Source: Prevotella fusca JCM 17724 | GTDB lineage: Bacteria; Bacteroidota; Bacteroidia; Bacteroidales; Bacteroidaceae | DNA length: 64,000 nt | Assembly (NCBI RefSeq): GCF_001262015.1 | Contig: NZ_CP012074.1 | Span: 1,215,001-1,279,000, forward strand | Direction: 5' to 3' | Part shown: positions 1 through 64,000 of the stretch, piece by piece | How positions within the stretch are numbered: the first letter of the stretch is position 1 | How the letters are laid out: each line of letters opens with the position of its first letter | The notes under the pieces: model-generated | What the model saw: the letters and a program-made list of their open reading frames with translations, nothing else | Told to the model about the DNA's origin: nothing | Databases searched by the model: none | Translations under genes and position numbers: made by a program

Positions 1-903
<903 letters not shown>

Positions 904-1232
904 AAATATGTCTTGGTGATGGATGACGGGTGGCGGGTGGTAACGAATACCACGCTGCTCCCGGCACTTCACCGAGTAATCCCTGTTCCAGAACGCCTAT
1001 CCTGAAATATCAAGCTCAAAGAACCACCTTGTGTTCAAAAGTAATAGGGAAAGGGAAGATCCCGGACCCCAGTACCGAATTGAACGGTTCGTTTCTTTTA
1101 CCCGTCCATTTGATATAATACCAAACAGACGCTTCTTGTACTACTTCTCTGTCTATGTAAATCTTTTCAAAGAACTCTTTTCCTTGTCGCCTCACTCTTG
1201 TCAGCCAGACGGCTTGTTTCGTAAAGCGAGTG
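904..1232 (-). other. rRNA operon leader with boxA-like element
   Basis: This stretch of about 330 nt lies between the rRNA promoter and mature 16S. On the minus strand, 1167-1175 reads GTTCTTTGA, which resembles the boxA antitermination element seen in rRNA leaders. I see no protein gene here; open frames in it are incidental. Confidence 0.6.
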
Positions 1233-1264
1233 CAAAGGTATAGAGAATTTTCATTCCCACCAAA
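1233..1264 (-). promoter_or_regulatory. rRNA operon promoter
   Basis: On the minus strand TTTG (1261-1264) is followed after exactly 20 bp by TACCTTTG (1233-1240). This is the Bacteroidota housekeeping promoter pattern (-33 TTTG, -7 TAnnTTTG). It lies about 330 nt upstream of the mature 16S 5' end. Confidence 0.8.
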
Positions 1265-1601
1265 TGTTTTGAGGAATATTTTTCAAAAAACTAAAAATTA
1301 ACCTGTAGTCTTGACACAAGTCAACCCAAAACCGCCAAACACACCCCTACGATTCACCAGAAAGCCCCAAAACAAGAAAAAGCAGAAAGAAAGCAAAAAG
1401 ACAAAAACAAGCCACCAGGCGCAAAATCGAAAACAAAGGAAGTTTCTTTTCTTCCACGACTTACAGCAATTACCCATAAACAGGCAAAACTGCAAATCAA
1501 AGCCACCAAAGCCTGCCCCCTTGCTTCAAAACAATCATCGGACGACTTACCATACTACTATTGATTATCTAAAAGCATATCACTTTTTACAGCAAAAGAA
1601 A

Positions 1602-1642
1602 AATCTGCATCTTGCCAGCATGATGCAGACAAGATGCAGATT
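1602..1642 (-). terminator. Intrinsic terminator of the OmpA-like gene
   Basis: A 13-bp perfect inverted repeat (AATCTGCATCTTG at 1602-1614, its complement at 1630-1642) with a 15-nt loop is followed on the minus strand by a T-rich run (TTTTTCTTTT). It lies about 175 nt downstream of the OmpA-like stop codon. The rest of 1265-1817 holds no gene that I can support; a Lys-rich plus-strand frame there looks spurious. Confidence 0.75.
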
Positions 1643-1817
1643 CATATATATGTCCAAACGTTTCAGTTCCTATCAATGTAGCAGATACCACACTGCTTCA
1701 CCAAAGCACTTCCCACAGAAATAAATCATATATACGGAAAGTACAGCCAAAATCCACCTATACCTCCGTGGACATCGCTGGAGAATCAAGGACAGAACGT
1801 CATTATTCATAATCAGA

Positions 1818-2678
1818 TTACTTTGCCGACTTAGTCTCAGGAGCCTCACCGATGAGATCCATAAACTGGTCAAGTTTCGGAGTAATGATAATCTGTGTAC
1901 GACGATTGCGCTGCTTGCCCAACTCAGTATCATTGGTAGCAAGTGGGTTATACTCACCACGACCACCAGCAGTCAGACGCTTAGGATTAACACCGAAACG
2001 GTCCTGCAGATACTGTGCCACAGAAGCTGCACGCAGACAAGAGAGATCCCAGTTGTTACGGATATTCTTCATCTTATCATTTGCTGTATTGATAGGCACG
2101 TTATCCGTGTTACCCTCAATCAGCACGTCATAATCCTTATAATCAGTGATAATCTTGGCAATCTTGCTCAATGTCTGCTCAGCACGGTCATTCACCTCAT
2201 AAGAGCCACTCTTATAAAGCATATTGTCAGCCAAAGAGATATAAACAACACCTTTCAGCACCTGTACATCAACCTCCTTGAGTTCCTCACGGCTCAGTGA
2301 GCGTGTAAGGTTATTGGTCAGCACCATGTTCAGCGAGTCACTCTTTGACTTCACCTCCACCAGGTGGCGAATGTACTGATTACTCTCATTGATCTGGTCA
2401 ACGAGTTTAGAAATGTTGATGTTATTTGAATTGGCATTTCTCAAACTGTTATCGAGGCTTCCCTGCAACGCAGCAGCACTTTCCTTTGCCTGAGCCAGCT
2501 GATCTTCCAAGCTCTTGATACGTGCATTATTGGCAGCGATAGTTTCCTTGGCATTCTGATAATCTGACGCCAGCCTGTTATTCTCTGTACGACAGTTTTC
2601 CAGATCCTTCTTGCTGGCACAACTGCTGAAAGCGAGTGTACCCACAGCCAAGGCTACAATAAAAAGACTCTTTTTCAT
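1818..2678 (-). CDS. OmpA-family peptidoglycan-associated lipoprotein
   Basis: 286 residues. A lipoprotein signal peptide (MKKSLFIVALAVGTLAFSSC, lipobox Cys at residue 20) is followed by a coiled coil (about residues 25-100, heptad-rich with many Asn, Gln and Lys) and a C-terminal OmpA/MotB-type peptidoglycan-binding domain. That domain is recognised by GNTDNVPIN, NWDLSCLRAASVAQYL and GRGEYNPLATND...GKQRNRRTQI, which carry the conserved Asp and Arg residues that bind diaminopimelate. It likely tethers the outer membrane to peptidoglycan. The start at 2678 is chosen because the signal peptide begins there; an in-frame ATG six bases upstream is possible, and a more upstream one would spoil the signal peptide. 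It is monocistronic, with its own promoter (2781-2810) and terminator (1602-1642). Confidence 0.9.
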   Translation of the reverse strand: MKKSLFIVALAVGTLAFSSCASKKDLENCRTENNRLASDYQNAKETIAANNARIKSLEDQLAQAKESAAALQGSLDNSLRNANSNNINISKLVDQINESNQYIRHLVEVKSKSDSLNMVLTNNLTRSLSREELKEVDVQVLKGVVYISLADNMLYKSGSYEVNDRAEQTLSKIAKIITDYKDYDVLIEGNTDNVPINTANDKMKNIRNNWDLSCLRAASVAQYLQDRFGVNPKRLTAGGRGEYNPLATNDTELGKQRNRRTQIIITPKLDQFMDLIGEAPETKSAK

Positions 2679-2780
2679 AATCATATCTTGTTTTGGGTTA
2701 TTATTCTGTTGTAAAAGATAATGCAGACAGAGCAAACGAAAAATTAAATCTCGTTTTGCCGAATGCAGTTTAATCTACTG

Positions 2781-2810
2781 CAAAGGTATTATAAAGACGT
2801 GTAAAACAAA
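2781..2810 (-). promoter_or_regulatory. Promoter of the OmpA-like lipoprotein gene
   Basis: Minus strand: TTTG (2807-2810), 18 bp, TACCTTTG (2781-2788). This leaves an untranslated leader of roughly 95 nt before the ATG at 2678. The rest of the 2679-3011 gap is AT-rich and holds nothing else I can name. Confidence 0.65.
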
Positions 2811-3011
2811 TAGTTGTATAACGAGTTTAGACATTTTTAACCTGAAACTAACAATTAACGAAACTTTTTGATGAAATTATACAGAATAAACGGTTGGAAG
2901 ACAAAATAAAAGTTGCTTCTATATACAAGTTATTTAAGGGGCATAAGATAGAGCTGGGAATAACGCCAAATCCTATGCAGCCCCTTAAAAAAACGTGAAA
3001 TAATAATTCAA

Positions 3012-4637
3012 TTATTTTACAACCTTATGCACTGCCCCATTTTTCATTTTTACAATATTCACACCACGAGCCATTGACGCACGACGTCGTCCTTGCAAAT
3101 CGTATATCTCTGCTACAGTGTCTGACTCATCCTGTATCATATCAATACTATTGACAATGTCAGTACCTTCAAACTCTATTCGCTTTCCCTTATCATTGAA
3201 TGTAAACACAAACCAACCTAAATCCTTAGCCTTCTTCATACTTTCTTTACTACACTCATTGCCCTCGGGGAATCCTTGTGACGCATATCGAGTATCATAC
3301 GGATAGAGGTATCTTTTTTTACCTGTAGGAGCCTGTACTAAGTGGTTTACAATTTCATCCATCTTCTCACGCTTGATATTATTCACAGCAACTCCAATTT
3401 CTTCCAAACGCGGATTATTTGAAATATCCAGCTCAGTTAGGTTATTATGAGAAACATTAAGCATGCCCAACTTTTTATTTTGAGAAATATCAAGAGAAGT
3501 AATCATATTGTCATCACACTTTAAGAAATGCAGGTCTGGATTATTCCTAACATCAAGTCTTGTCAACAAATTACCAGTACAAGTCAAGTTGTAGAGTTTA
3601 GGGAGTTGGGAAAGGTCAAGTTCCTGTAAAAAGTTATATTTCAAAGTCAAGTCTTTCAAATTTTCATACTTACTTAAATCAATGGATGAAAGCGCCTGAT
3701 TGTTACAGGAAATATAGATCATGCTGGCGGGATTTGAACACGAAAAGTCCGTAATCTCTGCTTCGGTGCCAATTTCGAAGCCTGAGATACAAATTCCTCT
3801 CACAGAGAATTTCCCATCAGTTCCGGTATACTTCATTTTCAAGGGTACGGGGGCATTAAGCATATACAAATTAGAACACGTTAAATTCTTCAGCTCAAAA
3901 TACGAAGGAGCAGTGCCTGTCTGTATTTCTATTTCAAACTCCGTACCTGGCGCCATGTTTGTTTTGAATTCTATCTCTTCCCATTTATACGCTGTGTATA
4001 ACTCAGAATAATCAACCCATTTGTCACCAGCTTGATATGTAAATATCTTTGGCGTCCAGCCCCGATCACGGAACTTCTGTATCTGTTCATCGGTCATGTA
4101 ATTATTCTCATACGTATAATATGACGCCTTGCCTCTATAACCTGTATTTGGTTTCAAAAACCTCAACTCACCTTGTTTACATTGTGGAAGAGAAGAAGCC
4201 AACCGGTCAAAAACTTCACCTCTAAGCAGATTCTTTGAAAGTTCAAGCCACCTCAACTTAGGACAATTCTCTATAACCAAGTCTGAAATGAAATTATTGC
4301 CACAATTAACTTCGGACAAAAGTGGACAATCCCTTATTTCAAGGTAAGATATTCTTTCTCCTATAACATAAGGAGAATTACAATTAAAAGAACTCAAATC
4401 ACCAGTCAGTACAACATCTACTCCAGGAGTAGTTTTGTAAATAGTATATCCTTTGTAGTCCTTTTCTTTCTCAGCACCCGTTATTTTAACATTTGATCCA
4501 CTATAACGAAAAACAACTTTATCACTTTTGGGTTTAAATTTAACAATAGGTTCAGCCTTCACATGTAAAGATGAACAACAAACCAAAAGTACAAACAAAA
4601 CTTTAAGTAATCTTGCATTCATTATTTTCAACATCAT
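3012..4637 (-). CDS. Secreted leucine-rich-repeat protein with T9SS-like C-terminal tail
   Basis: 541 residues. The N-terminal signal peptide (hydrophobic VLFVLLVCCSS, then VKAEP) indicates export. Two regions of LxxLxLxxNxL-type leucine-rich repeats (about residues 90-140 and 315-420) flank a sheet-rich insert that includes a calculation-like motif (WTPKIFTYQAGDKWVDYSELY). The last ~45 residues (IYDLQGRRRASMARGVNIVK...HKVVK) resemble the Por-secretion C-terminal sorting tail typical of Prevotella (DLxGRR...KGIYIVxGKKVVxK), so type IX secretion to the cell surface is inferred. The ligand is unknown; such LRR proteins are often adhesins. An alternative start is the ATG at 4622. Base composition is more AT-rich than the surrounding housekeeping genes. 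A possible -7 element (TATCTTTG, minus strand) lies at 4800-4807. Confidence 0.75.
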   Translation of the reverse strand: MMLKIMNARLLKVLFVLLVCCSSLHVKAEPIVKFKPKSDKVVFRYSGSNVKITGAEKEKDYKGYTIYKTTPGVDVVLTGDLSSFNCNSPYVIGERISYLEIRDCPLLSEVNCGNNFISDLVIENCPKLRWLELSKNLLRGEVFDRLASSLPQCKQGELRFLKPNTGYRGKASYYTYENNYMTDEQIQKFRDRGWTPKIFTYQAGDKWVDYSELYTAYKWEEIEFKTNMAPGTEFEIEIQTGTAPSYFELKNLTCSNLYMLNAPVPLKMKYTGTDGKFSVRGICISGFEIGTEAEITDFSCSNPASMIYISCNNQALSSIDLSKYENLKDLTLKYNFLQELDLSQLPKLYNLTCTGNLLTRLDVRNNPDLHFLKCDDNMITSLDISQNKKLGMLNVSHNNLTELDISNNPRLEEIGVAVNNIKREKMDEIVNHLVQAPTGKKRYLYPYDTRYASQGFPEGNECSKESMKKAKDLGWFVFTFNDKGKRIEFEGTDIVNSIDMIQDESDTVAEIYDLQGRRRASMARGVNIVKMKNGAVHKVVK

Positions 4638-5102
4638 TAGGTTAATAAATATTTGACGTAAAACAGTTCTATTTTATTTAGCTCACAATATTTCAAAAAT
4701 AGAAGAGTAACGATTAATTATCCCTTCTTTCATCGCGTTGCAGAACGCACACACCATAGTACTACTAAGTCAAGCGGCAAATTCCAACAACAAACATGGC
4801 AAAGATATAAATTAAATTTGAAAAACCTAATATTTTTGAAAATTATTTTTAATTACGTATCATTTTGATTACTAAAATGTATTAGAAAGAATATATCAAA
4901 CCATAACAAGGTGTTATTTCAAAAAGAAGTAACGTTGAAGATGGTAAAATAATATCTTACATAGCCATGTTCTACAATATATTATGATACACAATTACAG
5001 AAATAAAGACATAGTATCAACAACTACTACTAAATAAGTTTTAGACCAGTCTACAATTAGTAAAAAAGACCAAAAGGAGTCAACCAAAATCATTAAAGTA
5101 TA

Positions 5103-5194
5103 GAATTATTTTCACGAAAGAAAGAAATTATTTTCATGAAAAGAAATATTTTTCTTCATGAAAAAAAATAATTATCTTCATGAAAAGAAATTCG
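5103..5194. repeat. Family-1 palindromic array, 4 units of 22 bp
   Basis: Four TTTTCAYGAAAA-type palindromes whose TCAYGA cores start at 5112, 5134, 5156 and 5178, exactly 22 bp apart. The array is bounded by GAATT on the left and AATTCG on the right. The remainder of the 4638-5552 gap is AT-rich and shows no gene. Confidence 0.85.
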
Positions 5195-5509
5195 AGACAG
5201 CTGTTCGATGGGGTCTAATCCACACCTTGATGAAAGGGCAGAAGAGTACTTTTAACTATAGAAAAGCTGCTGAATAAGCTATGCCTAAAAGAGTTTTTAC
5301 AACGGGAAAAACGACTTGGAAAGCCATTAGGAATACACATCAGAAAGATAAGGAAAGTAGCTTCATAGTTACACAAAAATAAGGTTCGCCCTTAATTCCC
5401 ACTACAACTTCAACAACATAATTCCAAACAAAATAGAGCTTGAAGATTTATAATACCTAAGAAGACTAAAAAACAATCGACAAAAAGGCAGTATATCCAA
5501 AGAATATCG

Positions 5510-5517
5510 TATCTTTG
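5510..5517 (+). promoter_or_regulatory. Probable purL promoter -7 element
   Basis: TATCTTTG lies 36 nt before the purL ATG and matches the Bacteroidota -7 consensus TAnnTTTG. The -33 element is weak. Confidence 0.55.
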
Positions 5518-5552
5518 CAAACAGAAGTAACACCAAATTTTATATAAAGACT

Positions 5553-8500
5553 ATGATTCTTTTCTTCAGAACTCAGTCCAAAAGCGTGATTGCCACAGAA
5601 GTCAATCATGCGTTATCCGATGCGGAAATCAAAGAACTTTGCTGGCTCTATGGCGATGCTACCTACTTGCAGAACGAAGAGACGCTGCAGGGCTACTATG
5701 TGGGACCACGCCGTGAGATGATTACTCCTTGGAGTACAAATGCCGTCGAGATTACTCAGAACATGAGCCTTGACGGCATTTTGCGTATAGAGGAGTACTA
5801 TCCTGTAAGCAGTAAAGAGGCTGAACACGACCCGATGTTGCAACGTATGTATGACGGTCTGGACCAGACCATCTTCACCGTCAACCACGAGCCTGAGCCT
5901 ATCAAACGTGTGGAGGACTTGGAGAAGTTCAACGAAGAGGAAGGCTTAGCACTCTCACCAGAGGAGATGGAATATCTCCATAAGATAGAGAAGCAGAACG
6001 GCCGACCACTCACCGACTCAGAAATCTTCGGTTTCGCACAGATTAACTCAGAGCATTGCCGCCATAAGATTTTCGGTGGTGAGTTCATCATTGATGGCAA
6101 GGTGATGGAGAGCAGCCTCTTCAGCCTCATCAAGAAGACAACAAAAGAGAATCCCGGTAAGATTCTTTCAGCTTATAAAGACAACGTAGCCTTTGCTCAA
6201 GGTCCAGAAGTTGAGCAGTTTGCACCAGCAAACCAGAGCACATCCGATTTCTTCCGTGTGAAGCCTATCGAGAGTGTTATCTCTCTAAAAGCTGAAACTC
6301 ACAATTTCCCTACTACTGTTGAGCCATTCAATGGGGCTGCAACAGGTACAGGTGGTGAGATACGTGACCGCATGGGCGGTGGCGTCGGCTCATGGCCTAT
6401 CGCTGGAACCGCCGTATATATGACCGCCTACCCGCGTCTGACAGAAGATGACGGTACAAATCCTAATTTACGTGATTGGGAAGACATCCTTCCTGTTCGT
6501 CAGTGGCTCTATCAGACTCCAGAGCAGATCCTTATCAAGGCATCTAACGGTGCGAGCGATTTCGGCAACAAGTTCGGTCAGCCACTGATTACTGGTTCTC
6601 TGCTTACTTATGAGCATCAAGAGAATGGCGAGAAGTATGCTTACGATAAGGTGATTATGCTTGCTGGCGGTGTGGGCTATGGTACCAAGCGCGACTGTCT
6701 GAAGGGCGAGCCACAGGCAGGCAACAAGGTGGTTGTCGTTGGTGGTGATAACTACCGTATCGGACTTGGTGGCGGCTCTGTATCATCGGTTGATACGGGT
6801 CGTTATTCAAATGGTATCGAGCTGAATGCCGTACAACGTGCCAACCCAGAGATGCAGAAACGTGCCTATAACCTTGTGCGCGCATTGGTAGAAGAAGACA
6901 ACAACCCAGTTGTTTCCATTCACGACCATGGTTCTGCAGGACACTTGAACTGTCTGAGTGAGTTGGTTGAAGAGTGTGGTGGCAAGATTGACATGACACA
7001 GTTGCCAATCGGCGACAAGACACTAAGTGCCAAGGAAATCATTGCCAACGAGTCACAGGAACGCATGGGCTTGCTCATTGACGAGAAGCACCTCGACCAC
7101 GTGAAGAAGATTGCAGAGCGCGAGCGTGCACCGATGTATGTTGTTGGTGAGACAACAGGCGATGCTCACTTCGCATTCGTACAGGGCGATGGCGTAAAGC
7201 CATTCGACTTAGACGTAGCACAGATGTTCGGTCATTCTCCAAAGACAATCATGAAGGATGAGACCGTAGAGCGCAGGTATGAGAATGTTTCTTATAGTAT
7301 AAATAAGGTGGAGGAATACCTCCAGCGTGTGCTTCAGTTGGAAGCCGTGGCTTGTAAAGACTGGCTGACCAACAAGGTTGACCGCTCCGTAACGGGTAAG
7401 GTAGCCCGTCAGCAGTGCCAGGGTGAGATTCAGTTGCCACTCTCAGATTGTGGTGTCGTAGCCTTGGACTATCGTGGTCACAAGGGTATCGCTACTGCAC
7501 TCGGTCACGCTCCACAGGCAGGACTCGCTTCACCAGAGGCAGGCTCTGTCCTTTCCGTAGCCGAGTCATTGACCAATATCGTATGGGCACCATTGGCAGA
7601 CGGCATGGATAGCCTGAGTCTTTCAGCCAACTGGATGTGGCCTTGCCGCTCACAAAAGGGTGAAGATGCACGTCTTTACAGTGCTGTTAAGGCATTGTCA
7701 GACTTCTGCTGTGCTATCGGCGTGAACGTTCCAACAGGTAAGGATTCACTTTCCTTGACCCAGCAGTATCCTAATGGTGATAAGATTATCTCTCCGGGAA
7801 CGGTCATCGTGACCAGTGGTGGTGAGGTGAGCGATGTTCGTCAGGTGGTTTCTCCAGTACTTGTAAACAACAAGAACACACGCCTCTATCATATCGACTT
7901 CAGTTTTGACGAGCAGCGTCTTGGCGGTTCAGCCTTTGCACAGAGCCTCGGAAAGATCGGCAGTGACGTTCCAACCGTAAAAGAACCACAGTACTTCTGC
8001 GACTGCTTCGATGCTGTACAGGAGATGATTCGTCGTGGATGGATACTCGCTGGACACGACATTTCAGCAGGTGGTTTGATTACAACATTGCTTGAGATGA
8101 CCTTTGCCAATGCTGAAGGTGGCCTGCATATCAACCTCCACGACATCAAGGGTGACGATGTTATCAAGAAGCTCTTTGCAGAGAATTCAGGCGTCGTAAT
8201 CCAGGTTGCTGACGAACATAAGGAAGAAGTCAAGGAATTCTTGACAGAAAACTGCATCGGCTTTGCCCGCATCGGCACACCAAGTCCAGACAAACGCACC
8301 CTCAGTATTGCTGATGGTGACTGGAAAGCAGCGTTCGATATTGACGCATTACGTGATACGTGGTATAAGACATCTTACCTGCTCGACCGCAAGCAGAGTA
8401 TGAACGGCATGGCTAAAAAGCGTTACCTGAACTACAAGAAGCAGCCCATCGAGATAAAGTTCAATGCAGACTTCACTGGTACACTTCAGCAGTACGGTCT

Positions 8501-9299
8501 CGATGCAGACCGTTGGAAGACTTCAACACCTAACACCCAACATCCAACACCAAAGGCAGCTATCATCCGTGAAAAGGGAACCAATGGTGAGCGTGAGATG
8601 GCTTACGCACTCTATTTGGCTGGCTTTGAGGTGAAGGATGTCATGATGACCGATCTCATCACAGGTCGTGAGACCTTGGAGGAGGTGAATATGATCGTCT
8701 TCTGTGGTGGTTTCTCTAACTCTGACGTACTCGGTTCTGCAAAGGGATGGGCTGGCGCTTTCCTCTATAATCCAAAGGCAAAGCAGGCACTCGACCGCTT
8801 CTACGCACGTGAGGACACACTGTCACTGGGTATCTGCAACGGCTGTCAGTTGATGGTTGAGTTGAACCTCCTCAACCCAGAGCACAAACATCGCGCTCAC
8901 CTCTGCCACAATAACAGCAAGAAGTTTGAGAGTTCATTCCTGAACTTGACCATTCCACAGAACGACAGTGTGATGTTCGGTTCACTGAGCGGCAACAAAC
9001 TCGGTATCTGGGTAGCACACGGTGAGGGTCGCTTCTACCTGCCAGAGGCTGAAGACAAGTATAATATCATCGCTAAATACAACTACGCAGAGTATCCAGG
9101 CAACCCTAACGGCTCTGACTACAACGTTGCAGGTATCTGCTCGGCTGACGGTCGTCACCTTGCAATGATGCCACACTTGGAGCGCGCTATCTTCCCATGG
9201 CAGCAGGCTTACTATCCACGTGAGCGTCGTCAGGAAGAGGTTACACCATGGATTGAGGCATTTGTAAATGCCCGAAAGTGGGTTGAAAGCAAACTGTAA
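5553..9299 (+). CDS. purL: Phosphoribosylformylglycinamidine synthase, large fused form
   Basis: 1248 residues, the usual length of the single-chain enzyme. It converts FGAR, glutamine and ATP to FGAM in purine synthesis. The FGAM synthase part carries the N-terminal PurS-like region, the ATP-binding signature around KAETHNFPTTVEPFNGAATG and GTGGEIRDRMGGG, and two AIRS-like halves. The C-terminal class I glutaminase has the nucleophile in LGICNGCQ (Cys1095) and the MMPHLERA His/Glu motif. Between the two parts, near residues 989-1000, a TPNTQHPTPK segment encoded by a CAACACCC-type minisatellite sits where relatives have a short linker. It probably leaves both domains intact. The gene has its own promoter and a weak hairpin after the stop. 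Confidence 0.97.
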   Translation: MILFFRTQSKSVIATEVNHALSDAEIKELCWLYGDATYLQNEETLQGYYVGPRREMITPWSTNAVEITQNMSLDGILRIEEYYPVSSKEAEHDPMLQRMYDGLDQTIFTVNHEPEPIKRVEDLEKFNEEEGLALSPEEMEYLHKIEKQNGRPLTDSEIFGFAQINSEHCRHKIFGGEFIIDGKVMESSLFSLIKKTTKENPGKILSAYKDNVAFAQGPEVEQFAPANQSTSDFFRVKPIESVISLKAETHNFPTTVEPFNGAATGTGGEIRDRMGGGVGSWPIAGTAVYMTAYPRLTEDDGTNPNLRDWEDILPVRQWLYQTPEQILIKASNGASDFGNKFGQPLITGSLLTYEHQENGEKYAYDKVIMLAGGVGYGTKRDCLKGEPQAGNKVVVVGGDNYRIGLGGGSVSSVDTGRYSNGIELNAVQRANPEMQKRAYNLVRALVEEDNNPVVSIHDHGSAGHLNCLSELVEECGGKIDMTQLPIGDKTLSAKEIIANESQERMGLLIDEKHLDHVKKIAERERAPMYVVGETTGDAHFAFVQGDGVKPFDLDVAQMFGHSPKTIMKDETVERRYENVSYSINKVEEYLQRVLQLEAVACKDWLTNKVDRSVTGKVARQQCQGEIQLPLSDCGVVALDYRGHKGIATALGHAPQAGLASPEAGSVLSVAESLTNIVWAPLADGMDSLSLSANWMWPCRSQKGEDARLYSAVKALSDFCCAIGVNVPTGKDSLSLTQQYPNGDKIISPGTVIVTSGGEVSDVRQVVSPVLVNNKNTRLYHIDFSFDEQRLGGSAFAQSLGKIGSDVPTVKEPQYFCDCFDAVQEMIRRGWILAGHDISAGGLITTLLEMTFANAEGGLHINLHDIKGDDVIKKLFAENSGVVIQVADEHKEEVKEFLTENCIGFARIGTPSPDKRTLSIADGDWKAAFDIDALRDTWYKTSYLLDRKQSMNGMAKKRYLNYKKQPIEIKFNADFTGTLQQYGLDADRWKTSTPNTQHPTPKAAIIREKGTNGEREMAYALYLAGFEVKDVMMTDLITGRETLEEVNMIVFCGGFSNSDVLGSAKGWAGAFLYNPKAKQALDRFYAREDTLSLGICNGCQLMVELNLLNPEHKHRAHLCHNNSKKFESSFLNLTIPQNDSVMFGSLSGNKLGIWVAHGEGRFYLPEAEDKYNIIAKYNYAEYPGNPNGSDYNVAGICSADGRHLAMMPHLERAIFPWQQAYYPRERRQEEVTPWIEAFVNARKWVESKL
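8524..8556. repeat. CAACACCC-type minisatellite within purL
   Basis: Loosely repeated CAACACCTAACACCC words encode TPNTQHPTPK in the linker between the synthase and glutaminase parts of PurL. The same peptide is encoded in the start of the gene at 9437. Confidence 0.75.
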
Positions 9300-9334
9300 A
9301 GACTGCTTCTCACCATTAAAGACAACACTGGGAA

Positions 9335-9391
9335 ACGCCCTCATCTGAGTAATAAGCACCTAAGTAGGTATATGTGAACAGATGGGGGCGT
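9335..9391 (+). terminator. Hairpin after purL
   Basis: ACGCCCTCATCTG (9335-9347) pairs with CAGATGGGGGCGT (9379-9391), with one G-U wobble. No strong T-run follows, so it may be a weak terminator or an mRNA 3' stabiliser. Confidence 0.4.
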
Positions 9392-9436
9392 CTGTGCCTA
9401 TCCAATATTGATTCCCCCCACAAATAACAAGACAAA

Positions 9437-10030
9437 GTGGACAAAGATAACATTTCATCAACACCCAACACCCAACACCCAACACCCAAAGGATTCTACT
9501 GGGACGCCTTCAAGACCTTCTTCAAGATTGGAGCCTTTACGCTTGGTGGTGGTTATGCTATGATTTCGATTATTCAGAACGAAGTAGTGGTGAAAAAAAA
9601 GTGGATTCCTGAAGACCAGTTCGTCGACCTGATAGCCGTTGCGCAAAGCTGCCCGGGCGTTTTTGCTGCCAACATCAGCATCTTTATCGGCTACAAGATA
9701 CGGAAGACGCCGGGTGCACTCTGCACCTGTCTGGGCACAGCTCTTCCCTCTTTCCTCATCATTCTCTTTATAGCTCTCTTCTTCCATCAGTTTATGGACA
9801 TCCCTTGGGTAGCCGCAATGTTCCGTGGAATACGCCCTGCTGTGGTGGCATTGATAGCTGTACCAACCTTCACTTTGGCAAAGAGTGCAAAAATATCATT
9901 GGCAAACTGCTGGATTCCTATTGTCACCGCCATTGCCATTTGGTTGTTAGGCGTTAACCCTGTCTATGTCATTATTGCTGCAGGACTGGGCGGATTTCTC
10001 TATGGGAAGTTCATCAAGCCGACGGAGTAA
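9437..10030 (+). CDS. Chromate-transporter family protein, first half of a two-gene pair
   Basis: 197 residues, a single CHR domain with about 5-6 membrane segments. Signature motifs are FFKIGAFTLGGGYAMI near the N-terminus, VAQSCPGVFAANISIFIGYK, and RGIRPAVVALI. Short-chain CHR proteins act in pairs, and the next gene is the partner. The substrate is inferred from the family name (chromate/sulfate antiport) and is not proven for these proteins. Start GTG at 9437; the first ~18 residues (SSTPNTQHPTPK) come from a CAACACCC minisatellite, not from the ancestral protein, whose homology begins at about GFYWDAFK. Confidence 0.85.
   Translation: MDKDNISSTPNTQHPTPKGFYWDAFKTFFKIGAFTLGGGYAMISIIQNEVVVKKKWIPEDQFVDLIAVAQSCPGVFAANISIFIGYKIRKTPGALCTCLGTALPSFLIILFIALFFHQFMDIPWVAAMFRGIRPAVVALIAVPTFTLAKSAKISLANCWIPIVTAIAIWLLGVNPVYVIIAAGLGGFLYGKFIKPTE
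9458..9490. repeat. CAACACCC-type minisatellite at chromate-transporter start
   Basis: Four consecutive near-identical CAACACCC words (8-bp period) give the peptide TPNTQHPTPK at residues 8-17, in the same reading frame as the copy in purL. Confidence 0.8.
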
Positions 10031-10033
10031 AAA

Positions 10034-10067
10034 ACCTCCCCCAGCCCCTCCGAAAGAGGGGAGAGCC
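10034..10067. repeat. GC-rich hairpin repeat
   Basis: Copy of the CCTCCCCCAGCCCCTCC / GAGGGG palindromic repeat seen also at 19051, 19236, 33036, 49560 and 50540. It lies four bases after the first chromate-transporter stop and could act as an attenuating hairpin inside the pair. Confidence 0.7.
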
Positions 10068-10121
10068 TAACGGGATATATTTCGGACAAGAAACAGCACA
10101 CTAACAACAGAAACAACAATT

Positions 10122-10700
10122 ATGACATTATACTTAGAACTATTCTATACATTCTTTATCATCGGACTCTTTGGATTCGGTGGAGGGTACGGAATGTTAT
10201 CACTGATACAAACTGAAACGGTTGTGAACCATCATTGGCTCAGCTCGGCTGAGTTTACTAACATCGTTGCTGTTTCACAGATGACACCCGGACCTATCGG
10301 CATCAACTCTGCAACTTATTGTGGCTACACAGCTGCACACAATGCTGGATTCAGCGGAGGAATGGCGGTATTGGGTAGTGTCACAGCTACCGTTGCCCTT
10401 GTGCTGCCATCACTGATAATGATGATTCTTATCAGCAAGATGTTCCTCAAGTATATGAACACACCCATCGTGCAGTCTGTCTTTGCTGGTCTGCGCCCAG
10501 TTGTTGTAGGACTGCTGGCTGCTGCCACCTTATTATTATGCAATGCCGAGAACTTTTCAGCACCGAACGTTAACCCCTGGCAGTTCTATATCAGTCTGTT
10601 TCTCTTTGCTGCCACCTTTATCGGCACGATGTGGCTAAAGATAAATCCCATCCGCATGATCTGTTATGCCGCCTTTGCTGGGGCCGTATTATTATATTAG
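10122..10700 (+). CDS. Chromate-transporter family protein, second half of pair
   Basis: 192 residues, a single CHR domain of about 5-6 transmembrane helices. It begins LELFYTFFIIGLFGFGGGYGMLSLIQTE and carries VAVSQMTPGPIGINSATYCGY and FAGLRPVVVGLLAA, the paired counterpart of the motifs in the preceding gene. Together they form the split, inverted-repeat-type transporter found in many anaerobes. The 91-nt gap holds one GC-rich hairpin, so co-transcription is likely. Confidence 0.86.
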   Translation: MTLYLELFYTFFIIGLFGFGGGYGMLSLIQTETVVNHHWLSSAEFTNIVAVSQMTPGPIGINSATYCGYTAAHNAGFSGGMAVLGSVTATVALVLPSLIMMILISKMFLKYMNTPIVQSVFAGLRPVVVGLLAAATLLLCNAENFSAPNVNPWQFYISLFLFAATFIGTMWLKINPIRMICYAAFAGAVLLY

Positions 10701-10825
10701 AGGACTCTACCCCCGGCTAAAGGATTAGTCCAAAGCTGCCCAAACTGCTTTTCTAACAATATCCAGCATATTTCCCGACAACTTATTGCAAGACATTTAG
10801 CCGTCTATCATTTTCGTATTGACCC

Positions 10826-10891
10826 TTAGCACCACTCGTGCGGGGGCTTAGCACCATTCGTGCTAACCAACAACACCAACCGTGCCAAGAC
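10826..10891. repeat. Family-3 palindromic array, 3 units of 22 bp
   Basis: Three consecutive 22-bp units start at 10826, 10848 and 10870, each centred on a GCACCAnTCGTGC-like palindrome. The same motif occurs at 34981 and 44966. The rest of 10701-11061 has only the terminator. Confidence 0.8.
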
Positions 10892-10969
10892 CAAACATCT
10901 TAGGACCTGAGAGCTGAAAGAGTTGTACAGACCTGCAAATGAAAGGCATTATGCAACCTATAACAAACA

Positions 10970-11009
10970 AAATCACGCAATACCTGCATTTGCAAGTATT
11001 GCGTGATTT
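10970..11009 (-). terminator. Bidirectional terminator between the chromate pair and rseP
   Basis: AAATCACGCAATAC (10970-10983) and its perfect complement (10996-11009) form a 14-bp stem. On the minus strand it is followed by TTTTGTTTGTT, which fits termination of the rseP operon. Confidence 0.8.
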
Positions 11010-11061
11010 CTTATTAAATCCCTCTCAGAAAGGCTTATTTCATTAGAAGCAGGTTCTTATC

Positions 11062-12462
11062 TTACATGATATGCAACCAACGAAGAATATCGTTGAGGTT
11101 GGCAAATATCATGAGGAGAATCAGCAGGGTGATACCCACATACTCCGCACGAATCATGAACTTCTCAGATGGTTTACGACGGGTAATCATCTCATAAAGA
11201 AGAAAGACCACGTGTCCACCGTCCAATGCCGGAATAGGAAGAATGTTCATGAAGGCAAGGATGATGCTCAGGAAAGCTGTCATCGACCAGAACATATACC
11301 AGTCCCAGAAAGGAGGGAAAAGACTGCCGATAGCTCCAAAGCCACCAATGCTCTTGGCACCGTCAGCCGAAGCAAGGTAACGGAAGTTGCCGACGTAGCC
11401 ACGCAGTACGTTCCAACCGTGCTTGATACCAGCTGGAAAGCTCTCAAAGAATCCGTATTCCTCCTGTACTGGCTTATAGTATGTGGCAAGTGTTGACTGC
11501 ATAACGCCTAACTTCAAGTCGGGTGTCAGCACCATCTTCAGCGTATCAATCTTTGATTTTCCCTTATGCTGAACAGTCAGCACTATCGAACGGACAGCAA
11601 GAGAATCCTTATGAGTATTCTTCACTGACATAACATCACTCAAGACACCCGTCTGATAGTTCATATCCGTCCATGTCTCAACTGGCTTCCCGTTGATAGA
11701 CTTGATTATATCGCCTGCCTTGATACCAGCCTTGGCAGCAGGAGTACCACCCAGTACGCTGTCAACCTGTGCCGGAATGAAAGGCTCAACAAAGAAAGGA
11801 CGTGTCTTTATCATCGGCAGCATATCCATGTCACCGGGCAAAGATATACTGTGTTTCTTACCATTTCGCAGTACATCCACACGCTTTGCCTGTGCAATCT
11901 GACGGAAGAAATCGCCATTCACATTGGCATACTCACGGAAAGGTCCCTGGTCGGTACCAAGCATCACATCGTGGTCGTGGAAGCCCAAAGCCTTTGCATC
12001 AGCATTGAAACGCATACCCATGCTCATGTCAGACACCTTGAAATAGCTATCGCCCCATGTGAACATAATCATGGAATATATGAAGAGGGCAAGCACAAAG
12101 TTAACCAATACACCACCAATCATAATCAGCAGACGCTGCCATGCAGGCTTTGTACGGAATTCCCACGGCTCTGGTTCCTTCTTCATCTGCTCGGTATCGA
12201 AACTCTCGTCAATCATACCGGAAATCTTGCAATAGCCACCCAACGGCAGCCATCCCATACCATATTCAGTATCATCCTTCTTTGGTTTCCAACTGAAGAG
12301 TTTGCCCTTCCACTTACCGATACCCACATCGAAGAAGACGAAGAACTTCTCAACACGAACGCCGAAGAGCTTCGCAAAGAACATGTGTCCGCCTTCATGA
12401 AGCAGAACAAGCAAAGAGATTGCCAGAACAAACTGAAGCAACCTGATCAAAAATGTTTCCAT
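11062..12462 (-). CDS. rseP: RIP metalloprotease RseP (site-2 protease)
   Basis: 466 residues. An integral inner-membrane zinc protease that cleaves membrane-bound regulators within the bilayer, for example anti-sigma factors. The catalytic HEGGH motif is at residues 22-26 in the first helix, a PDZ domain follows in the middle (GGTPAAKAGIKAGDIIKSINGKPV), and the second metal-binding motif is PALDGGH near the C-terminus. The cytoplasmic/periplasmic insert around KKDDTEYGMGWLPLGGYCKISG is typical. It is the last gene of a minus-strand run, 14 bp after dxr. Its presence matters for the sigma/beta-barrel fusion protein in this window, which could be a substrate (inference only). Confidence 0.93.
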   Translation of the reverse strand: METFLIRLLQFVLAISLLVLLHEGGHMFFAKLFGVRVEKFFVFFDVGIGKWKGKLFSWKPKKDDTEYGMGWLPLGGYCKISGMIDESFDTEQMKKEPEPWEFRTKPAWQRLLIMIGGVLVNFVLALFIYSMIMFTWGDSYFKVSDMSMGMRFNADAKALGFHDHDVMLGTDQGPFREYANVNGDFFRQIAQAKRVDVLRNGKKHSISLPGDMDMLPMIKTRPFFVEPFIPAQVDSVLGGTPAAKAGIKAGDIIKSINGKPVETWTDMNYQTGVLSDVMSVKNTHKDSLAVRSIVLTVQHKGKSKIDTLKMVLTPDLKLGVMQSTLATYYKPVQEEYGFFESFPAGIKHGWNVLRGYVGNFRYLASADGAKSIGGFGAIGSLFPPFWDWYMFWSMTAFLSIILAFMNILPIPALDGGHVVFLLYEMITRRKPSEKFMIRAEYVGITLLILLMIFANLNDILRWLHIM

Positions 12463-12476
12463 TATTTATCAATTCA

Positions 12477-13634
12477 TTATTTATTATTCATAATATCCAG
12501 CGCAACACGGCGCGCCTCAGCATCCGTCTGCACATAAACGTCATAGTCTGGATTACTGTCAAATGCTACTTTCCGCATTGTTTCCTCAATAATTTCGCCC
12601 ATTGCCAGGAAAGTGCAAGCCCCCTTGCGGAAGCCTTCGTTGACAATTTCATTGGCAGCATTGACGATACAAGGCATATTGCCGCCCTTGTTGATGGCTT
12701 CGTACGCCATTGCAAGACACTTGAACTTCTCCACATCAGGCTCAAAGAATTCCAAAGGCTGACGGAACAGGTCTAACCTGTCACCACTCAACTGCAACCG
12801 TTTCGGGAACGAAAAAGCATACTGAATGGGCAGACGCATGTCAGGAACGCCCAACTGTGCCTTTACACCACCATCAAAGAACTGTACCGCACTGTGGACG
12901 ATAGACTGCGGATGTACTAACACTTGTATCTTATCTGCTGGTACACCGAAGAGCCACTTGGCTTCTATCACCTCAAATCCCTTGTTCATGAGGGAGGCAG
13001 AGTCAATGGTAATCTTTGCGCCCATATCCCATGTAGGGTGCTTGAGAGCATCGGCAGCAGTAACATTCCTCAACTGTTCATGGCTGAAAGTACGGAAAGG
13101 ACCACCCGAACAGGTGAGAAGAATCTTCTCAATCTCGTTCTCATCCTCTCCTACCAGGCTTTGGAAGATGGCACTGTGCTCACTGTCTACTGGCAGGATA
13201 GGCACATGATACTGTTGAGCCAACTGAAGAATCAACTCACCAGCTACAACAAGTGTCTCCTTGTTTGCCAGGCAAATCTTCTTCTTTGCCTTGATGGCAT
13301 GTATCGTTGGTGCAAGACCAGAATAACCAACCATCGCTGTGAGCACCACATCTATTGATGGCGACTCTACAATATCCTCCAAGGCTTTGCCACCGGCATA
13401 TACCTTTACATCAGGCATATCAGATAACTCTTGCTTCAAAGCGTCATAGTAAGCCTCATCAGCAATGACAACAGCAGCCGGATTGAAGCGACGAGCCTGT
13501 TCTGCAAGTTCCTTCCAACGATGGTTGGCAGTGAGCGCATACGCCTCATAGAGGTCAGGATGCTGACTGATGACATCAAGGGCTTGCGTACCGATACTGC
13601 CTGTTGACCCTAATATACAGATTTGTTGTTTCAT
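12477..13634 (-). CDS. dxr: 1-deoxy-D-xylulose 5-phosphate reductoisomerase
   Basis: 385 residues, the normal length. Catalyses the NADPH-dependent conversion of DXP to MEP in isoprenoid synthesis. The N-terminal Rossmann motif is ILGSTGSIGTQALDV; LANKETLV is the conserved substrate-binding segment; PVDSEHSAIFQ holds the metal-binding Asp and Glu; and SGGPF and HPTWDMGAKITIDSASLMNKG are family hallmarks. It lies 14 bp upstream of rseP and 26 bp downstream of rimM on the minus strand. Confidence 0.97.
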   Translation of the reverse strand: MKQQICILGSTGSIGTQALDVISQHPDLYEAYALTANHRWKELAEQARRFNPAAVVIADEAYYDALKQELSDMPDVKVYAGGKALEDIVESPSIDVVLTAMVGYSGLAPTIHAIKAKKKICLANKETLVVAGELILQLAQQYHVPILPVDSEHSAIFQSLVGEDENEIEKILLTCSGGPFRTFSHEQLRNVTAADALKHPTWDMGAKITIDSASLMNKGFEVIEAKWLFGVPADKIQVLVHPQSIVHSAVQFFDGGVKAQLGVPDMRLPIQYAFSFPKRLQLSGDRLDLFRQPLEFFEPDVEKFKCLAMAYEAINKGGNMPCIVNAANEIVNEGFRKGACTFLAMGEIIEETMRKVAFDSNPDYDVYVQTDAEARRVALDIMNNK

Positions 13635-13660
13635 TTAATTCTTTTGTTTTATGCAGCGGA

Positions 13661-14182
13661 TCAAAGGTCGAGCAGACCTGCAGGAATCCGCATAGTAATC
13701 GTCTGAGACGCTATGTCTGTTGCAACAATCAGTTCGTCACTGGCAGGAATAAGAATTTCCTCACCTTCAGGCGTACTCACCTCAAAGAGCGTATTGACTG
13801 TTGTTTCATCTACAGCAACAATCTTGCCAATCACATTGTTCGCAGCTTCATCTATCAAGGAATAACCGACAATCTGCGCCCATGACACATCATCTGTCCC
13901 TTCCTCTGCCAATTTGCGTGGGAAATAGACATTACATCCTGTCAGTTCACGTGCCTGTGCGTCGCTGTCAATATCGCAGAATTTCATCAGGGCTATCTCG
14001 TCAGAACGGAATCGGTATTCCTCCATAAAGAAAGGAACGAGGATTCCGTCAATGTCCAATATAAGGTAATCAGCATCTACCACATCAAAAACGTCATCGG
14101 AGAACTGCAGCTGCAACTCTCCGTGTACGCCATGCGGCTTCCCGATGCGCCCTATCTTATAGACTTCTTCCTTCTTTATCAT
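13661..14182 (-). CDS. rimM: 16S rRNA processing protein RimM
   Basis: 173 residues. A 30S assembly factor that binds S19 and helps 16S maturation. The N-terminal RimM barrel is seen in YKIGRIGKPHGVHGELQLQ, and the PRC-like C-terminal barrel in IVGYSLIDEAANNVIGKIVAVDETTVNTLFEV...EILIPASDELI. It precedes dxr by 26 bp. Unusually it is separated from murA by 204 bp that contain a five-unit 22-bp repeat array, so it may have its own control. Confidence 0.92.
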   Translation of the reverse strand: MIKKEEVYKIGRIGKPHGVHGELQLQFSDDVFDVVDADYLILDIDGILVPFFMEEYRFRSDEIALMKFCDIDSDAQARELTGCNVYFPRKLAEEGTDDVSWAQIVGYSLIDEAANNVIGKIVAVDETTVNTLFEVSTPEGEEILIPASDELIVATDIASQTITMRIPAGLLDL

Positions 14183-14236
14183 CTTTTCACTTATATCAAC
14201 AGTGCTGATAAAACTACTGTTTATTTCAACACCAAA

Positions 14237-14346
14237 TTGTTTGTTCAGTAAAACAGTCGACCGTTTTGTTCAAAACCATCAACTCTTTTGAGAAGAAAGG
14301 TCAACCCTTTTGCAAGAAAAGGTCAACTCTCTTTACCTAAAACCTA
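14237..14346. repeat. Family-4 tandem array, 5 units of 22 bp
   Basis: Five units of exactly 22 bp begin at 14237, 14259, 14281, 14303 and 14325. Their shared core is a CCTTTTGnnAGAAAAGG-type imperfect palindrome with GGTCAAC at the unit boundaries. It sits between murA and rimM inside a minus-strand gene run. Confidence 0.8.
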
Positions 14347-14386
14347 CAACACATACTCTCAAAGTGCGGTTTTAGATACGATGAGA

Positions 14387-15700
14387 CTAACATATTTCTG
14401 ATCGCCGAATCTTCGCGCCAAGGGCATTCAGACGTCCTTCGATATTTTCATATCCACGGTCAATCTGTGCAATATTATCAATACGACTCGTTCCCTGTGC
14501 CGTCAATGCAGCTATGAGCAGGGCGATACCTGCACGGATATCAGGGCTGGACATACGTCCGGCACGGAGTTTCCTGGCATTGTCATGACCAACGACCACT
14601 GCACGATGAGGGTCGCAAAGGATAATCTGTGCACCCATATCAATGAGCTTATCCACGAAGAACAACCGACTCTCAAACATCTTCTGATGGAAAAGAACAC
14701 TTCCCTGCGCCTGTGTTGCTACGACAAGAAGCACGGAAATAAGGTCTGGGGTAAGTCCCGGCCATGGCGCATCACTGATTGTCATGATTGACCCGTCAAT
14801 AAAAGAATCTATCACATAGTGGTCTTGACGAGGAATGATAAGGTCGTCCTCATCTTCTATTATCTGCACACCAAGCCTACGGAAGGTATCAAGAATCAGT
14901 CCCAGATTATGAACTGATGCGTCTTTTATACGGATGCCGTCACCGATCATGGCAGCTATTCCTATGAACGAGCCTACCTCAATCATATCAGGTAGAATAC
15001 GATGTTCTGCAGCATGCAGTTCCTTCACACCTTCAATGGTAATCAGATTGCTGGCAATGCCGCTTATCTTTGCCCCCATTGCATTGAGCATGTGGCAGAG
15101 CTGCTGGATGTAAGGCTCACAGGCTGCATTGTAAATCGTTGTTGTTCCTTCTGCCAGGACCGCAGCCATAATGATATTCGCAGTACCCGTAACGGATGCT
15201 TCATCCAAAAGCATATAAGTTCCCACAAGTTTATCAGCTTGTATCTCATACACATCACGGTCCTCAACACGCCCGAAGTGTGCACCGAGATTCTTGAAAC
15301 CAAGGAAATGAGTATCCAGACGGCGACGACCGATCTTGTCGCCACCCGGCTTGGCAATAGTAGCCTTACCGAAACGTCCCAGCAACGGACCAATCATCAG
15401 AACGCTGCCACGCAGGGATGAGCACTTCTTCACAAAGTCATTGCTCTCCAGATAGTCAAGGTTCACTTCATCTGCCTGGAACGAGAACTCGTTGGGAGCA
15501 AGTTTCTTCACCTTCACTCCTATATCCTGCAAGAGCTTGATGAGATTGTTCACATCAAGAATATCAGGAATATTGCGGATGACTACCTCTTCTTTTGTCA
15601 ACAGTGTTGCGCAAATCACCTCCAAGGCTTCATTCTTTGCACCTTGTGGAGCAATCGTGCCACTCAGCCGATGTCCACCTTCTATAATAAAGGATTCCAT
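14387..15700 (-). CDS. murA: UDP-N-acetylglucosamine 1-carboxyvinyltransferase
   Basis: 437 residues. First committed step of peptidoglycan precursor synthesis: transfers enolpyruvate from PEP to UDP-GlcNAc in the cytoplasm. The catalytic Lys22-Asn23 pair is in GAKNEALE. The active-site loop reads GRFGKATIAKPGGDKIGRRR, with Asp121 where most enzymes have the Cys that fosfomycin alkylates. This substitution in other bacteria keeps activity but gives fosfomycin insensitivity. PxDPRxG-type C-terminal motifs are present (RAVVVGHDNARKLRAGRMSSPDIRAG). It is 11 bp downstream of the DUF4290 gene. Confidence 0.96.
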   Translation of the reverse strand: MESFIIEGGHRLSGTIAPQGAKNEALEVICATLLTKEEVVIRNIPDILDVNNLIKLLQDIGVKVKKLAPNEFSFQADEVNLDYLESNDFVKKCSSLRGSVLMIGPLLGRFGKATIAKPGGDKIGRRRLDTHFLGFKNLGAHFGRVEDRDVYEIQADKLVGTYMLLDEASVTGTANIIMAAVLAEGTTTIYNAACEPYIQQLCHMLNAMGAKISGIASNLITIEGVKELHAAEHRILPDMIEVGSFIGIAAMIGDGIRIKDASVHNLGLILDTFRRLGVQIIEDEDDLIIPRQDHYVIDSFIDGSIMTISDAPWPGLTPDLISVLLVVATQAQGSVLFHQKMFESRLFFVDKLIDMGAQIILCDPHRAVVVGHDNARKLRAGRMSSPDIRAGIALLIAALTAQGTSRIDNIAQIDRGYENIEGRLNALGAKIRRSEIC

Positions 15701-15711
15701 GTGTCGTTATC

Positions 15712-16311
15712 TTACTTTTTCTTCTTGTTACGGGGCTGGACAAACTCCCTTACATTAATCTTCTCAAACTTGAACGTATCAAGGTCAAGCTGTATCTTAC
15801 CATCTGTAAAGCGGGCAAGGTCAGATGCTATCTTCTCATCAACACTGGTACCATGTCCCCATTGCATCAGACTACGTTTCATCTGATTGGCAACAGAGCG
15901 CACGAAAGCATCCCGACGATCACCAGGTTCCATTGCCTTCAGTTCTTCAAAAGCCTCGAAGAGCAGTTTGCCATAATGTCTTACGGGAATATTCGACATG
16001 GGATAAGGCATTGGCTCAGGCTTAGCGGCAATCTTCAATGCCTGCGATACGTCACAGGGATAGTCGATATCCAACTTAAAGTTAGCCATCAATGCCAGAT
16101 GATCCCATAGTTTCTCCATGTGGTCAACATTCCCACGGTTCTGGGCATTCATCCTGTCCATGATGGAAATGATGGTCTCTGCACACCGCTGACGCTCTTC
16201 CTTTGTGGGAAGTCCTACGGCATGGTCTACCATGTTTTGTATCTCTCGTCCATACTGTGGAAGTATGAGCTTCTCTCGCTGTGTGTTATAATCTAATCCG
16301 GGTATGTTCAT
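15712..16311 (-). CDS. DUF4290 family protein
   Basis: 199 residues, soluble, largely helical, conserved in Bacteroidota. Recognised by its N-terminus (MNIPGLDYNTQREKLILPQYGREIQNMVDHA) and the basic C-terminal tail (RNKKKK). Its function is unknown to me. Its constant place directly before murA (11 bp gap) suggests co-expression with cell-wall synthesis, but no biochemical role follows from that. A CAACACCC-like minisatellite (minus-strand sense) lies just upstream at 16312-16350. Confidence 0.8.
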   Translation of the reverse strand: MNIPGLDYNTQREKLILPQYGREIQNMVDHAVGLPTKEERQRCAETIISIMDRMNAQNRGNVDHMEKLWDHLALMANFKLDIDYPCDVSQALKIAAKPEPMPYPMSNIPVRHYGKLLFEAFEELKAMEPGDRRDAFVRSVANQMKRSLMQWGHGTSVDEKIASDLARFTDGKIQLDLDTFKFEKINVREFVQPRNKKKK

Positions 16312-16350
16312 TGGGTGATAGGTGTTAAGTGATGGGTGTTGATGGATTGT
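16312..16350. repeat. CAACACCC-type minisatellite upstream of DUF4290
   Basis: On the minus strand this reads as loosely repeated CAACACCCATCAC / TAACACCTATCACCC words, the same repeat type that is translated in purL (8524-8556) and in the first chromate-transporter gene (9458-9490). Confidence 0.55.
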
Positions 16351-16476
16351 GGGAAACGAAATGGTTAGGGATTGACAGACTATAATCGCCTTTATCCTAA
16401 CAGGCTTCTGTCAGTCACTTTCCATCTTTACTTTACTCTGTCAGTAAGCACCGTCTCAAAGGGAACGGGAAAACGT

Positions 16477-17169
16477 CTACAACAATGGCTTCGCCTGTTT
16501 GGCAACAAAGTCCTTGAGGTAGAATGGAACAAAATAGGCAACATCCTCGAACTTCTCCTCTGCAATACGCTTTTCTGCCAATGGAAACATATTCTTAGCC
16601 AAGGCGTCAACTCCCTTGATGAGATGCGCATTAGGATGATTGATAATCTCCATACACTTCTCTGCGCCATTACCAAAGAAGTAAACAGGACCACGGTCAA
16701 GGTATTCTTTGTAGGTATCCTCGTCTACTACATCCGCCTGAATGCCACGCACCTCCTTCAAGGCACGATTATATACGGCAGAATAAACCTCCATACGACG
16801 TGCATCAATCATCGGAACAAGGAGGGCATTATCCTCTACTTCCTCGTGATGAAGTAATACAGGCACTGCCAACAGTTCCAATGTAGGCACTGCCAACAGC
16901 TTCACGCCACGACCATAGCAGATGCCCTTTGCCATGGATACGCCGACACGCAGACCGGTATATGACCCCGGACCGCTACTAACAGCCACTGCATCCAGCG
17001 GCAATTCATTATTATCAATAAAGGCGAGTGCCTCGTCAACGAATGTTCCTAACTTCTCTCTATGCTTAGGATCGAGTGTATCTTGCTTCTCGAAGATACT
17101 GGACCCATCCTGACTTACTGCAACAGAGCACACATTTGTGCTCGTATCAATGTTTAATATACAAGACAT
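16477..17169 (-). CDS. tsaB: tRNA threonylcarbamoyladenosine biosynthesis protein TsaB
   Basis: 230 residues. Partner of TsaD in making the universal t6A37 tRNA modification. The ASKHA-fold ATPase start is LNIDTSTNVCSVAVS; VSSGPGSYTGLRVGVSMAKGICYG is the family signature; MIDARRMEVYSAVY is also typical. An ATG nine bases upstream would give an MFF extension; the ATG at 17169 puts the family start (MSCILNIDTST) first and is preferred. It is divergent from yicC across a 90-bp gap with overlapping -7 elements (minus-strand TATATTTG at 17198-17205). Confidence 0.93.
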   Translation of the reverse strand: MSCILNIDTSTNVCSVAVSQDGSSIFEKQDTLDPKHREKLGTFVDEALAFIDNNELPLDAVAVSSGPGSYTGLRVGVSMAKGICYGRGVKLLAVPTLELLAVPVLLHHEEVEDNALLVPMIDARRMEVYSAVYNRALKEVRGIQADVVDEDTYKEYLDRGPVYFFGNGAEKCMEIINHPNAHLIKGVDALAKNMFPLAEKRIAEEKFEDVAYFVPFYLKDFVAKQAKPLL

Positions 17170-17228
17170 AAAAAACAATTATGTTCTAAATAACATGCAA
17201 ATATACTCTTTTTATTCCACATTTTTTG

Positions 17229-17236
17229 TACATTTG
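17229..17236 (+). promoter_or_regulatory. Probable yicC promoter -7 element
   Basis: TACATTTG, 24 nt before the yicC ATG, in the 90-bp divergent region shared with tsaB. Confidence 0.5.
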
Positions 17237-17259
17237 CAAAAAATTAACGCGAAAAGCTC

Positions 17260-18138
17260 ATGATACTATCAATGACGGGCTACGGCAAAGCTACCGTAGC
17301 CTACAAGGAAAAGAAAATCAACGTTGAGGTGAAATCACTTAACAGCAAGTCGCTCGACCTCTCAGCACGCATCGCACCTCTCTACAGAGAAAAGGAAATG
17401 GACATCCGTCGCCTGCTCGCACAGAAACTGGAACGTGGCAAGGTTGACTTCTCCCTTTGGGTTGAAAAGGAGTCAATGGTTGACGCTACTCCCATCAACG
17501 CTGCTCTTGTAGAAAACTATTATAAACAAATCAAAGCCATCTCTGAGTCTACGGGTATTCCAGAGCCTGAAGATTGGTTTACGACACTTCTCCGCCTACC
17601 CGATGTAACAACCAGAACCGAAGTTGAGGTGTTGGACGAGGAGGAATGGGTAGCAGCACTGCAGGCTATCAACGAGGCTATTGACAAACTCACCGAATTC
17701 CGCAAACAGGAAGGTGCGGCACTGCAGAAGAAGTTTACCGAGAAGATTGACAACATCGCCAACCTGCTGAAGAGCATTGAGCCTTTCGAGAAGAGCCGTG
17801 TACCAAAAATCAGAGAAAAGATTATCGATGGTCTGAAACAGATTCCTGAGGTAGACTACGACAAGAATCGTCTTGAGCAGGAACTGATTTACTACATTGA
17901 GAAACTTGACATCAGCGAGGAGAAACAGCGACTGACTAACCACCTCAAATACTTCCATGAGACGATGGAAGAAAGTGGTCATGGAATTGGCAAAAAGCTC
18001 GGTTTCATCGCACAAGAGATGGGACGAGAAATCAACACCACAGGCTCCAAGAGCAACCAGGCAGAGATGCAGAACATCGTTGTCAAGATGAAGGACGAGC
18101 TGGAGCAGATCAAGGAACAGGTCTTGAATGCGTTGTAA
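17260..18138 (+). CDS. YicC/YloC family endoribonuclease
   Basis: 292 residues, the usual family length. The N-terminal YicC domain (MILSMTGYGKATVAYKEKKINVEVKSLNSKSLDLSARI) and the C-terminal DUF1732 domain (RLTNHLKYFHETMEESGHGIGKKLGFIAQEMGREINTTGSKSNQ) are both complete. Members are endoribonucleases that act on structured RNA, such as sRNAs. It precedes gmk, the common bacterial arrangement, but a 295-bp gap with a family-1 palindrome array separates them here. Confidence 0.92.
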   Translation: MILSMTGYGKATVAYKEKKINVEVKSLNSKSLDLSARIAPLYREKEMDIRRLLAQKLERGKVDFSLWVEKESMVDATPINAALVENYYKQIKAISESTGIPEPEDWFTTLLRLPDVTTRTEVEVLDEEEWVAALQAINEAIDKLTEFRKQEGAALQKKFTEKIDNIANLLKSIEPFEKSRVPKIREKIIDGLKQIPEVDYDKNRLEQELIYYIEKLDISEEKQRLTNHLKYFHETMEESGHGIGKKLGFIAQEMGREINTTGSKSNQAEMQNIVVKMKDELEQIKEQVLNAL

Positions 18139-18230
18139 ACGCAAGTTAACCAGCCTTTTTAAGTGACTGATAATGCTGTAATAAGCCACATTGCACTAAT
18201 TTGAAACAACATTATCAGCCACTTCTATCA

Positions 18231-18319
18231 AATTTTCTTCACGAAAAAAATTATTTATTTTCACGAAGAAAAATATTTATTTTCATGAAAAAAAATATTT
18301 TCTTTCATGATAATAATTT
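18231..18319. repeat. Family-1 palindromic array, 4 units of 22 bp
   Basis: TCAYGA cores start at 18239, 18261, 18283 and 18305 (22-bp steps) within TTTTCAYGAAAA palindromes joined by AAATATTT-type linkers. It fills most of the yicC-gmk gap. Confidence 0.85.
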
Positions 18320-18433
18320 GAAATTAAGACATTGTACCGTTTGAAGAGGTCATTTATAACTATACAAAAAGGCTTCTCTAACAACGTAAATCATATAGTT
18401 TAAAACACTCATACCATCCTATATTCATCCAAC

Positions 18434-19048
18434 ATGGTAACAACAAAAAACACCACATCAAATGTTCAAAATTCTGCCTGTGGCAGATTACTCATCCTCT
18501 CCGCACCTTCTGGTTCTGGTAAAAGCACCATCGTACAGTGGTTGATGCAGGAACATCCAGAATTAAAGTTAGCATTCTCTATCAGTTGCACCACCCGTGC
18601 ACCACGTGGTACGGAACAGGACGGCGTGGAATATATCTTCCTTTCGCCTGAACAGTTCAAGGAGAAGATTGCTAACGAGGAGTTTCTCGAGTACGAAGAG
18701 GTGTATGAGAACCGTTTTTATGGTACATTGAAATCACAGGTAGAGAGCCAGTCTGCAGCTGGTCAAAACGTTGTTTTCGATGTTGATGTAAAGGGGGGAT
18801 GTAACATCAAGAAGTTCTATGGCAATCGTGCCTTGAGCCTTTTCATCCAACCTCCATCAGTTGAAGAGCTCCGCCGCCGCCTTGTTGGCCGACAGACTGA
18901 CAGTGCTGAAGCCATCGAAAACCGCCTTGCCAAGGCTTCCTACGAACTCACCTTTGCCGATAAATTTGACAAAATCATCGTCAATGACGACCTTGAGAAA
19001 GCTAAGCAGGAGACTTACGAGGTTATAAAGGAGTTTTTAGAAGGATAA
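18434..19048 (+). CDS. gmk: Guanylate kinase
   Basis: 204 residues. Phosphorylates GMP to GDP. P-loop SAPSGSGKSTIV; GMP-binding SCTTRAPRGTEQDGVEYIFLS and EYEEVYENRFYGTLKS; LID region RRRLVGRQTDSAEAIENRL. A ~16-residue N-terminal extension (MVTTKNTTSNVQNSACG) precedes the core. A GC-rich hairpin repeat follows the stop immediately (19051-19087), before nadD. Confidence 0.96.
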   Translation: MVTTKNTTSNVQNSACGRLLILSAPSGSGKSTIVQWLMQEHPELKLAFSISCTTRAPRGTEQDGVEYIFLSPEQFKEKIANEEFLEYEEVYENRFYGTLKSQVESQSAAGQNVVFDVDVKGGCNIKKFYGNRALSLFIQPPSVEELRRRLVGRQTDSAEAIENRLAKASYELTFADKFDKIIVNDDLEKAKQETYEVIKEFLEG

Positions 19049-19050
19049 AA

Positions 19051-19087
19051 AGCCTCCCCCGCCCCCTCCGAAGGGAGGGGAGCTTAA
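19051..19087. repeat. GC-rich hairpin repeat after gmk
   Basis: GCCTCCCCCGCCCCCTCC paired with GGGAGGGGAGC. Same family as 10034 and 19236. Confidence 0.7.
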
Positions 19088-19214
19088 CCATATACTAAGA
19101 ATAAAAAGGAACCCTTTATCATAAAGATTGGTATTTTTCCCAGAACAGATAGAATCTCTCCAGGATTACTAAAACAACTAACCCATCTATAACTAACACC
19201 CCCAACCACCTCCA

Positions 19215-19871
19215 ATGAAACCATCATCCCACTTCACCCCGTCAGGCACTCCCCTCCCTTTGGAGGGGCTGGGGGAGGCTTCCATCGGCATCTTCGGTGG
19301 TTCCTTCAACCCTATCCACAACGGACATATAGCTTTAGCAAAGGCTTTTCTTGAAAAAGAAAACTTAGACCAGGTGTGGTTCATGGTATCACCCCAAAAC
19401 CCATTCAAGGTGAACCAGCAACTCTTAGCTGACCATCTGCGTCTGGAACTGGTGTGTAAGGCAACAGCTGACAATCCTCATTTCAAGGCTTCGGACTATG
19501 AGTTCCAACTCCCGAAACCTTCCTATACTTGGAACACCCTGCAGCAGCTCAGCCATGACTTCCCCACTTACCGCTTCACACTTCTCGTTGGTGGTGACAA
19601 CTGGGAAGCCTTCGACCGCTGGTATCATGCAGAAGACATACTTGCCAACTACCCGATTGTGGTTTATCCTCGGCAGGGGCAGGCAGTCTCTCGCACAACA
19701 CTTCCCGATGGCGTAAGCATTCTCAACACGCCTCTCATAAACATCAGCAGCACTGAAATTAGGCAGCGTGTTAAACAAGACGAAGACATCAGCCAGTTTG
19801 TTCCTGCAGACATAGAAGGAGATGTCATCCGCCTTTATAAGACAGCTGATACATCCTTGCAACAGGAATAA
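19215..19871 (+). CDS. nadD: Nicotinate-nucleotide adenylyltransferase with repeat-encoded N-terminus
   Basis: 218 residues. Makes nicotinate adenine dinucleotide from NaMN and ATP. The nucleotidyltransferase start GIFGGSFNPIHNGH is at residues ~25-38, with TxxH-type and ISST(E)IR motifs near the C-terminus. Normal NadD begins one or two residues before GIFGGSF. Here residues ~8-23 (FTPSGTPLPLEGLGEAS) are encoded by a GC-rich hairpin repeat (19236-19283). No ATG, GTG or TTG lies between the repeat and the core, so the upstream ATG at 19215 must be used and the repeat must be translated. Confidence 0.92.
   Translation: MKPSSHFTPSGTPLPLEGLGEASIGIFGGSFNPIHNGHIALAKAFLEKENLDQVWFMVSPQNPFKVNQQLLADHLRLELVCKATADNPHFKASDYEFQLPKPSYTWNTLQQLSHDFPTYRFTLLVGGDNWEAFDRWYHAEDILANYPIVVYPRQGQAVSRTTLPDGVSILNTPLINISSTEIRQRVKQDEDISQFVPADIEGDVIRLYKTADTSLQQE
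19236..19283. repeat. GC-rich hairpin repeat inside nadD start
   Basis: CCCCTCCCTTTGGAGGGG hairpin followed by CTGGGGGAGGCTTCC. It is in frame within nadD. Confidence 0.8.
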
Positions 19872-20046
19872 GCAGAAGGACGGCAACTGAATCCATAAGT
19901 CATTGTTCCCCTCCTCTATCTTCTTTGGGAAGCCTACCTCATAAACATTGCTGGTCACCCAATGTCACAGACCTGCTTCAAATCACAGTTTGTCAAAATA
20001 ATTCCAACGCCTTGAATCGTACTGATGCTTGACAGCACTCCAACTA

Positions 20047-20118
20047 AGCACTAATTGACATCCAATAGGTGCTTAATTGAAGGCTAAGTAAGGCTTAATC
20101 GGAGCCCAATTAAGCACC
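20047..20118. repeat. Family-2 array, 3 units of 22 bp
   Basis: Units start at 20047, 20069 and 20091; the last ends in AATTAAGCACC. Core words are CTTAATTGAAGGC and TAAGGCTTAAT. It lies in the 19872-20363 gap, which otherwise holds only the promoter for the next gene. Confidence 0.8.
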
Positions 20119-20311
20119 ACTTATTTACTATTTATCGTAACACTCTGTCAGGATGAGCGTTACATCGAACTGAATTTTTCATTTCACCCCTGACTTATTA
20201 GTAGGCAAAAAAATCAGATATGTAAAGATACTTCAGCGTTGCAAACACAAGAAAACACAATACAGACTTCACATGAACGGATAACAGTGGCATTAATTTT
20301 ATACTTAAATT

Positions 20312-20342
20312 TTGACTTATACTAAAAATAGTGTTAACTTTG
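20312..20342 (+). promoter_or_regulatory. Promoter of the EptA-like gene
   Basis: A TTG at 20312-20314 and TAACTTTG at 20335-20342, separated by 20 bp. A GTG candidate start at 20331 overlaps this element, so the ATG at 20364 is the real start. Confidence 0.7.
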
Positions 20343-20363
20343 CAAGTAAATATATACGTTTAC

Positions 20364-22217
20364 ATGAAATTTATTAAACAAGCTGTCTGCTTACTGAATA
20401 AGGCATATCAACCCATTAGGGACAATGCCTCATTCTTTTTCTTCATGTACCTTATCGGTATATTAGTATCGTATGCGGAGTTGCCTGCCAACAACCCCAA
20501 TGCTGCCGTATATGGCAATCTGTGGTTAGAGCTGTTTCTCGATCTGTATATTATCTGCACCATCCTCTCACTGATTCCAAAGAAGATTCGCCGATGGATT
20601 CGTGCTTTTCTCTATATCATAGCTTACAGTACAAGCATTGCTGACCTCTTCTGCTGGGTAAAGTTCCAGTCGACATTAAACCCGTCAATGCTCCTACTTG
20701 TCGGCGAGACCGATGAACGTGAGGCAAGTGAGTTTTTCAGCAGCTATTTTACGTCTGACCTTATCCTTTCAAGTGTAGGACTGCTACTGCTCGTTATGCT
20801 TATCCATATCCTCAAAGCATTTTGGAAGAAGGTAAAACTGCCGCCAGCTATCAGCTACAAAATGATGGTTGTGAGCCAAATCATCAACCACATCCAACCT
20901 GTTCTTGGAGGTATTTGCATTGTATTTCTTGGCTGGTCAATTGAATCCTCAGCCCACAACAAGAAAGAAATGGTGCAGATGTTCTCTTTAGACACCATCG
21001 GCTCTGTAGAACATGAACTGACAACCACGGATTGCGCACAGTTCTATCTGCCCGTCTACCGCCTTGCTTTCAGCATCTTTTCCAACGAACTGGCATCGCA
21101 ACAGATTGATCGCCTCATCGAAGCAAAGGACAAGATGGAAGTGGACAGCTGTTCGTTCAAATCGCCCAATATCGTCCTTATCATCGGCGAAAGTTATGGC
21201 AAACATCATTCACAGCAATATGGTTACTTCATGCCGACCAACCCTCGGCAGATAAAACGGGAAAAGTCGGGGCTGCTCGTACCTTTCAATGATGTCGTAG
21301 CACCATGGAATCTGACCAGCTTCGTGTTCAAGAATGTCTTTTCCCTACACGTTGTCGGACAGGAAGGTGAGTGGTGTGACTATCCACTCTTCCCCTCACT
21401 GTTCCGCAAGGCTGGCTATCATGTCACTTTCATAACCAATCAGTTCCTGCCGAAGGCAAAGCAGGCTGTATATGATTTCAGCGGCGGATTCTTCCTGAAT
21501 CATCCGGAACTTTCGCAGGCAATGTTCGATTCCCGCAATGAACAACTATACCAATTTGACCGCGGTCTGCTCGATGATTACGACAAAAAACAAGAACAAC
21601 ATAACACCGAGCACTACCTCATTATCTTCCATCTCATCGGACAGCATGTCAACTACAAGCAACGTTGTCCGAGCGACCGCCGCCACTTCAAGGCTGAAGA
21701 CTATGCCAAGAAGCGTGCCGACCTTGACGGGAAACAGCGGAAGATTCTGGCTGATTACGACAATGCCGTACTGTATAATGACTCCATCGTCGACGAGATC
21801 ATCAAGCGGTTTGAAGACCAGGAAGCAGTCGTCATCTACATGCCGGACCACGGAGAAGAGTGCTATGAGGACAGTCGTGGCTTCATCTGCCGCAACCATT
21901 CAGCAGCCATCGACTACGATCTGGCACGCTATGAGTTTGAAATCCCTTTCTGGGTCTACTGCTCACATAAGTATGCAGCCAAGCATCCAGACATTTTCCA
22001 GGAAATTATCAGTGCAAGGAACCGCCGCTTTATGACGGATGCTCTACCCCACATGCTGCTTTATCTGGCAGGAATCCACACGAAAGATTACCACTCCGAA
22101 TATAATATTCTCAGTCCGCAATACAACGAGATGCGACCGAGAATACTCAAGAATACTACGGATTACGATAAACTCTCCCGCCCATCCGACCACCATTCGC
22201 AACGTAAAGGAAAGTAA
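20364..22217 (+). CDS. EptA-like phosphoethanolamine transferase (sulfatase fold)
   Basis: 617 residues. Four to five N-terminal membrane helices (about residues 20-190) precede a periplasmic alkaline-phosphatase/sulfatase domain. Metal-site motif NIVLIIGESYG with Glu276; probable nucleophile Thr292 in MPTNP, equivalent to the Thr that takes the phosphoethanolamine; second metal motif YMPDHGEE; His residues in IIFHLIGQH. Family members move phosphoethanolamine from PE to lipid A, heptose or glycans. The acceptor here is not known. It heads a run of surface-modification genes; the next gene starts 86 bp downstream. Confidence 0.87.
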   Translation: MKFIKQAVCLLNKAYQPIRDNASFFFFMYLIGILVSYAELPANNPNAAVYGNLWLELFLDLYIICTILSLIPKKIRRWIRAFLYIIAYSTSIADLFCWVKFQSTLNPSMLLLVGETDEREASEFFSSYFTSDLILSSVGLLLLVMLIHILKAFWKKVKLPPAISYKMMVVSQIINHIQPVLGGICIVFLGWSIESSAHNKKEMVQMFSLDTIGSVEHELTTTDCAQFYLPVYRLAFSIFSNELASQQIDRLIEAKDKMEVDSCSFKSPNIVLIIGESYGKHHSQQYGYFMPTNPRQIKREKSGLLVPFNDVVAPWNLTSFVFKNVFSLHVVGQEGEWCDYPLFPSLFRKAGYHVTFITNQFLPKAKQAVYDFSGGFFLNHPELSQAMFDSRNEQLYQFDRGLLDDYDKKQEQHNTEHYLIIFHLIGQHVNYKQRCPSDRRHFKAEDYAKKRADLDGKQRKILADYDNAVLYNDSIVDEIIKRFEDQEAVVIYMPDHGEECYEDSRGFICRNHSAAIDYDLARYEFEIPFWVYCSHKYAAKHPDIFQEIISARNRRFMTDALPHMLLYLAGIHTKDYHSEYNILSPQYNEMRPRILKNTTDYDKLSRPSDHHSQRKGK

Positions 22218-22302
22218 GGAGACAACAGCCATACGAAGCCCGGGCAGGACTTCCAGCTGAAACACACCGGAGAGAACACAAAAGCAGAATACAATAAAAA
22301 CA

Positions 22303-23472
22303 ATGTTCAATAAGATATTTAAATCTGAACGCAACAGACTTTCGCCCATTTCATCGGAAAGAAACGAAGGCGGAACGCTCACTCGGACGGAATGTAACGC
22401 ATTACGGGGACTTGCCATCATTGGAATCTTCCTGCACAACTACTGCCACTGGCTGCGACCTGTGGTGAAGGAGAACGAATACCAGTATTTCCAGCACAAT
22501 GTAGACGGACTCTACCAGGTGCTGCAAGGGCAGTGGGATGAGCTTTTCTTCTTTCATATCCTGTCATTCTTCGGACACTATGGGGTGCCGGTATTCCTCT
22601 TCCTGTCTGCTTACGGCTTGACAATGAAGTACGAACAAAGACCAAACACAGCCCCAGCAGGCAGTCAGCAGACACCATCAAACCTGCCACTCTTCGGCTT
22701 CATCAAGTACCATTGGCTGAAGCTCTTCCGCATGATGATTGTCGGCTTCGTCGCCTTTACGATGGTTGACGCCATTACAGCAGGACAGCACCATTACAAA
22801 ATGATGGATATTATCGCTCAAATGGGACTTTTCAACAACCTGCTTCCCCACCCTGACGACATCATCTGGCCCGGTCCTTACTGGTTCTTCGGGCTTATGA
22901 TTCAGCTTTACATTGTTTATCGGCTCCTTCTCTATCGCCGCCATTGGGCGTGGAACGTGGCTTTGATTGTTGTTTGTTTTGCCATACAGCTGGCTTGCGA
23001 GCCAGAGAGTGAGGCACTGAACCGCTGGAGATACAACTTTATCGGTGGTATGCTGCCCTTCGGAGCAGGTCTGCTTTATGCAAGATATGCACGCCCTTGG
23101 AGTACAGCTACCAACCTTGTTGCCTTCATCCTTTCCATGTTTGCTATCCTGCTGATGAGTTTCAGCTACGCCACATGGCATCTTGTACCGCTTGCCGTTT
23201 GCATTGCTTCCGTTACATTCGTGAAGCTGTTGGGACAGTTGGAAACAGGAACAGGATACAGGAACATATCCATAATGAACGTTCTTTCATGGGTAGGCAG
23301 CATTTCTGCAGCCCTTTTCGTCTGCCACCCCATCACAAGAAAGATATTTATTCCTATCTCCAAAGAGGGCGACTATTGGGCAGGTCTCCTGCTTTACATC
23401 ATTGCATCGCTTTGTCTGGCATGGCTGTTCAAGGAACTGATGAAGAAGATTCCTGGTCCGAAACTAAAATAA
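22303..23472 (+). CDS. Acyltransferase-3 family membrane protein
   Basis: 389 residues, about ten transmembrane helices. The N-terminal motif ECNALRGLAIIGIFLHNYCHW and SFFGHYGVPVFLFLSAYGL match the OafA/YrhL-type acyltransferase-3 family, which O-acetylates or O-acylates sugars on the membrane surface. The His and Arg of the catalytic region (LRG...HN) are present. The ~25-residue polar N-terminus before the first helix is unusual but could be genuine. The substrate is unknown; gene context points to lipid A, O-antigen or capsule. Confidence 0.85.
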   Translation: MFNKIFKSERNRLSPISSERNEGGTLTRTECNALRGLAIIGIFLHNYCHWLRPVVKENEYQYFQHNVDGLYQVLQGQWDELFFFHILSFFGHYGVPVFLFLSAYGLTMKYEQRPNTAPAGSQQTPSNLPLFGFIKYHWLKLFRMMIVGFVAFTMVDAITAGQHHYKMMDIIAQMGLFNNLLPHPDDIIWPGPYWFFGLMIQLYIVYRLLLYRRHWAWNVALIVVCFAIQLACEPESEALNRWRYNFIGGMLPFGAGLLYARYARPWSTATNLVAFILSMFAILLMSFSYATWHLVPLAVCIASVTFVKLLGQLETGTGYRNISIMNVLSWVGSISAALFVCHPITRKIFIPISKEGDYWAGLLLYIIASLCLAWLFKELMKKIPGPKLK

Positions 23473-23510
23473 AAAAGATATAAGAATCACACGATTTCAT
23501 CGAAAAAACA

Positions 23511-24536
23511 ATGAAGATAAAAGACATCGAATTAGCTAATATAAGCCGCTACCGTGGCGAGTTGATGGGAGCAGCAATGCTTTTCGTCATCCTCTTCCAT
23601 GTGAGTTTGCCACGGGAAGACGCTTTCTTCGGATTGAGGAGAATGGGCAACATTGGTGTTGATATCTTCCTTTTCCTAAGCGGTATAGGACTGTGGTTCT
23701 CCTGGACTAAGCACCCTTCCCTGCGACACTTCTACCTGCGACGCTTCTTGCGCATCTATCCTGCATGGCTTCTTATTGCCTGTCTGTATTATATCCCCGA
23801 CTTCCTCTGCCTCGACATCACAAAACATCAAGGGCACAGCACGAATATCATCGATCTCATCGGTGACATTACCATCAACTGGGACTTCTGGCTACACGAC
23901 GAACTGACCTTCTGGTACATCCCTTGCATTATGTTCCTCTACGTAGTCAGCCCGTTCTATATGCGCCTCATAATCAAGCATCCCATCTACCGATGGCTAC
24001 CCGTAATAATGATCATGTGGTGCATCCTCGTACAATACGTTACCCCCATTCACGCAGTGGTGGGACACTTGGAAATCTTCTGGAGCCGGATACCCATCTT
24101 CTTCATCGGAATCAACATTGCAGCAGCGGTGAAACGGAAGGAAACAATGGATGGTGCATCCATCTGGATGATATGGCTAATATTCATAATGGCACTCGCC
24201 TCAAGCATATTCCTTGAACAGGAGAAACACGGACAGTTCCCGATTTTCCTCGAACGTATGCTCTATATTCCTCTCACGGTAACAACAATTCTACTGCTGA
24301 ACCGTGTCTTCCGACGCACGCCACGAACCATCAACAGTACTTTCAGACTTGTAGGAGCAATGAGCCTGGAGGCATACCTCATCCATGAACACTTTGTACT
24401 GGATTACATCGAACTGAACAACTGGACCTACTGGCCTACTTTCTTTGTGACCGCAAGCATCTCCCTGCTACTGGCATGGCTTCTGCATAATGCACTCGAA
24501 CGAATAATAATCCCCATAGAGAAAAGGATAAAATGA
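23511..24536 (+). CDS. Acyltransferase-3 family membrane protein
   Basis: 341 residues, about ten helices. YRGELMGAAMLFVILFHVSLP, GNIGVDIFLFLSGIGLWFSW and FYLRRFLRIYPAWLLIA are hallmark acyltransferase-3 segments (RG...H, FFxxSG-like, RRxxRIxP). It is a second, diverged copy next to the previous gene (38 bp gap). Its stop overlaps the ATG of the UbiA gene by 4 bp, so the two are translationally coupled. Confidence 0.87.
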   Translation: MKIKDIELANISRYRGELMGAAMLFVILFHVSLPREDAFFGLRRMGNIGVDIFLFLSGIGLWFSWTKHPSLRHFYLRRFLRIYPAWLLIACLYYIPDFLCLDITKHQGHSTNIIDLIGDITINWDFWLHDELTFWYIPCIMFLYVVSPFYMRLIIKHPIYRWLPVIMIMWCILVQYVTPIHAVVGHLEIFWSRIPIFFIGINIAAAVKRKETMDGASIWMIWLIFIMALASSIFLEQEKHGQFPIFLERMLYIPLTVTTILLLNRVFRRTPRTINSTFRLVGAMSLEAYLIHEHFVLDYIELNNWTYWPTFFVTASISLLLAWLLHNALERIIIPIEKRIK

Positions 24537-25423
24537 AATACCTCCTACAACTAATCCGCCCACACCAGTGGATAAAGAATCTCATTGTTCTCCTTCCCGT
24601 CTTCTTTGGAGGAGCTTTGTTGCAGTGGGAAGCTGTTTATGCAGGACTGATTACAGCCCTGTCATTCAGCCTGGCTGCCTCATCCATCTACTGCCTCAAC
24701 GACATTGTGGATATAAATGACGACCAACAGCATCCCGTGAAGTGTCACCGTCCGCTGGCATCAGGTGCCGTCAGTATCGCACAGGGCTATATTCTGATGG
24801 GAATGATGTTCGTTCTGTCGATGACTTCGACGTTTTTATTACCTGCCCACCAGACTGAAACCGCCAGCGTAATACTCTTTTACTGGCTGCTGAACATAGC
24901 CTACTGCCTCCGACTGAAGCGATATGCTATCATTGACGTGTGCATCGTTGCCTTCGGATTTGTCCTTCGGATTCTTGCCGGAGGATATGCCACTAACATC
25001 AATCTGAGCAAGTGGATTGTATTGATGACCTTCCTCCTGATGCTCTTCCTGTCCTTTGCCAAACGTCGAGATGACGTTGTAAGAATGAACGAGACAGGAC
25101 ATGCTCCTCGGCAGAACACCATCCGTTACAACCTCACCTTCATCAATCAGGCGATTACGATAACAGCAAGTGTTACCTTGGTGTGCTACATCATGTACAC
25201 CGTAAGCCCTGAAACTATCCAGAACTTCCACACCGACCATCTTTATCTGACCAGCGTCTTCGTACTTTTAGGACTGCTGCGATATATCCAGATTTCGGTT
25301 GTCGACAAGAAGAGCGGCGACCCCACGAAGGTGATGCTACACGACCGTTTCATGCAACTCATCGTCCTGGCTTTCGGTCTGGCATTCCTTTTCATCATCT
25401 ATGTACTCAAGAACATCCAATAG
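24533..25423 (+). CDS. UbiA-family polyprenyl-phosphate phosphoribosyltransferase (putative)
   Basis: 296 residues, about 8-9 helices. First Asp-rich motif NDIVDINDDQQHPVKCHRP (residues 56-74) includes HPxKxxRPLASG, the pattern of decaprenyl-phosphate phosphoribosyltransferase (mycobacterial Rv3806c type) rather than of quinone or heme UbiA enzymes. Second region LRLKRYAIIDVCIVAFGFVLRILAGG. The predicted reaction is transfer of phosphoribose from PRPP to a polyprenyl phosphate in the inner membrane. The following phosphatase gene (3-bp gap) and gtrA fit a complete polyprenyl-phospho-ribose pathway. The substrate is inferred, not shown. Confidence 0.8.
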   Translation: MKYLLQLIRPHQWIKNLIVLLPVFFGGALLQWEAVYAGLITALSFSLAASSIYCLNDIVDINDDQQHPVKCHRPLASGAVSIAQGYILMGMMFVLSMTSTFLLPAHQTETASVILFYWLLNIAYCLRLKRYAIIDVCIVAFGFVLRILAGGYATNINLSKWIVLMTFLLMLFLSFAKRRDDVVRMNETGHAPRQNTIRYNLTFINQAITITASVTLVCYIMYTVSPETIQNFHTDHLYLTSVFVLLGLLRYIQISVVDKKSGDPTKVMLHDRFMQLIVLAFGLAFLFIIYVLKNIQ

Positions 25424-25426
25424 GAA

Positions 25427-26026
25427 ATGAAAAAGATATATGCTTTCGACTTCGATGGTACACTGACGACCAAGGATACACTTCTCGAATTTATCCGCTT
25501 TGCAAAGGGAAGCGGGCTGATGTACGCAGGTTTTCTGCTCTTCTCTCCCCTGCTCATACTGATGAAACTGCATCTTTACCCTAACTGGAAAGCAAAACAA
25601 AAGATATTCTCATGGTTTTTCAAGGGTATGAAGATTAACGAATTTGACCTTCTTTGCCGGACTTTCGCACAACAGAACCAACATCTTCTTCGCCCTGAAG
25701 GAAAGGAAAAGGTCAGAAAAATATTAGAAGAAGATGACATCACAGTGCTGGTTATCAGTGCAAGCATAGACAACTGGGTACGCCCTTTCTTCGATGAATT
25801 CGGAGAAAACATACGGGTAATAGGAACACAGATTGAAATAAAGACCGACCGAGTTACAGGACGTTTTACCACAAAGAACTGCTACGGACAGGAAAAGGTA
25901 AACCGCCTGAAAGCACTTTACCCACAGCGTGAGACCTACGAACTGATTGCCTTTGGCGACAGCAGAGGCGACAAAGAACTGCTTGCATACGCAGACAAAG
26001 GCTTTTACAAACCTTTCAGGAACTAA
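25427..26026 (+). CDS. HAD-superfamily phosphatase (HAD-IB type)
   Basis: 199 residues. Motif I AFDFDGTLTTKD (Asp8, Asp10), motif II VLVISASIDNW, and motif IV FGDSRGDKELL. A hydrophobic stretch at about residues 33-50 (GLMYAGFLLFSPLLILMKL) suggests membrane association. By position, three bases after the UbiA gene, it probably removes the 5-phosphate from the polyprenyl-phospho-phosphoribose intermediate, a role filled by an unrelated phosphatase family in mycobacteria. A generic phosphoserine-phosphatase-like role cannot be excluded. Confidence 0.83.
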   Translation: MKKIYAFDFDGTLTTKDTLLEFIRFAKGSGLMYAGFLLFSPLLILMKLHLYPNWKAKQKIFSWFFKGMKINEFDLLCRTFAQQNQHLLRPEGKEKVRKILEEDDITVLVISASIDNWVRPFFDEFGENIRVIGTQIEIKTDRVTGRFTTKNCYGQEKVNRLKALYPQRETYELIAFGDSRGDKELLAYADKGFYKPFRN

Positions 26027-26034
26027 AAGAAAAG

Positions 26035-26424
26035 ATGCAGAAAAGCGAAACAAGAAACAAGGAAAAGCTCGGCGAAATCGTCCGTTTCATCATTGTGGGC
26101 ACATTGGCAACAGCTATCCAATACGGCACTTACCTGTTGATGATTCTCTGGGTACAACCTCTTGGTGCCAATACCATTGCATACCTTGTCAGCTTTACAT
26201 TCAACTATATTGCATCAACCCGCTACACTTTCCGCGTGAAGTCCACCACCAAACGTGGTGCAGGCTTCATCCTTTCACACATCATCAACTATGCCTTGCA
26301 GACCATCTGCCTCCATTTCTTCCTTTGGGCAGGGCTCAGCAAGCAGATAGCAATGATTCCCATGTTCGCTATCTGTGTACCTATCAACTTCCTTTTGGTG
26401 CGTTTCTTCCTGCATAAGAAGTAA
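26035..26424 (+). CDS. GtrA-family membrane protein
   Basis: 129 residues, four transmembrane helices. EIVRFIIVGTLATAIQYGTYLLMI and NYIASTRYTFRVKS are GtrA signatures. GtrA proteins are thought to flip undecaprenyl-phosphate-linked sugars across the inner membrane. It is the last gene of the ubiA-HAD-gtrA run (8-bp gap) and is followed by a family-1 palindrome array. Confidence 0.88.
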   Translation: MQKSETRNKEKLGEIVRFIIVGTLATAIQYGTYLLMILWVQPLGANTIAYLVSFTFNYIASTRYTFRVKSTTKRGAGFILSHIINYALQTICLHFFLWAGLSKQIAMIPMFAICVPINFLLVRFFLHKK

Positions 26425-26454
26425 TATTTTTCCCATCAACAAAGCCCGTTCCCG

Positions 26455-26521
26455 AATTCTTTTCATGAAAAGAAATATTTATTGTCATGAAAATAAATTC
26501 TTATCTTCATGAAAATAATTC
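26455..26521. repeat. Family-1 palindromic array, 3 units of 22 bp
   Basis: TCATGA cores start at 26463, 26485 and 26507. Bounded by CGAATTC on the left and AATTCACGG on the right. Confidence 0.85.
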
Positions 26522-26595
26522 ACGGTAATGTGAACTATGATATAATAAAAATTGCTAAAGGAAGAGCAATATACTTTCTTGAAAGAAGAAAACAG

Positions 26596-26622
26596 CCCTC
26601 TTTGGCATAAAACCCAAGAGGG
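26596..26622 (-). terminator. Terminator of the lipoprotein gene
   Basis: CCCTCTTTGG (26596-26605) pairs with CCCAAGAGGG (26613-26622); on the minus strand CTGTTTTCTTC follows. Confidence 0.6.
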
Positions 26623-26676
26623 ACTATTCTTAAGAAAAACACTTTTGGAGGTACAAACAGTATCTATGATTTACGG

Positions 26677-27210
26677 TCAGCATTCTGGCAAACTCTTCCC
26701 CGAGTTGAATTTCACACTTGTCTTCTTGTTCTTCTCAATGCTAATCTGACCGTTATACATGACATACTCTTCCATACATTTCATGTCAGTTCCTGCATAA
26801 TAAACCTTCAGATGATAATTACCAGATGAAAGTTTACTCATCTTGAAGTCAACATCGTAATCACAGGTGCAATCTGCCCAAGAATCGATGTTCCCATTAT
26901 GATATATAATGAGTGTAATCTGATTGTCATGATTAGTTACATTTACGAAACGTTCACGTATAGCACAATTATCCTTAACATTCTCTATCTTACATTGGGC
27001 TGTCCCGTCTTTTCCCAATTCAATGCCAAGAGTTGCAGGTCTTGTGTCATACTCCTGATAGAAATCACTACGTGATTCCGTTTTCGATAAAGCAACTTTA
27101 CATGCGGAGTTTGTTAGATCATAGACTTTTAGTGCATCAAGAACTACATTTTCTGATGAGCATGCTGATAATCCAATAAGACATATCAGACAATACAATA
27201 CCTTTTTCAT
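26677..27210 (-). CDS. Lipoprotein of unknown function
   Basis: 177 residues. Signal peptide MKKVLYCLICLIGLSACSS with lipobox LSAC (Cys17). The mature part is a compact, Cys-containing beta-rich domain (CTCDYDVDFKMSKLSSGNYHLKVYYAGT). The SGNYHLKVY segment resembles strands of small immunoglobulin-like calycin folds, but I recognise no family. Single gene with its own terminator. Confidence 0.75.
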   Translation of the reverse strand: MKKVLYCLICLIGLSACSSENVVLDALKVYDLTNSACKVALSKTESRSDFYQEYDTRPATLGIELGKDGTAQCKIENVKDNCAIRERFVNVTNHDNQITLIIYHNGNIDSWADCTCDYDVDFKMSKLSSGNYHLKVYYAGTDMKCMEEYVMYNGQISIEKNKKTSVKFNSGKSLPEC

Positions 27211-27256
27211 AATTACAATGGATTAAGTATGTTAATATTAAATACGTAATTACTTA

Positions 27257-28321
27257 TTATTTATTGCTTTCATATACCGCAATTTCAGATATTAACGAAT
27301 AAACATCCTTGACGCTTTCCAATCCAAGAGAGGAGTCTTCCTTGCATCGTTTTTCAACCATATCAGCAAAGGTCTTAATTTCTGAGAAGAAACCTTGAGA
27401 GACTATTTGATTATTACCCACAGTCGGAGTAAAGCTGTTTCTCCCATAGAGATTGACAACGGTAACATTGCTATGGAAGACTTTTTCCAATGGTATACCA
27501 AATACAACAGAATGTCTTGGGGTGAAATCAAGCCTTTCCATTCTATCCAACTGATACAGCCCCTTATCTGTACTGATACTTAAAAGTTCTTGTGCTTCCT
27601 GCCAGGAATAGCCTGTTGAAAGTTCCATTACGCCTGTTATGTCCTTGTGTTCTAATATCAAAAACAAGGTCTGCCCACCATCCCCACAGCTGATAGTATC
27701 TGCCATTTTCACCTTTGCTTTGCCAAAAAGAAATATCACATAATCAAGCGGATGGATGAAAAGATCGAGCAAAGCATTACCTTCTGGGTATAGTCCTGTC
27801 AAATAACGATAATGATAATGTCTTTTACCTTCCCTTTTTAATCTGTTTTGCAGTATTCGGGTCACAGGTGCAAAGCGTCTTTGTAGTCCGACTACAATAT
27901 GTTTTGAACCATAAAGTTTGATGGTATCTATCAAGAGCCTAAGTTGCCTTTCATTCTCACAAGGTGGTTTTTCAACAAACAAAGACTTCTCTGCCTTGAT
28001 GACCTCACTTGCTATGTGAAAATGTGAATGTGCATTGGTGGCAACAAAGATTCCCGAAACCGTATCATCATGTAAAATGTCATGTAAGGATGTTGTGCTT
28101 TTGACTCCCTTATACTTTTGAGAAATCAGTCTGGCTTTCTTTTCAGAAGTACAGCAAATGTACTTTATTGGCAATTGAAGATACTGCATGACAGGCAGCA
28201 GATTATTGACACAATGGCTGCCAAAACCAACAAGGGCATACTGTTGCGTGTAGGTTTGATTCAATTCCTTCATACTACGCATACTCTTGTACCTGTTGAT
28301 GATATTATTTAAATATTCCAT
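27257..28321 (-). CDS. Gfo/Idh/MocA-family oxidoreductase
   Basis: 354 residues. N-terminal Rossmann domain (YALVGFGSHCVNNLLPVMQYL), the conserved VEKPPCEN (typically EKP) that contributes the catalytic Lys, and a C-terminal alpha/beta domain. NAD(P)-dependent oxidation or reduction of a sugar or cyclitol is the family role. The N-terminus carries an extra ~25 residues before the nucleotide-binding strand. It is 7 bp downstream of the radical SAM gene and so co-transcribed with it; the shared pathway is not obvious. Confidence 0.83.
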   Translation of the reverse strand: MEYLNNIINRYKSMRSMKELNQTYTQQYALVGFGSHCVNNLLPVMQYLQLPIKYICCTSEKKARLISQKYKGVKSTTSLHDILHDDTVSGIFVATNAHSHFHIASEVIKAEKSLFVEKPPCENERQLRLLIDTIKLYGSKHIVVGLQRRFAPVTRILQNRLKREGKRHYHYRYLTGLYPEGNALLDLFIHPLDYVIFLFGKAKVKMADTISCGDGGQTLFLILEHKDITGVMELSTGYSWQEAQELLSISTDKGLYQLDRMERLDFTPRHSVVFGIPLEKVFHSNVTVVNLYGRNSFTPTVGNNQIVSQGFFSEIKTFADMVEKRCKEDSSLGLESVKDVYSLISEIAVYESNK

Positions 28322-28328
28322 ATTCTAA

Positions 28329-29396
28329 TTATGCTGTTGTTTTTCTGAAGTGTCTTTTATAAGTGATATGTCTGTCATCTGTCCATTGATATTTCCCATA
28401 GAACAGTTCTATCAACCTTTTTGGCAGTATTCTTTCCAAATTTCTCAAGAGGATAATATCATACTTCCGATGATAATTTATCCAGCATTGATTACATTCT
28501 TTGGAGTATTGACACTGGACTTTACAACTTCTCCGTGAATTGAATATTTCATCAAGTGTATTTTCGTGGATGTTTCCTAAAACTATATCCAAGTTCTGGC
28601 ACAAGGGAACATCACCGTTTGAATGGATAACCAACTCACTGAAAATGCTATGGCATCGAAGTTTAAGTCTACTGTTCTTCCACTCATCATAAAGAGCAAC
28701 AAAGTCAAAGTTCTCATCCGTCTGATGTATGGAAGGTGGAATTTGACTGACAAAGTCTTTGTCGTTGGCTTCCATCAGTTCCTTTGTCGTGTCGAAAAAA
28801 GACATTGTGCTGTAGATTCCTATACGTATATCGACACCATATTTCTGTGCAACGCTTATCACATGTTCCATATCCTTAAACGAATTCCACGGAGAAAGGC
28901 AAAACATCAAGGATATGGGAACTGTGTCTTTACATGCCTCGATTACCTCAACGACCTTGTCATAGCCATCCCGTCCACGCATATAATGATAGGTATCCCT
29001 GTTTCCGTCAAGAGATATATACAGATGTTTAGGATGGTGTTTTTTAACAGCAGAGATAACTTTTCCTGTTGCAAGGCAATTAGACAGCAGTGTATAATTG
29101 GGATGATGTGTATCAAACCAACTCAATATCCTGTCTGCTTCGGGGTGAAGGATAAATTCTCCTCCTTCCAATCCGACCATTGTCCGTTTGGTTATACACT
29201 TGCTGTTCATTATACTGGCTATATCCTTTAAACTTAGATTCTCTATAGGTTTCTTCCAAATGGAACAGTGTTTGCAACGAGACTGGCAGTTTGTAGTAGA
29301 ATATATCATCAGAGAAGTGAGTTCCTTATGCTGCCTGCGTACCATATTGTTTACAAATACCATTCCATTATGGATGTAGTCATAAATACTGTACAT
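28329..29396 (-). CDS. Radical SAM/SPASM domain protein
   Basis: 355 residues. The CxxxCxxC cluster is at Cys37-Cys41-Cys44 (CQSRCKHC). A GGE-like motif (GLEGGEF) and the (beta/alpha)6 half-barrel follow. The C-terminal SPASM region has Cys residues in LRCHSIFSELVIHSNGDVPLCQN and CKVQCQYSKECNQCWI, giving places for auxiliary Fe-S clusters. SPASM enzymes modify peptides or carry out sugar/cofactor chemistry. No RiPP precursor peptide is visible in the 519 bp upstream, so a peptide substrate is not supported. Paired with the Gfo/Idh gene. Confidence 0.85.
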   Translation of the reverse strand: MYSIYDYIHNGMVFVNNMVRRQHKELTSLMIYSTTNCQSRCKHCSIWKKPIENLSLKDIASIMNSKCITKRTMVGLEGGEFILHPEADRILSWFDTHHPNYTLLSNCLATGKVISAVKKHHPKHLYISLDGNRDTYHYMRGRDGYDKVVEVIEACKDTVPISLMFCLSPWNSFKDMEHVISVAQKYGVDIRIGIYSTMSFFDTTKELMEANDKDFVSQIPPSIHQTDENFDFVALYDEWKNSRLKLRCHSIFSELVIHSNGDVPLCQNLDIVLGNIHENTLDEIFNSRRSCKVQCQYSKECNQCWINYHRKYDIILLRNLERILPKRLIELFYGKYQWTDDRHITYKRHFRKTTA

Positions 29397-29915
29397 TCTT
29401 TTGGGTTTAACTTTTTACTATTAAGAACCAAAAAATGTAAAAAGACTGCATGACGTTAATGATTTTTCCTTCTCGGTTAGTCCATCTTCAGATTTAGGAA
29501 AAGTACAGGCGTTACTTATATTCCATTAAACACCTTATTCTTATATATAGAGTTATACTTTCAGAAAGTTAGTCTATCTGTAAAAAGAGTTTCTACATAA
29601 ACAAAAGACATATCATAAACTCGTTTTTATCATCCATATATAGACTTGAAAGACTATGGACAGGAATACCATTTCGGATGAATACAAAAGTTTCTTCTTC
29701 CTTAATCTCTGAAAAAAGCTGTTTTGCAGTTTATTCTTATCAGGTAATCCAAGGAAAACAAATGCCCTATAAAACAATCCTATATGTCTCCTAAGAGAAA
29801 TTAGATTGTTTTACAGGACATTACCAAGCGTATACCCAGGGATATTGATTTCTGCATTTTAACGGAAACAACTCCCTTGACATTTCCGGATTATCAGCTT
29901 ACTATCAGTTATAAC
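29397..29915. other. Intergenic region between rSAM and sigma/beta-barrel genes
   Basis: AT-rich. Apart from the terminator at 29766-29817 I see no gene, repeat array or clear promoter. Minus-strand ATG-started frames here are 20 codons or fewer. Confidence 0.6.
29766..29817 (-). terminator. Terminator of the sigma/beta-barrel gene
   Basis: CCTATAAAACAATC (29766-29779) pairs with GATTGTTTTACAGG (29804-29817), 14-bp stem with one mismatch. Confidence 0.5.
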
Positions 29916-31613
29916 TTACCAGGTAAGACGCAATCCAAATGGGACTGTTATAATGAACGGATGTTCTGTACGATAAGTTTCAAGTCCGCTACCATTCCCA
30001 AAGTAATAGAACATATTTGGTTCTATATACAAGCTGAACGGTTTAAACACCTTATACTGAACACCAACACCTAAATTCACTGACCATTGTTGACGTGTCT
30101 TGATGTGTTCCCTTAACATAAACGACGAATCAGATGTAATAATATAATTCTTTTCAAGCGAGTTATGAACAGGCATTTCAAATGTAACTCCGCCTGTTGT
30201 ATATGCATTGAAACGTCCCTTACCCCATACACGATAGGTTAACCGTAATGGAACACCCACATAATCTATCTTTTGAGTCTTCTGCAGTTTTGTATTTCCA
30301 TGTTCGCTTTTAAATTCAGATTTCAACCTGGTATAGGTTATACCAGTTCCGAATGTCCAACGAGAATTCAACTGCTTGTTTATAGAAAGGCTGAATGTTC
30401 TTGGACGATCATGGTTCGCCACTTCTCTCAATGGACTGTTACCATCTGCCGAATGTTCACGGATCATCAAGGACATCCGTGCCCTTTCAACAGAATCCAT
30501 CAGACTGTTATTTCGTGCATAATATTCCTCTAAGTCTGACCATGTGTACAGCTTTGCAGTTGCCCCGCCATTGGCATAATCAATTACAGACAGATAGTTA
30601 AGATTTGGAATAGAACCATTTGCTTCAGCATTCGATGAATAACCGAAGTTAAAAGTCCATGGATACTTTTTCTTATGCCTTGTATTGAAATTACCATCTC
30701 CCCCTAGAACCATTAACTTACCTTGCGGAACTTGTGGAAGATCAAGCAAGCTGTCTTCAATGGTAAAACCTTTAGTCATACACTTATGTAATGAGTCCAC
30801 ATAGGATGGTACTGTTACCTTCTCAGGAACAATGCTATCTGTCCTGATTTGTGAAGTAAGTTTTTCCTCAGAAACAGTTGGAAAAGTTGGAACACTGCCA
30901 TAATAACCTTTGCTGTTTAAGGGCTCAGAATACTTAGACTTTCCTTTCCTTGCTTTCTCTGCTTTACACTGAACACGTTTTGTCTGTCTCTTCTGGCTCG
31001 TCAAGGCTGTCGATTTGTTATTGGAAGTCCCAATATTCCTATCTCTTGTCGCAAAATAAATATATACTGGTATCAAGACAGGTAACAAGAACAGTGCCCA
31101 ATAGTTGGCAAGTAGTTCACGTAGCATCTTCTTTGCTCGGGACAGCTGGGAAGAAGAACTGTGGGCATTAATCCCAAGCATTGCTCCTATTTCCTTGTGG
31201 GACAGACCGTCCAGCACTGAGAGCTTAAACACTTCCCGGTATCCCTCAGGTAATGATTCTAATGCTGACAACAACATCTGCAGCTCTACGCTCTTCTTGT
31301 CTTCACCCTCTATATCGGCAGGTTCTATTGTCAAATAGGACAATGGAATATCTGCTTTCCCTGCACTTTGCAGATACCTCAAAGTAAGGTTTCTTACTAT
31401 TGTTATCATCCACCCCTCCACTTTCGAGTTGTCTTTCAGCGTTTTTATGGAGGTGAAAATGATGATAAAAGCGTCATGCAGAATATCTTCTGCAATACTT
31501 TCATCTGCTACATAGTGCCGGCATATCTTCATCAACCTGTTGGAATATGCCTTATATAATTCTCCGAGAGCATCCTGTTCTCCCTGCTTGCATGCGTCTA
31601 TATCTATGTTCAT
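29916..31613 (-). CDS. Transmembrane ECF sigma factor fused to an outer-membrane beta-barrel
   Basis: 565 residues in one uninterrupted frame. Residues ~10-85: sigma region 2 (LGELYKAYSNRLMKICRHYV, EDILHDAFIIIF, VEGWMITIVRNL). Residues ~110-168: region 4 with helix-turn-helix (LPEGYREVFKLSVLDGLSHKEIGAMLGI). Residues ~171-188: one transmembrane helix (YWALFLLPVLIPVYIYFA). Residues ~190-315: low-complexity Lys/Ser/Pro-rich linker. Residues ~318-565: alternating beta-strand repeat ending in FGLRLTW, an outer-membrane barrel terminus. Normally sigma, membrane anti-sigma and barrel are separate proteins. The start MNIDIDACKQGEQ at 31613 is preferred; a 26-residue longer start (31691) lacks sigma homology. 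The domains suggest a sigma factor held at the membrane and controlled from the outer membrane (inference). Confidence 0.85.
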   Translation of the reverse strand: MNIDIDACKQGEQDALGELYKAYSNRLMKICRHYVADESIAEDILHDAFIIIFTSIKTLKDNSKVEGWMITIVRNLTLRYLQSAGKADIPLSYLTIEPADIEGEDKKSVELQMLLSALESLPEGYREVFKLSVLDGLSHKEIGAMLGINAHSSSSQLSRAKKMLRELLANYWALFLLPVLIPVYIYFATRDRNIGTSNNKSTALTSQKRQTKRVQCKAEKARKGKSKYSEPLNSKGYYGSVPTFPTVSEEKLTSQIRTDSIVPEKVTVPSYVDSLHKCMTKGFTIEDSLLDLPQVPQGKLMVLGGDGNFNTRHKKKYPWTFNFGYSSNAEANGSIPNLNYLSVIDYANGGATAKLYTWSDLEEYYARNNSLMDSVERARMSLMIREHSADGNSPLREVANHDRPRTFSLSINKQLNSRWTFGTGITYTRLKSEFKSEHGNTKLQKTQKIDYVGVPLRLTYRVWGKGRFNAYTTGGVTFEMPVHNSLEKNYIITSDSSFMLREHIKTRQQWSVNLGVGVQYKVFKPFSLYIEPNMFYYFGNGSGLETYRTEHPFIITVPFGLRLTW

Positions 31614-31959
31614 GGATATATTTTTCCTTTTTATTAAAAGGAGCAGACTATGCTTGAAATACTGCATGAGGGTGGGAGTTTTTTTAAACAAAGAAAGAAA
31701 AAAATAATTAAGACACTTGTTTTAATGAAAAAACACCATCAACATATGAATTATAGTGCTTCTACGTTTGCCGCTTCGACTATCTTTCATATAGTAACGG
31801 TAACATATCTTCTTTCTTACTACAGGCTCTCATATTGTTTAACATGATATGGTAAACATCACAACATAGAAGAAGTGATGTTTTGGAAAGTATGACCTTT
31901 TGAAAGTTCTCTACATTAACATATAAATATTACTCCTGCTTTCTCCTTGTTGAGGTGAC
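31614..31959. other. Intergenic region upstream of the sigma/beta-barrel gene
   Basis: AT-rich, 346 bp. It should contain the promoter of the sigma/barrel gene, but no convincing TAnnTTTG element is visible on the minus strand, so the gene may use another sigma factor, perhaps its own product. No repeat array. Confidence 0.4.
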
Positions 31960-33012
31960 TCATACATCATCCACTTTCATGGATTCTATCAGACGGCTGA
32001 ACATTTCCTTGAGCCCGTACTCTGGCTGCCAACCTATCTGCTTAATACGCTTTGTGTCAAGGCGTAGCTTTGTTACAGGAGAATAACCCAAGCCTTCCTG
32101 CGGACATATCACAACCTTCACATTCCCAGGATTGAAACTCTCTGCCACGAACTCAGCCATATTTCGGATAGAAATATAGGTATCACTGTTGGCAACATTA
32201 TACGCCTCGCCGTTCTCTCCACGCAGCAGAAGATAGAGCATTGCGGTGATAGCGTCTATCGTATAGCAATAGCAACGGCAGAGTTCGCCTGTGGTGTGCA
32301 AGATAATATCCTCGTTGTTGATGACACTCCGTGCGAACTGGGCAAAGACACGGTTATCAGTCTTGCTGACTCCCGCACCGAATGTCTGCGCAAGACGTGC
32401 TACCTTCACGGGCACTCCATACTCAGCTGCATAATTATGGCACAACGCCTCGGCCGCTCTCTTTGCCAACGGATAGCTGCTACGGGTAGCCATCGGGTCA
32501 AGATAGCCCTGCATCTGCTCGGTGAGCGGTTCCGTATCGTCGGTAACAGTACCGTAAACTTCCAGCGTCGAGGCCAAGACAAGTGATTGTACTTTCGCCT
32601 CACGTGTATATGAAAGAAGGTTCTGCATGCCCAGATATACCGTATTCATCGTCTCAACAGGCTTGTCAACAAAATCCTTTGAGGCTGTGGGAGCAGCGAA
32701 ATGGAAGAGGTAATCCACCGTCCTTAGAGGCTTGAAAGGCTCCGACGATGAGAAGTCGTAGTTATAATAACTTATCTCTTCACGTTCCTCACCAAACATA
32801 CCTGCTGCTTTCTGAATATTCCTTGCAACAGCTATAACATGCAGGTTGATGCCCTTCTCCGTGTACAAAGCCAAAAGGCAACGCACCATACAGGAGCCTA
32901 ACAGTCCTGTTGCGCCTGTCACTGCTATCACCTTACCTTCGAGTTCCTCAGCCAGAGCAAACTTACCGACAAAGTTCTTTATGTCTTCTTTCAGTACTTT
33001 ATTATCCATCAT
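31960..33012 (-). CDS. NAD-dependent epimerase/dehydratase (extended SDR)
   Basis: 350 residues. Rossmann motif VTGATGLLGSCMVRCLL, catalytic Tyr/Lys in SSYPLAKRAAEAL (YxxxK), Ser/Thr in VLASTLEVYG, and sugar-nucleotide region LDTKRIKQIGWQPEYGLKEMF at the C-terminus. It follows the cytidylyltransferase and licD genes on the same strand, so it probably modifies the nucleotide-activated polyol or sugar. The ATG at 33012 (or 33009) is chosen: a longer frame to 33243 would read through the GC-rich repeat (33036-33072) and overlap the next gene. Confidence 0.85.
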   Translation of the reverse strand: MMDNKVLKEDIKNFVGKFALAEELEGKVIAVTGATGLLGSCMVRCLLALYTEKGINLHVIAVARNIQKAAGMFGEEREEISYYNYDFSSSEPFKPLRTVDYLFHFAAPTASKDFVDKPVETMNTVYLGMQNLLSYTREAKVQSLVLASTLEVYGTVTDDTEPLTEQMQGYLDPMATRSSYPLAKRAAEALCHNYAAEYGVPVKVARLAQTFGAGVSKTDNRVFAQFARSVINNEDIILHTTGELCRCYCYTIDAITAMLYLLLRGENGEAYNVANSDTYISIRNMAEFVAESFNPGNVKVVICPQEGLGYSPVTKLRLDTKRIKQIGWQPEYGLKEMFSRLIESMKVDDV

Positions 33013-33035
33013 TTCAATATCATAGGAAACAACAA

Positions 33036-33072
33036 CAGCCAGCCCCTCTCCCTTGAGAGGGCTGGGATGTTT
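33036..33072. repeat. GC-rich hairpin repeat before the SDR gene
   Basis: AGCCAGCCCCTCTC / GAGAGGGCTGG hairpin in the 86-bp gap between the cytidylyltransferase and SDR genes. Confidence 0.65.
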
Positions 33073-33098
33073 TTTACTGTTGGTTAGTGGGTTATTGA

Positions 33099-33833
33099 TT
33101 ACAAACCGAAGATCTGCTGGTCCTCGTGCACTTTCACCATAGCACGTAACACGAAGAAGTCTGTCGGAGTGGTAATCTTGATGTTCTCCATCGGTCCTAT
33201 GATTGTTCCAAGTTTGTAACCATAATGGCTCATCATCGTACAAGAGTCGATGAAATCGCCCTTTTCTTCCTCTAAGGCACGGCGATGTGCCGCCATGATA
33301 TCCGACAATCGGAAACTCTGCGGTGCACGTGCAATGAGCGAATCGGCACGTGAGGGAATCTCCAACGAGCCGTCAGCCTGCTTCACAATGAGTGTTTCCG
33401 TTGCAGGAATACAGGTAATACAGCTCCCTACTTCTTCCACCTTATTGATATTATCCGTAATTGTTTCTTCCGTAATAAGCGGACGGACACCATCGTGGAT
33501 GAGGACTGTAGCCTTCTCACTGTCAACACTCCGGCCACGGACGTATGCTTCGGCAGCACACAGTCCGTTGTATATAGATTCCTGTCCCGACTTTCCTCCC
33601 GGAACAACCTTCACCACCTTATTGATTTCAAACTTGCGAAGCTGTTTCTCAAGGAAGGGAATCCAGCTCTCAATGCACGCCACAACGATAGCATCTATTC
33701 CCGGATGATTGTCGAACAACTCCAAGGTATAGATAATAATCGGTTTCCCGTTGAGGTCGAGAAACTGCTTAGGGCGCGACTTTGTGTGCATCCTTAGCCC
33801 TGAGCCACCTGCAAAAATTACTGCTATGTTCAT
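33099..33833 (-). CDS. IspD/TarI-family cytidylyltransferase (probable D-ribitol-5-phosphate type)
   Basis: 244 residues. CTP-binding FAGGSGLRMHTKSRPKQFL, HDGVRPLI, and RAPQSFR are IspD/TarI motifs. The segments LNGKPIIIYTLELF and MENIKITTPTDFFVLRA resemble TarI/Bcs-type CDP-ribitol pyrophosphorylases more than IspD of the MEP pathway. The neighbours (licD upstream, SDR downstream) also point to CDP-polyol synthesis for surface glycans. It remains possible that it is the organism's IspD; dxr of that pathway is elsewhere in this window. Confidence 0.8.
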   Translation of the reverse strand: MNIAVIFAGGSGLRMHTKSRPKQFLDLNGKPIIIYTLELFDNHPGIDAIVVACIESWIPFLEKQLRKFEINKVVKVVPGGKSGQESIYNGLCAAEAYVRGRSVDSEKATVLIHDGVRPLITEETITDNINKVEEVGSCITCIPATETLIVKQADGSLEIPSRADSLIARAPQSFRLSDIMAAHRRALEEEKGDFIDSCTMMSHYGYKLGTIIGPMENIKITTPTDFFVLRAMVKVHEDQQIFGL

Positions 33834-33988
33834 AATTGTATTTTAGGAATTAAAGGAGTTCAAGAGTTGGATGGAGACAATCCACAACTCCTACCTGCTC
33901 CCTTTAAAATATAGGGGTGTCTCATTAATAACAGGTGTATATCTGTATCCACACCCTTCCCTGCGATGGAAAGGAGCTTCTTCGCTCC

Positions 33989-34819
33989 TTACTTAAACAC
34001 CACGTCCACCTTATGCCTGTCGCGCTTATCCCTCGGTGGCAGGTCCATATAGTTCCCGTAGGCAATACGGCAAAGCTCATCAGGGTCGGCAGGACCCTCA
34101 AAGGTATAACCCTCAAAGACTATATCCTTATGTGGCGTCATACAGCGGCGTGGGTTCTGTTCATAGAACCAGGCACCATAAGAGTGCATATAGAGGTCTG
34201 GATTGCCAAACAGCCTGCCGACAAGACGGAACATAGGGAAGACGATGTTGTGTAGAAGTTTATAGCTGGTCTGTGCCAACCGGGGGTGACGTCCTGCAAA
34301 CTTCACGTTCACATTCACCGACAGCTTTGCTGCAAAACGCTGCAACCAAGGAATCATATTACCCTCGTATGGGAATATGTCCACGTGCAGACCTCTAAAC
34401 TTCTGTGCTTCGTGCATCCTTCGGTCAACACTGTCATTGGCTTCATGACTGCGGTTCTCGCTTTTCAAGTCACGCAGACACGCCCACTCCTTGTAGAAGC
34501 CGGGATCCGTATCGTTGTCCTGCAGAACATATTGCGGATGTGGATGCGCTTTCAGATAATCACAGAAACGTTTGAAATCCTTATAGCTTACTACCATATC
34601 AATATCATCATCCCACGGAATAAAGCCCCCATGGCGCATTGCTCCGAGCACATTCCCCCCATCGATACGGCAGGGAACGCCTATCTTTTTGGCAGTTTCC
34701 TGCAAATAGATAGCCATATCAAGCAGCCTCAGCTGTGCTTTTCTCAGCACGGAACCATTTGGATTATATTCCTGTCGGAGACTTTCCTGCGTCTCTCCAG
34801 TGTTGAAAGTTTCAATCAT
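33989..34819 (-). CDS. LicD-family phosphotransferase
   Basis: 276 residues. The hallmark LGAMRHGGFIPWDDDIDMVV (nucleotidyltransferase-fold metal motif DDDID) is followed by LRGLHVDIFPYE and a C-terminal MTPHKDIVFEGYTFEGPADPDELCRIAYGNYMDLPP. LicD proteins transfer phosphocholine, and relatives such as fukutin transfer phosphoribitol, from CDP-activated donors to sugars. Next to a TarI-like CDP-ribitol enzyme, phosphoribitol transfer is the more attractive guess. The ATG at 34819 is chosen because a TATCTTTG promoter element (34841-34848) covers the upstream TTG candidate. First gene of the licD-cytidylyltransferase-SDR run. Confidence 0.87.
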   Translation of the reverse strand: MIETFNTGETQESLRQEYNPNGSVLRKAQLRLLDMAIYLQETAKKIGVPCRIDGGNVLGAMRHGGFIPWDDDIDMVVSYKDFKRFCDYLKAHPHPQYVLQDNDTDPGFYKEWACLRDLKSENRSHEANDSVDRRMHEAQKFRGLHVDIFPYEGNMIPWLQRFAAKLSVNVNVKFAGRHPRLAQTSYKLLHNIVFPMFRLVGRLFGNPDLYMHSYGAWFYEQNPRRCMTPHKDIVFEGYTFEGPADPDELCRIAYGNYMDLPPRDKRDRHKVDVVFK

Positions 34820-34840
34820 CTTTCCTTTATATACTTGTTG

Positions 34841-34848
34841 CAAAGATA
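34841..34848 (-). promoter_or_regulatory. licD promoter -7 element
   Basis: Minus-strand TATCTTTG, 21 nt before the ATG at 34819. Confidence 0.55.
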
Positions 34849-34980
34849 ATAAAAGATTATGACTTCACCTTCTCTCTCTATAAAAACTTATGTTTTGATT
34901 TCATGATTTGAACTAATATACTTATATTTGCGGAGGCAATTAAGTTTCTACTTTATTGCTGTCTGTATGGTGTTTTGCCA

Positions 34981-35125
34981 TCAGCACGAGTGGTGCTTGT
35001 CTTCAACACTATTGGTGTTTGCCAAGAACACCACATGTGCTGGACAACAACACGTCAGTTAAAAGCGGCAAGTGAGGTTGTTACTGTCAATATAAAACAT
35101 AGTAAGACACTAACCTTATACAGGA
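34981..35125. repeat. Family-3 array, 3 units of 22 bp, plus conserved tail
   Basis: Units at 34981, 35003 and 35025 centred on CAGCACGAGTGGTGC, CAACACTATTGGTGTT and GAACACCACATGTGC. A ~75-bp tail (35047-35125, ending near AGTAAGACACTAACC) is clearly homologous to the tail of the copy at 44860-45005 on the other strand. A degenerate fourth unit may precede (34959-34980). Confidence 0.8.
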
Positions 35126-35155
35126 AATGTTTACTGGATAGCATAAATTTATTTG

Positions 35156-35638
35156 ATGATTAGAAAATTATTACGCTGCCTGTTGTGGACCGAGCTGTTA
35201 TGGCTGGTGTTCAACTGCATATCACCTTGGAAGTTTTGGAGTTATGCGGACGTCATAGTTGACTGTACTTTACCTTGGGTGTTACTTTTCTTCCTTATCC
35301 AGCATATCAAGAGGAGAAGGAAGGAGGATGGTGATGCCGTTATAGGTTGTTTGCATACGGTTTTGTGGATGAGTGTTCCTTTCATTATTATAGCACAACT
35401 ATTCTTTGGCAGGTTATGGCTCTTAAGGAATGATTCAACAAAGATAACGTTTGAAGACGATAAGTATCGCGTAACAATTCTTTATGCACTATTCGCAACA
35501 CAGATGGATAAGATACAGATTATGGAACACTGCGGTCCATTCTATCACGAAGTATATAGCAGCGACCTCTATGATGTTGATACGGACAAATTGAAAAGTA
35601 AAGCTGCTATTGAAGACTTCCTTAAGAAACAGAAGTGA
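35156..35638 (+). CDS. Small membrane protein of unknown function
   Basis: 160 residues. Three hydrophobic segments (LLWTELLWLVFNCI, TLPWVLLFFLIQHI, VLWMSVPFIIIAQLFF) followed by a ~75-residue soluble domain (KITFEDDKYRVTILYALFATQMDKIQIMEHCGPFYHEVYSSD). No family recognised. The ATG at 35156 follows an in-frame TTG by one codon and is preferred. It begins right after a family-3 repeat tail. Confidence 0.65.
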   Translation: MIRKLLRCLLWTELLWLVFNCISPWKFWSYADVIVDCTLPWVLLFFLIQHIKRRRKEDGDAVIGCLHTVLWMSVPFIIIAQLFFGRLWLLRNDSTKITFEDDKYRVTILYALFATQMDKIQIMEHCGPFYHEVYSSDLYDVDTDKLKSKAAIEDFLKKQK

Positions 35639-35686
35639 TAAATATAGTGGCAGAAAAGTAACTTTACCATTCCTGAGTATATGAGA

Positions 35687-35718
35687 TTTGGCTTTTCCAA
35701 AGAAAAGCGTTACATTTG
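35687..35718 (+). promoter_or_regulatory. Promoter of the flippase gene
   Basis: TTTG (35687-35690), 20 bp, TACATTTG (35711-35718): a full match to the Bacteroidota consensus, giving a leader of about 180 nt. Confidence 0.65.
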
Positions 35719-35905
35719 CACGTTAGATTGTTTATGCCTATCAATGTGGGACAGAAAAAACAATATATTCCCTTTTCCACACCTGCAATGAAAAGTTTTT
35801 CACGACGAGAACTTTAGATAGCAGAAGGCAACCGACCTCCTGTTGAGACAGAAAACGCTTTGGACAGGAGATAAGAAACAGCGTATCATACAGATACAAG
35901 AGCGA

Positions 35906-37348
35906 ATGGAAAAAGAAACACTGAAGGAGAAAACAGCCAAAGGACTCTTTTGGGGTGCATTGAACAACGGAACAATGCAGCTGCTGAATACCGTCATCGG
36001 CATCTTTCTGGCACGTCTGCTTTCACCGGCTGATTATGGTCTGGTGGGAATGCTGGCTGTATTCACGGCTATTGCAGGCGCCTTGCAGGAAAGCGGATTT
36101 ACCGCAGCACTTGCCAACATGGACCATCCCACGGACAATGACTATAATTCCGTGTTCTGGTTCAGTGCCTTTATGGGCTGGATTTCATACACGGTTCTCT
36201 TCTTTTCAGCTCCCTTGATAGCTGGTTTCTTTCATCATTCAGAGCTTATCGACCTGTCACGTTTCATCTTTGCATCACTGCTGTTCTCATCACTGGGAAC
36301 CACCCCTGCCGCTTACCTTTTTAAGAACATGATGGTCAGGGAAACTGCCCTGCTACGCATTACCTGCCTGTTCGTCTCGGGCGTGGTGGGTATTATATTG
36401 GCATTGAGGGGCTATGCTTACTGGAGTCTGGCTTGGCAGCAGGTACTTTACATCAGTCTTACCAGCCTGTGGCGTTTCTTCATCATCCCCTGGCGACCGT
36501 CTATACATATCGACTTCACCCCCGTAAGAAAGATGTTCTCTTTCAGTTACAAGATTCTTGTAACGACGATTGTCAATACTATCAGTCAGAATATTCTTAC
36601 CTTCATCTTCGGTCGTTTGTATTCCGCAAAGGCTGTGGGCAACTTCTCTCAGGCGTTCAAGTGGGACACGATGGCAAGTACCTTCGTGTCTGGCACTGTA
36701 TCGCAGGTGGCACAACCAGTGCTTGTCGAGGTGAACAACGACCCTGAAAGACAGGTGAATGTCTTTCGTAAAATGCTCCGTTTTACGGCTTTCCTGGTTT
36801 TTCCGGCTATGTTTGGATTAGCGATGATAGCGCACGAATTCATCATTCTGCTTATATCAGATAAATGGATTGAGAGTATTCCTTTACTGCGTATCCTCTG
36901 TGTCAGCGGAGCCTTCCTGCCGTTCTATACGATGTATCAGAATCTGATTATCAGCCGTGGAAAGTCTGTGGTCTATATGTGGTGTACGGTAGCTTTAATC
37001 ATTGCACAGATAGCCTTTGTCGTTGCTTCTTACCAACAGGGAGTAGAGTTTATGGTAAGTGCCTACACGGTCGTAACAGTCTTGTGGCTCTTTGTGTGGC
37101 AGTTCTTTGCCGGAAGGGAGACTGGCTTGCGGCTTATAGATGTGCTGAAGGACATCAGTCCTTACCTCGTGGCATCGGTGGCGGTGATGCTTGTGACCTA
37201 TTTTATTACCTCTGTTATTCATAACCTCCTGTTTCTGCTTGTAATCAGAATCGTTATAGCAGCTGTGCTTTACTTCCTCATCATGAAGTGGGCAGGTTCA
37301 CAGATACTCGTGGAGTGCATGAACTATGTGCGCCGACGCAAGCGATAG
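35906..37348 (+). CDS. Wzx/MATE-type polysaccharide flippase
   Basis: 480 residues, 12-14 transmembrane helices. KEKTAKGLFWGALNNGTMQLLNTVIGIFLARLLSPADYGLVGMLAVF is the N-terminal signature of PST-family (Wzx, RfbX, WzxC-like) exporters that flip undecaprenyl-PP-linked glycans. The ATG at 35906 is chosen over 35843 because family homology starts there. It is followed by an acetyltransferase gene with its own promoter. Confidence 0.88.
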   Translation: MEKETLKEKTAKGLFWGALNNGTMQLLNTVIGIFLARLLSPADYGLVGMLAVFTAIAGALQESGFTAALANMDHPTDNDYNSVFWFSAFMGWISYTVLFFSAPLIAGFFHHSELIDLSRFIFASLLFSSLGTTPAAYLFKNMMVRETALLRITCLFVSGVVGIILALRGYAYWSLAWQQVLYISLTSLWRFFIIPWRPSIHIDFTPVRKMFSFSYKILVTTIVNTISQNILTFIFGRLYSAKAVGNFSQAFKWDTMASTFVSGTVSQVAQPVLVEVNNDPERQVNVFRKMLRFTAFLVFPAMFGLAMIAHEFIILLISDKWIESIPLLRILCVSGAFLPFYTMYQNLIISRGKSVVYMWCTVALIIAQIAFVVASYQQGVEFMVSAYTVVTVLWLFVWQFFAGRETGLRLIDVLKDISPYLVASVAVMLVTYFITSVIHNLLFLLVIRIVIAAVLYFLIMKWAGSQILVECMNYVRRRKR

Positions 37349-37361
37349 CAGGGAAAGAGAG

Positions 37362-37393
37362 TTTGGGATTTTAAGGAATAAGTTGTACATTTG
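37362..37393 (+). promoter_or_regulatory. Promoter of the hexapeptide acetyltransferase gene
   Basis: TTTG (37362-37365), 20 bp, TACATTTG (37386-37393). It covers a TTG candidate start at 37391 and so sets the ATG at 37409. Confidence 0.7.
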
Positions 37394-37408
37394 CATAAAA
37401 AAGAGAAG

Positions 37409-37972
37409 ATGAACCCATTTGTTCAAGGCGTAATACTCACCGCATCCTCGCTGAGGCTGATACCGCACATCCTGCTTTACAAGCTGCACAGCGAGCTGAT
37501 TGATGATGACCTTCTGCAAGTGCAGGACCGTAAGCGAGGGGTGTGTAACTTCGTGAAAGTGATGACCCGTGAGCGTACCTTCCGTAACCTGTTCTATTAC
37601 AGGATAGGAGAATACAAGGCAACGCTCATCAAATGGCTGTGTCCCGGTGAACGGACATTGAACATCTGGTGCCCTTCCATCGGGAAAGGTGCCCACTTTG
37701 AACATAATTACGCAACCTATCTGAATGCCGAAAGTATCGGTAAGAATTTCTATTGTCTTCAGCTTGTAACCTTAGGAACAGGGCACCATGAGGGACGGGA
37801 AGGGCGACCTGTGATAGGCGATAACGTAAAGATAATGACAGGAGCAACGGTCTTCGGTCCTATCCGTATAGGCAACAACGTTACGATAGGGGCTGGAGCT
37901 GTAGTCTTTAAGGATGTCCCCGACGGCTGTACCGTGGTTGGTAACCCTGCCCGAATAGTAAAACAAGCATAA
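37409..37972 (+). CDS. Serine acetyltransferase-like hexapeptide-repeat protein
   Basis: 187 residues. Helical N-terminal part followed by left-handed beta-helix repeats (VIGDNVKIMTGATVFGPIRIGNNVTIGAGAVVFKDVPDGCTVVGNPARIVKQ). The tail is typical of CysE/WbbJ-type transferases. The catalytic His is in GTGHHEGREGRP. In this context it more likely O-acetylates a glycan sugar or serine-like donor than makes cysteine; context is not decisive. 18 bp before the glycosyltransferase gene. Confidence 0.83.
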   Translation: MNPFVQGVILTASSLRLIPHILLYKLHSELIDDDLLQVQDRKRGVCNFVKVMTRERTFRNLFYYRIGEYKATLIKWLCPGERTLNIWCPSIGKGAHFEHNYATYLNAESIGKNFYCLQLVTLGTGHHEGREGRPVIGDNVKIMTGATVFGPIRIGNNVTIGAGAVVFKDVPDGCTVVGNPARIVKQA

Positions 37973-37990
37973 GCGGAGACCATAATAACA

Positions 37991-38818
37991 ATGATGATGG
38001 AATATCCAAAGATAACAGTTGTGACACCGTCCTACAATCAAGGACAGTTCATAGAAGCGACATTGAAGTCAGTAATCGGACAGCAATATCCTAACCTGGA
38101 GTACATTGTCTGTGATGGTGGATCTACCGATGAAACCGTGGAAATATTGAAAAAGTACACAGATAAGATTACTTGGTGGTGCAGTGAGAAGGACAAGGGA
38201 CAAAGCGATGCCATCAACAAGGGTATGCGCAGGGCTACAGGCGACATTGTCTGCTGGATCAACAGTGATGATGTACTACTGCCGGGAACACTGCACACGG
38301 TTGCAAAGTTCTATCGTGACCATCCTGATACAGACTTCGCCAATGGCTATACGGTCGAGATGGACAAGGAAGGGAAGATTATCAACTTCACGCATATCGT
38401 GATGAATCACTTTTTCTTCCGCCACGGTTGTTATAATATCTCACAGCCGGGAATGTTCTGGAGACGTGAGATTTTCGATAAAATCGGCTATATTGATGAG
38501 TCTTTCCACGCCAAGATGGATGTGGAATGGCTGATAAGAGTGTACGAAGCAGGACTGAAAGTAAGACGGATCAATCGCAACCTTGGTGCCATTCGTATCT
38601 ATCCAGAGACCAAGACAGCACAAGGTGGTACCATCTGGAAGCGTGACACAGACGCACTTCGTGAGATGTACCACGGCAAGTACCTGCCTGAAAACGGTCG
38701 GTTTTATCGACCTTTCTTCAAGCTCTTCAAGCTCTTGGATGGCTGTAAGTTCCGTAACGCAATCAGGAAATGGCAGTATTGTGGCAAGCCTGTCACGGAT
38801 TATAAAGAGAATCTCTGA
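37991..38818 (+). CDS. Family 2 glycosyltransferase
   Basis: 275 residues, soluble GT-A fold. KITVVTPSYNQGQFIEATLKSVIGQQYPNLEYIVCDGGSTDETVEIL is the start, the DxD-like motif is WINSDDVLLPGT, and MDVEWLIRVYEAG is also typical of such enzymes. It transfers a sugar from a nucleotide donor to a lipid-linked or surface glycan; donor and acceptor are unknown. It forms a pair with the preceding acetyltransferase. Confidence 0.9.
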   Translation: MMMEYPKITVVTPSYNQGQFIEATLKSVIGQQYPNLEYIVCDGGSTDETVEILKKYTDKITWWCSEKDKGQSDAINKGMRRATGDIVCWINSDDVLLPGTLHTVAKFYRDHPDTDFANGYTVEMDKEGKIINFTHIVMNHFFFRHGCYNISQPGMFWRREIFDKIGYIDESFHAKMDVEWLIRVYEAGLKVRRINRNLGAIRIYPETKTAQGGTIWKRDTDALREMYHGKYLPENGRFYRPFFKLFKLLDGCKFRNAIRKWQYCGKPVTDYKENL

Positions 38819-38951
38819 CAATCCTTGCTTCAGACTTAACAGACGGGAAAAGGACGGGAAATCCTTGCGCAGAAGAGAAGTTGTCTCCGAACAGGATTCA
38901 CCAGACCCTCCAGACGCTTTCAAACAAGCGTTTACAAGATTTCAGACATAC

Positions 38952-38990
38952 AAAAAACGACTTCCTCACAGCGTAAGGAAGTCGTTTTTT
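38952..38990 (+). terminator. Bidirectional terminator between convergent genes
   Basis: AAAAAACGACTTCCT (38952-38966) and AGGAAGTCGTTTTTT (38976-38990), perfect 15-bp stem with flanking A and T runs, serving both the glycosyltransferase gene and the convergent DUF6080 gene. Confidence 0.9.
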
Positions 38991-40353
38991 ATTGTGGTGC
39001 TACGAAGCCTCGGAGCATGAAAGGAATGATAAGACTAAGGTTATAAGCCATCGAGCCAATGGTAAGGAGTGCCACAAGCAGCCTTACTCCTATCATTGCC
39101 TGTCGCTTTCTTATACGCTTGAAAAGGAAGGCTACGGCAATAGGGATGACGAACAACCAGTGTGCTCCCATAATATACACCTCGATAATTCCAAAACCAA
39201 GAACAATATGGAGCACTATATCCGTAGCAAACCACAGCAGACATAACCGCAGGAACTTATCCCTCCAACCCACGATGATTCCACCTAAAAACAGCAGAAA
39301 GACAAGTAATTCAGCGATGTAATTGAACACACTGCTGTATCTGACTATAATAGGACGCGATTTGTTTACGTCCTCCAACACGTGTTTCTGATGTAACTGT
39401 ATGCTCTCCCCGAAGAGGTTTTCAACGATTGCATCGGTCCTGGAGCTCGAAAGGTCAGTCCATTCAAAGAACCTATTATCAGCCACCTGCGTCCCGGTAC
39501 GGCTCTTCATAAACTCGTGTTGCTTCTCATACTTGGCAGCAAACTTACGGTCTTTCTTTAACTTCTTCTCCTTCACCTTTGCCTGTAGCTTGACATCCGG
39601 CTCAACAAAGGTTGTCTGCTGGTACGCATAAATGGCAAACAATGCACCAAGGGGGAGGATGAAGCCCAGGAAGAGGTGCTTGATACGGAAGGTACGTTTG
39701 CCATTAACGAACAAATCGGCTAATCCTATCTTTGCAATATTGGTAAAGGTAATACCCGTTGCGAAGAACGTCAAGAGCATGGTCTGCCATGCTTTCATGC
39801 GCCCTTTTTCCCGTTTCATCGCTTTTCCGGCAATATACAACGTCATTGTCAGGAAGAAAAGCGAGAAGACAAAGTGGTCGGGAACAAAGCAGGTGAGCAG
39901 GATGGAGGCAAAAGAAAAGAAGAATACGGTAAGCAAAACAGCGTCTTTCCTCGATAAATCCAGCACTTCTTTGAATATCCTATAGATGAAAAGACTACTG
40001 TAGGTAGACGCTATTACATTCAGAAAAGCCTCGATGAAAACGGCAAAATTCGCACCCGTCTCGTCCATCAGCCAGTGGTTGACGTAATAGAATGGATAGA
40101 AGAAGGTGGGCAGCAGCGGATGGCGATAGAGCTGATAATAGATCTTCCAGCGTGACATCGTCATATATGACAGATTGTCAAAGCCTGACACCGTATAATG
40201 ATCGAAGAATAATCCCCAGAAGCCAAAGTTTCCGCCTTTCGTAAACAGGCGGAAGTTATAGGCTACCATAAGCCCGTTCAAGGCTATGAAAGCAATGACA
40301 GCCACCAGACAAAAAAGTCTTTCACCCCGTTTGATTGCAAAGATATTCCGCAT
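38989..40353 (-). CDS. DUF6080 multi-pass membrane protein (copy 2)
   Basis: 454 residues, about 11 helices. A clear paralogue of the next gene upstream: shared segments include the N-terminal GNFGFWGLFFDHYTVSGFDN, RHPLLPTFFYPFYYVNHWL, VPDHFVFSLFFLTMTLYIAGK, TNIAKIGLADLFVNGKRTF and the FGIIEVYIMGAHWLFVIPIAVAFLFK tail. The overall layout resembles integral-membrane (GT-C-like) glycosyltransferases, but I see no confirmed catalytic motif beyond that resemblance. Co-transcribed with the upstream copy (9-bp gap). Confidence 0.75.
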   Translation of the reverse strand: MRNIFAIKRGERLFCLVAVIAFIALNGLMVAYNFRLFTKGGNFGFWGLFFDHYTVSGFDNLSYMTMSRWKIYYQLYRHPLLPTFFYPFYYVNHWLMDETGANFAVFIEAFLNVIASTYSSLFIYRIFKEVLDLSRKDAVLLTVFFFSFASILLTCFVPDHFVFSLFFLTMTLYIAGKAMKREKGRMKAWQTMLLTFFATGITFTNIAKIGLADLFVNGKRTFRIKHLFLGFILPLGALFAIYAYQQTTFVEPDVKLQAKVKEKKLKKDRKFAAKYEKQHEFMKSRTGTQVADNRFFEWTDLSSSRTDAIVENLFGESIQLHQKHVLEDVNKSRPIIVRYSSVFNYIAELLVFLLFLGGIIVGWRDKFLRLCLLWFATDIVLHIVLGFGIIEVYIMGAHWLFVIPIAVAFLFKRIRKRQAMIGVRLLVALLTIGSMAYNLSLIIPFMLRGFVAPQ

Positions 40354-40362
40354 AACTCCCTC

Positions 40363-41715
40363 TTATAAGTTCAGTAGATAGTAAGCCGTCTGTCCGCCGT
40401 TGTATATCCAGAGGTAGATGGTAAGTACCAGCAGCAGACCACGCAGCAGCCGTCGGGGTTTATGCGACAGTCCTTTCAGAAGATAACCACAGGCTATCGG
40501 GATGATGAATGCCCATCCCGCTGTCATGATATACACTTCAGTAATACCAAAGCCAAGAATAAGATGAAGGGTTACATCACATGCAAACCATGCCAACAGC
40601 ATCTGGAAGAACCGCCTCCGACGACCGAGCAGGATGCCAAGGATGAACAACAGGACGATAACTGCCTCGACAACATAGTTTACTATCCAGCTGTAAGACA
40701 CGAAAACAGGGCGGTTCCATGACACGTCCTTCAGCAGATAACGCTGGTGCAGCTGGATGGATTCGCCAAAGAAATTCTCTACCAGCGTAGTTGTACGTGG
40801 TGTAGAAACATCCAGCCATCTTGTAATTGCTCCTTGTCCTACCGGCTGTCCCAAATGGCTTCTTTGCCAGGCATTGCGTTTCCTGTAGTGTTCAGCAACG
40901 CCCTTAGGGTCCTTCTCACGTTTGATTTTCTCAATTTTATGGATGACAGCCTTCTGAGGAACTTCCAGAAGATAGTACTGCGACTGCTGGATTCCTACGA
41001 GCAGGAGGACAGGAAGAACAACACCTATGGTGATGTACTTCCACGTAAAGAACTTCCTTCCGTTTGTGAAAAGACCTGCGAGAAGCGTCTTGACACCGTT
41101 TGACGTAGCCATACCAGCCGTGAAGAATGTCAGGACAAGCGACTGCCAAGCCGTCAGCATCTGTCCTTTCCTTATCTTCTTGCCGGTGATATACAGCGTC
41201 ATGGAGAGGAGCATCAGTGAAATGATGAAGTGGTCAGGCACCATCGAAGGTATCAGTATATGTCCGAATGAGAAAAGGAAAAGTGTAAGAATGGTGGAAT
41301 CCGATTGTTTCAATCCCAGTATCTCACGAAATATCCTATACATGAACAACACTGCATAAAAAGCAGAGAAGATGATGATTACAGCCATGAAATACACGGC
41401 AAAGTTATATCCGAACACTTGTATGAGCCAGTGGTTCAACAGGTAGAGCGGATAAAGGAAGGTAAGGTAAAGCGGATGACGTGTAGTAACGAAATGGATA
41501 CGCATCCCGGAGATGGTTATCCATGACCAGTTATCATAACCCGACATACGGAAGTTCTTGGTAAAGAGACTCCAGAAACCATTGTGTGCTCCCATCGTAT
41601 AAACGTGGTAATGACTGGCAATGACCAGGGCATTGAACATGACGAAGACTGCAAACATGGCGAGTGCCAGCCAGCGTTCCTCTTTCTTCACCTTGAATAT
41701 ATTGAATATGTGCAT
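40363..41715 (-). CDS. DUF6080 multi-pass membrane protein (copy 1)
   Basis: 450 residues, about 11 helices. Same architecture as the copy 9 bp downstream, with short conserved blocks such as NGFWSLFTKNFRMSGYDNWS, RHPLYLTFLYPLYLLNHWL, VPDHFIISLMLLSMTLYITGK and FGITEVYIMTAGWAFIIPIACGY. The ATG at 41715 is selected because a TATCTTTG promoter element covers the upstream TTG. The divergent region to the DUF2339 gene holds a family-1 array. Confidence 0.75.
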   Translation of the reverse strand: MHIFNIFKVKKEERWLALAMFAVFVMFNALVIASHYHVYTMGAHNGFWSLFTKNFRMSGYDNWSWITISGMRIHFVTTRHPLYLTFLYPLYLLNHWLIQVFGYNFAVYFMAVIIIFSAFYAVLFMYRIFREILGLKQSDSTILTLFLFSFGHILIPSMVPDHFIISLMLLSMTLYITGKKIRKGQMLTAWQSLVLTFFTAGMATSNGVKTLLAGLFTNGRKFFTWKYITIGVVLPVLLLVGIQQSQYYLLEVPQKAVIHKIEKIKREKDPKGVAEHYRKRNAWQRSHLGQPVGQGAITRWLDVSTPRTTTLVENFFGESIQLHQRYLLKDVSWNRPVFVSYSWIVNYVVEAVIVLLFILGILLGRRRRFFQMLLAWFACDVTLHLILGFGITEVYIMTAGWAFIIPIACGYLLKGLSHKPRRLLRGLLLVLTIYLWIYNGGQTAYYLLNL

Positions 41716-41739
41716 TGAACGGCTTTGAATTAGTGGCTG

Positions 41740-41770
41740 CAAAGATACGAATTAAAGCAGACTAAACAAA
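41740..41770 (-). promoter_or_regulatory. Promoter of the DUF6080 pair
   Basis: Minus strand: TTTG (41767-41770), 19 bp, TATCTTTG (41740-41747). Confidence 0.65.
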
Positions 41771-41821
41771 GGAATAACAAGAAGAAGTCGCTTTGCACGT
41801 ATCTTGCAGGCAACCGGAAAC

Positions 41822-41913
41822 TAATTCTTTTCATGAAAAAAAGAATTTCTTTTCATGACAATAAATATTTCTTTTCATGAAGAAAAATATTTCTTTTCAT
41901 GAAAAGAATTCGG
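41822..41913. repeat. Family-1 palindromic array, 4 units of 22 bp
   Basis: TCATGA cores start at 41831, 41853, 41875 and 41897. Bounded by AATTC and GAATTCGGG. It occupies the centre of the 314-bp divergent gap before the DUF2339 gene. Confidence 0.85.
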
Positions 41914-42029
41914 GAACTGCCCCTTTCTACTGTATAAAAAACAATAACAGAAATGAATTTTATTGGTTAAAATTCGTCTTACTCATGCTAAATTACTAAT
42001 TTTACAACCAAAACAAAATCTTTACGCTT

Positions 42030-44672
42030 ATGGAATTCGAATTCTTAACCTTTTTAGGTCTCTTACTGTTTGGAGCACCACTGGTTGTTTTTATCATTCT
42101 CATCACCAAAATGAGCAGCATGAACAATGCGCTTGAAAATATCAGTTTTGACATATCAACGCTGCAGACGATGATTGAGAAGATGCAACAGGAAGGCATC
42201 AAGCAGACAGCACAAACAACAGAAACAAAGCCAAAGGACGACCTGGAAAAGGCTGAAGAGCAGGGTACTGAAGCTCCGAAGGAAGAGCCAGACACCCTTG
42301 GCTGTAGTAATCCTTACTGGTGGCAAGAGCCTGTGAAAATCGAAACAGAGATTGTCAACGAGACCGAAACGACAGAAAACAAAACAGAAGACATACAGAT
42401 GGAAGCTGTTGAGACACCTGAGAATGTTGAGGTTCCTGAGCCTATGGAAGTACCGGAAACAACTGAGACAGTCGTGACACAGAACGAAGATGTCAGACCT
42501 TCTACTGTGGAGATACCTGTCATGGACACGGAAGAAAAGAGCCCTGAAACGGAAGAAGAAGAACCAGAAGCCGTTGAAGAACCTGTCGAAGAGAAGGAGG
42601 AAGAGCCGGCTATGACTATGGAAGAAGAACCAGAAATGGAGACGGAAGAAGAATATACTGTCTCGGAAACGAACTATGAGAAATATATCGGCGAGAACCT
42701 CTTCGGAAAAATCGGTATTCTTATTTTCATCATCGGTATCGGTTTCTTCGTGAAATACGCTATCGACCAGAACTGGATCAACGAGACTGCACGCACGATG
42801 TTGGGCTATGCCGTCGGAGCCGGTATGCTTGTACTGGCAGAACGACTGCATAAGCGTTATCACACCTTCAGTTCGCTGCTGGCAGGCGGTGCCTTCGGTA
42901 TCTACTATCTCATTACGGCAATCGCCTTCCATTACTATGACCTGTTCTCGCAGACAACGGCATTCGCTATCCTATGTGCCACGACAATCTTCATGACTGT
43001 CGTCTCCATCCTGTACGACAGGAAGGAACTGGCGGTTACAGCACTCATCGGCGGCTTCATTGCACCTTTCATCATCAGCACCGACTCTGACAGTATCATT
43101 GCCTTGCAGACCTACATCAGCATTCTGAACATCGGCATGTTCTGCCTTGCTATGTACAAGAAATGGGGAATACTGCCTGTCATTTCCTTCTGTTTCACAT
43201 ACATTATCTTGTGGTGGGCACTGGTGACAACTTCTTTCATTTACAATGATACAACGACATCATACGAAGCCCTATTTGCTTTTGCAACACTGTTCTACAT
43301 CATCTTCCTATTGCCTGTGGTCTTCATTCTGCGGACAAAGTGCAGCGATAATATGAGAAGCGGACTGTTAACTATCATCACTGCCAACAGCTTTATGTAT
43401 CTGGCGTATGGTAATTACGTGGCACAACACTGCGAATCAACGTTCTACAAGGGTGGTTTCGTTGCCTTCCTCATTGCCGGTGTCAACCTGGCAATCCACC
43501 TCTACCTGCGCTTCCGTGTCGAAGGACAGAACACCCTGCGCAACCTTATGCTGGCTCTTGCAATTGCATTCCTATCTATCGGCATCCCGATGCAGTTCGA
43601 TACGGACAATATCCTCATGATATGGGCAGCTGAGGCAGTGCTCCTTCTGTGGCTCTTCACCAAGGAAAAGAGCAGGATATATGAATTTGGATTCATCATT
43701 CTTTCCTTCCTTACGTTCGCCACACTGTTGTATTACAGGTTTACGGTTATGATAACCGGCCATTCCGGCGACAGCTTATTCTTCAATGAAAACTTCTTTG
43801 TGAATATGTTTGTAAGTGTTGCATGCTTTGCAACAGCCATCATCATGGAATACAACAAGGAGCTGTTCAGCGATTCCAAGAGTATGACCAACTATTCCCC
43901 TTGCAATGTTATTGCATACATTTTGGGCTTCATCATCCTGTTCCTTGCATTCTGGGATGATTTCCACGCCCATCTCGAACAGCTGAGAGCTGACTATGCT
44001 TCCCTGCTCATGGCAAACGTCATACTTTTGGGTGGTGCACTTGCCCTGTGCAAACGCTTTGAAATATACAAATACAAGACTGCATACGACATCAGCATCT
44101 ACCTCGCTACAGGTTTATATGCCATAGCAGTATGGAATCTGAACACTCCGGATGAACTCACGCTTCGGTGGGCTATGACCCTTGTAACGATTATCTATAT
44201 TACATACAGTATGCGAGGTCTGCTCCTTGCAGGACTTAACCAAACCATTTCAAATGATGTCCTGGCGGATGAAAATGCGCAGGAAGGCACCTCTGCAAAA
44301 CCTGCCAACAAGCAACAGCACACCGAGTTTGCCATCATTTCCACACTGGTATGGATCACGGTGACACGTCTGTTGATGCTGACCTTCAACATCTATGACT
44401 TCACCACAGCCTTCTCACTCTCGTTGGGTGTTGCCGCTTTCATCCTGATGTGTATCGGCATGCGCTACCACAGCAAGCAAGTACGCCTCGTCAGTCTGGC
44501 AGAATTCGGTATCATCATTGGTAAACTCGTTCTGAATGACGTGTGGGCAATGTCAGCACTTGGCAAGATTATCGTCTTCATCAGCCTCGGTGCCATCCTC
44601 CTTACGCTCTCTTTCCTCTATCAGAAACTAAAGGATGCGCTTTTTGAGGAGGAGGAGAAAGAACAGGAGTAG
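42030..44672 (+). CDS. DUF2339 membrane protein with acidic linker
   Basis: 880 residues. N-terminal helix (residues ~5-27), a ~190-residue Glu/Thr/Pro-rich acidic region, then from about residue 217 the DUF2339 membrane domain (ENLFGKIGILIFIIGIGFFVKYAIDQNWINETAR) with about 20 helices. The C-terminus ends in a charged tail (LFEEEEKEQE). Function unknown; the family is widespread in Bacteroidota and Proteobacteria. A strong terminator follows (44702-44756). Confidence 0.85.
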   Translation: MEFEFLTFLGLLLFGAPLVVFIILITKMSSMNNALENISFDISTLQTMIEKMQQEGIKQTAQTTETKPKDDLEKAEEQGTEAPKEEPDTLGCSNPYWWQEPVKIETEIVNETETTENKTEDIQMEAVETPENVEVPEPMEVPETTETVVTQNEDVRPSTVEIPVMDTEEKSPETEEEEPEAVEEPVEEKEEEPAMTMEEEPEMETEEEYTVSETNYEKYIGENLFGKIGILIFIIGIGFFVKYAIDQNWINETARTMLGYAVGAGMLVLAERLHKRYHTFSSLLAGGAFGIYYLITAIAFHYYDLFSQTTAFAILCATTIFMTVVSILYDRKELAVTALIGGFIAPFIISTDSDSIIALQTYISILNIGMFCLAMYKKWGILPVISFCFTYIILWWALVTTSFIYNDTTTSYEALFAFATLFYIIFLLPVVFILRTKCSDNMRSGLLTIITANSFMYLAYGNYVAQHCESTFYKGGFVAFLIAGVNLAIHLYLRFRVEGQNTLRNLMLALAIAFLSIGIPMQFDTDNILMIWAAEAVLLLWLFTKEKSRIYEFGFIILSFLTFATLLYYRFTVMITGHSGDSLFFNENFFVNMFVSVACFATAIIMEYNKELFSDSKSMTNYSPCNVIAYILGFIILFLAFWDDFHAHLEQLRADYASLLMANVILLGGALALCKRFEIYKYKTAYDISIYLATGLYAIAVWNLNTPDELTLRWAMTLVTIIYITYSMRGLLLAGLNQTISNDVLADENAQEGTSAKPANKQQHTEFAIISTLVWITVTRLLMLTFNIYDFTTAFSLSLGVAAFILMCIGMRYHSKQVRLVSLAEFGIIIGKLVLNDVWAMSALGKIIVFISLGAILLTLSFLYQKLKDALFEEEEKEQE

Positions 44673-44701
44673 GCTTCGGTTCAGACCTTTAACATAAGAC
44701 A

Positions 44702-44756
44702 AAGCACCCTCATCCGCCCGGGAATTCATTATCATCCAGGACTGATGAGGGTGCTT
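44702..44756 (+). terminator. Terminator of the DUF2339 gene
   Basis: AAGCACCCTCATC (44702-44714) pairs with GATGAGGGTGCTT (44744-44756), a 13-bp stem with a long loop. Confidence 0.7.
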
Positions 44757-44859
44757 GTATTGATATTGTACGAATCATCTTCTATATGACTCATCGGCTA
44801 ACACCGTCCGGAAAAGAAATTACCAACGCCTAAGACTTTTATTTGTAACGGTGCCGTCT

Positions 44860-45012
44860 GACTAACACTTCCCATATATAAGTCGGTCATCAGCGTCTTA
44901 CTATATACAGTATAATGACCATCATGAACCTCTATTGCCATCTTCAGCCGATGTGTTATAGCCTCGCACATATGGTGTTGATGGTAAACACCAATGGTGC
45001 TGGGCACTAAAT
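44860..45012. repeat. Family-3 array with conserved tail (minus sense)
   Basis: Palindromes CACATATGGTG (44967-44977) and CACCAATGGTG (44989-44999) are 22 bp apart. The leftward flank down to about 44860 is homologous to the tail at 35047-35125, including shared AACACATC, GGCAAnnGAGGTT and AGTAAGACnCT words. The rest of the 44673-45669 gap shows no gene. Confidence 0.75.
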
Positions 45013-45550
45013 GCGACACAATATATTGTCGGGATGTAAGCAACTTGTTGTCAGGAAAGAGTTGTATTACCAAAAGTAAACAAACCTTATTTGACCAGGA
45101 TACTTACTTTCCAAAGACAACACAATATCATTAATTTAAAAGATGCTCCGTATCGGAGTGTATGCTATTTCAGTTTTATCGGACAACAATAATTTGCAAA
45201 GTACCAACAAAGTGTTTACAACATGTAGAACTCCTCTGCTGGTTGTGCTATATCAAAGACAAAACTACACATTATATATAATAGAAGGGCACAACATTAT
45301 TCGCAAGTAGTTCTTACTACTCTGTAAAAAAGCATTACACGGCAGTGCAATTAACGTCAAAAACAGTACTCCCCACAGCACGACCCGTGCTTTCACACAC
45401 AACAACTGATACTTCCCAGACTTTCTTCTTACAGCGTGCAAGACATAGAAGAAGGCCGACTTAGCTGTTAAAAGAATTAAAAAACAACGGCAGTAGCGTA
45501 GTTTTTCATCAAAATAAACGACTAATAGAATAACATTTGTCTTTTTTACT

Positions 45551-45558
45551 TACCTTTG
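45551..45558 (+). promoter_or_regulatory. Probable M13 peptidase promoter -7 element
   Basis: TACCTTTG, 111 nt before the ATG. No properly spaced -33 element is visible. Confidence 0.4.
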
Positions 45559-45669
45559 TAAAAAGATAATTCATGATTCGGAACCTTAGCTAACATCACC
45601 CTTCAAGGTGAGAGAAAGTAAATTTAAAGAGCTGAAAAATAAACATTCAACACATAAAACAATAAGCAA

Positions 45670-47697
45670 ATGAAAGTAAAAATGCTACTTTTTGCAGCCT
45701 CTTTCATAGCCACATCCGCTATGGCACAGGGGTTGAAATCGGGCGTAGACCGCAACAACATGGATCTTAACGTGAAGCCCGGTGAGAATTTCTATGAGTA
45801 TGCTGCAGGCAACTGGCTGAAGACCCATCCGCTTGACAAGGAGCATCCGATGAACGGAGCCTTCGTTGATTTGGAGGAACTGAACAAGAAACGCATCCGT
45901 GAGATGGTGGAAGACTATGCCAGAAAGCCACAGACAAAAGGCACTGTTGCGCAGAAGATTGCCTCAATCTACAACCTCTACATGGACAGCACACGCCGCA
46001 ACCGTGAGGGATATGCGCCCATCAAACCTGTTCTGGCAAAGGTGCGTGCCGTGAAGAACCGCAAGGAACTCATCAAACTGATGTACGACCTCGATGTGAA
46101 AGGTTACGGAACCTTCCCTGTCGGCTTTGGAATGACGGTTGATGCCATGAACTCCAGTCGTTATATCATCGGCATTTCGCAGGGTGGAATCGGGCTTGAC
46201 CCAGAATACTACACCCAGCCTAACGAGCAGCAGAAGGCTGTCGTAGAGGCTTACAAGAGCCTTAACAACGACTTCCTGAAGATGGTCGGCAATGCTCCGG
46301 CAGTTGCCAAGAAGAAGATGGAGGCTGCCTTTGCACTGGAAAACCAGATTGCCAAGGTAAGCTATGACCAGGTCAAGTCACGTGACCCACAGGCAAATTA
46401 TCACCCGATGACGTGGGAACAGCTCTTGAAAGACTATCCCGGCATTGACTGGAACTATCTTTTGAAATCGGCAGGATTCCCAAACAACGGCGGAAAGGTT
46501 GACGTTGGGCAGCCTGAACCAGTCCACGAGGTGGAGAAAATACTTGCTACAGCACCGTTGGAATCACTGAAATCCTACATGGAGCTGGCAGTTGTGTCCA
46601 GTGCAGCTGGCATGTTGTCTGATGATTTCTCTAACCGCAGCTTTGAATACACCAAGGTGGCTTACGGCGTTCAGAAGCAGCAGCCACGCTGGAAGCGCGC
46701 TTTATCCTTCGTACAGGGCATCATGGGCGAGGCTGTAGGTAAGCTCTACGTTCAGAAATACTTCCCGGAAAGCAGCAAGCAGCACATGATTACATTGGTA
46801 AAGAACCTGCAGGATGCCTTTGCACAGCGCATTGAAGAGAACACATGGATGACTGCTGTTACCAAGCAGAAGGCACTGGAGAAACTGCAGGCATTCGACA
46901 TCAAGATAGGCTATCCTGACAAATGGCAGAACATGGACAGCGTATTCGTAATTGATGATGCCAAGTCCTTGTTCGACAATGTAAAGGGAGTGCAGGAAGC
47001 AGCTATGAAATATCGCATTGCCAAACGCTGGGGCAAGCCCGTTGACAAGAAGGAATGGCACATGACACCACAGACTGTCAATGCCTACTACGACCCTACA
47101 ACCAACAGCATCAACTTCCCTGCAGCCATCCTGCAGCCTCCTTTCTTCGACCCAGAGGTTGACGATGCAGCCAATTATGGCGGTATCGGTGCCGTTATCG
47201 GACACGAGATGAGCCACGGTTTTGACGACCAAGGATGCCAGTTTGACAAGGAAGGCAACATGAAGAACTGGTGGACTGAAGAGGATAAGAAGAACTATGA
47301 CGCCCGCACAAAGGTGCTCGTTGAGTGGTTCAACCAGCAGGAAGTAATCCCAGGATTGAATGTGAATGGTGAAAAGACACTCGGCGAGAACATCGGAGAC
47401 AACGGCGGTCTGAACATTGCTTTCCGTGCACTTGAGAACAGCATGAAGACAAATCCATTGTCCGACATAGATGGCTTCACCCCAGCCCAGCGTTTCTTCC
47501 TCGCATGGGGACGCGTATGGGCAAGCAACGTGGCTCCTCAGTTCGTTGCCTACATTGTCAACTCTGACGTTCACTCACCAAGCATCAGCCGTGTAAATGC
47601 TGCCCTGCCGATGATTGACAACTGGTACAAGGCATTCAACGTCAAGGAAGGTGACAAGCTCTTCGTACCACAGGAGAAGCGTGCGCACATCTGGTAA
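45670..47697 (+). CDS. M13-family zinc metallopeptidase (neprilysin/PepO-like)
   Basis: 675 residues with signal peptide MKVKMLLFAASFIATSAMAQG, so periplasmic or surface-located. Zinc motif HEMSH (His512, Glu513, His516) in VIGHEMSHGFDDQG, third ligand Glu573 in GENIGDNGG, and the conserved NAYYDP(x) and SINFPAAILQPPFF substrate region. Cleaves peptides; relatives in oral Prevotella and Porphyromonas degrade host peptides. Full length and intact. Followed by a strong terminator. Confidence 0.95.
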   Translation: MKVKMLLFAASFIATSAMAQGLKSGVDRNNMDLNVKPGENFYEYAAGNWLKTHPLDKEHPMNGAFVDLEELNKKRIREMVEDYARKPQTKGTVAQKIASIYNLYMDSTRRNREGYAPIKPVLAKVRAVKNRKELIKLMYDLDVKGYGTFPVGFGMTVDAMNSSRYIIGISQGGIGLDPEYYTQPNEQQKAVVEAYKSLNNDFLKMVGNAPAVAKKKMEAAFALENQIAKVSYDQVKSRDPQANYHPMTWEQLLKDYPGIDWNYLLKSAGFPNNGGKVDVGQPEPVHEVEKILATAPLESLKSYMELAVVSSAAGMLSDDFSNRSFEYTKVAYGVQKQQPRWKRALSFVQGIMGEAVGKLYVQKYFPESSKQHMITLVKNLQDAFAQRIEENTWMTAVTKQKALEKLQAFDIKIGYPDKWQNMDSVFVIDDAKSLFDNVKGVQEAAMKYRIAKRWGKPVDKKEWHMTPQTVNAYYDPTTNSINFPAAILQPPFFDPEVDDAANYGGIGAVIGHEMSHGFDDQGCQFDKEGNMKNWWTEEDKKNYDARTKVLVEWFNQQEVIPGLNVNGEKTLGENIGDNGGLNIAFRALENSMKTNPLSDIDGFTPAQRFFLAWGRVWASNVAPQFVAYIVNSDVHSPSISRVNAALPMIDNWYKAFNVKEGDKLFVPQEKRAHIW

Positions 47698-47730
47698 GAG
47701 ACAAGTTTACAAACAAATATCATTCAAGAA

Positions 47731-47768
47731 AAGAGCGTGTGTCCAGCTAATGGGCACACGCTCTTTTT
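47731..47768 (+). terminator. Terminator of the M13 peptidase gene
   Basis: AAGAGCGTGTGTCC and GGGCACACGCTCTT with a 7-nt loop, then T8. Confidence 0.9.
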
Positions 47769-47872
47769 TTTCACAACTAATCGGTACGTTCGGATGTACT
47801 ATATCCCATCAAAAAAAGATGAATATCCTGTTTGTTAACGTAAAACTTTTCACACAGAAACACTGCTGCTGC

Positions 47873-47918
47873 GAATTATTTTCATGAAAAGAATTATTTA
47901 TTTACGTGAAGATAATTC
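47873..47918. repeat. Family-1 palindromic array, 2 units
   Basis: A TCATGA core at 47882 and a degenerate ACGTGA core at 47904, 22 bp apart, bounded by CGAATT and AATTCGG. Confidence 0.75.
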
Positions 47919-48492
47919 GGTACTGACGTAATATGAGAACCCAAAAGAAGAAATAGAGAATGCAAAAACATGACTCCTGAAAAACGAACTTATACTAATC
48001 ACACAACTGAAAGCAATAAGTTTTATCTTCTGAAAAGTATATAATCTTTACAGCAAAGCATAAAACAAAAACAATATTTCAAGCCAACCCTGATGCTCTC
48101 AAGCAAAAATACGACAGGAACTTGTAATATAACCACAAGAACAACAAAGTTTATAACAATCATATCAAAACGCATTTTTTTGATAAGAAACAGCATTTTT
48201 TATCTATTAATTCAATAAATAATTGTATATTTGCATCCAACAACAATATTAATCACCCGTCTATAGGGTAAAAAGATTTGTACCAACAGTCCATAGGGAG
48301 CGTATCATCAAAGCTGACGGTTCGGAAACAATCCTGCTTAACAACAAAAGACATTGCCGCAGAAAGAGAGCTGACAACACCCCTTCATAAAAGTTCTTTG
48401 AGCACATACACATCATAACATCCTTTACTCAAACATTTAAAGGCGTCATCCGCCTCACTTGTTTCAATGCCAAAGATAACAGCAAGGAAACA

Positions 48493-48600
48493 ATGGAACT
48501 AACAAGAAAAGTCTTCATGAACAAGGAATTAAACTCTTTCAAAACCAACATAAAACAAGAAAGAACTACCAAGATCCTATTTTTTATGGGATATTTTTAG
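48493..48600 (+). CDS. Possible 35-residue leader peptide
   Basis: ATG at 48493 to TAG at 48598-48600: basic N-terminal part and a hydrophobic end (ILFFMGYF). It stops six bases before the strong hairpin at 48607, the layout expected for an attenuation leader peptide. No homologue known to me, and it may not be translated. Confidence 0.25.
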   Translation: MELTRKVFMNKELNSFKTNIKQERTTKILFFMGYF

Positions 48601-48606
48601 TTACCA

Positions 48607-48636
48607 GTGGGACTTCATCGCGAGATGAGGTCCCAC
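48607..48636 (+). terminator. Strong hairpin of the candidate RNA
   Basis: GTGGGAC (48607-48613), TCATC and GATGA arms around a GCGA tetraloop, then GTCCCAC. The downstream T content is modest (CCTTGTTTC). Confidence 0.6.
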
Positions 48637-48796
48637 GCCTTGTTTCATCATCATACCATACCATGCTGCTGAATAGCTGCTGAATGAAGTAGAATTACGA
48701 CTGTAAAAAGTTACGTTTCCTGCTCACTTGAGAATGAAAAGCTGTTTTATACCATGATTTATTACCTCGTATTGTAATCATTCCATTTCTTTTCAC

Positions 48797-48804
48797 TATC
48801 TTTG
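48797..48804 (+). promoter_or_regulatory. bcp promoter -7 element
   Basis: TATCTTTG, 36 nt before the ATG at 48840. Confidence 0.55.
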
Positions 48805-48839
48805 CGTTCGGAATAATAATCACTTAAAAAGAAAGAATT

Positions 48840-49298
48840 ATGAACGTAGGAGATAAAGCACCGGAGATTCTGGGTACTGACCAGGACGGAAAAGAAATCA
48901 AGTTGAGCGATTACAAAGGGCAGAAGATTGTTCTTTATTTCTATCCAAAGGATTCAACATCGGGCTGCACGGCACAGGCATGCAACCTGCGTGACAACTA
49001 CGAGGACTTGAAAGCCAAGGGTTACACGGTCATCGGAGCCAGCATACAGGACGAGAAATCGCACAAGAAGTTCATTGAGAAGAACGAATTGCCTTTCCCT
49101 CTCATTGCCGATACTGACCTGAAACTGGTTGAGACATTCGGTGTGTACGGTGAGAAGAAGATGTATGGACGCACCTATATGGGTACTTTCCGCACTACTT
49201 TCATCATCAATGAAGACGGCATTATTGAGCGTATCCTTGGTCCAAAGCAGATTAAGACAAAGGATCATGCTGCACAGATTCTTGCTGAAGACAAGTAA
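48840..49298 (+). CDS. bcp: Bcp-type peroxiredoxin (thiol peroxidase)
   Basis: 152 residues. Reduces hydroperoxides with thioredoxin. The peroxidatic Cys43 and resolving Cys48 are in YPKDSTSGCTAQACNLRD, the PrxQ/Bcp arrangement with both Cys in one helix. FRTTFIINEDGIIERI is the conserved C-terminal strand. Monocistronic with its own promoter. Confidence 0.94.
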   Translation: MNVGDKAPEILGTDQDGKEIKLSDYKGQKIVLYFYPKDSTSGCTAQACNLRDNYEDLKAKGYTVIGASIQDEKSHKKFIEKNELPFPLIADTDLKLVETFGVYGEKKMYGRTYMGTFRTTFIINEDGIIERILGPKQIKTKDHAAQILAEDK

Positions 49299-49470
49299 GC
49301 TGTTCCCGTGAGGACAGGGCAATGCACCGATGAAGACGGAATATTGCCGTGTAAAGACATAGTAACAGAAAGGCAGAAACACACTCATACAACAGGAGAA
49401 GCGTAATAACAAAAGAACGGAAAAGCACTCTTTGCAGAAAGAGATGTGATAACTGAAAAACGGAACGGCT

Positions 49471-50403
49471 ATGTCCAGACCTCAAGGCGCAGGCAGTAAG
49501 AAAACAAAGAGAATGACTCCAACCAGTAAAAGACCCATAAACACTGGGGATACCCACACATCACCCCCCTCTCCACACGGAGAGGGGAAGGGGGTGAGGC
49601 TTTCCCAAAAGGAAGTTGCAACAACATCTTTGAAGGAAAAACTCCTTACCCTTGCAGCGCAATATGAAACTCCGTCATTCCTCAACGGTGACCCTTCCTG
49701 GTTCATGCACCAGGTAACAGGAAAAAGAAATCAGGAAACAATGGCTTTCATTGCTTCCTGTCTGAGTTATGGTTCACGGCAGGTATTCATGCCTCGCATA
49801 CAATATCTGCTTGACTGTTCACGAAGTGAGCCATACGAATGGATAAAGAGTGGAAGGTTTCAACTTGACGTTCCTGATGACGACCAGTGCTTCTACCGCC
49901 TGTACACAAACGGTATGATGCACGACCTCTTCTGTGCACTGCAGACGATGTTCAAGGAGTTTGGCGACATAGAAGGCTACATCCGCAGTTATGCCGGACT
50001 GACTGACACAAGCCAACAGACCGATACAATCACTGCCATTGAAGCCATCTGTAGCTTTTTCCAGAAACAGGAAGTAACGGGGATCATTCCCAAGGACACA
50101 AAATCCTGTTGCAAACGTGTGTGTATGTTCCTGCGCTGGATGGTTCGCACTGACTCTCCTGTAGACCTTGGCATATGGTCTGGTCTCATCGACCGGCGTT
50201 CCCTCATCATTCCGCTTGACACGCATGTCATACAACAATCCCTGCAATTAGGACTCATCACAAGCAAGACGCCATCGATGTCCATAGCCCGCAAGCTGAC
50301 TGACAGGCTCCTCCTTTTCTTTCCCGATGACCCACTGAAAGCTGACTTTGCCCTCTTTGGATATGGCGTAGACCCAAAGAAAGATAAAAAGGCAAAATCA
50401 TAA
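49471..50403 (+). CDS. TIGR02757 family protein with repeat-encoded N-terminus
   Basis: 310 residues. The conserved part starts at about LKEKLLTLAAQYETPSFLNGDPSWFMHQV and includes CKRVCMFLRWMVRTDSPVDLGIW and LIIPLDTHVIQQSLQLGL, hallmarks of this uncharacterised family. Residues ~28-43 (DTHTSPPSPHGEGKGVRL) come from a GC-rich hairpin repeat (49560-49604). No ATG lies between repeat and core; a TTG (codon before KEKLL) is an alternative start that would skip the repeat. Function unknown. Confidence 0.8.
   Translation: MSRPQGAGSKKTKRMTPTSKRPINTGDTHTSPPSPHGEGKGVRLSQKEVATTSLKEKLLTLAAQYETPSFLNGDPSWFMHQVTGKRNQETMAFIASCLSYGSRQVFMPRIQYLLDCSRSEPYEWIKSGRFQLDVPDDDQCFYRLYTNGMMHDLFCALQTMFKEFGDIEGYIRSYAGLTDTSQQTDTITAIEAICSFFQKQEVTGIIPKDTKSCCKRVCMFLRWMVRTDSPVDLGIWSGLIDRRSLIIPLDTHVIQQSLQLGLITSKTPSMSIARKLTDRLLLFFPDDPLKADFALFGYGVDPKKDKKAKS
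49560..49604. repeat. GC-rich hairpin repeat in the TIGR02757 gene start
   Basis: CACCCCCCTCTCC and GGAGAGGGGAAGGGGGTG arms. Same family as 19236. Confidence 0.8.
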
Positions 50404-50539
50404 AAAGACAAAACAAGTTAGAACTAAAAATAACAAGAGGGGATGAAAGGTAAAAAAGCAAAAGGATAAAAGGGTAAAATGCAAAGCATTAAAGAGATAG
50501 AAACGACATATAAACCTATTGGGGTATCACGCTATTCAC

Positions 50540-50580
50540 GCCCCCTCTCCACTCGGAGAGAGATTGGGGTGAGGCTTTTT
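50540..50580. repeat. GC-rich hairpin repeat in intergenic region
   Basis: CGCCCCCTCTCC / GGAGAGAGATTGGGGTG, near-identical to the 49560 copy, 960 bp away. Confidence 0.75.
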
Positions 50581-50634
50581 GTCAGACTTTTTCATCCCCT
50601 TATTTCGAACCCACGCTCTTTTCCATTCAAATCA

Positions 50635-50740
50635 AGCCTTGATTGCCTTGTAAAAGGGCGTTAATTGAAGCCTAACTAAGGCTTAATTGAAGTCTAATTA
50701 AGCACCTTTTCTTGCACGGTTTTATAACAAGATGATTAAC
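50635..50740. repeat. Family-2 array, 3 units of 22 bp, with conserved tail
   Basis: Units start at 50635, 50657 and 50679; core CTTAATTGAAGTCTAATTA then AGCACC. The tail TTTTCTTGCACGG...TTATAACAAGATGATTA is shared with 54248 and 57171. The 50404-51140 gap holds no other gene I can support. Confidence 0.8.
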
Positions 50741-51069
50741 AGCCAGTTGCAAATACGCCGATAACATCATATTTCCCCCGATTTTAAACAAGGCTGCCAA
50801 TATATTATGTAAAGATAATTCACACCGACAAATGCGACATTATCACATTAATGGAACTGGCAAAGAAATGGTTTGAATACAATTCTAATCACCCTATCCT
50901 CCCCATTCTATCTTACACAACAACAGGAACAGACAGAAACAAGAGAGATATCCGCTGACAGAAATCTATACCTCCCACAACAGCTATAACCTGTCTTTCC
51001 CCAAACATCCCACAGCCTTCCCGCTCTAAGACAACAGAGCCAATGCTTGAAACCTAATAGAAAGAAAAA

Positions 51070-51105
51070 TCCCGACCTCACTCTATGTGAAGCCGGGACA
51101 TTGTT
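51070..51105 (-). terminator. Bidirectional terminator downstream of the small membrane protein gene
   Basis: TCCCGACCTCAC (51070-51081) pairs with GTGAAGCCGGGA (51087-51098) with two mismatches; T-rich tails on both sides (minus: GGGATTTTTCTTT). Confidence 0.7.
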
Positions 51106-51140
51106 TTTTTACTCTCAAATTTCTAAATTGCGTTTTGAAT

Positions 51141-51266
51141 TTAGGCAGTGATGTGCTTATTCAAGTTTACTGCCTTCGCTACCAATGCTGCTACTACAAC
51201 AGCTGATAATACTGCTACGATCATAATCTTTTTACCTTTAGTGGAGACCATCTGTCTCCGATTCAT
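51141..51266 (-). CDS. 41-residue single-pass membrane protein
   Basis: Short frame MNRRQMVSTKGKKIMIVAVL...KAVNLNKHITA: a basic N-terminus, a helix of about 18 residues (IMIVAVLSAVVVAALVAKAV) and a short polar tail. A TACCTTTG promoter element (51295-51302, minus strand) sits about 29 nt upstream and a terminator follows at 51070-51098, so it is a complete transcription unit. No family recognised. It could anchor or regulate a membrane complex. Confidence 0.65.
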   Translation of the reverse strand: MNRRQMVSTKGKKIMIVAVLSAVVVAALVAKAVNLNKHITA

Positions 51267-51294
51267 AATATGTTATCCTTAATCTTTACGAGTG

Positions 51295-51302
51295 CAAAGG
51301 TA
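51295..51302 (-). promoter_or_regulatory. Promoter -7 element of the 41-residue protein gene
   Basis: Minus-strand TACCTTTG, 29 nt before the ATG. Confidence 0.55.
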
Positions 51303-51429
51303 GGAAGAAATAACATATCGGACAAGAGTTTTCAGTATCAACACAAGTTTATTGCCATTTTATTACCCTGTGTCAACCCACTTGATTTTTATCAAGCACA
51401 CAATACTTGCTTTTCTCAAATATTTGAAC

Positions 51430-51437
51430 TAACTTTG
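51430..51437 (+). promoter_or_regulatory. Helicase gene promoter -7 element
   Basis: TAACTTTG, 30 nt before the ATG at 51467. Confidence 0.5.
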
Positions 51438-51466
51438 TTCCTCGCTATTAACAAACGGACAGAAGA

Positions 51467-53623
51467 ATGGAGAAGAATCAGGAGTTACGCAACGCATGGG
51501 ACTTTGTTGAACACACAGGGATAAGCATTTTCCTCACAGGAAAGGCTGGCACGGGCAAGACAACCTTCCTTCGCACACTCAAGGAACACAGCAGCAAACG
51601 CAGCGTCATCGTTGCGCCGACCGGTGTAGCTGCCATCAATGCGGGCGGTATGACCATCCATTCCTTCTTCCAGCTGCCCCTCTCGCCCTTTGTCCCCGAT
51701 GCCAGCATCAAGAACCGATTTGACTACAGCAAGGAAAAACGCAAGATTATGCGTACACTCGACCTGCTCATCATTGACGAAATCAGTATGGTACGGGCGG
51801 ATTTACTGGATGCCATTGACTCTGTCCTGCGCCGTTTCCGCGAACACGATAAGCCCTTCGGCGGTGTACAATTGCTGATGATAGGCGACTTGCAACAGCT
51901 TACACCTGTCGTAACTCCCGAAGAAGAGAAAGTGCTGCAGCGTTATTACGACACGCCTTACTTCTTTGGCTCAAAGGCTTTGAGAAGCATCAGCTACGTA
52001 ACCATCGAACTGACGCACGTCTATCGACAGCAGGACAGCACCTTCATCACCTTACTTAATAATATAAGGGAGGGAAAAGCTACTGCTGCCGACCTGCAAC
52101 GACTCAACGAACGGTACTCCCCCACCTTCCTGCCAGAGGCTGGCAGCGACTACATCCGACTGACAACACACAACCGAATGGCAGAAAGTTACAATGAAGA
52201 CCAGCTGCGCAATCTGCCTTCAAGAGCATGTTCGTTCAGGGCTGAGACTGACGGTAACTTCCCAGAATACAGTTACCCGGCTGACTTCAACCTGACGTTG
52301 AAGGTCGGTGCACAGGTGATGTTCATCCGTAATGACAACAACGGACGGTACTATAACGGGCGTATCGGGCATGTAACTTACGTTGACAATGAGAAGATTC
52401 TCGTCCTTTGCCCTGGCGACGAAGATGCTATAGAGGTTGAGGTTGAGACCTGGGAGAACACCAAATATACACTGAATGAAAAGACGAAACAGATAGAAGC
52501 CGAGGTGCAGGGTACTTTCAAGCAGTATCCGCTGCGTCTGGCATGGGCTATCACCATCCATAAAAGCCAGGGACTCACCTTTGAACATGCCATCATTGAC
52601 GCACAGGCTTCCTTTGCATCGGGGCAGGTATATGTGGCTTTAAGCCGTTGCAAGACCTTGGAGGGACTGGTTCTTGCCTCCCCAATAGGCAATGCTGCCA
52701 TCATTAATGACAGCAGAGTAAGCGACTATATATCCCATCAGACGGAACAGGCTGAGCAAAGTATCTCTGCCCTGCCAGCCCTGAAGGAAGAGTATTACCG
52801 ACAGCTACTCATAGAACTGTTCAACTTCAACGACATCAAAATCTATGAAGCAGCCCTCTTCAGGGTGCTGACCGAGTTCTTCTTCAAGTTTCCAAAGATC
52901 AATGCACTGCACAAGATGACCCTGTCCGACTTAGACACACGTGTCATAAGCGTATCGATGAAATGGGAAAATGTCATCAGAAGAATGACAACCGTGCAGC
53001 TTCACGAGGATGAATTCAAGGAAAGAGTCAAGAAAAGTACGCTTTATTTCCACAGTCAGCTGACCGAATTGTTCAGTCACATGCTTGAAATAACAAGAGA
53101 TATACAAACGAACAACAAGACTGCTGCCATACGTTTTGAGAATACCTATACTGATCTTCAGCAGACTTATCATGCCAAACGAGAGCTGTTGGAAGCCATC
53201 ATGGAGGACGGGTTTTCCATAACAACCTATCTTACAGCAAAGCAAGAGGCTATTCTCAACAGTCTAAACGATGGAACGGGCAATAAACGAAGGAAGAAGA
53301 AAGAAACAACCAATGCGGTCAAGACCGTTAAGCCCAGTACAATTGAGTTGACTTACAACCTCTTCAAGGCTGGAAAGAATGTCGAAGAAATTGCCAAAGA
53401 ACGCGGACTTACACCAGGTACAATCCAAGGACACCTTATTCCTTACATCCAGAAAGGAGAGATACAGATTGAACATGTGATTGATAAGAAAAAAATAAAC
53501 ACTATCAAACGTATCGCAAAGGCTGTGGGCAAAGATAGCGGCATGAAAACCATCAAAGAATTATGCCCGTCTGACATAACCTACAATGACATTCTCTTAG
53601 TAATGAAAACAACCATGTCCTGA
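51467..53623 (+). CDS. PIF1/RRM3-like ATP-dependent helicase with C-terminal HTH
   Basis: 718 residues. Walker A GKAGTGKTTFL, Walker B LLIIDEISMV, then motifs IDLQQLTPV, THVYRQQD and the C-terminal UvrD-like motif AWAITIHKSQGLTFE, QVYVALSRCK of superfamily 1B helicases. The last ~150 residues hold a helix-turn-helix (LFKAGKNVEEIAKERGLTPGTIQGHLIPYIQ), the HTH_40-type domain found on such Bacteroidota helicases. Likely a 5'-3' DNA helicase in replication or repair. Full length, own promoter. Confidence 0.9.
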   Translation: MEKNQELRNAWDFVEHTGISIFLTGKAGTGKTTFLRTLKEHSSKRSVIVAPTGVAAINAGGMTIHSFFQLPLSPFVPDASIKNRFDYSKEKRKIMRTLDLLIIDEISMVRADLLDAIDSVLRRFREHDKPFGGVQLLMIGDLQQLTPVVTPEEEKVLQRYYDTPYFFGSKALRSISYVTIELTHVYRQQDSTFITLLNNIREGKATAADLQRLNERYSPTFLPEAGSDYIRLTTHNRMAESYNEDQLRNLPSRACSFRAETDGNFPEYSYPADFNLTLKVGAQVMFIRNDNNGRYYNGRIGHVTYVDNEKILVLCPGDEDAIEVEVETWENTKYTLNEKTKQIEAEVQGTFKQYPLRLAWAITIHKSQGLTFEHAIIDAQASFASGQVYVALSRCKTLEGLVLASPIGNAAIINDSRVSDYISHQTEQAEQSISALPALKEEYYRQLLIELFNFNDIKIYEAALFRVLTEFFFKFPKINALHKMTLSDLDTRVISVSMKWENVIRRMTTVQLHEDEFKERVKKSTLYFHSQLTELFSHMLEITRDIQTNNKTAAIRFENTYTDLQQTYHAKRELLEAIMEDGFSITTYLTAKQEAILNSLNDGTGNKRRKKKETTNAVKTVKPSTIELTYNLFKAGKNVEEIAKERGLTPGTIQGHLIPYIQKGEIQIEHVIDKKKINTIKRIAKAVGKDSGMKTIKELCPSDITYNDILLVMKTTMS

Positions 53624-53787
53624 TGAAGCATTGAACGACACAAATACAAACCGCAAAAAGATGAATAAAAGCGGTGAAAAGGACAAAAACGACTTCGTAG
53701 ACTGTTAAATGTACAGACTACAACACTTTTTTACGTTATTAACCGATAAAAAGTGTCGATATTGTCTTTATTCTGCTGGATTTTTTT

Positions 53788-53998
53788 TATCTTTGCATGG
53801 TCAATTAAAGACTATATTGAGTAGCAATCAAATTACGTTTAAATAGTTATTAGTAAGTTAATAGTCAAATTAAAGTAATCAGGACAGTCCTCGTGACGAA
53901 GATTACCTGATGAATTTTTTGAGTCAAATAATTTTTTGAGTTATTTAGTTAAGTGGCTGAGTGTATGTCTGCGTGAGCAGGTGTGCACTTTTTTTTAA
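53788..53998 (+). ncRNA. Candidate small RNA
   Basis: Promoter-like TATCTTTG (53788-53795). Downstream GTAATC (53875-53880) can pair with GATTAC (53901-53906), or ATCAGG (53878-53883) with CCTGAT (53906-53911) followed by ATTTTTT; these pairings exclude each other. A second CTGC/GCAG hairpin and T8 end the unit at about 53998. The ~190-nt length lies in the 6S RNA range but I see no 6S hallmark. The rest of the 53624-54753 gap has a family-2 array and the glnN promoter. Confidence 0.35.
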
Positions 53999-54247
53999 TT
54001 CAGAAACCAACATAAAGGGCGCAACACATTTCCACAACTCAGCAAAGAGGAATGTGACTTTGTAAAGAATATGGGACAGAAGAACTAAAGGTAATGGCAG
54101 AACGCAAAAGAGCCAATAACGGATTCTATGGGAAATTACGGTGTCCATCGTCATCACGGATAGACAGGAAAGAGATACAAGAGGATTCCTTTTGTCATAA
54201 AATCTCCTTACGTTAAGTTCTATTGATGACTAACAGGACTCTGACTA

Positions 54248-54355
54248 AGCACTAATTGCTCCCAACAGGTGCTTAAATGAAACCTTACTAATGCTTATTT
54301 GAAACCCTATCAAGCACTCCTTTCTTCACACAAAATTATAACCAACTGATTATTT
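54248..54355. repeat. Family-2 array, 3 units of about 22 bp, with conserved tail
   Basis: Units start at 54248, 54270 and 54292. The tail (54314-54355) contains AGCACT, CTTTCTTCACAC and TTATAACCAACTGATTA, as in the copies at 50635 and 57171. Confidence 0.75.
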
Positions 54356-54690
54356 GACTATTAAATCACACACGCACCATCTTTCCAAACTTCTGTTTTA
54401 TAAGTAAGACCGACGGCAATCCATGTAATGAATTTTCAGATTACTCTATTCCAAAGAATCCATCCAAAACTTATAAGAAAAGCCCAGAACCTCATCGAAA
54501 CAACAGACCGCTCCTTCCCATGTAACAGTCTTTACCACAGTTTACATAAAGCAGAAAAAGCAAGTCCAGACCAATCATCAGGGAAACAGCCTTGACCCTA
54601 TCGGAAAACCAAAGCACGTTTACTGGCAACTGATACAGGTCAAAACAAGCCAGCATATTGGAAAAAACCGATACATATATCCTAAAATAC

Positions 54691-54722
54691 TTTGTGAGAT
54701 AACCTGAAAATAAGTAATTTTG
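54691..54722 (+). promoter_or_regulatory. glnN promoter
   Basis: TTTG (54691-54694), 20 bp, TAATTTTG (54715-54722). 31 nt before the ATG. Confidence 0.7.
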
Positions 54723-54753
54723 CAGCAGGAACTTTCATTTTAAGGTAAAAGAT

Positions 54754-56943
54754 ATGGCAAATTTAAGATTTGGAGCTGTCGAGGAAGCATTCAAGAAACG
54801 TCCCCTCGAAGTCAACACACCTACGGAACGTCCCGAAGACTTCTACGGCAAGTACGTGTTCAACCGTGCAAAGATGTACAAGTATCTACCAGTTGACGTT
54901 TACCAGAAATTAGTGGATGTCATTGACAACGGGACACGATTAGACCGTTCCATCGCCAATGCAGTGGCACAGGGCATGAAGAAATGGGCAGAAGAGCATG
55001 GGGCAACCCACTACACCCACTGGTTCCAGCCACTGACAGAAGGAACTGCCGAGAAACATGATGCTTTCATCGAGCATGATGGCAAGGGAGGAATGATAGA
55101 AGAGTTCTCCGGCAAACTGCTCGTCCAGCAGGAACCTGATGCCAGCTCTTTCCCTAACGGAGGCATCCGAAACACCTTCGAAGCACGAGGCTACTCAGCC
55201 TGGGACCCTACGAGTCCGGTATTCATCATCGAAGACACACTTTGTATTCCCACAATATTCATATCTTATACTGGAGAAGCACTTGATTACAAAGCACCAC
55301 TATTGAAATCACTGCATGCCGTCAACGTTGCAGCAACAAAAGTCTGTCACTATTTTTATCCCGAGGTCAAGCAGGTTCACACCAATCTCGGCTGGGAACA
55401 GGAGTATTTCCTCGTCGATGAAGACCTCTACTTTGCCCGTCCTGACCTCATGCTTACGGGGCGAACACTCATGGGACATGACTCTGCAAAGAACCAGCAG
55501 ATGGACGACCATTACTTCGGCACCATCCCAGAGCGTGTACAGGCTTTTATGAAGGACCTTGAAATACAGGCGCTTGAATTGGGTATCCCCTGCAAGACAC
55601 GCCATAACGAGGTTGCGCCCGGGCAGTTTGAGCTGGCGCCAATCTTTGAAGAATGCAACCTTGCAGTAGACCACAATATGCTGTTGATGTCACTCATGAA
55701 GAAAGTGGCACACAACCATAGCTTCCGTGTACTCCTCCATGAAAAGCCTTTCGACGGAATCAACGGTTCCGGCAAACATAACAACTGGAGCCTGAGCACT
55801 GACAACGGCATCCTCCTCCATGCTGCCGGAAAGACGCCAGGCGATAACCTCCGCTTCGTCGTGTTCATTGTCGAGACGCTGATTGCCGTCTACAAGCACA
55901 ACGGACTGCTGAAGGCATCGGTCATGAGTGCTACCAACGACCATCGCCTCGGAGCAAACGAAGCACCTCCAGCCATCATATCTTCCTTCCTCGGGAAACA
56001 AATCAGCGACCTTCTCGACCATATAGAAAAGGCTGACAAGGACAATCTCTTCAACCTTAGCGGAAAAACAGGGCTACAGATGGACATCCCGGAGATTCCA
56101 GAACTGCTCATTGACAATACCGACCGTAACCGTACTTCCCCCTTCGCCTTCACTGGTAACCGCTTTGAGTTCCGTGCTGTCGGCTCGGAAGCCAATTGTG
56201 CATCGTCTATGATTGTGCTCAACACCGCTGTTGCCGAAGCTCTGGAGAACTTCGCCAAGCGTGTAGATGCACTGACCGCAAAAGGCGAAGAGCTTACATC
56301 TGCCATCGTCGACATCGTTCGTGAGGACATCAAAGCATGCAAGCCCATCCACTTCGATGGAAACGGCTATTCTGACAGTTGGAAGGAAGAGGCCTCCAAG
56401 CGTGGACTCGACTGCGAATCAAGCTGCCCAGTATGTTTCGACCGTTACCTTGACGAGGATTCTATCAGGATGTTTGAACAGATGAACGTGATGAAGCGCA
56501 ATGAACTGGAAGCACGCAACGAGGTGAAATGGGAGACATACACGAAGAAAATCCAGATTGAAGCACGTGTGATGGGCGACCTCGCCATGAATCATATCAT
56601 CCCCGTAGCAACCCACTATCAGAGCCAGCTGGCAAAGAACGTGCAGAACATGGTCAACATCTTCGGTGATGTAGAGGGCAAGCAGCTCAGCGAGCGCAAC
56701 ATCAAGATTATACGTGAAATCGCCGAACGTACCAACATCATCGAGACGGGCGTTGAAGAACTGGTCAATGCCCGTAAACATGCAAACAAGATAGAGAGCC
56801 AGCGTGAGAGGGCTGTTGCCTACCACGACATCATCGCCCCCAAGATGGAAGCCATCCGCTATCAGATTGACAAGCTGGAACTGGTTGTCAGCGACGAGCT
56901 ATGGACACTTCCGAAGTATCGAGAGCTGCTCTTCATCAGATAA
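54754..56943 (+). CDS. glnN: Glutamine synthetase type III
   Basis: 729 residues, the size of the GSIII class typical of Bacteroidota. Makes glutamine from glutamate and ammonia. Motifs: NLGWEQEYFLVDEDL, TRHNEVAPGQFELAPIFEECNLAVDHNMLLM, HEKPFDGINGSGKHNNWSL (ATP/ammonia site) and FAFTGNRFEFRAVGSEANCASSMIVLNT. Followed by no close partner; its own promoter (54691-54722) suggests nitrogen-responsive single-gene control, though no operator is visible. Confidence 0.97.
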   Translation: MANLRFGAVEEAFKKRPLEVNTPTERPEDFYGKYVFNRAKMYKYLPVDVYQKLVDVIDNGTRLDRSIANAVAQGMKKWAEEHGATHYTHWFQPLTEGTAEKHDAFIEHDGKGGMIEEFSGKLLVQQEPDASSFPNGGIRNTFEARGYSAWDPTSPVFIIEDTLCIPTIFISYTGEALDYKAPLLKSLHAVNVAATKVCHYFYPEVKQVHTNLGWEQEYFLVDEDLYFARPDLMLTGRTLMGHDSAKNQQMDDHYFGTIPERVQAFMKDLEIQALELGIPCKTRHNEVAPGQFELAPIFEECNLAVDHNMLLMSLMKKVAHNHSFRVLLHEKPFDGINGSGKHNNWSLSTDNGILLHAAGKTPGDNLRFVVFIVETLIAVYKHNGLLKASVMSATNDHRLGANEAPPAIISSFLGKQISDLLDHIEKADKDNLFNLSGKTGLQMDIPEIPELLIDNTDRNRTSPFAFTGNRFEFRAVGSEANCASSMIVLNTAVAEALENFAKRVDALTAKGEELTSAIVDIVREDIKACKPIHFDGNGYSDSWKEEASKRGLDCESSCPVCFDRYLDEDSIRMFEQMNVMKRNELEARNEVKWETYTKKIQIEARVMGDLAMNHIIPVATHYQSQLAKNVQNMVNIFGDVEGKQLSERNIKIIREIAERTNIIETGVEELVNARKHANKIESQRERAVAYHDIIAPKMEAIRYQIDKLELVVSDELWTLPKYRELLFIR

Positions 56944-57170
56944 AAAATGCGGTTTCATCGTCTTTCAGAATAATGACAAAGCCCGGCAGAAAGAGGCTGA
57001 TTCAAAAATGCACCCATGAATAATTTAGGTTCTCCCGTTAAATGCAGAAAAGGCAAATAAACACCATGGCTTTCCATCTTCAACAAACAACTTATTCCCA
57101 TATCAACCAACATTTGTAAACTATTTTCACACAGTTCAAAACCAACACATGGTCTCTTGGCTTTGAAAAG

Positions 57171-57275
57171 ACGCCCAATTGGCTTGCAATAGATGCCCTT
57201 TTGAGGTCTAACTAACGCCCTTTTGAAGTCCAATTAAGCACCTTTTCTTGCACGACTTTATAACCAACTGATTTA
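57171..57275. repeat. Family-2 array, 3 units of 22 bp, with conserved tail
   Basis: Units start at 57171, 57193 and 57215, core CCCTTTTGAGGTCTAACTA; ends AATTAAGCACC, then CTTGCACG and TTATAACCAACTGATT. Confidence 0.8.
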
Positions 57276-57432
57276 CTGTTGGTTGCAAACTTGCTTTTTA
57301 TGCGTGTTTTTGCCTTTATTTGTAGGTGTTTTACCCGAAATTATGTCATGATTTTTCAAGCTGTTGTCTGCGGGATTTCAAAGTATTGATATGAAAAGGT
57401 TTTCTGCATCGGAGGATAATAATAAAACAGAC

Positions 57433-57451
57433 AGCCAAGACCGTCTTGGCT
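57433..57451 (+). terminator. Possible terminator, perfect palindrome
   Basis: AGCCAAGAC C GTCTTGGCT followed by ATGTTTTTATTT. Confidence 0.5.
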
Positions 57452-57670
57452 ATGTTTTTATTTAATGAACATCTTTGGTTCATCCGTTAAAGCTGTACGA
57501 AAAGTGTCCACACATTTAACAGATGAACCATAATTTACGGAAAAACATCCCCTGCTTCCGTTAACAAAACCCGATGGAAAGCGCACAAGACATGGGTATC
57601 TGCATTTTGAAACAGCCTCTTTCGCTTGCCATGAACTACACAGTCCAAGGCTGAAGGAGCCTTCACTCAT

Positions 57671-57694
57671 GAATTATCTTCATGAAAATTATTC
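57671..57694. repeat. Single family-1 unit
   Basis: GAATTATCTTCATGAAAATTATTC, a palindrome of one unit length, flanked by GAAT and ATTC. No array. Confidence 0.6.
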
Positions 57695-57815
57695 ACAACA
57701 GGCTGTATGCAGTCCCCGCCACACAAACAAAGAAAAGGCAGACAACCCACTAATCAATGGATTATCTGCCTTTTCCCACCTTTCCCAAATACTGCTGACG
57801 GACTACCAGCCGCCG

Positions 57816-58808
57816 CTATCGCTTCTCCTTATAGATAACATTGTTGGCACCACTGGTAAACTTCAACGCCTCAGGATGCTCATCAACGAAACTCTCAATA
57901 TGGCGAATACGCTTCTCCTCAAATATTTCATCAATGGCGATAAGGATTCCCGTTTCCTCTACATCCCCAAAACCATAGTTGATTGCCGTACCAAAGAGCT
58001 TCATCGTTGGCGAAAGATTCATATAAGCATTCACCAAAGGAGGAATGTTATAGCCCAGCTCACGTATCTCGTGATTCAGAATCTTATAATCCTCCTTGAA
58101 GTCATTTCCCTGGAAAAGTGCATCCAATTCAGCTGTAGGAGTATCAATTTTCAGCGGTTTTATCGGGATAATAAGATCATCCTTGTCATCAAAATACTTC
58201 TTCAGGAAGTAAAGGATCATATCCCTTCCACGACGAATATAGGAAGGATACATCGTCATCTTTCCAAAGAAATACCTGCAGTCAGAGTTCAATACCGTCA
58301 AGGCACCCAGCCCATCCCAAAGGTTATCGAGCGCAAAGATACTCTTCGAGTTCTTACGGACATTCTGATAATCCAGTGAGACGAACGAACGTCCCAGCTC
58401 GACCGTGTAAGGCGCATACTCCTTCATGAACTTATCAGAAAAATGGAACATGTGGCCTGTCGCCACAATGGGCTGCCCGTTCTTGCCAATTTTCCACTCA
58501 CTTCCAAAGATATAACGGTATCCACCGATTATCTCCTCCGCTTCAGGATTCCATACAATCAGCTGCCGGCAACAGTTTTCCATTGTGTCGAATTCATCAA
58601 TATCCATCGACTTGCCCGTACCACCACCAGCCGAACGAAAGGCGATTTCACGCAGACGCCCGATCTCTCTCATCACATTAGGAGCAGTCCTGGCAGTCAC
58701 AACATAAATCTCGTTATGGCTCTTGTTGGTCATACGGAGCATCCGATCGGGAGTCAGCTCACTTTTGAGCAGTTCCTTACTGATGGGTTGGATGATTTCT
58801 TCTTCCAT
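57816..58808 (-). CDS. glsB: GNAT-like N-acyltransferase (GlsB/OlsB type)
   Basis: 330 residues. A hemolysin/OlsB-like GNAT: VVTARTAPNVMREIGRLREIAFRSAGGGTGKSMDIDEFD and YTVELGRSFVSLDYQ are hallmarks. In Bacteroides, GlsB N-acylates glycine with a 3-hydroxy fatty acid to make lysoglycine lipid, and GlsA then adds the second acyl chain. The next gene upstream (83 bp) is the GlsA-type O-acyltransferase on the same strand, supporting that pathway. The symbol is assigned by family and adjacency, not by measured activity. Confidence 0.8.
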   Translation of the reverse strand: MEEEIIQPISKELLKSELTPDRMLRMTNKSHNEIYVVTARTAPNVMREIGRLREIAFRSAGGGTGKSMDIDEFDTMENCCRQLIVWNPEAEEIIGGYRYIFGSEWKIGKNGQPIVATGHMFHFSDKFMKEYAPYTVELGRSFVSLDYQNVRKNSKSIFALDNLWDGLGALTVLNSDCRYFFGKMTMYPSYIRRGRDMILYFLKKYFDDKDDLIIPIKPLKIDTPTAELDALFQGNDFKEDYKILNHEIRELGYNIPPLVNAYMNLSPTMKLFGTAINYGFGDVEETGILIAIDEIFEEKRIRHIESFVDEHPEALKFTSGANNVIYKEKR

Positions 58809-58891
58809 ATTCTCTATTAAATCTTTTGCTTTCTCTAAATCTTGCTGCTTGAATCCTGCCTCGGCATCACCACCTTGTCGTAGCAGGAATA

Positions 58892-59719
58892 TTATAGTTC
58901 ATATACCTTATCTTCTACAAATTTTGCCCATTCCATCGGAGTACGGCTCCTATCAAAAGTCTGCCAGGGAATTGGTTTACCGATTGCTACACGGAATGTT
59001 TTCCCAACGTTCCTGTACATCTCATCGACAAGGAAGAGCATTGCTATGTTAACTTTTCTGACGTACTTGTCACTGAAATGCGCAATACGATAGAATCGTT
59101 CAGAGTTACGTCCACCAAAGAAAATCGGCACAACATCCCGCTGATACTCTACGCTCTTCGTGATAAACGTCTTCTTCCACTCAAGGTCATGAATCCGACC
59201 ATTGATTTTCCGGCTGTTCAGTCCAGCCGGGAACATTAGTATGTGATTGTCACTCTGGAAGCCAGCCTCAACCATCCGGGGAAAATCACGGCTCTGCTTT
59301 CCCGTCTTGTTGATGCCGATACACACTGGCTTCAAGCCCGGCAGATTCAGAAGCAGATCATTGACCAGATAGCGGAACCTACCATCATAATGCTTGCCGA
59401 TGATTGTTCCGAGTGCCACACCGTCCTGTCCGCCAAGCGGATGATTGGAAACAAACGTGTAGAGCTTGCCATCATTCTTGTCAGGGAGATTTTCCAGCCC
59501 CTCAATCTTCAGCGTCATATCAAGATAGCGCACACACTCCATGAGCCATTCCGTGCCGGATATGCCACGGGTATCCCAAAGAAACTGATTCACCTCATCC
59601 TCGTGGATGATGCGTTTCAACCACTTGACGGCAAAAGAAGGAACGAATTTAGCTTTCGCCCCCATCTTATCTTTCAGAATCTTATCAATGTCTATCGTTT
59701 TCTGGATTTCACTGCTCAT
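58892..59719 (-). CDS. glsA: GlsA/OlsA-type O-acyltransferase
   Basis: 275 residues. The acyltransferase motif is SNHPLGGQDG, His-x5-Asp rather than the usual His-x4-Asp of PlsC; MFPAGLNSRK is the second motif. Both are typical of this Bacteroidota sub-family. It is predicted to O-acylate the 3-hydroxyl of the GlsB product (glycine lipid); a role in phospholipid synthesis is the alternative. Possible -7 element at 59746-59753 (minus strand, TATTTTTG). Confidence 0.8.
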   Translation of the reverse strand: MSSEIQKTIDIDKILKDKMGAKAKFVPSFAVKWLKRIIHEDEVNQFLWDTRGISGTEWLMECVRYLDMTLKIEGLENLPDKNDGKLYTFVSNHPLGGQDGVALGTIIGKHYDGRFRYLVNDLLLNLPGLKPVCIGINKTGKQSRDFPRMVEAGFQSDNHILMFPAGLNSRKINGRIHDLEWKKTFITKSVEYQRDVVPIFFGGRNSERFYRIAHFSDKYVRKVNIAMLFLVDEMYRNVGKTFRVAIGKPIPWQTFDRSRTPMEWAKFVEDKVYEL

Positions 59720-59899
59720 GTGCCCAAACTTCTCCTAACAAAATGCAAAAATAACGAAACGATTTGGAATAGCTACCTTTTTTGCCAAAAAATATGTATT
59801 TGAACAGAAAAAAAAGTAATTCCGAGCAAATTTCAAGAGTATCGAAACATATCCACAACCGTTAATTTTCATAAAAAAAAGATTGTCCCTAAAATATTG

Positions 59900-59929
59900 T
59901 GGAGCATAGTGGGGATATGTGGGGAAAAA
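59900..59929 (+). promoter_or_regulatory. MraZ operator, three 10-bp-spaced TGG repeats
   Basis: TGGAGCATAG, TGGGGATATG and TGGGGAAAAA start at 59900, 59910 and 59920. MraZ binds TGGGN repeats with 5-bp spacers upstream of its own gene, so autoregulation is predicted. It ends 4 bp before the -7 element TAACTTTG (59934-59941). Confidence 0.75.
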
Positions 59930-59971
59930 TGTGTAACTTTGAAGCCAAATACAGTTTTACCAGCAAGCAAC

Positions 59972-60484
59972 ATGAGGTTCTTAGGAAATATCGAAGCAAA
60001 AACAGACGCAAAAGGAAGAGCTTTCCTGCCTGCAGTCTTCCGCAAGGTGCTCAACGCATCGGGCGAGGAATCGTTGGTGCTGCGTAAAGATATCTTTGAA
60101 CCCTGCCTGGTGCTTTACCCCCAGTCGGTCTGGAACGAACGCATGGATACACTTCGCCGTCGTCTGAGTCGCTGGAGCCGCCGCGACCAGATGATTTACC
60201 GCCAGTATGTGACAGATGTTGAGATGATTACACTGGACGGAAACGGACGCTTCCTGATTCCCAAGCGATACATGAAGATGGTGAATATTGACCAGCAAAT
60301 CCGTTTCACGGGAATGGACGACTGTATTGAGATTTGGGCAATCAACGAGGGCAGCGAGCCATTCATGTCGGCTGAAGAATTCAGCAAAGCCATGGAAGAA
60401 ACCATGGGGACGGATGGATTCTTCTTCCCTGACAGCCCTTTGTCTGACAACAAGGCTACAACTACAAAAGACCCAACAACATGA
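59972..60484 (+). CDS. mraZ: Transcriptional regulator MraZ
   Basis: 170 residues, a double AbrB-like SpoVT domain. FLGNIEAKTDAKGRAFLPAVFRKVL and the second repeat DVEMITLDGNGRFLIPKRYMKM are the DNA-binding halves. First gene of the division and cell-wall cluster and its autoregulator. The ATG at 59972 is used; longer upstream starts would overlap the operator. Stop overlaps the rsmH start by 4 bp. Confidence 0.94.
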   Translation: MRFLGNIEAKTDAKGRAFLPAVFRKVLNASGEESLVLRKDIFEPCLVLYPQSVWNERMDTLRRRLSRWSRRDQMIYRQYVTDVEMITLDGNGRFLIPKRYMKMVNIDQQIRFTGMDDCIEIWAINEGSEPFMSAEEFSKAMEETMGTDGFFFPDSPLSDNKATTTKDPTT

Positions 60485-61425
60485 TCAAGACCGCAGAGAC
60501 CTACCACATCCCAGTACTTCTCAACGAAAGCATTGAAGGTTTGAACCTGCATGCCAACGGAACCTATGTGGATGTAACCTTCGGCGGCGGAGGTCATAGC
60601 CGGGAAATTCTCTCACGCCTTGAAGCCGGCAGTCACCTCTACAGCTTTGACCAGGATGCTGATGCTGAACAGAACATCGGCAAGATGGGACTGAGCGACG
60701 AGCAGGTGGACCGTTTCACCTTCGTCCGTTCTAACTTCAGGTATCTGAAGAACTGGATGCGGTATTATGGCGTAGAACATCTGGATGGTCTTCTTGCTGA
60801 CCTTGGTGTCAGCAGCCATCACTTTGACGATGAGACACGTGGCTTCTCCTTCCGCTTTGAAGCTCCTCTCGACATGAGAATGAACAAGCGCGCAGGACAG
60901 ACAGCTGCTGACATTCTCAACGAATATGATGAAGAACGGCTGGCTGACCTTCTCTATCTCTACGGAGAGCTGAAGCAGTCGCGCCGTATCGCCTCAGCCA
61001 TTGTCAAGGCACGGGGGCAGAAAACCTACAAGACTACCAATGACCTGCTGACAGTTGTAGAACCTTTCTTTCAGCGGGCACGCGAGAAGAAGGATATGGC
61101 AAAGATGTTCCAGGCACTCCGCATCGAAGTAAACCACGAAATGGATGCCCTCAGAGAGATGCTTACAGCTGCAACCGAGCTGCTTCGTCCCGGCGGAAGA
61201 CTGTCCGTCATCACCTACCACTCACTTGAAGACAGGATGGTAAAGAACATCATGAGGGCAGGAAACATAGAAGGAAAAGTAAAACAAGACTTCTTCGGAA
61301 AAATCGAAACACCCTTCCGATTAGTCAACAACAAAGTTATAACAGCCAGTAACGACGAACAGGAACGTAACCCACGAAGCCGAAGTGCGAAACTAAGAAT
61401 AGCAGAAAAGAAAGCAAATGAATGA
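60481..61425 (+). CDS. rsmH: 16S rRNA m4C1402 methyltransferase RsmH (MraW)
   Basis: 314 residues. SAM-binding motif DVTFGGGGHSREIL (residues 31-44), LLADLGVSSHHFD and ALRIEVNHEMDAL are characteristic. Methylates N4 of C1402 in 16S rRNA. Overlaps mraZ (4 bp) and ftsL (8 bp), so translation is coupled. Confidence 0.97.
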   Translation: MIKTAETYHIPVLLNESIEGLNLHANGTYVDVTFGGGGHSREILSRLEAGSHLYSFDQDADAEQNIGKMGLSDEQVDRFTFVRSNFRYLKNWMRYYGVEHLDGLLADLGVSSHHFDDETRGFSFRFEAPLDMRMNKRAGQTAADILNEYDEERLADLLYLYGELKQSRRIASAIVKARGQKTYKTTNDLLTVVEPFFQRAREKKDMAKMFQALRIEVNHEMDALREMLTAATELLRPGGRLSVITYHSLEDRMVKNIMRAGNIEGKVKQDFFGKIETPFRLVNNKVITASNDEQERNPRSRSAKLRIAEKKANE

Positions 61426-62056
61426 CGAGAACGACAAGAAATACCCAGAACTGACGGCACACCCCTTGCAGGAAGAGCAGACTATTGCCAGAGAAGAGAG
61501 CGTGCACGTCACAGAGCCACTCAGCAAGACAGAGACTGAAGAAGAGTCGCCACAGACTGCTGTCAGTAATGAAGACGCAGAACCACTGACGGAGGAAGAG
61601 AAAAGAAGACTTAAAAAGGAGGAGGAAAAAAGACAAAGAGAGGAAGAAAAAAGAAAGGAAGAAGAGGATGAGGTAAACGAGCTGAAGGCTGCCATTGCCG
61701 AACAGGCACGTGAGGACGAGCAGCCGCAATCATCCAATTTCACCCTACGAAAGATCCTGGGTGGCGACATTCTTTCTGCACGTTTCTTCCGCAACAACAT
61801 CTGGTTGATTATCACCATTGTCATTTTCGTGATCATCTACATATCGAACCGATACAGCGTACAGAAGTACCTTATCGAAATCGACAAACTCAACACTGAA
61901 CTGGAAGATGCCAAGTATCGTGCCCTGTCAAGCAGCAGCCAGCTCACGGAAAAAACAAGAGAGAGTCACATACTTGAGATTCTGAAAACCCAGAAGGACA
62001 GTGTACTGAAGATGTCTGACCGTCCACCTTATATTATAAATGTACCCGAGAAGTAG
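61418..62056 (+). CDS. ftsL: FtsL-like division protein with long charged N-terminus
   Basis: 212 residues. One transmembrane helix at residues ~127-144 (NIWLIITIVIFVIIYI) followed by a periplasmic coiled-coil region (QKYLIEIDKLNTELEDAKYRAL). The ~110-residue cytoplasmic N-terminus is a Glu/Lys/Arg-rich low-complexity stretch, far longer than in classical FtsL. Assigned by position between rsmH and ftsI and by topology; there is little sequence conservation. Confidence 0.8.
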   Translation: MNDENDKKYPELTAHPLQEEQTIAREESVHVTEPLSKTETEEESPQTAVSNEDAEPLTEEEKRRLKKEEEKRQREEEKRKEEEDEVNELKAAIAEQAREDEQPQSSNFTLRKILGGDILSARFFRNNIWLIITIVIFVIIYISNRYSVQKYLIEIDKLNTELEDAKYRALSSSSQLTEKTRESHILEILKTQKDSVLKMSDRPPYIINVPEK

Positions 62057-62059
62057 AAT

Positions 62060-64000
62060 ATGAGTAAGTTCGATAACCGCAAAGTCATGCCCCGCTACAG
62101 CGTCATAGCCATCGTTATGACGCTTGCTGCTGTAGCTGTGATTGGCAAGACTATCTATACCATGACCGCAGGAAAAGCCTATTGGATGGAAGTAGCTGCT
62201 TCACAGAAAAAAGACAGCGTAACGGTTAAGCCCACCAGAGGCAACATTCTCAGTTGCGACGGACAGCTCATGGCAAGCTCGCTACCAGAGTTCAAGGTCT
62301 ACATGGACTTCAATGCACTCAAGAATGCTGGCAACGATACTGCTTTCATTGATAGTATCAACTACATCAGTAAAGGTCTGAACGACATATTTCCAGAGAA
62401 ACCAGCTGCCTACTTCAAGCAGCATCTTATGGAAGGATACCATAAGGAGAGCAAACACTGGGCAATATGGAACAAGAGAATCGACTATAACACGTTCAAG
62501 GAGATACAGAGCCTGCCTATCTTTCATCTAAAGAAATACCAGAGCGGTTTCCACTACGACGAATTCAATGCACGCCGCCGTCCGTTCGGCTCACTTGCCC
62601 AGCGTACAGTTGGTGACATGTTCGGTGCAAAGGACACAGCCCGTTGCGGACTGGAACTGTCATACGATTCCATCCTTCGTGGCACAAACGGCATTATCCA
62701 CCGCCGTAAAGTTCGCAACAAGTTCCTTGATATCACAGACACTCCTCCTATTGACGGTGCCGACATCGTTACGACAATAGACGTCAGTATGCAGGACCTC
62801 GCAGAACGTGCCTTGATTGATGAGCTGAATGAAATCAACGGCAATGTAGGTGTTGCCATCGTCATGGAAGTTGCAACAGGTGATGTGAAAGCAATTGTCA
62901 ACATGGACAAATGCAGTGACGGCAAATACCGGGAGGTGAAGAACCATGCAGTAAGCGACTTGCTGGAACCGGGGTCAGTGTTCAAGACAGCCTCCATCAT
63001 GACTGTTCTTGATGACGGACTCGTTGATACGATGTACACAGTGCAAACTGGAGGCGGTGTATGGAACATGTACGGACGTGATATGAAGGACCACAACTGG
63101 ACACGTGGCGGCTATGGTACGCTTACGCTTCCATGGACATTGAAGTACAGTTCAAACGTCGGTGTCAGTCGTATCATTGACCTGCACTATCACAAGAATC
63201 CAGAGAAGTTCGTTCAGGGAATATATGACCTGGGGCTGGCTACCGACTTGCATATCCCTATCGTGGGGTACTCTCCAGCCAAGATTCGTATGCCACACAA
63301 GAACCGCCGTGGACAGTATGACAACTGGAGTGCAACAGCTCTCCCTTGGATGAGTATCGGCTACGAAACCCAGATTCCACCGATTTCAACGCTTACTTTC
63401 TATAATGCCATTGCAAATGGCGGAAAGATGATGCGCCCACGCTTCGTAAAACAGGTCGTGAAGAACGGAGAGGTCATCTATGACAATCCTCCACAGGTTA
63501 TAAAGGAACGCATAGCAAAAGAGAGTACGATAAAGGATATTACCCGCATTCTGACAGAAGTCGTTTCGGAAGGTCTTGGCAGGAAAGCTGGATCTGACAA
63601 GTTCCAGGTTGCAGGTAAGACCGGTACGGCACAGATGTCAAAGGGAGCCTTGGGCTACAAGAGCGGCAACATCAACTACCTTCTCAGCTTTGCGGGATTC
63701 TTTCCTGCTGACAATCCCCGCTACAGTTGTATCGTCTGCATCCAAAAGACAGGACTTCCCGCATCGGGTGGCGGAATGAGCGGAGTAGTATTCCATCATA
63801 TTGCAGAAGGAATCATGGCACAGAACTTGAAACTGAGCGTCACAGACGCCTGCGACTCTTCATCCATCCTGATTCCATCAGCAAAGACAGGCAACCTGCT
63901 TGCAACTGACTACGTGTTGACAGCCCTCGGCTTCAATGTCACCAACGGCTGGAGCGGTGCCTACCCATTTGGAAATCCCGTATGGGGAACCACAAGGAAA
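62060..64000 (+). CDS. ftsI: Penicillin-binding protein FtsI (PBP3), 3' part outside window
   Basis: 647 residues visible; the frame is open to the right edge. N-terminal anchor helix (SVIAIVMTLAAVAVIG), dimerisation domain, transpeptidase motifs SxxK at Ser306-Lys309 (EPGSVFKTA), SxN at Ser364-Asn366 and KTG at Lys520-Gly522. A PASTA-like segment begins near the edge (LLATDYVLTALGFNVTNGW). Cross-links septal peptidoglycan. Three bp separate it from ftsL. Confidence 0.97.
   Translation, partial: MSKFDNRKVMPRYSVIAIVMTLAAVAVIGKTIYTMTAGKAYWMEVAASQKKDSVTVKPTRGNILSCDGQLMASSLPEFKVYMDFNALKNAGNDTAFIDSINYISKGLNDIFPEKPAAYFKQHLMEGYHKESKHWAIWNKRIDYNTFKEIQSLPIFHLKKYQSGFHYDEFNARRRPFGSLAQRTVGDMFGAKDTARCGLELSYDSILRGTNGIIHRRKVRNKFLDITDTPPIDGADIVTTIDVSMQDLAERALIDELNEINGNVGVAIVMEVATGDVKAIVNMDKCSDGKYREVKNHAVSDLLEPGSVFKTASIMTVLDDGLVDTMYTVQTGGGVWNMYGRDMKDHNWTRGGYGTLTLPWTLKYSSNVGVSRIIDLHYHKNPEKFVQGIYDLGLATDLHIPIVGYSPAKIRMPHKNRRGQYDNWSATALPWMSIGYETQIPPISTLTFYNAIANGGKMMRPRFVKQVVKNGEVIYDNPPQVIKERIAKESTIKDITRILTEVVSEGLGRKAGSDKFQVAGKTGTAQMSKGALGYKSGNINYLLSFAGFFPADNPRYSCIVCIQKTGLPASGGGMSGVVFHHIAEGIMAQNLKLSVTDACDSSSILIPSAKTGNLLATDYVLTALGFNVTNGWSGAYPFGNPVWGTTRK

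Follow-up and report, generated by a model that had tools for sequence, protein, structure and literature searches.

How the state of the outer membrane is communicated to RNA polymerase in the Bacteroidota is largely an open question. A gene of Prevotella fusca JCM 17724 poses it within a single polypeptide, in which an ECF sigma factor appears to be joined to an outer-membrane β-barrel. The gene lies on contig NZ_CP012074.1, in the stretch of 64,000 nucleotides (positions 1,215,001 to 1,279,000) that was analyzed here and is called the window; coordinates are counted from its first nucleotide. The initial annotation of the window proposed that one uninterrupted frame encodes sigma regions 2 and 4, a transmembrane (TM) helix, a linker, and a barrel ending in LTW, so that sensor and sigma factor would form a single chain with a tether of periplasmic length. 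Is such a fusion genuine, and how might a sigma factor anchored in this way be silenced and set to work?

Domain Layout and Predicted Structure

29916..31613, minus strand: one-chain protein of 565 aa, sigma – TM helix – tether – outer-membrane barrel (ATG at 31613, stop at 29916–29918)
31356..31613, minus strand: ECF sigma region 2, aa 1–86 (Pfam)
31098..31283, minus strand: ECF sigma region 4, aa 111–172 (Pfam PF08281 and alignments; family motif HSSSSQL.RAK)
31041..31097, minus strand: TM helix, aa 173–191, unbroken from the last helix of region 4 and bearing a frequent proline
30666..31040, minus strand: disordered periplasmic tether, about aa 192–316 (from predicted-structure confidence)
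29919..30665, minus strand: predicted C-terminal outer-membrane barrel, aa 317–565 (PF13568, OMP_b-brl_2; terminal LTW)

The reading frame from 31613 to 29916 on the minus strand is intact over 565 residues, and Pfam recognizes sigma regions 2 and 4 and OMP_b-brl_2 in its product. The AlphaFold2 model of the chain, based on an 83-row alignment, has a confident region 2; the final helix of region 4 is continuous with the membrane helix (150–191), residues 193–313 (about 121 residues) have pLDDT values near 30 and are disordered, and residues 319–563 form strands, into which a helical segment (358–386) is inserted. Eight membrane strands can be counted by eye in this barrel. Solved structures that align with the model are E. 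coli sigmaE and SigW for the N-terminal part and barrels of the OprF, OmpA, and OmpW type for the C-terminal part. Frame, Pfam, and model thus agree with the parts described in the initial annotation, the linker being disordered and the barrel OmpA-like; its proposal that sensor and sigma factor share one chain is supported by sequence, homologues, and model alike.

Residues 173–191 are hydrophobic, with flanking charges of the predicted N-in type. The mean net charge of fused proteins is +4.5 before the TM helix and +0.75 after it, which points to an N-in topology, and the barrel is placed by prediction in the outer membrane.

Occurrence of the Fused Protein

A protein search returned 2681 relatives at E ≤ 0.001, and the best 120 of them are all whole-chain matches with at least 65% identity. 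In a species-level genome scan, which yielded 464 confirmed loci, the best 80 of the 464 match over nearly the full chain; their record titles include Prevotella, Hoylesella, Hallella, Segatella, Parabacteroides faecis, Muribaculaceae, and one Alloprevotella (the broken locus L153). Single frames are found in 77 of these 80. The three broken members have a stop at the sigma/TM border (L153), a frameshift in the TM region (L163), and a stop in the tether (L171), and the frame is also interrupted in L053, L054, and L055. Where the relatives carry source names, these are sigma-factor names alone, and the membrane half is therefore easily overlooked.

Both parts occur in one frame in 33 of 151 sampled genomes of the window's family (a contig end truncates one of the 33), and four more of the 151 have a broken or cut copy. 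Among 295 sampled genomes of the order, at least one further genome has the fusion, in two copies (G369); among 395 sampled genomes of the phylum, the matches listed include no fusion outside the order. In the genus of G149, 3 of the 80 genomes have a fused-type match, that of G002 being broken; in the genus of G140, 10 of 60 genomes have one. Fused members in these two genera have the HSSSSQL motif and the direct sigma–TM junction described below. An origin from phage or plasmid was considered and rejected, since coverage of 80% of the chain at one place is reached in 0 of 26 phage records and 0 of 553 plasmid records with matches.

It might be supposed that two genes have been fused artificially by assembly or annotation, given that split relatives exist and that one split pair occurs in the same genome. 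But the fusion is present in independent genomes, its members form a single clade, and a stretch found in the split relatives, that of the anti-sigma domain, is missing at the junction; the homologues, with their 77 single frames, rule out an assembly artefact, and we give this explanation next to no probability. Another reading holds that one frame gives two products, a free sigma factor and a separate barrel, through processing during synthesis, internal starts, or premature stops. The breaks at or near the sigma/TM border in two of the 80 homologues (L153 and L163), which leave the sigma part intact, are in line with this reading, as are the stop in the tether of L171 and the interrupted frames of L053, L054, and L055; the intact state of the other 77 frames makes it improbable.

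Two of the three broken homologues (L153 and L163) would retain a nearly free sigma part, although intact copies are the rule. At L053:2922–4414 a fused-type gene is split into a sigma–TM frame and a barrel frame that overlap by 4 nt.

Origin of the Fusion and Its Split Relatives

Trees were built from 110 fused and 50 two-frame rows by a short search with SH-aLRT support only; duplicate loci, the broken L153, L163, and L171, and L074, which has two sigma genes, were left out. The 110 fused rows and two broken fused-type rows (L053 and L055) lie on one side of a branch and the 48 split rows on the other. This division appears, each time with support of 100, in the sigma tree, in which five other ECF factors served as outgroup, and in the barrel tree. 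Homologues are thus not always split between the sigma and barrel parts, an outcome that the initial annotation had said would count against it: they are fused within one well-supported clade, in which breaks are few. In the sigma tree the fused sigma parts nest among the Das sigmas, those encoded beside Dma-like partners. The simplest reading of these trees would be a single fusion event.

The genome of the window also contains a two-gene relative, on contig 2 (L009:5972–8518), where a gene for a 185-aa sigma factor is followed after 4 nt by one for a 422-aa protein, which comprises a short cytoplasmic segment, a TM helix, a linker, and a barrel. Identity to the corresponding halves of the fused chain is 33% for the sigma factor and 29% for the barrel protein, and a NigD1/NigD2-family lipoprotein gene lies in front of this sigma/anti-sigma pair. 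The pair is of the Das/Dma arrangement, as described in the accessible portion of PMC13088901.

In four plasmid records from Bacteroidales (OY726030, which is unannotated, NZ_OY725762, NZ_OY725958, and NZ_OY725915), sigma and barrel matches adjoin one another in two pieces and are apparently split pairs. The split system may therefore travel.

The Junction between Sigma Factor and Membrane

In every one of 120 fused ORF entries, a set that includes duplicate loci, no more than four residues separate the start of the TM helix from the end of the sigma profile; the search for the helix was begun five residues ahead of the profile end. All 49 distinct split partners have 44–91 residues ahead of the TM helix, and it is in this stretch that the anti-sigma domain of Dma proteins is located, according to the available text of PMC13088901. 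An anti-sigma remnant between sigma factor and TM helix was sought in the fused proteins and found in none of the 120 entries. With the anti-sigma stretch lost, simple read-through from one gene into the next does not account for the fusion. As judged from sequence, the fused form is without a cytoplasmic anti-sigma domain and, with its direct sigma–TM junction in place of the 44–91 residues of the split partners, is not a canonical (Dma1/2) member.

The helix itself also differs. Proline is present in it in 85 of 96 distinct fused proteins and 1 of 49 split partners, a contrast that represents one trait of one clade and not many independent events. One column of the TM alignment is proline in 97 of 114 rows, and the best 19-mer includes a proline in 119 of 119, 107 of 112, and 8 of 12 members of three listed sets of relatives. 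The residue is missing from 11 of the 96 fused helices; six of ten helices lack it among L290, L292, L295–L298, L300, L301, L203, and L058, and these (L058, L296–L298, L300, and L301) constitute a proline-free lineage of fused proteins.

Beyond the membrane, the distance from TM helix to barrel profile is 126–221 residues (median 198.5; 120 ORF entries), so that the length of the tether is fairly constant while its sequence varies. Conservation, in bits per column, is 1.48 for the tether, 2.66 for the core barrel, and 3.31 for region 4.

These features bear on two further readings. In the first, the sigma factor works while anchored, as a one-component regulator of the ToxR type: RNA polymerase would bind at the membrane, and the barrel would act by tension or conformation, with no cleavage. 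The lack of an inhibitory anti-sigma domain favors this idea, as do the retention of tether length but not sequence, as for a mechanical spacer, and the loss of the proline in one lineage. On the other hand, the proline that most members keep would have no clear use, and IutY, the only experimentally characterized membrane-fused ECF factor named in the accessible part of a review, is freed by proteolysis (PMC8999054). We regard an active anchored sigma factor as rather unlikely. In the second reading, the barrel no longer senses anything and the protein is mainly a structural membrane linker with a relic sigma part. A disordered tether and one TM helix would indeed physically join both membranes, but region 4 is the best conserved part of the chain and, as described below, a promoter element is kept upstream in 107 of 113 loci; a structural role of this kind seems very improbable.

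The Adjacent Modification Cassette

28329..29396, minus strand: radical SAM/SPASM protein, 355 aa (PF04055, PF13186)
27257..28321, minus strand: Gfo/Idh/MocA-type oxidoreductase, 354 aa (PF01408)
26677..27210, minus strand: small cysteine-containing lipoprotein-like protein, 177 aa (no Pfam match)

These three genes, from 29396 to 26677, lie directly downstream of the fused gene on the same strand. Among 109 distinct fused loci a radical SAM gene is found in 65, a class-I methyltransferase gene in 22, both in none, and neither in 22; at least 600 nt of downstream DNA was required for this count and identical downstream DNA was dropped, and some of the loci with neither gene have little DNA downstream. 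By contrast, relatives of the cassette genes (radical SAM, oxidoreductase, and methyltransferase) are found in 0 of 57 Das/Dma split loci, 600 nt or more of downstream DNA being available for 44 of these; the 57 are what remains of 66 after removal of 9 duplicates or broken fused-type loci. A radical SAM gene (E ≤ 1e-60) occurs in 23 of the 151 family genomes, and 19 of the 23 also have the fusion, a co-occurrence with a Fisher p of about 7e-12 when kinship is ignored and the 33 fusion genomes are typed by hand. Conversely, 14 of the 33 fusion genomes are without the radical SAM gene, and 4 of the 23 radical SAM genomes are without the fusion.

The content of the cassette varies among lineages. 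Eight loci from the genera of G149 and G140 could be read as single frames, and in seven of them the next gene encodes a methyltransferase and in one (L295) a radical SAM protein; fused loci of these genera thus stand mostly beside a methyltransferase, whereas the fusion in the window stands beside a radical SAM gene. Two genomes from the genus of the window instead have lipoprotein and methyltransferase genes after the fusion, the methyltransferase being assigned by Pfam. One clade has a different small lipoprotein-like gene between the sigma and radical SAM genes, often with a TGCAGT element of its own.

Two further readings of the cassette were tried and rejected. The lipoprotein is not a universal partner, its relatives being present in only 29 locus records, duplicates included. 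The radical SAM protein does not belong to a TIGR04133-type rSAM/lipoprotein system, for which it scores 28.9 against a cut-off of 425. The search of NCBIfam with the 177-aa lipoprotein gave one weak, unrelated match (14.5 bits against a cut-off of 100).

A Conserved Promoter Element

31640..31666, minus strand: own promoter-like element, TGCAGTATTT-N12-GCTCC (upstream conservation)
29418..29450, minus strand: second promoter-like element, before the radical SAM gene, with TGCAGTCTTT at 29450–29441

The hexamer TGCAGT occurs within 200 nt upstream of the fused gene in 107 of 113 loci; the Markov expectation is 4.9, and the largest count in 200 simulations was 13. The upstream element reads TGCAGTCTTT or TGCAGTATTT in 100 of the 113. 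In 71 of the 107 loci TGCAGT is located 52–53 nt ahead of the start codon, with an A-tract upstream. Split relatives have it in 22 of 62 upstream regions.

The same element precedes the cassette. In the window TGCAGTCTTT lies about 55 nt before the radical SAM start. Across the fused loci, 59 of the 65 radical SAM genes and 16 of the 22 methyltransferase genes have the element in the 110 nt that precede them, as compared with 90 of 2120 stretches of equal length drawn at random from that downstream DNA. The −10 region varies between subclades. In 47 of 59 loci the −10 type of the gene's own promoter matches that of the cassette promoter, as compared with a mean of 24.4 and at most 36 in 2000 shufflings, an agreement inflated by relatedness and based on classes from a crude pattern that misfiles some rows; 12 of 71 loci, which gave no promoter pair, were left out of this comparison. 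The promoter pair of the window itself falls into different −10 classes. By sequence comparison, then, promoter elements are conserved before both the fused gene and its neighbors, and the genes at 26677–29396 look like the regulon of the fused sigma factor.

An inverted repeat, CCTTTT...AAAAGG, lies at 31626–31641 in the window, where it overlaps the last part of the −10 element; it recurs in many of the upstream regions from the clade to which the window belongs.

A Model for Silencing and Release

11062..12462, minus strand: RseP-like site-2 protease, candidate releasing protease only (PF02163, Peptidase_M50, E 3.1e-47, with PDZ)

We consider it probable, though by no means assured, that the protein is an auto-regulated trans-envelope sigma factor of the Dma3 type that is freed by proteolysis and drives the adjacent modification cassette. 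The sigma part would lie in the cytoplasm, tied by the end of region 4 to one inner-membrane helix; the disordered tether would span the periplasm, and the C-terminal barrel would sit in the outer membrane. With the barrel assembled and undisturbed, the sigma factor would be kept at the membrane and off its promoters, the tether taking over the job of the missing anti-sigma domain. Outer-membrane stress or failed assembly of the barrel could open the chain to a periplasmic protease, and intramembrane cleavage, for which RseP is the obvious candidate, would then free the sigma part. The freed sigma factor would presumably read TGCAGTCTTT-type promoters: its own, re-arming the sensor, and that of the cassette, turning on the radical SAM, oxidoreductase, and lipoprotein genes or, in other lineages, the methyltransferase gene.

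Release through cleavage by RseP is suggested by two pointers to regulated intramembrane proteolysis, a proline in the TM helix and the existence of an rseP gene. The proline is compatible with such cleavage but proves nothing, and the nearness of RseP within the window means nothing, because rseP is a general housekeeping gene. Analogy adds to the case. According to the portion of PMC9308784 that was accessible, a two-gene system of Phocaeicola vulgatus, described as having this envelope-spanning anti-sigma architecture, is switched on by a toxin that attacks the envelope, and bacteroidetocin A, a BamA inhibitor, also elicits the response; IutY, a sigma factor fused to a membrane regulator, is freed by Prc and RseP, as stated in the available text of PMC8999054. 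On these grounds release by regulated cleavage, with trouble at the outer membrane as the trigger, would be favored, and the lineage without a helix proline slightly lowers our confidence in the model.

It is tempting to extend the model to a one-molecule switch that dispenses with an inhibitory domain, outer-membrane anchoring alone silencing the sigma factor. Each molecule would report a single time on the assembly of its barrel or on the integrity of the outer membrane. The sigma factor set free would both rebuild the sensor and make SAM-dependent enzymes, of the radical SAM or the methyltransferase kind (never both at any of the loci seen), that modify an outer-membrane lipoprotein or glycan and so close the loop. 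This extension is tentative, and we hold it to be possible but doubtful.

Comparison with Known Systems

The initial annotation suggested, without naming an example, that similar architectures occur in the Bacteroidota, and this is correct. Dma3 of Bacteroides thetaiotaomicron, at bt_2778-2779, is described as a Dma member that has no adjacent cognate sigma factor and carries a sigma domain at its own N terminus (PMC13088901, accessible portion). The domain order, to judge by this description, is that of the window protein. The sigma–barrel architecture is thus already in print, in one sentence on Dma3 in the text available. The Das/Dma pairs (Dma1, Dma2, and M0N98_03760-61 of P. vulgatus) share the TM helix, disordered tether, and C-terminal barrel but are encoded by two genes, retain the cytoplasmic stretch before the membrane that the fusion lacks, and have a TM helix without proline in 48 of 49 split partners, whereas the fused helix usually has one.

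IutY of Pseudomonas putida resembles the window protein in that the C terminus of an ECF sigma factor is fused to a membrane-bound regulator (PMC8999054), but it keeps an anti-sigma part and serves iron cell-surface signaling. No FecR-type domain was matched by Pfam in the 565-aa chain at E ≤ 1. The receptor of IutY is a separate TonB-dependent protein. Factors of groups ECF48, ECF52, and ECF53 of Actinobacteria are likewise sigma–TM fusions with an extension past the membrane, but they belong to an unrelated lineage and have a zinc-type anti-sigma domain, and the portion of PMC8999054 consulted mentions no outer-membrane barrel in them.

The literature search found nothing on the fused family beyond Dma3, or on its regulon, and the original work on Dma proteins and ECF classification may say more. 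As far as this search extended, the breadth of the family and its single clade, the loss of the anti-sigma domain, the helix proline, the promoter element, and the modification cassettes are apparently unpublished. One odd Bacteroides protein thereby becomes a family in genomes of Prevotella, Segatella, Hoylesella, Hallella, Parabacteroides, and Muribaculaceae, and the promoter sequence and adjacent target cassette make the fused system directly testable.

Related Sites and Genes Elsewhere

The genome of the window contains 56 TGCAGTMTTY sites as against 18 for the reversed control. Five of the 56 are in the window, two of these being the promoters of the fused and radical SAM genes, and outside it, apart from a repeated pair described below, 40 of 49 sites fall in reading frames of at least 100 aa. 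With a spacing of 12–13 nt before RCTCC, the search of this genome retrieved the fused gene's own promoter and no other match. A looser pattern gave four matches: the same promoter, one site with a spacing of 8, and a repeated pair with ACTCC at a spacing of 11, which is situated in coding DNA.

A second radical SAM and Gfo/Idh pair, 69% and 46% identical to that of the window, is present on contig 2 of the same genome (L279:1636–5028) without a sigma fusion, and the gene order at L280 is the same. The gene that follows the L279 pair is presumably one for an S-adenosylmethionine synthetase. The repeated pair is an identical 26-nt promoter-like match that occurs twice on contig 2, 4.5 kb apart (L224 and L225), in repeats of coding DNA that hold a number of small, related genes and may represent a polymorphic effector/immunity array.
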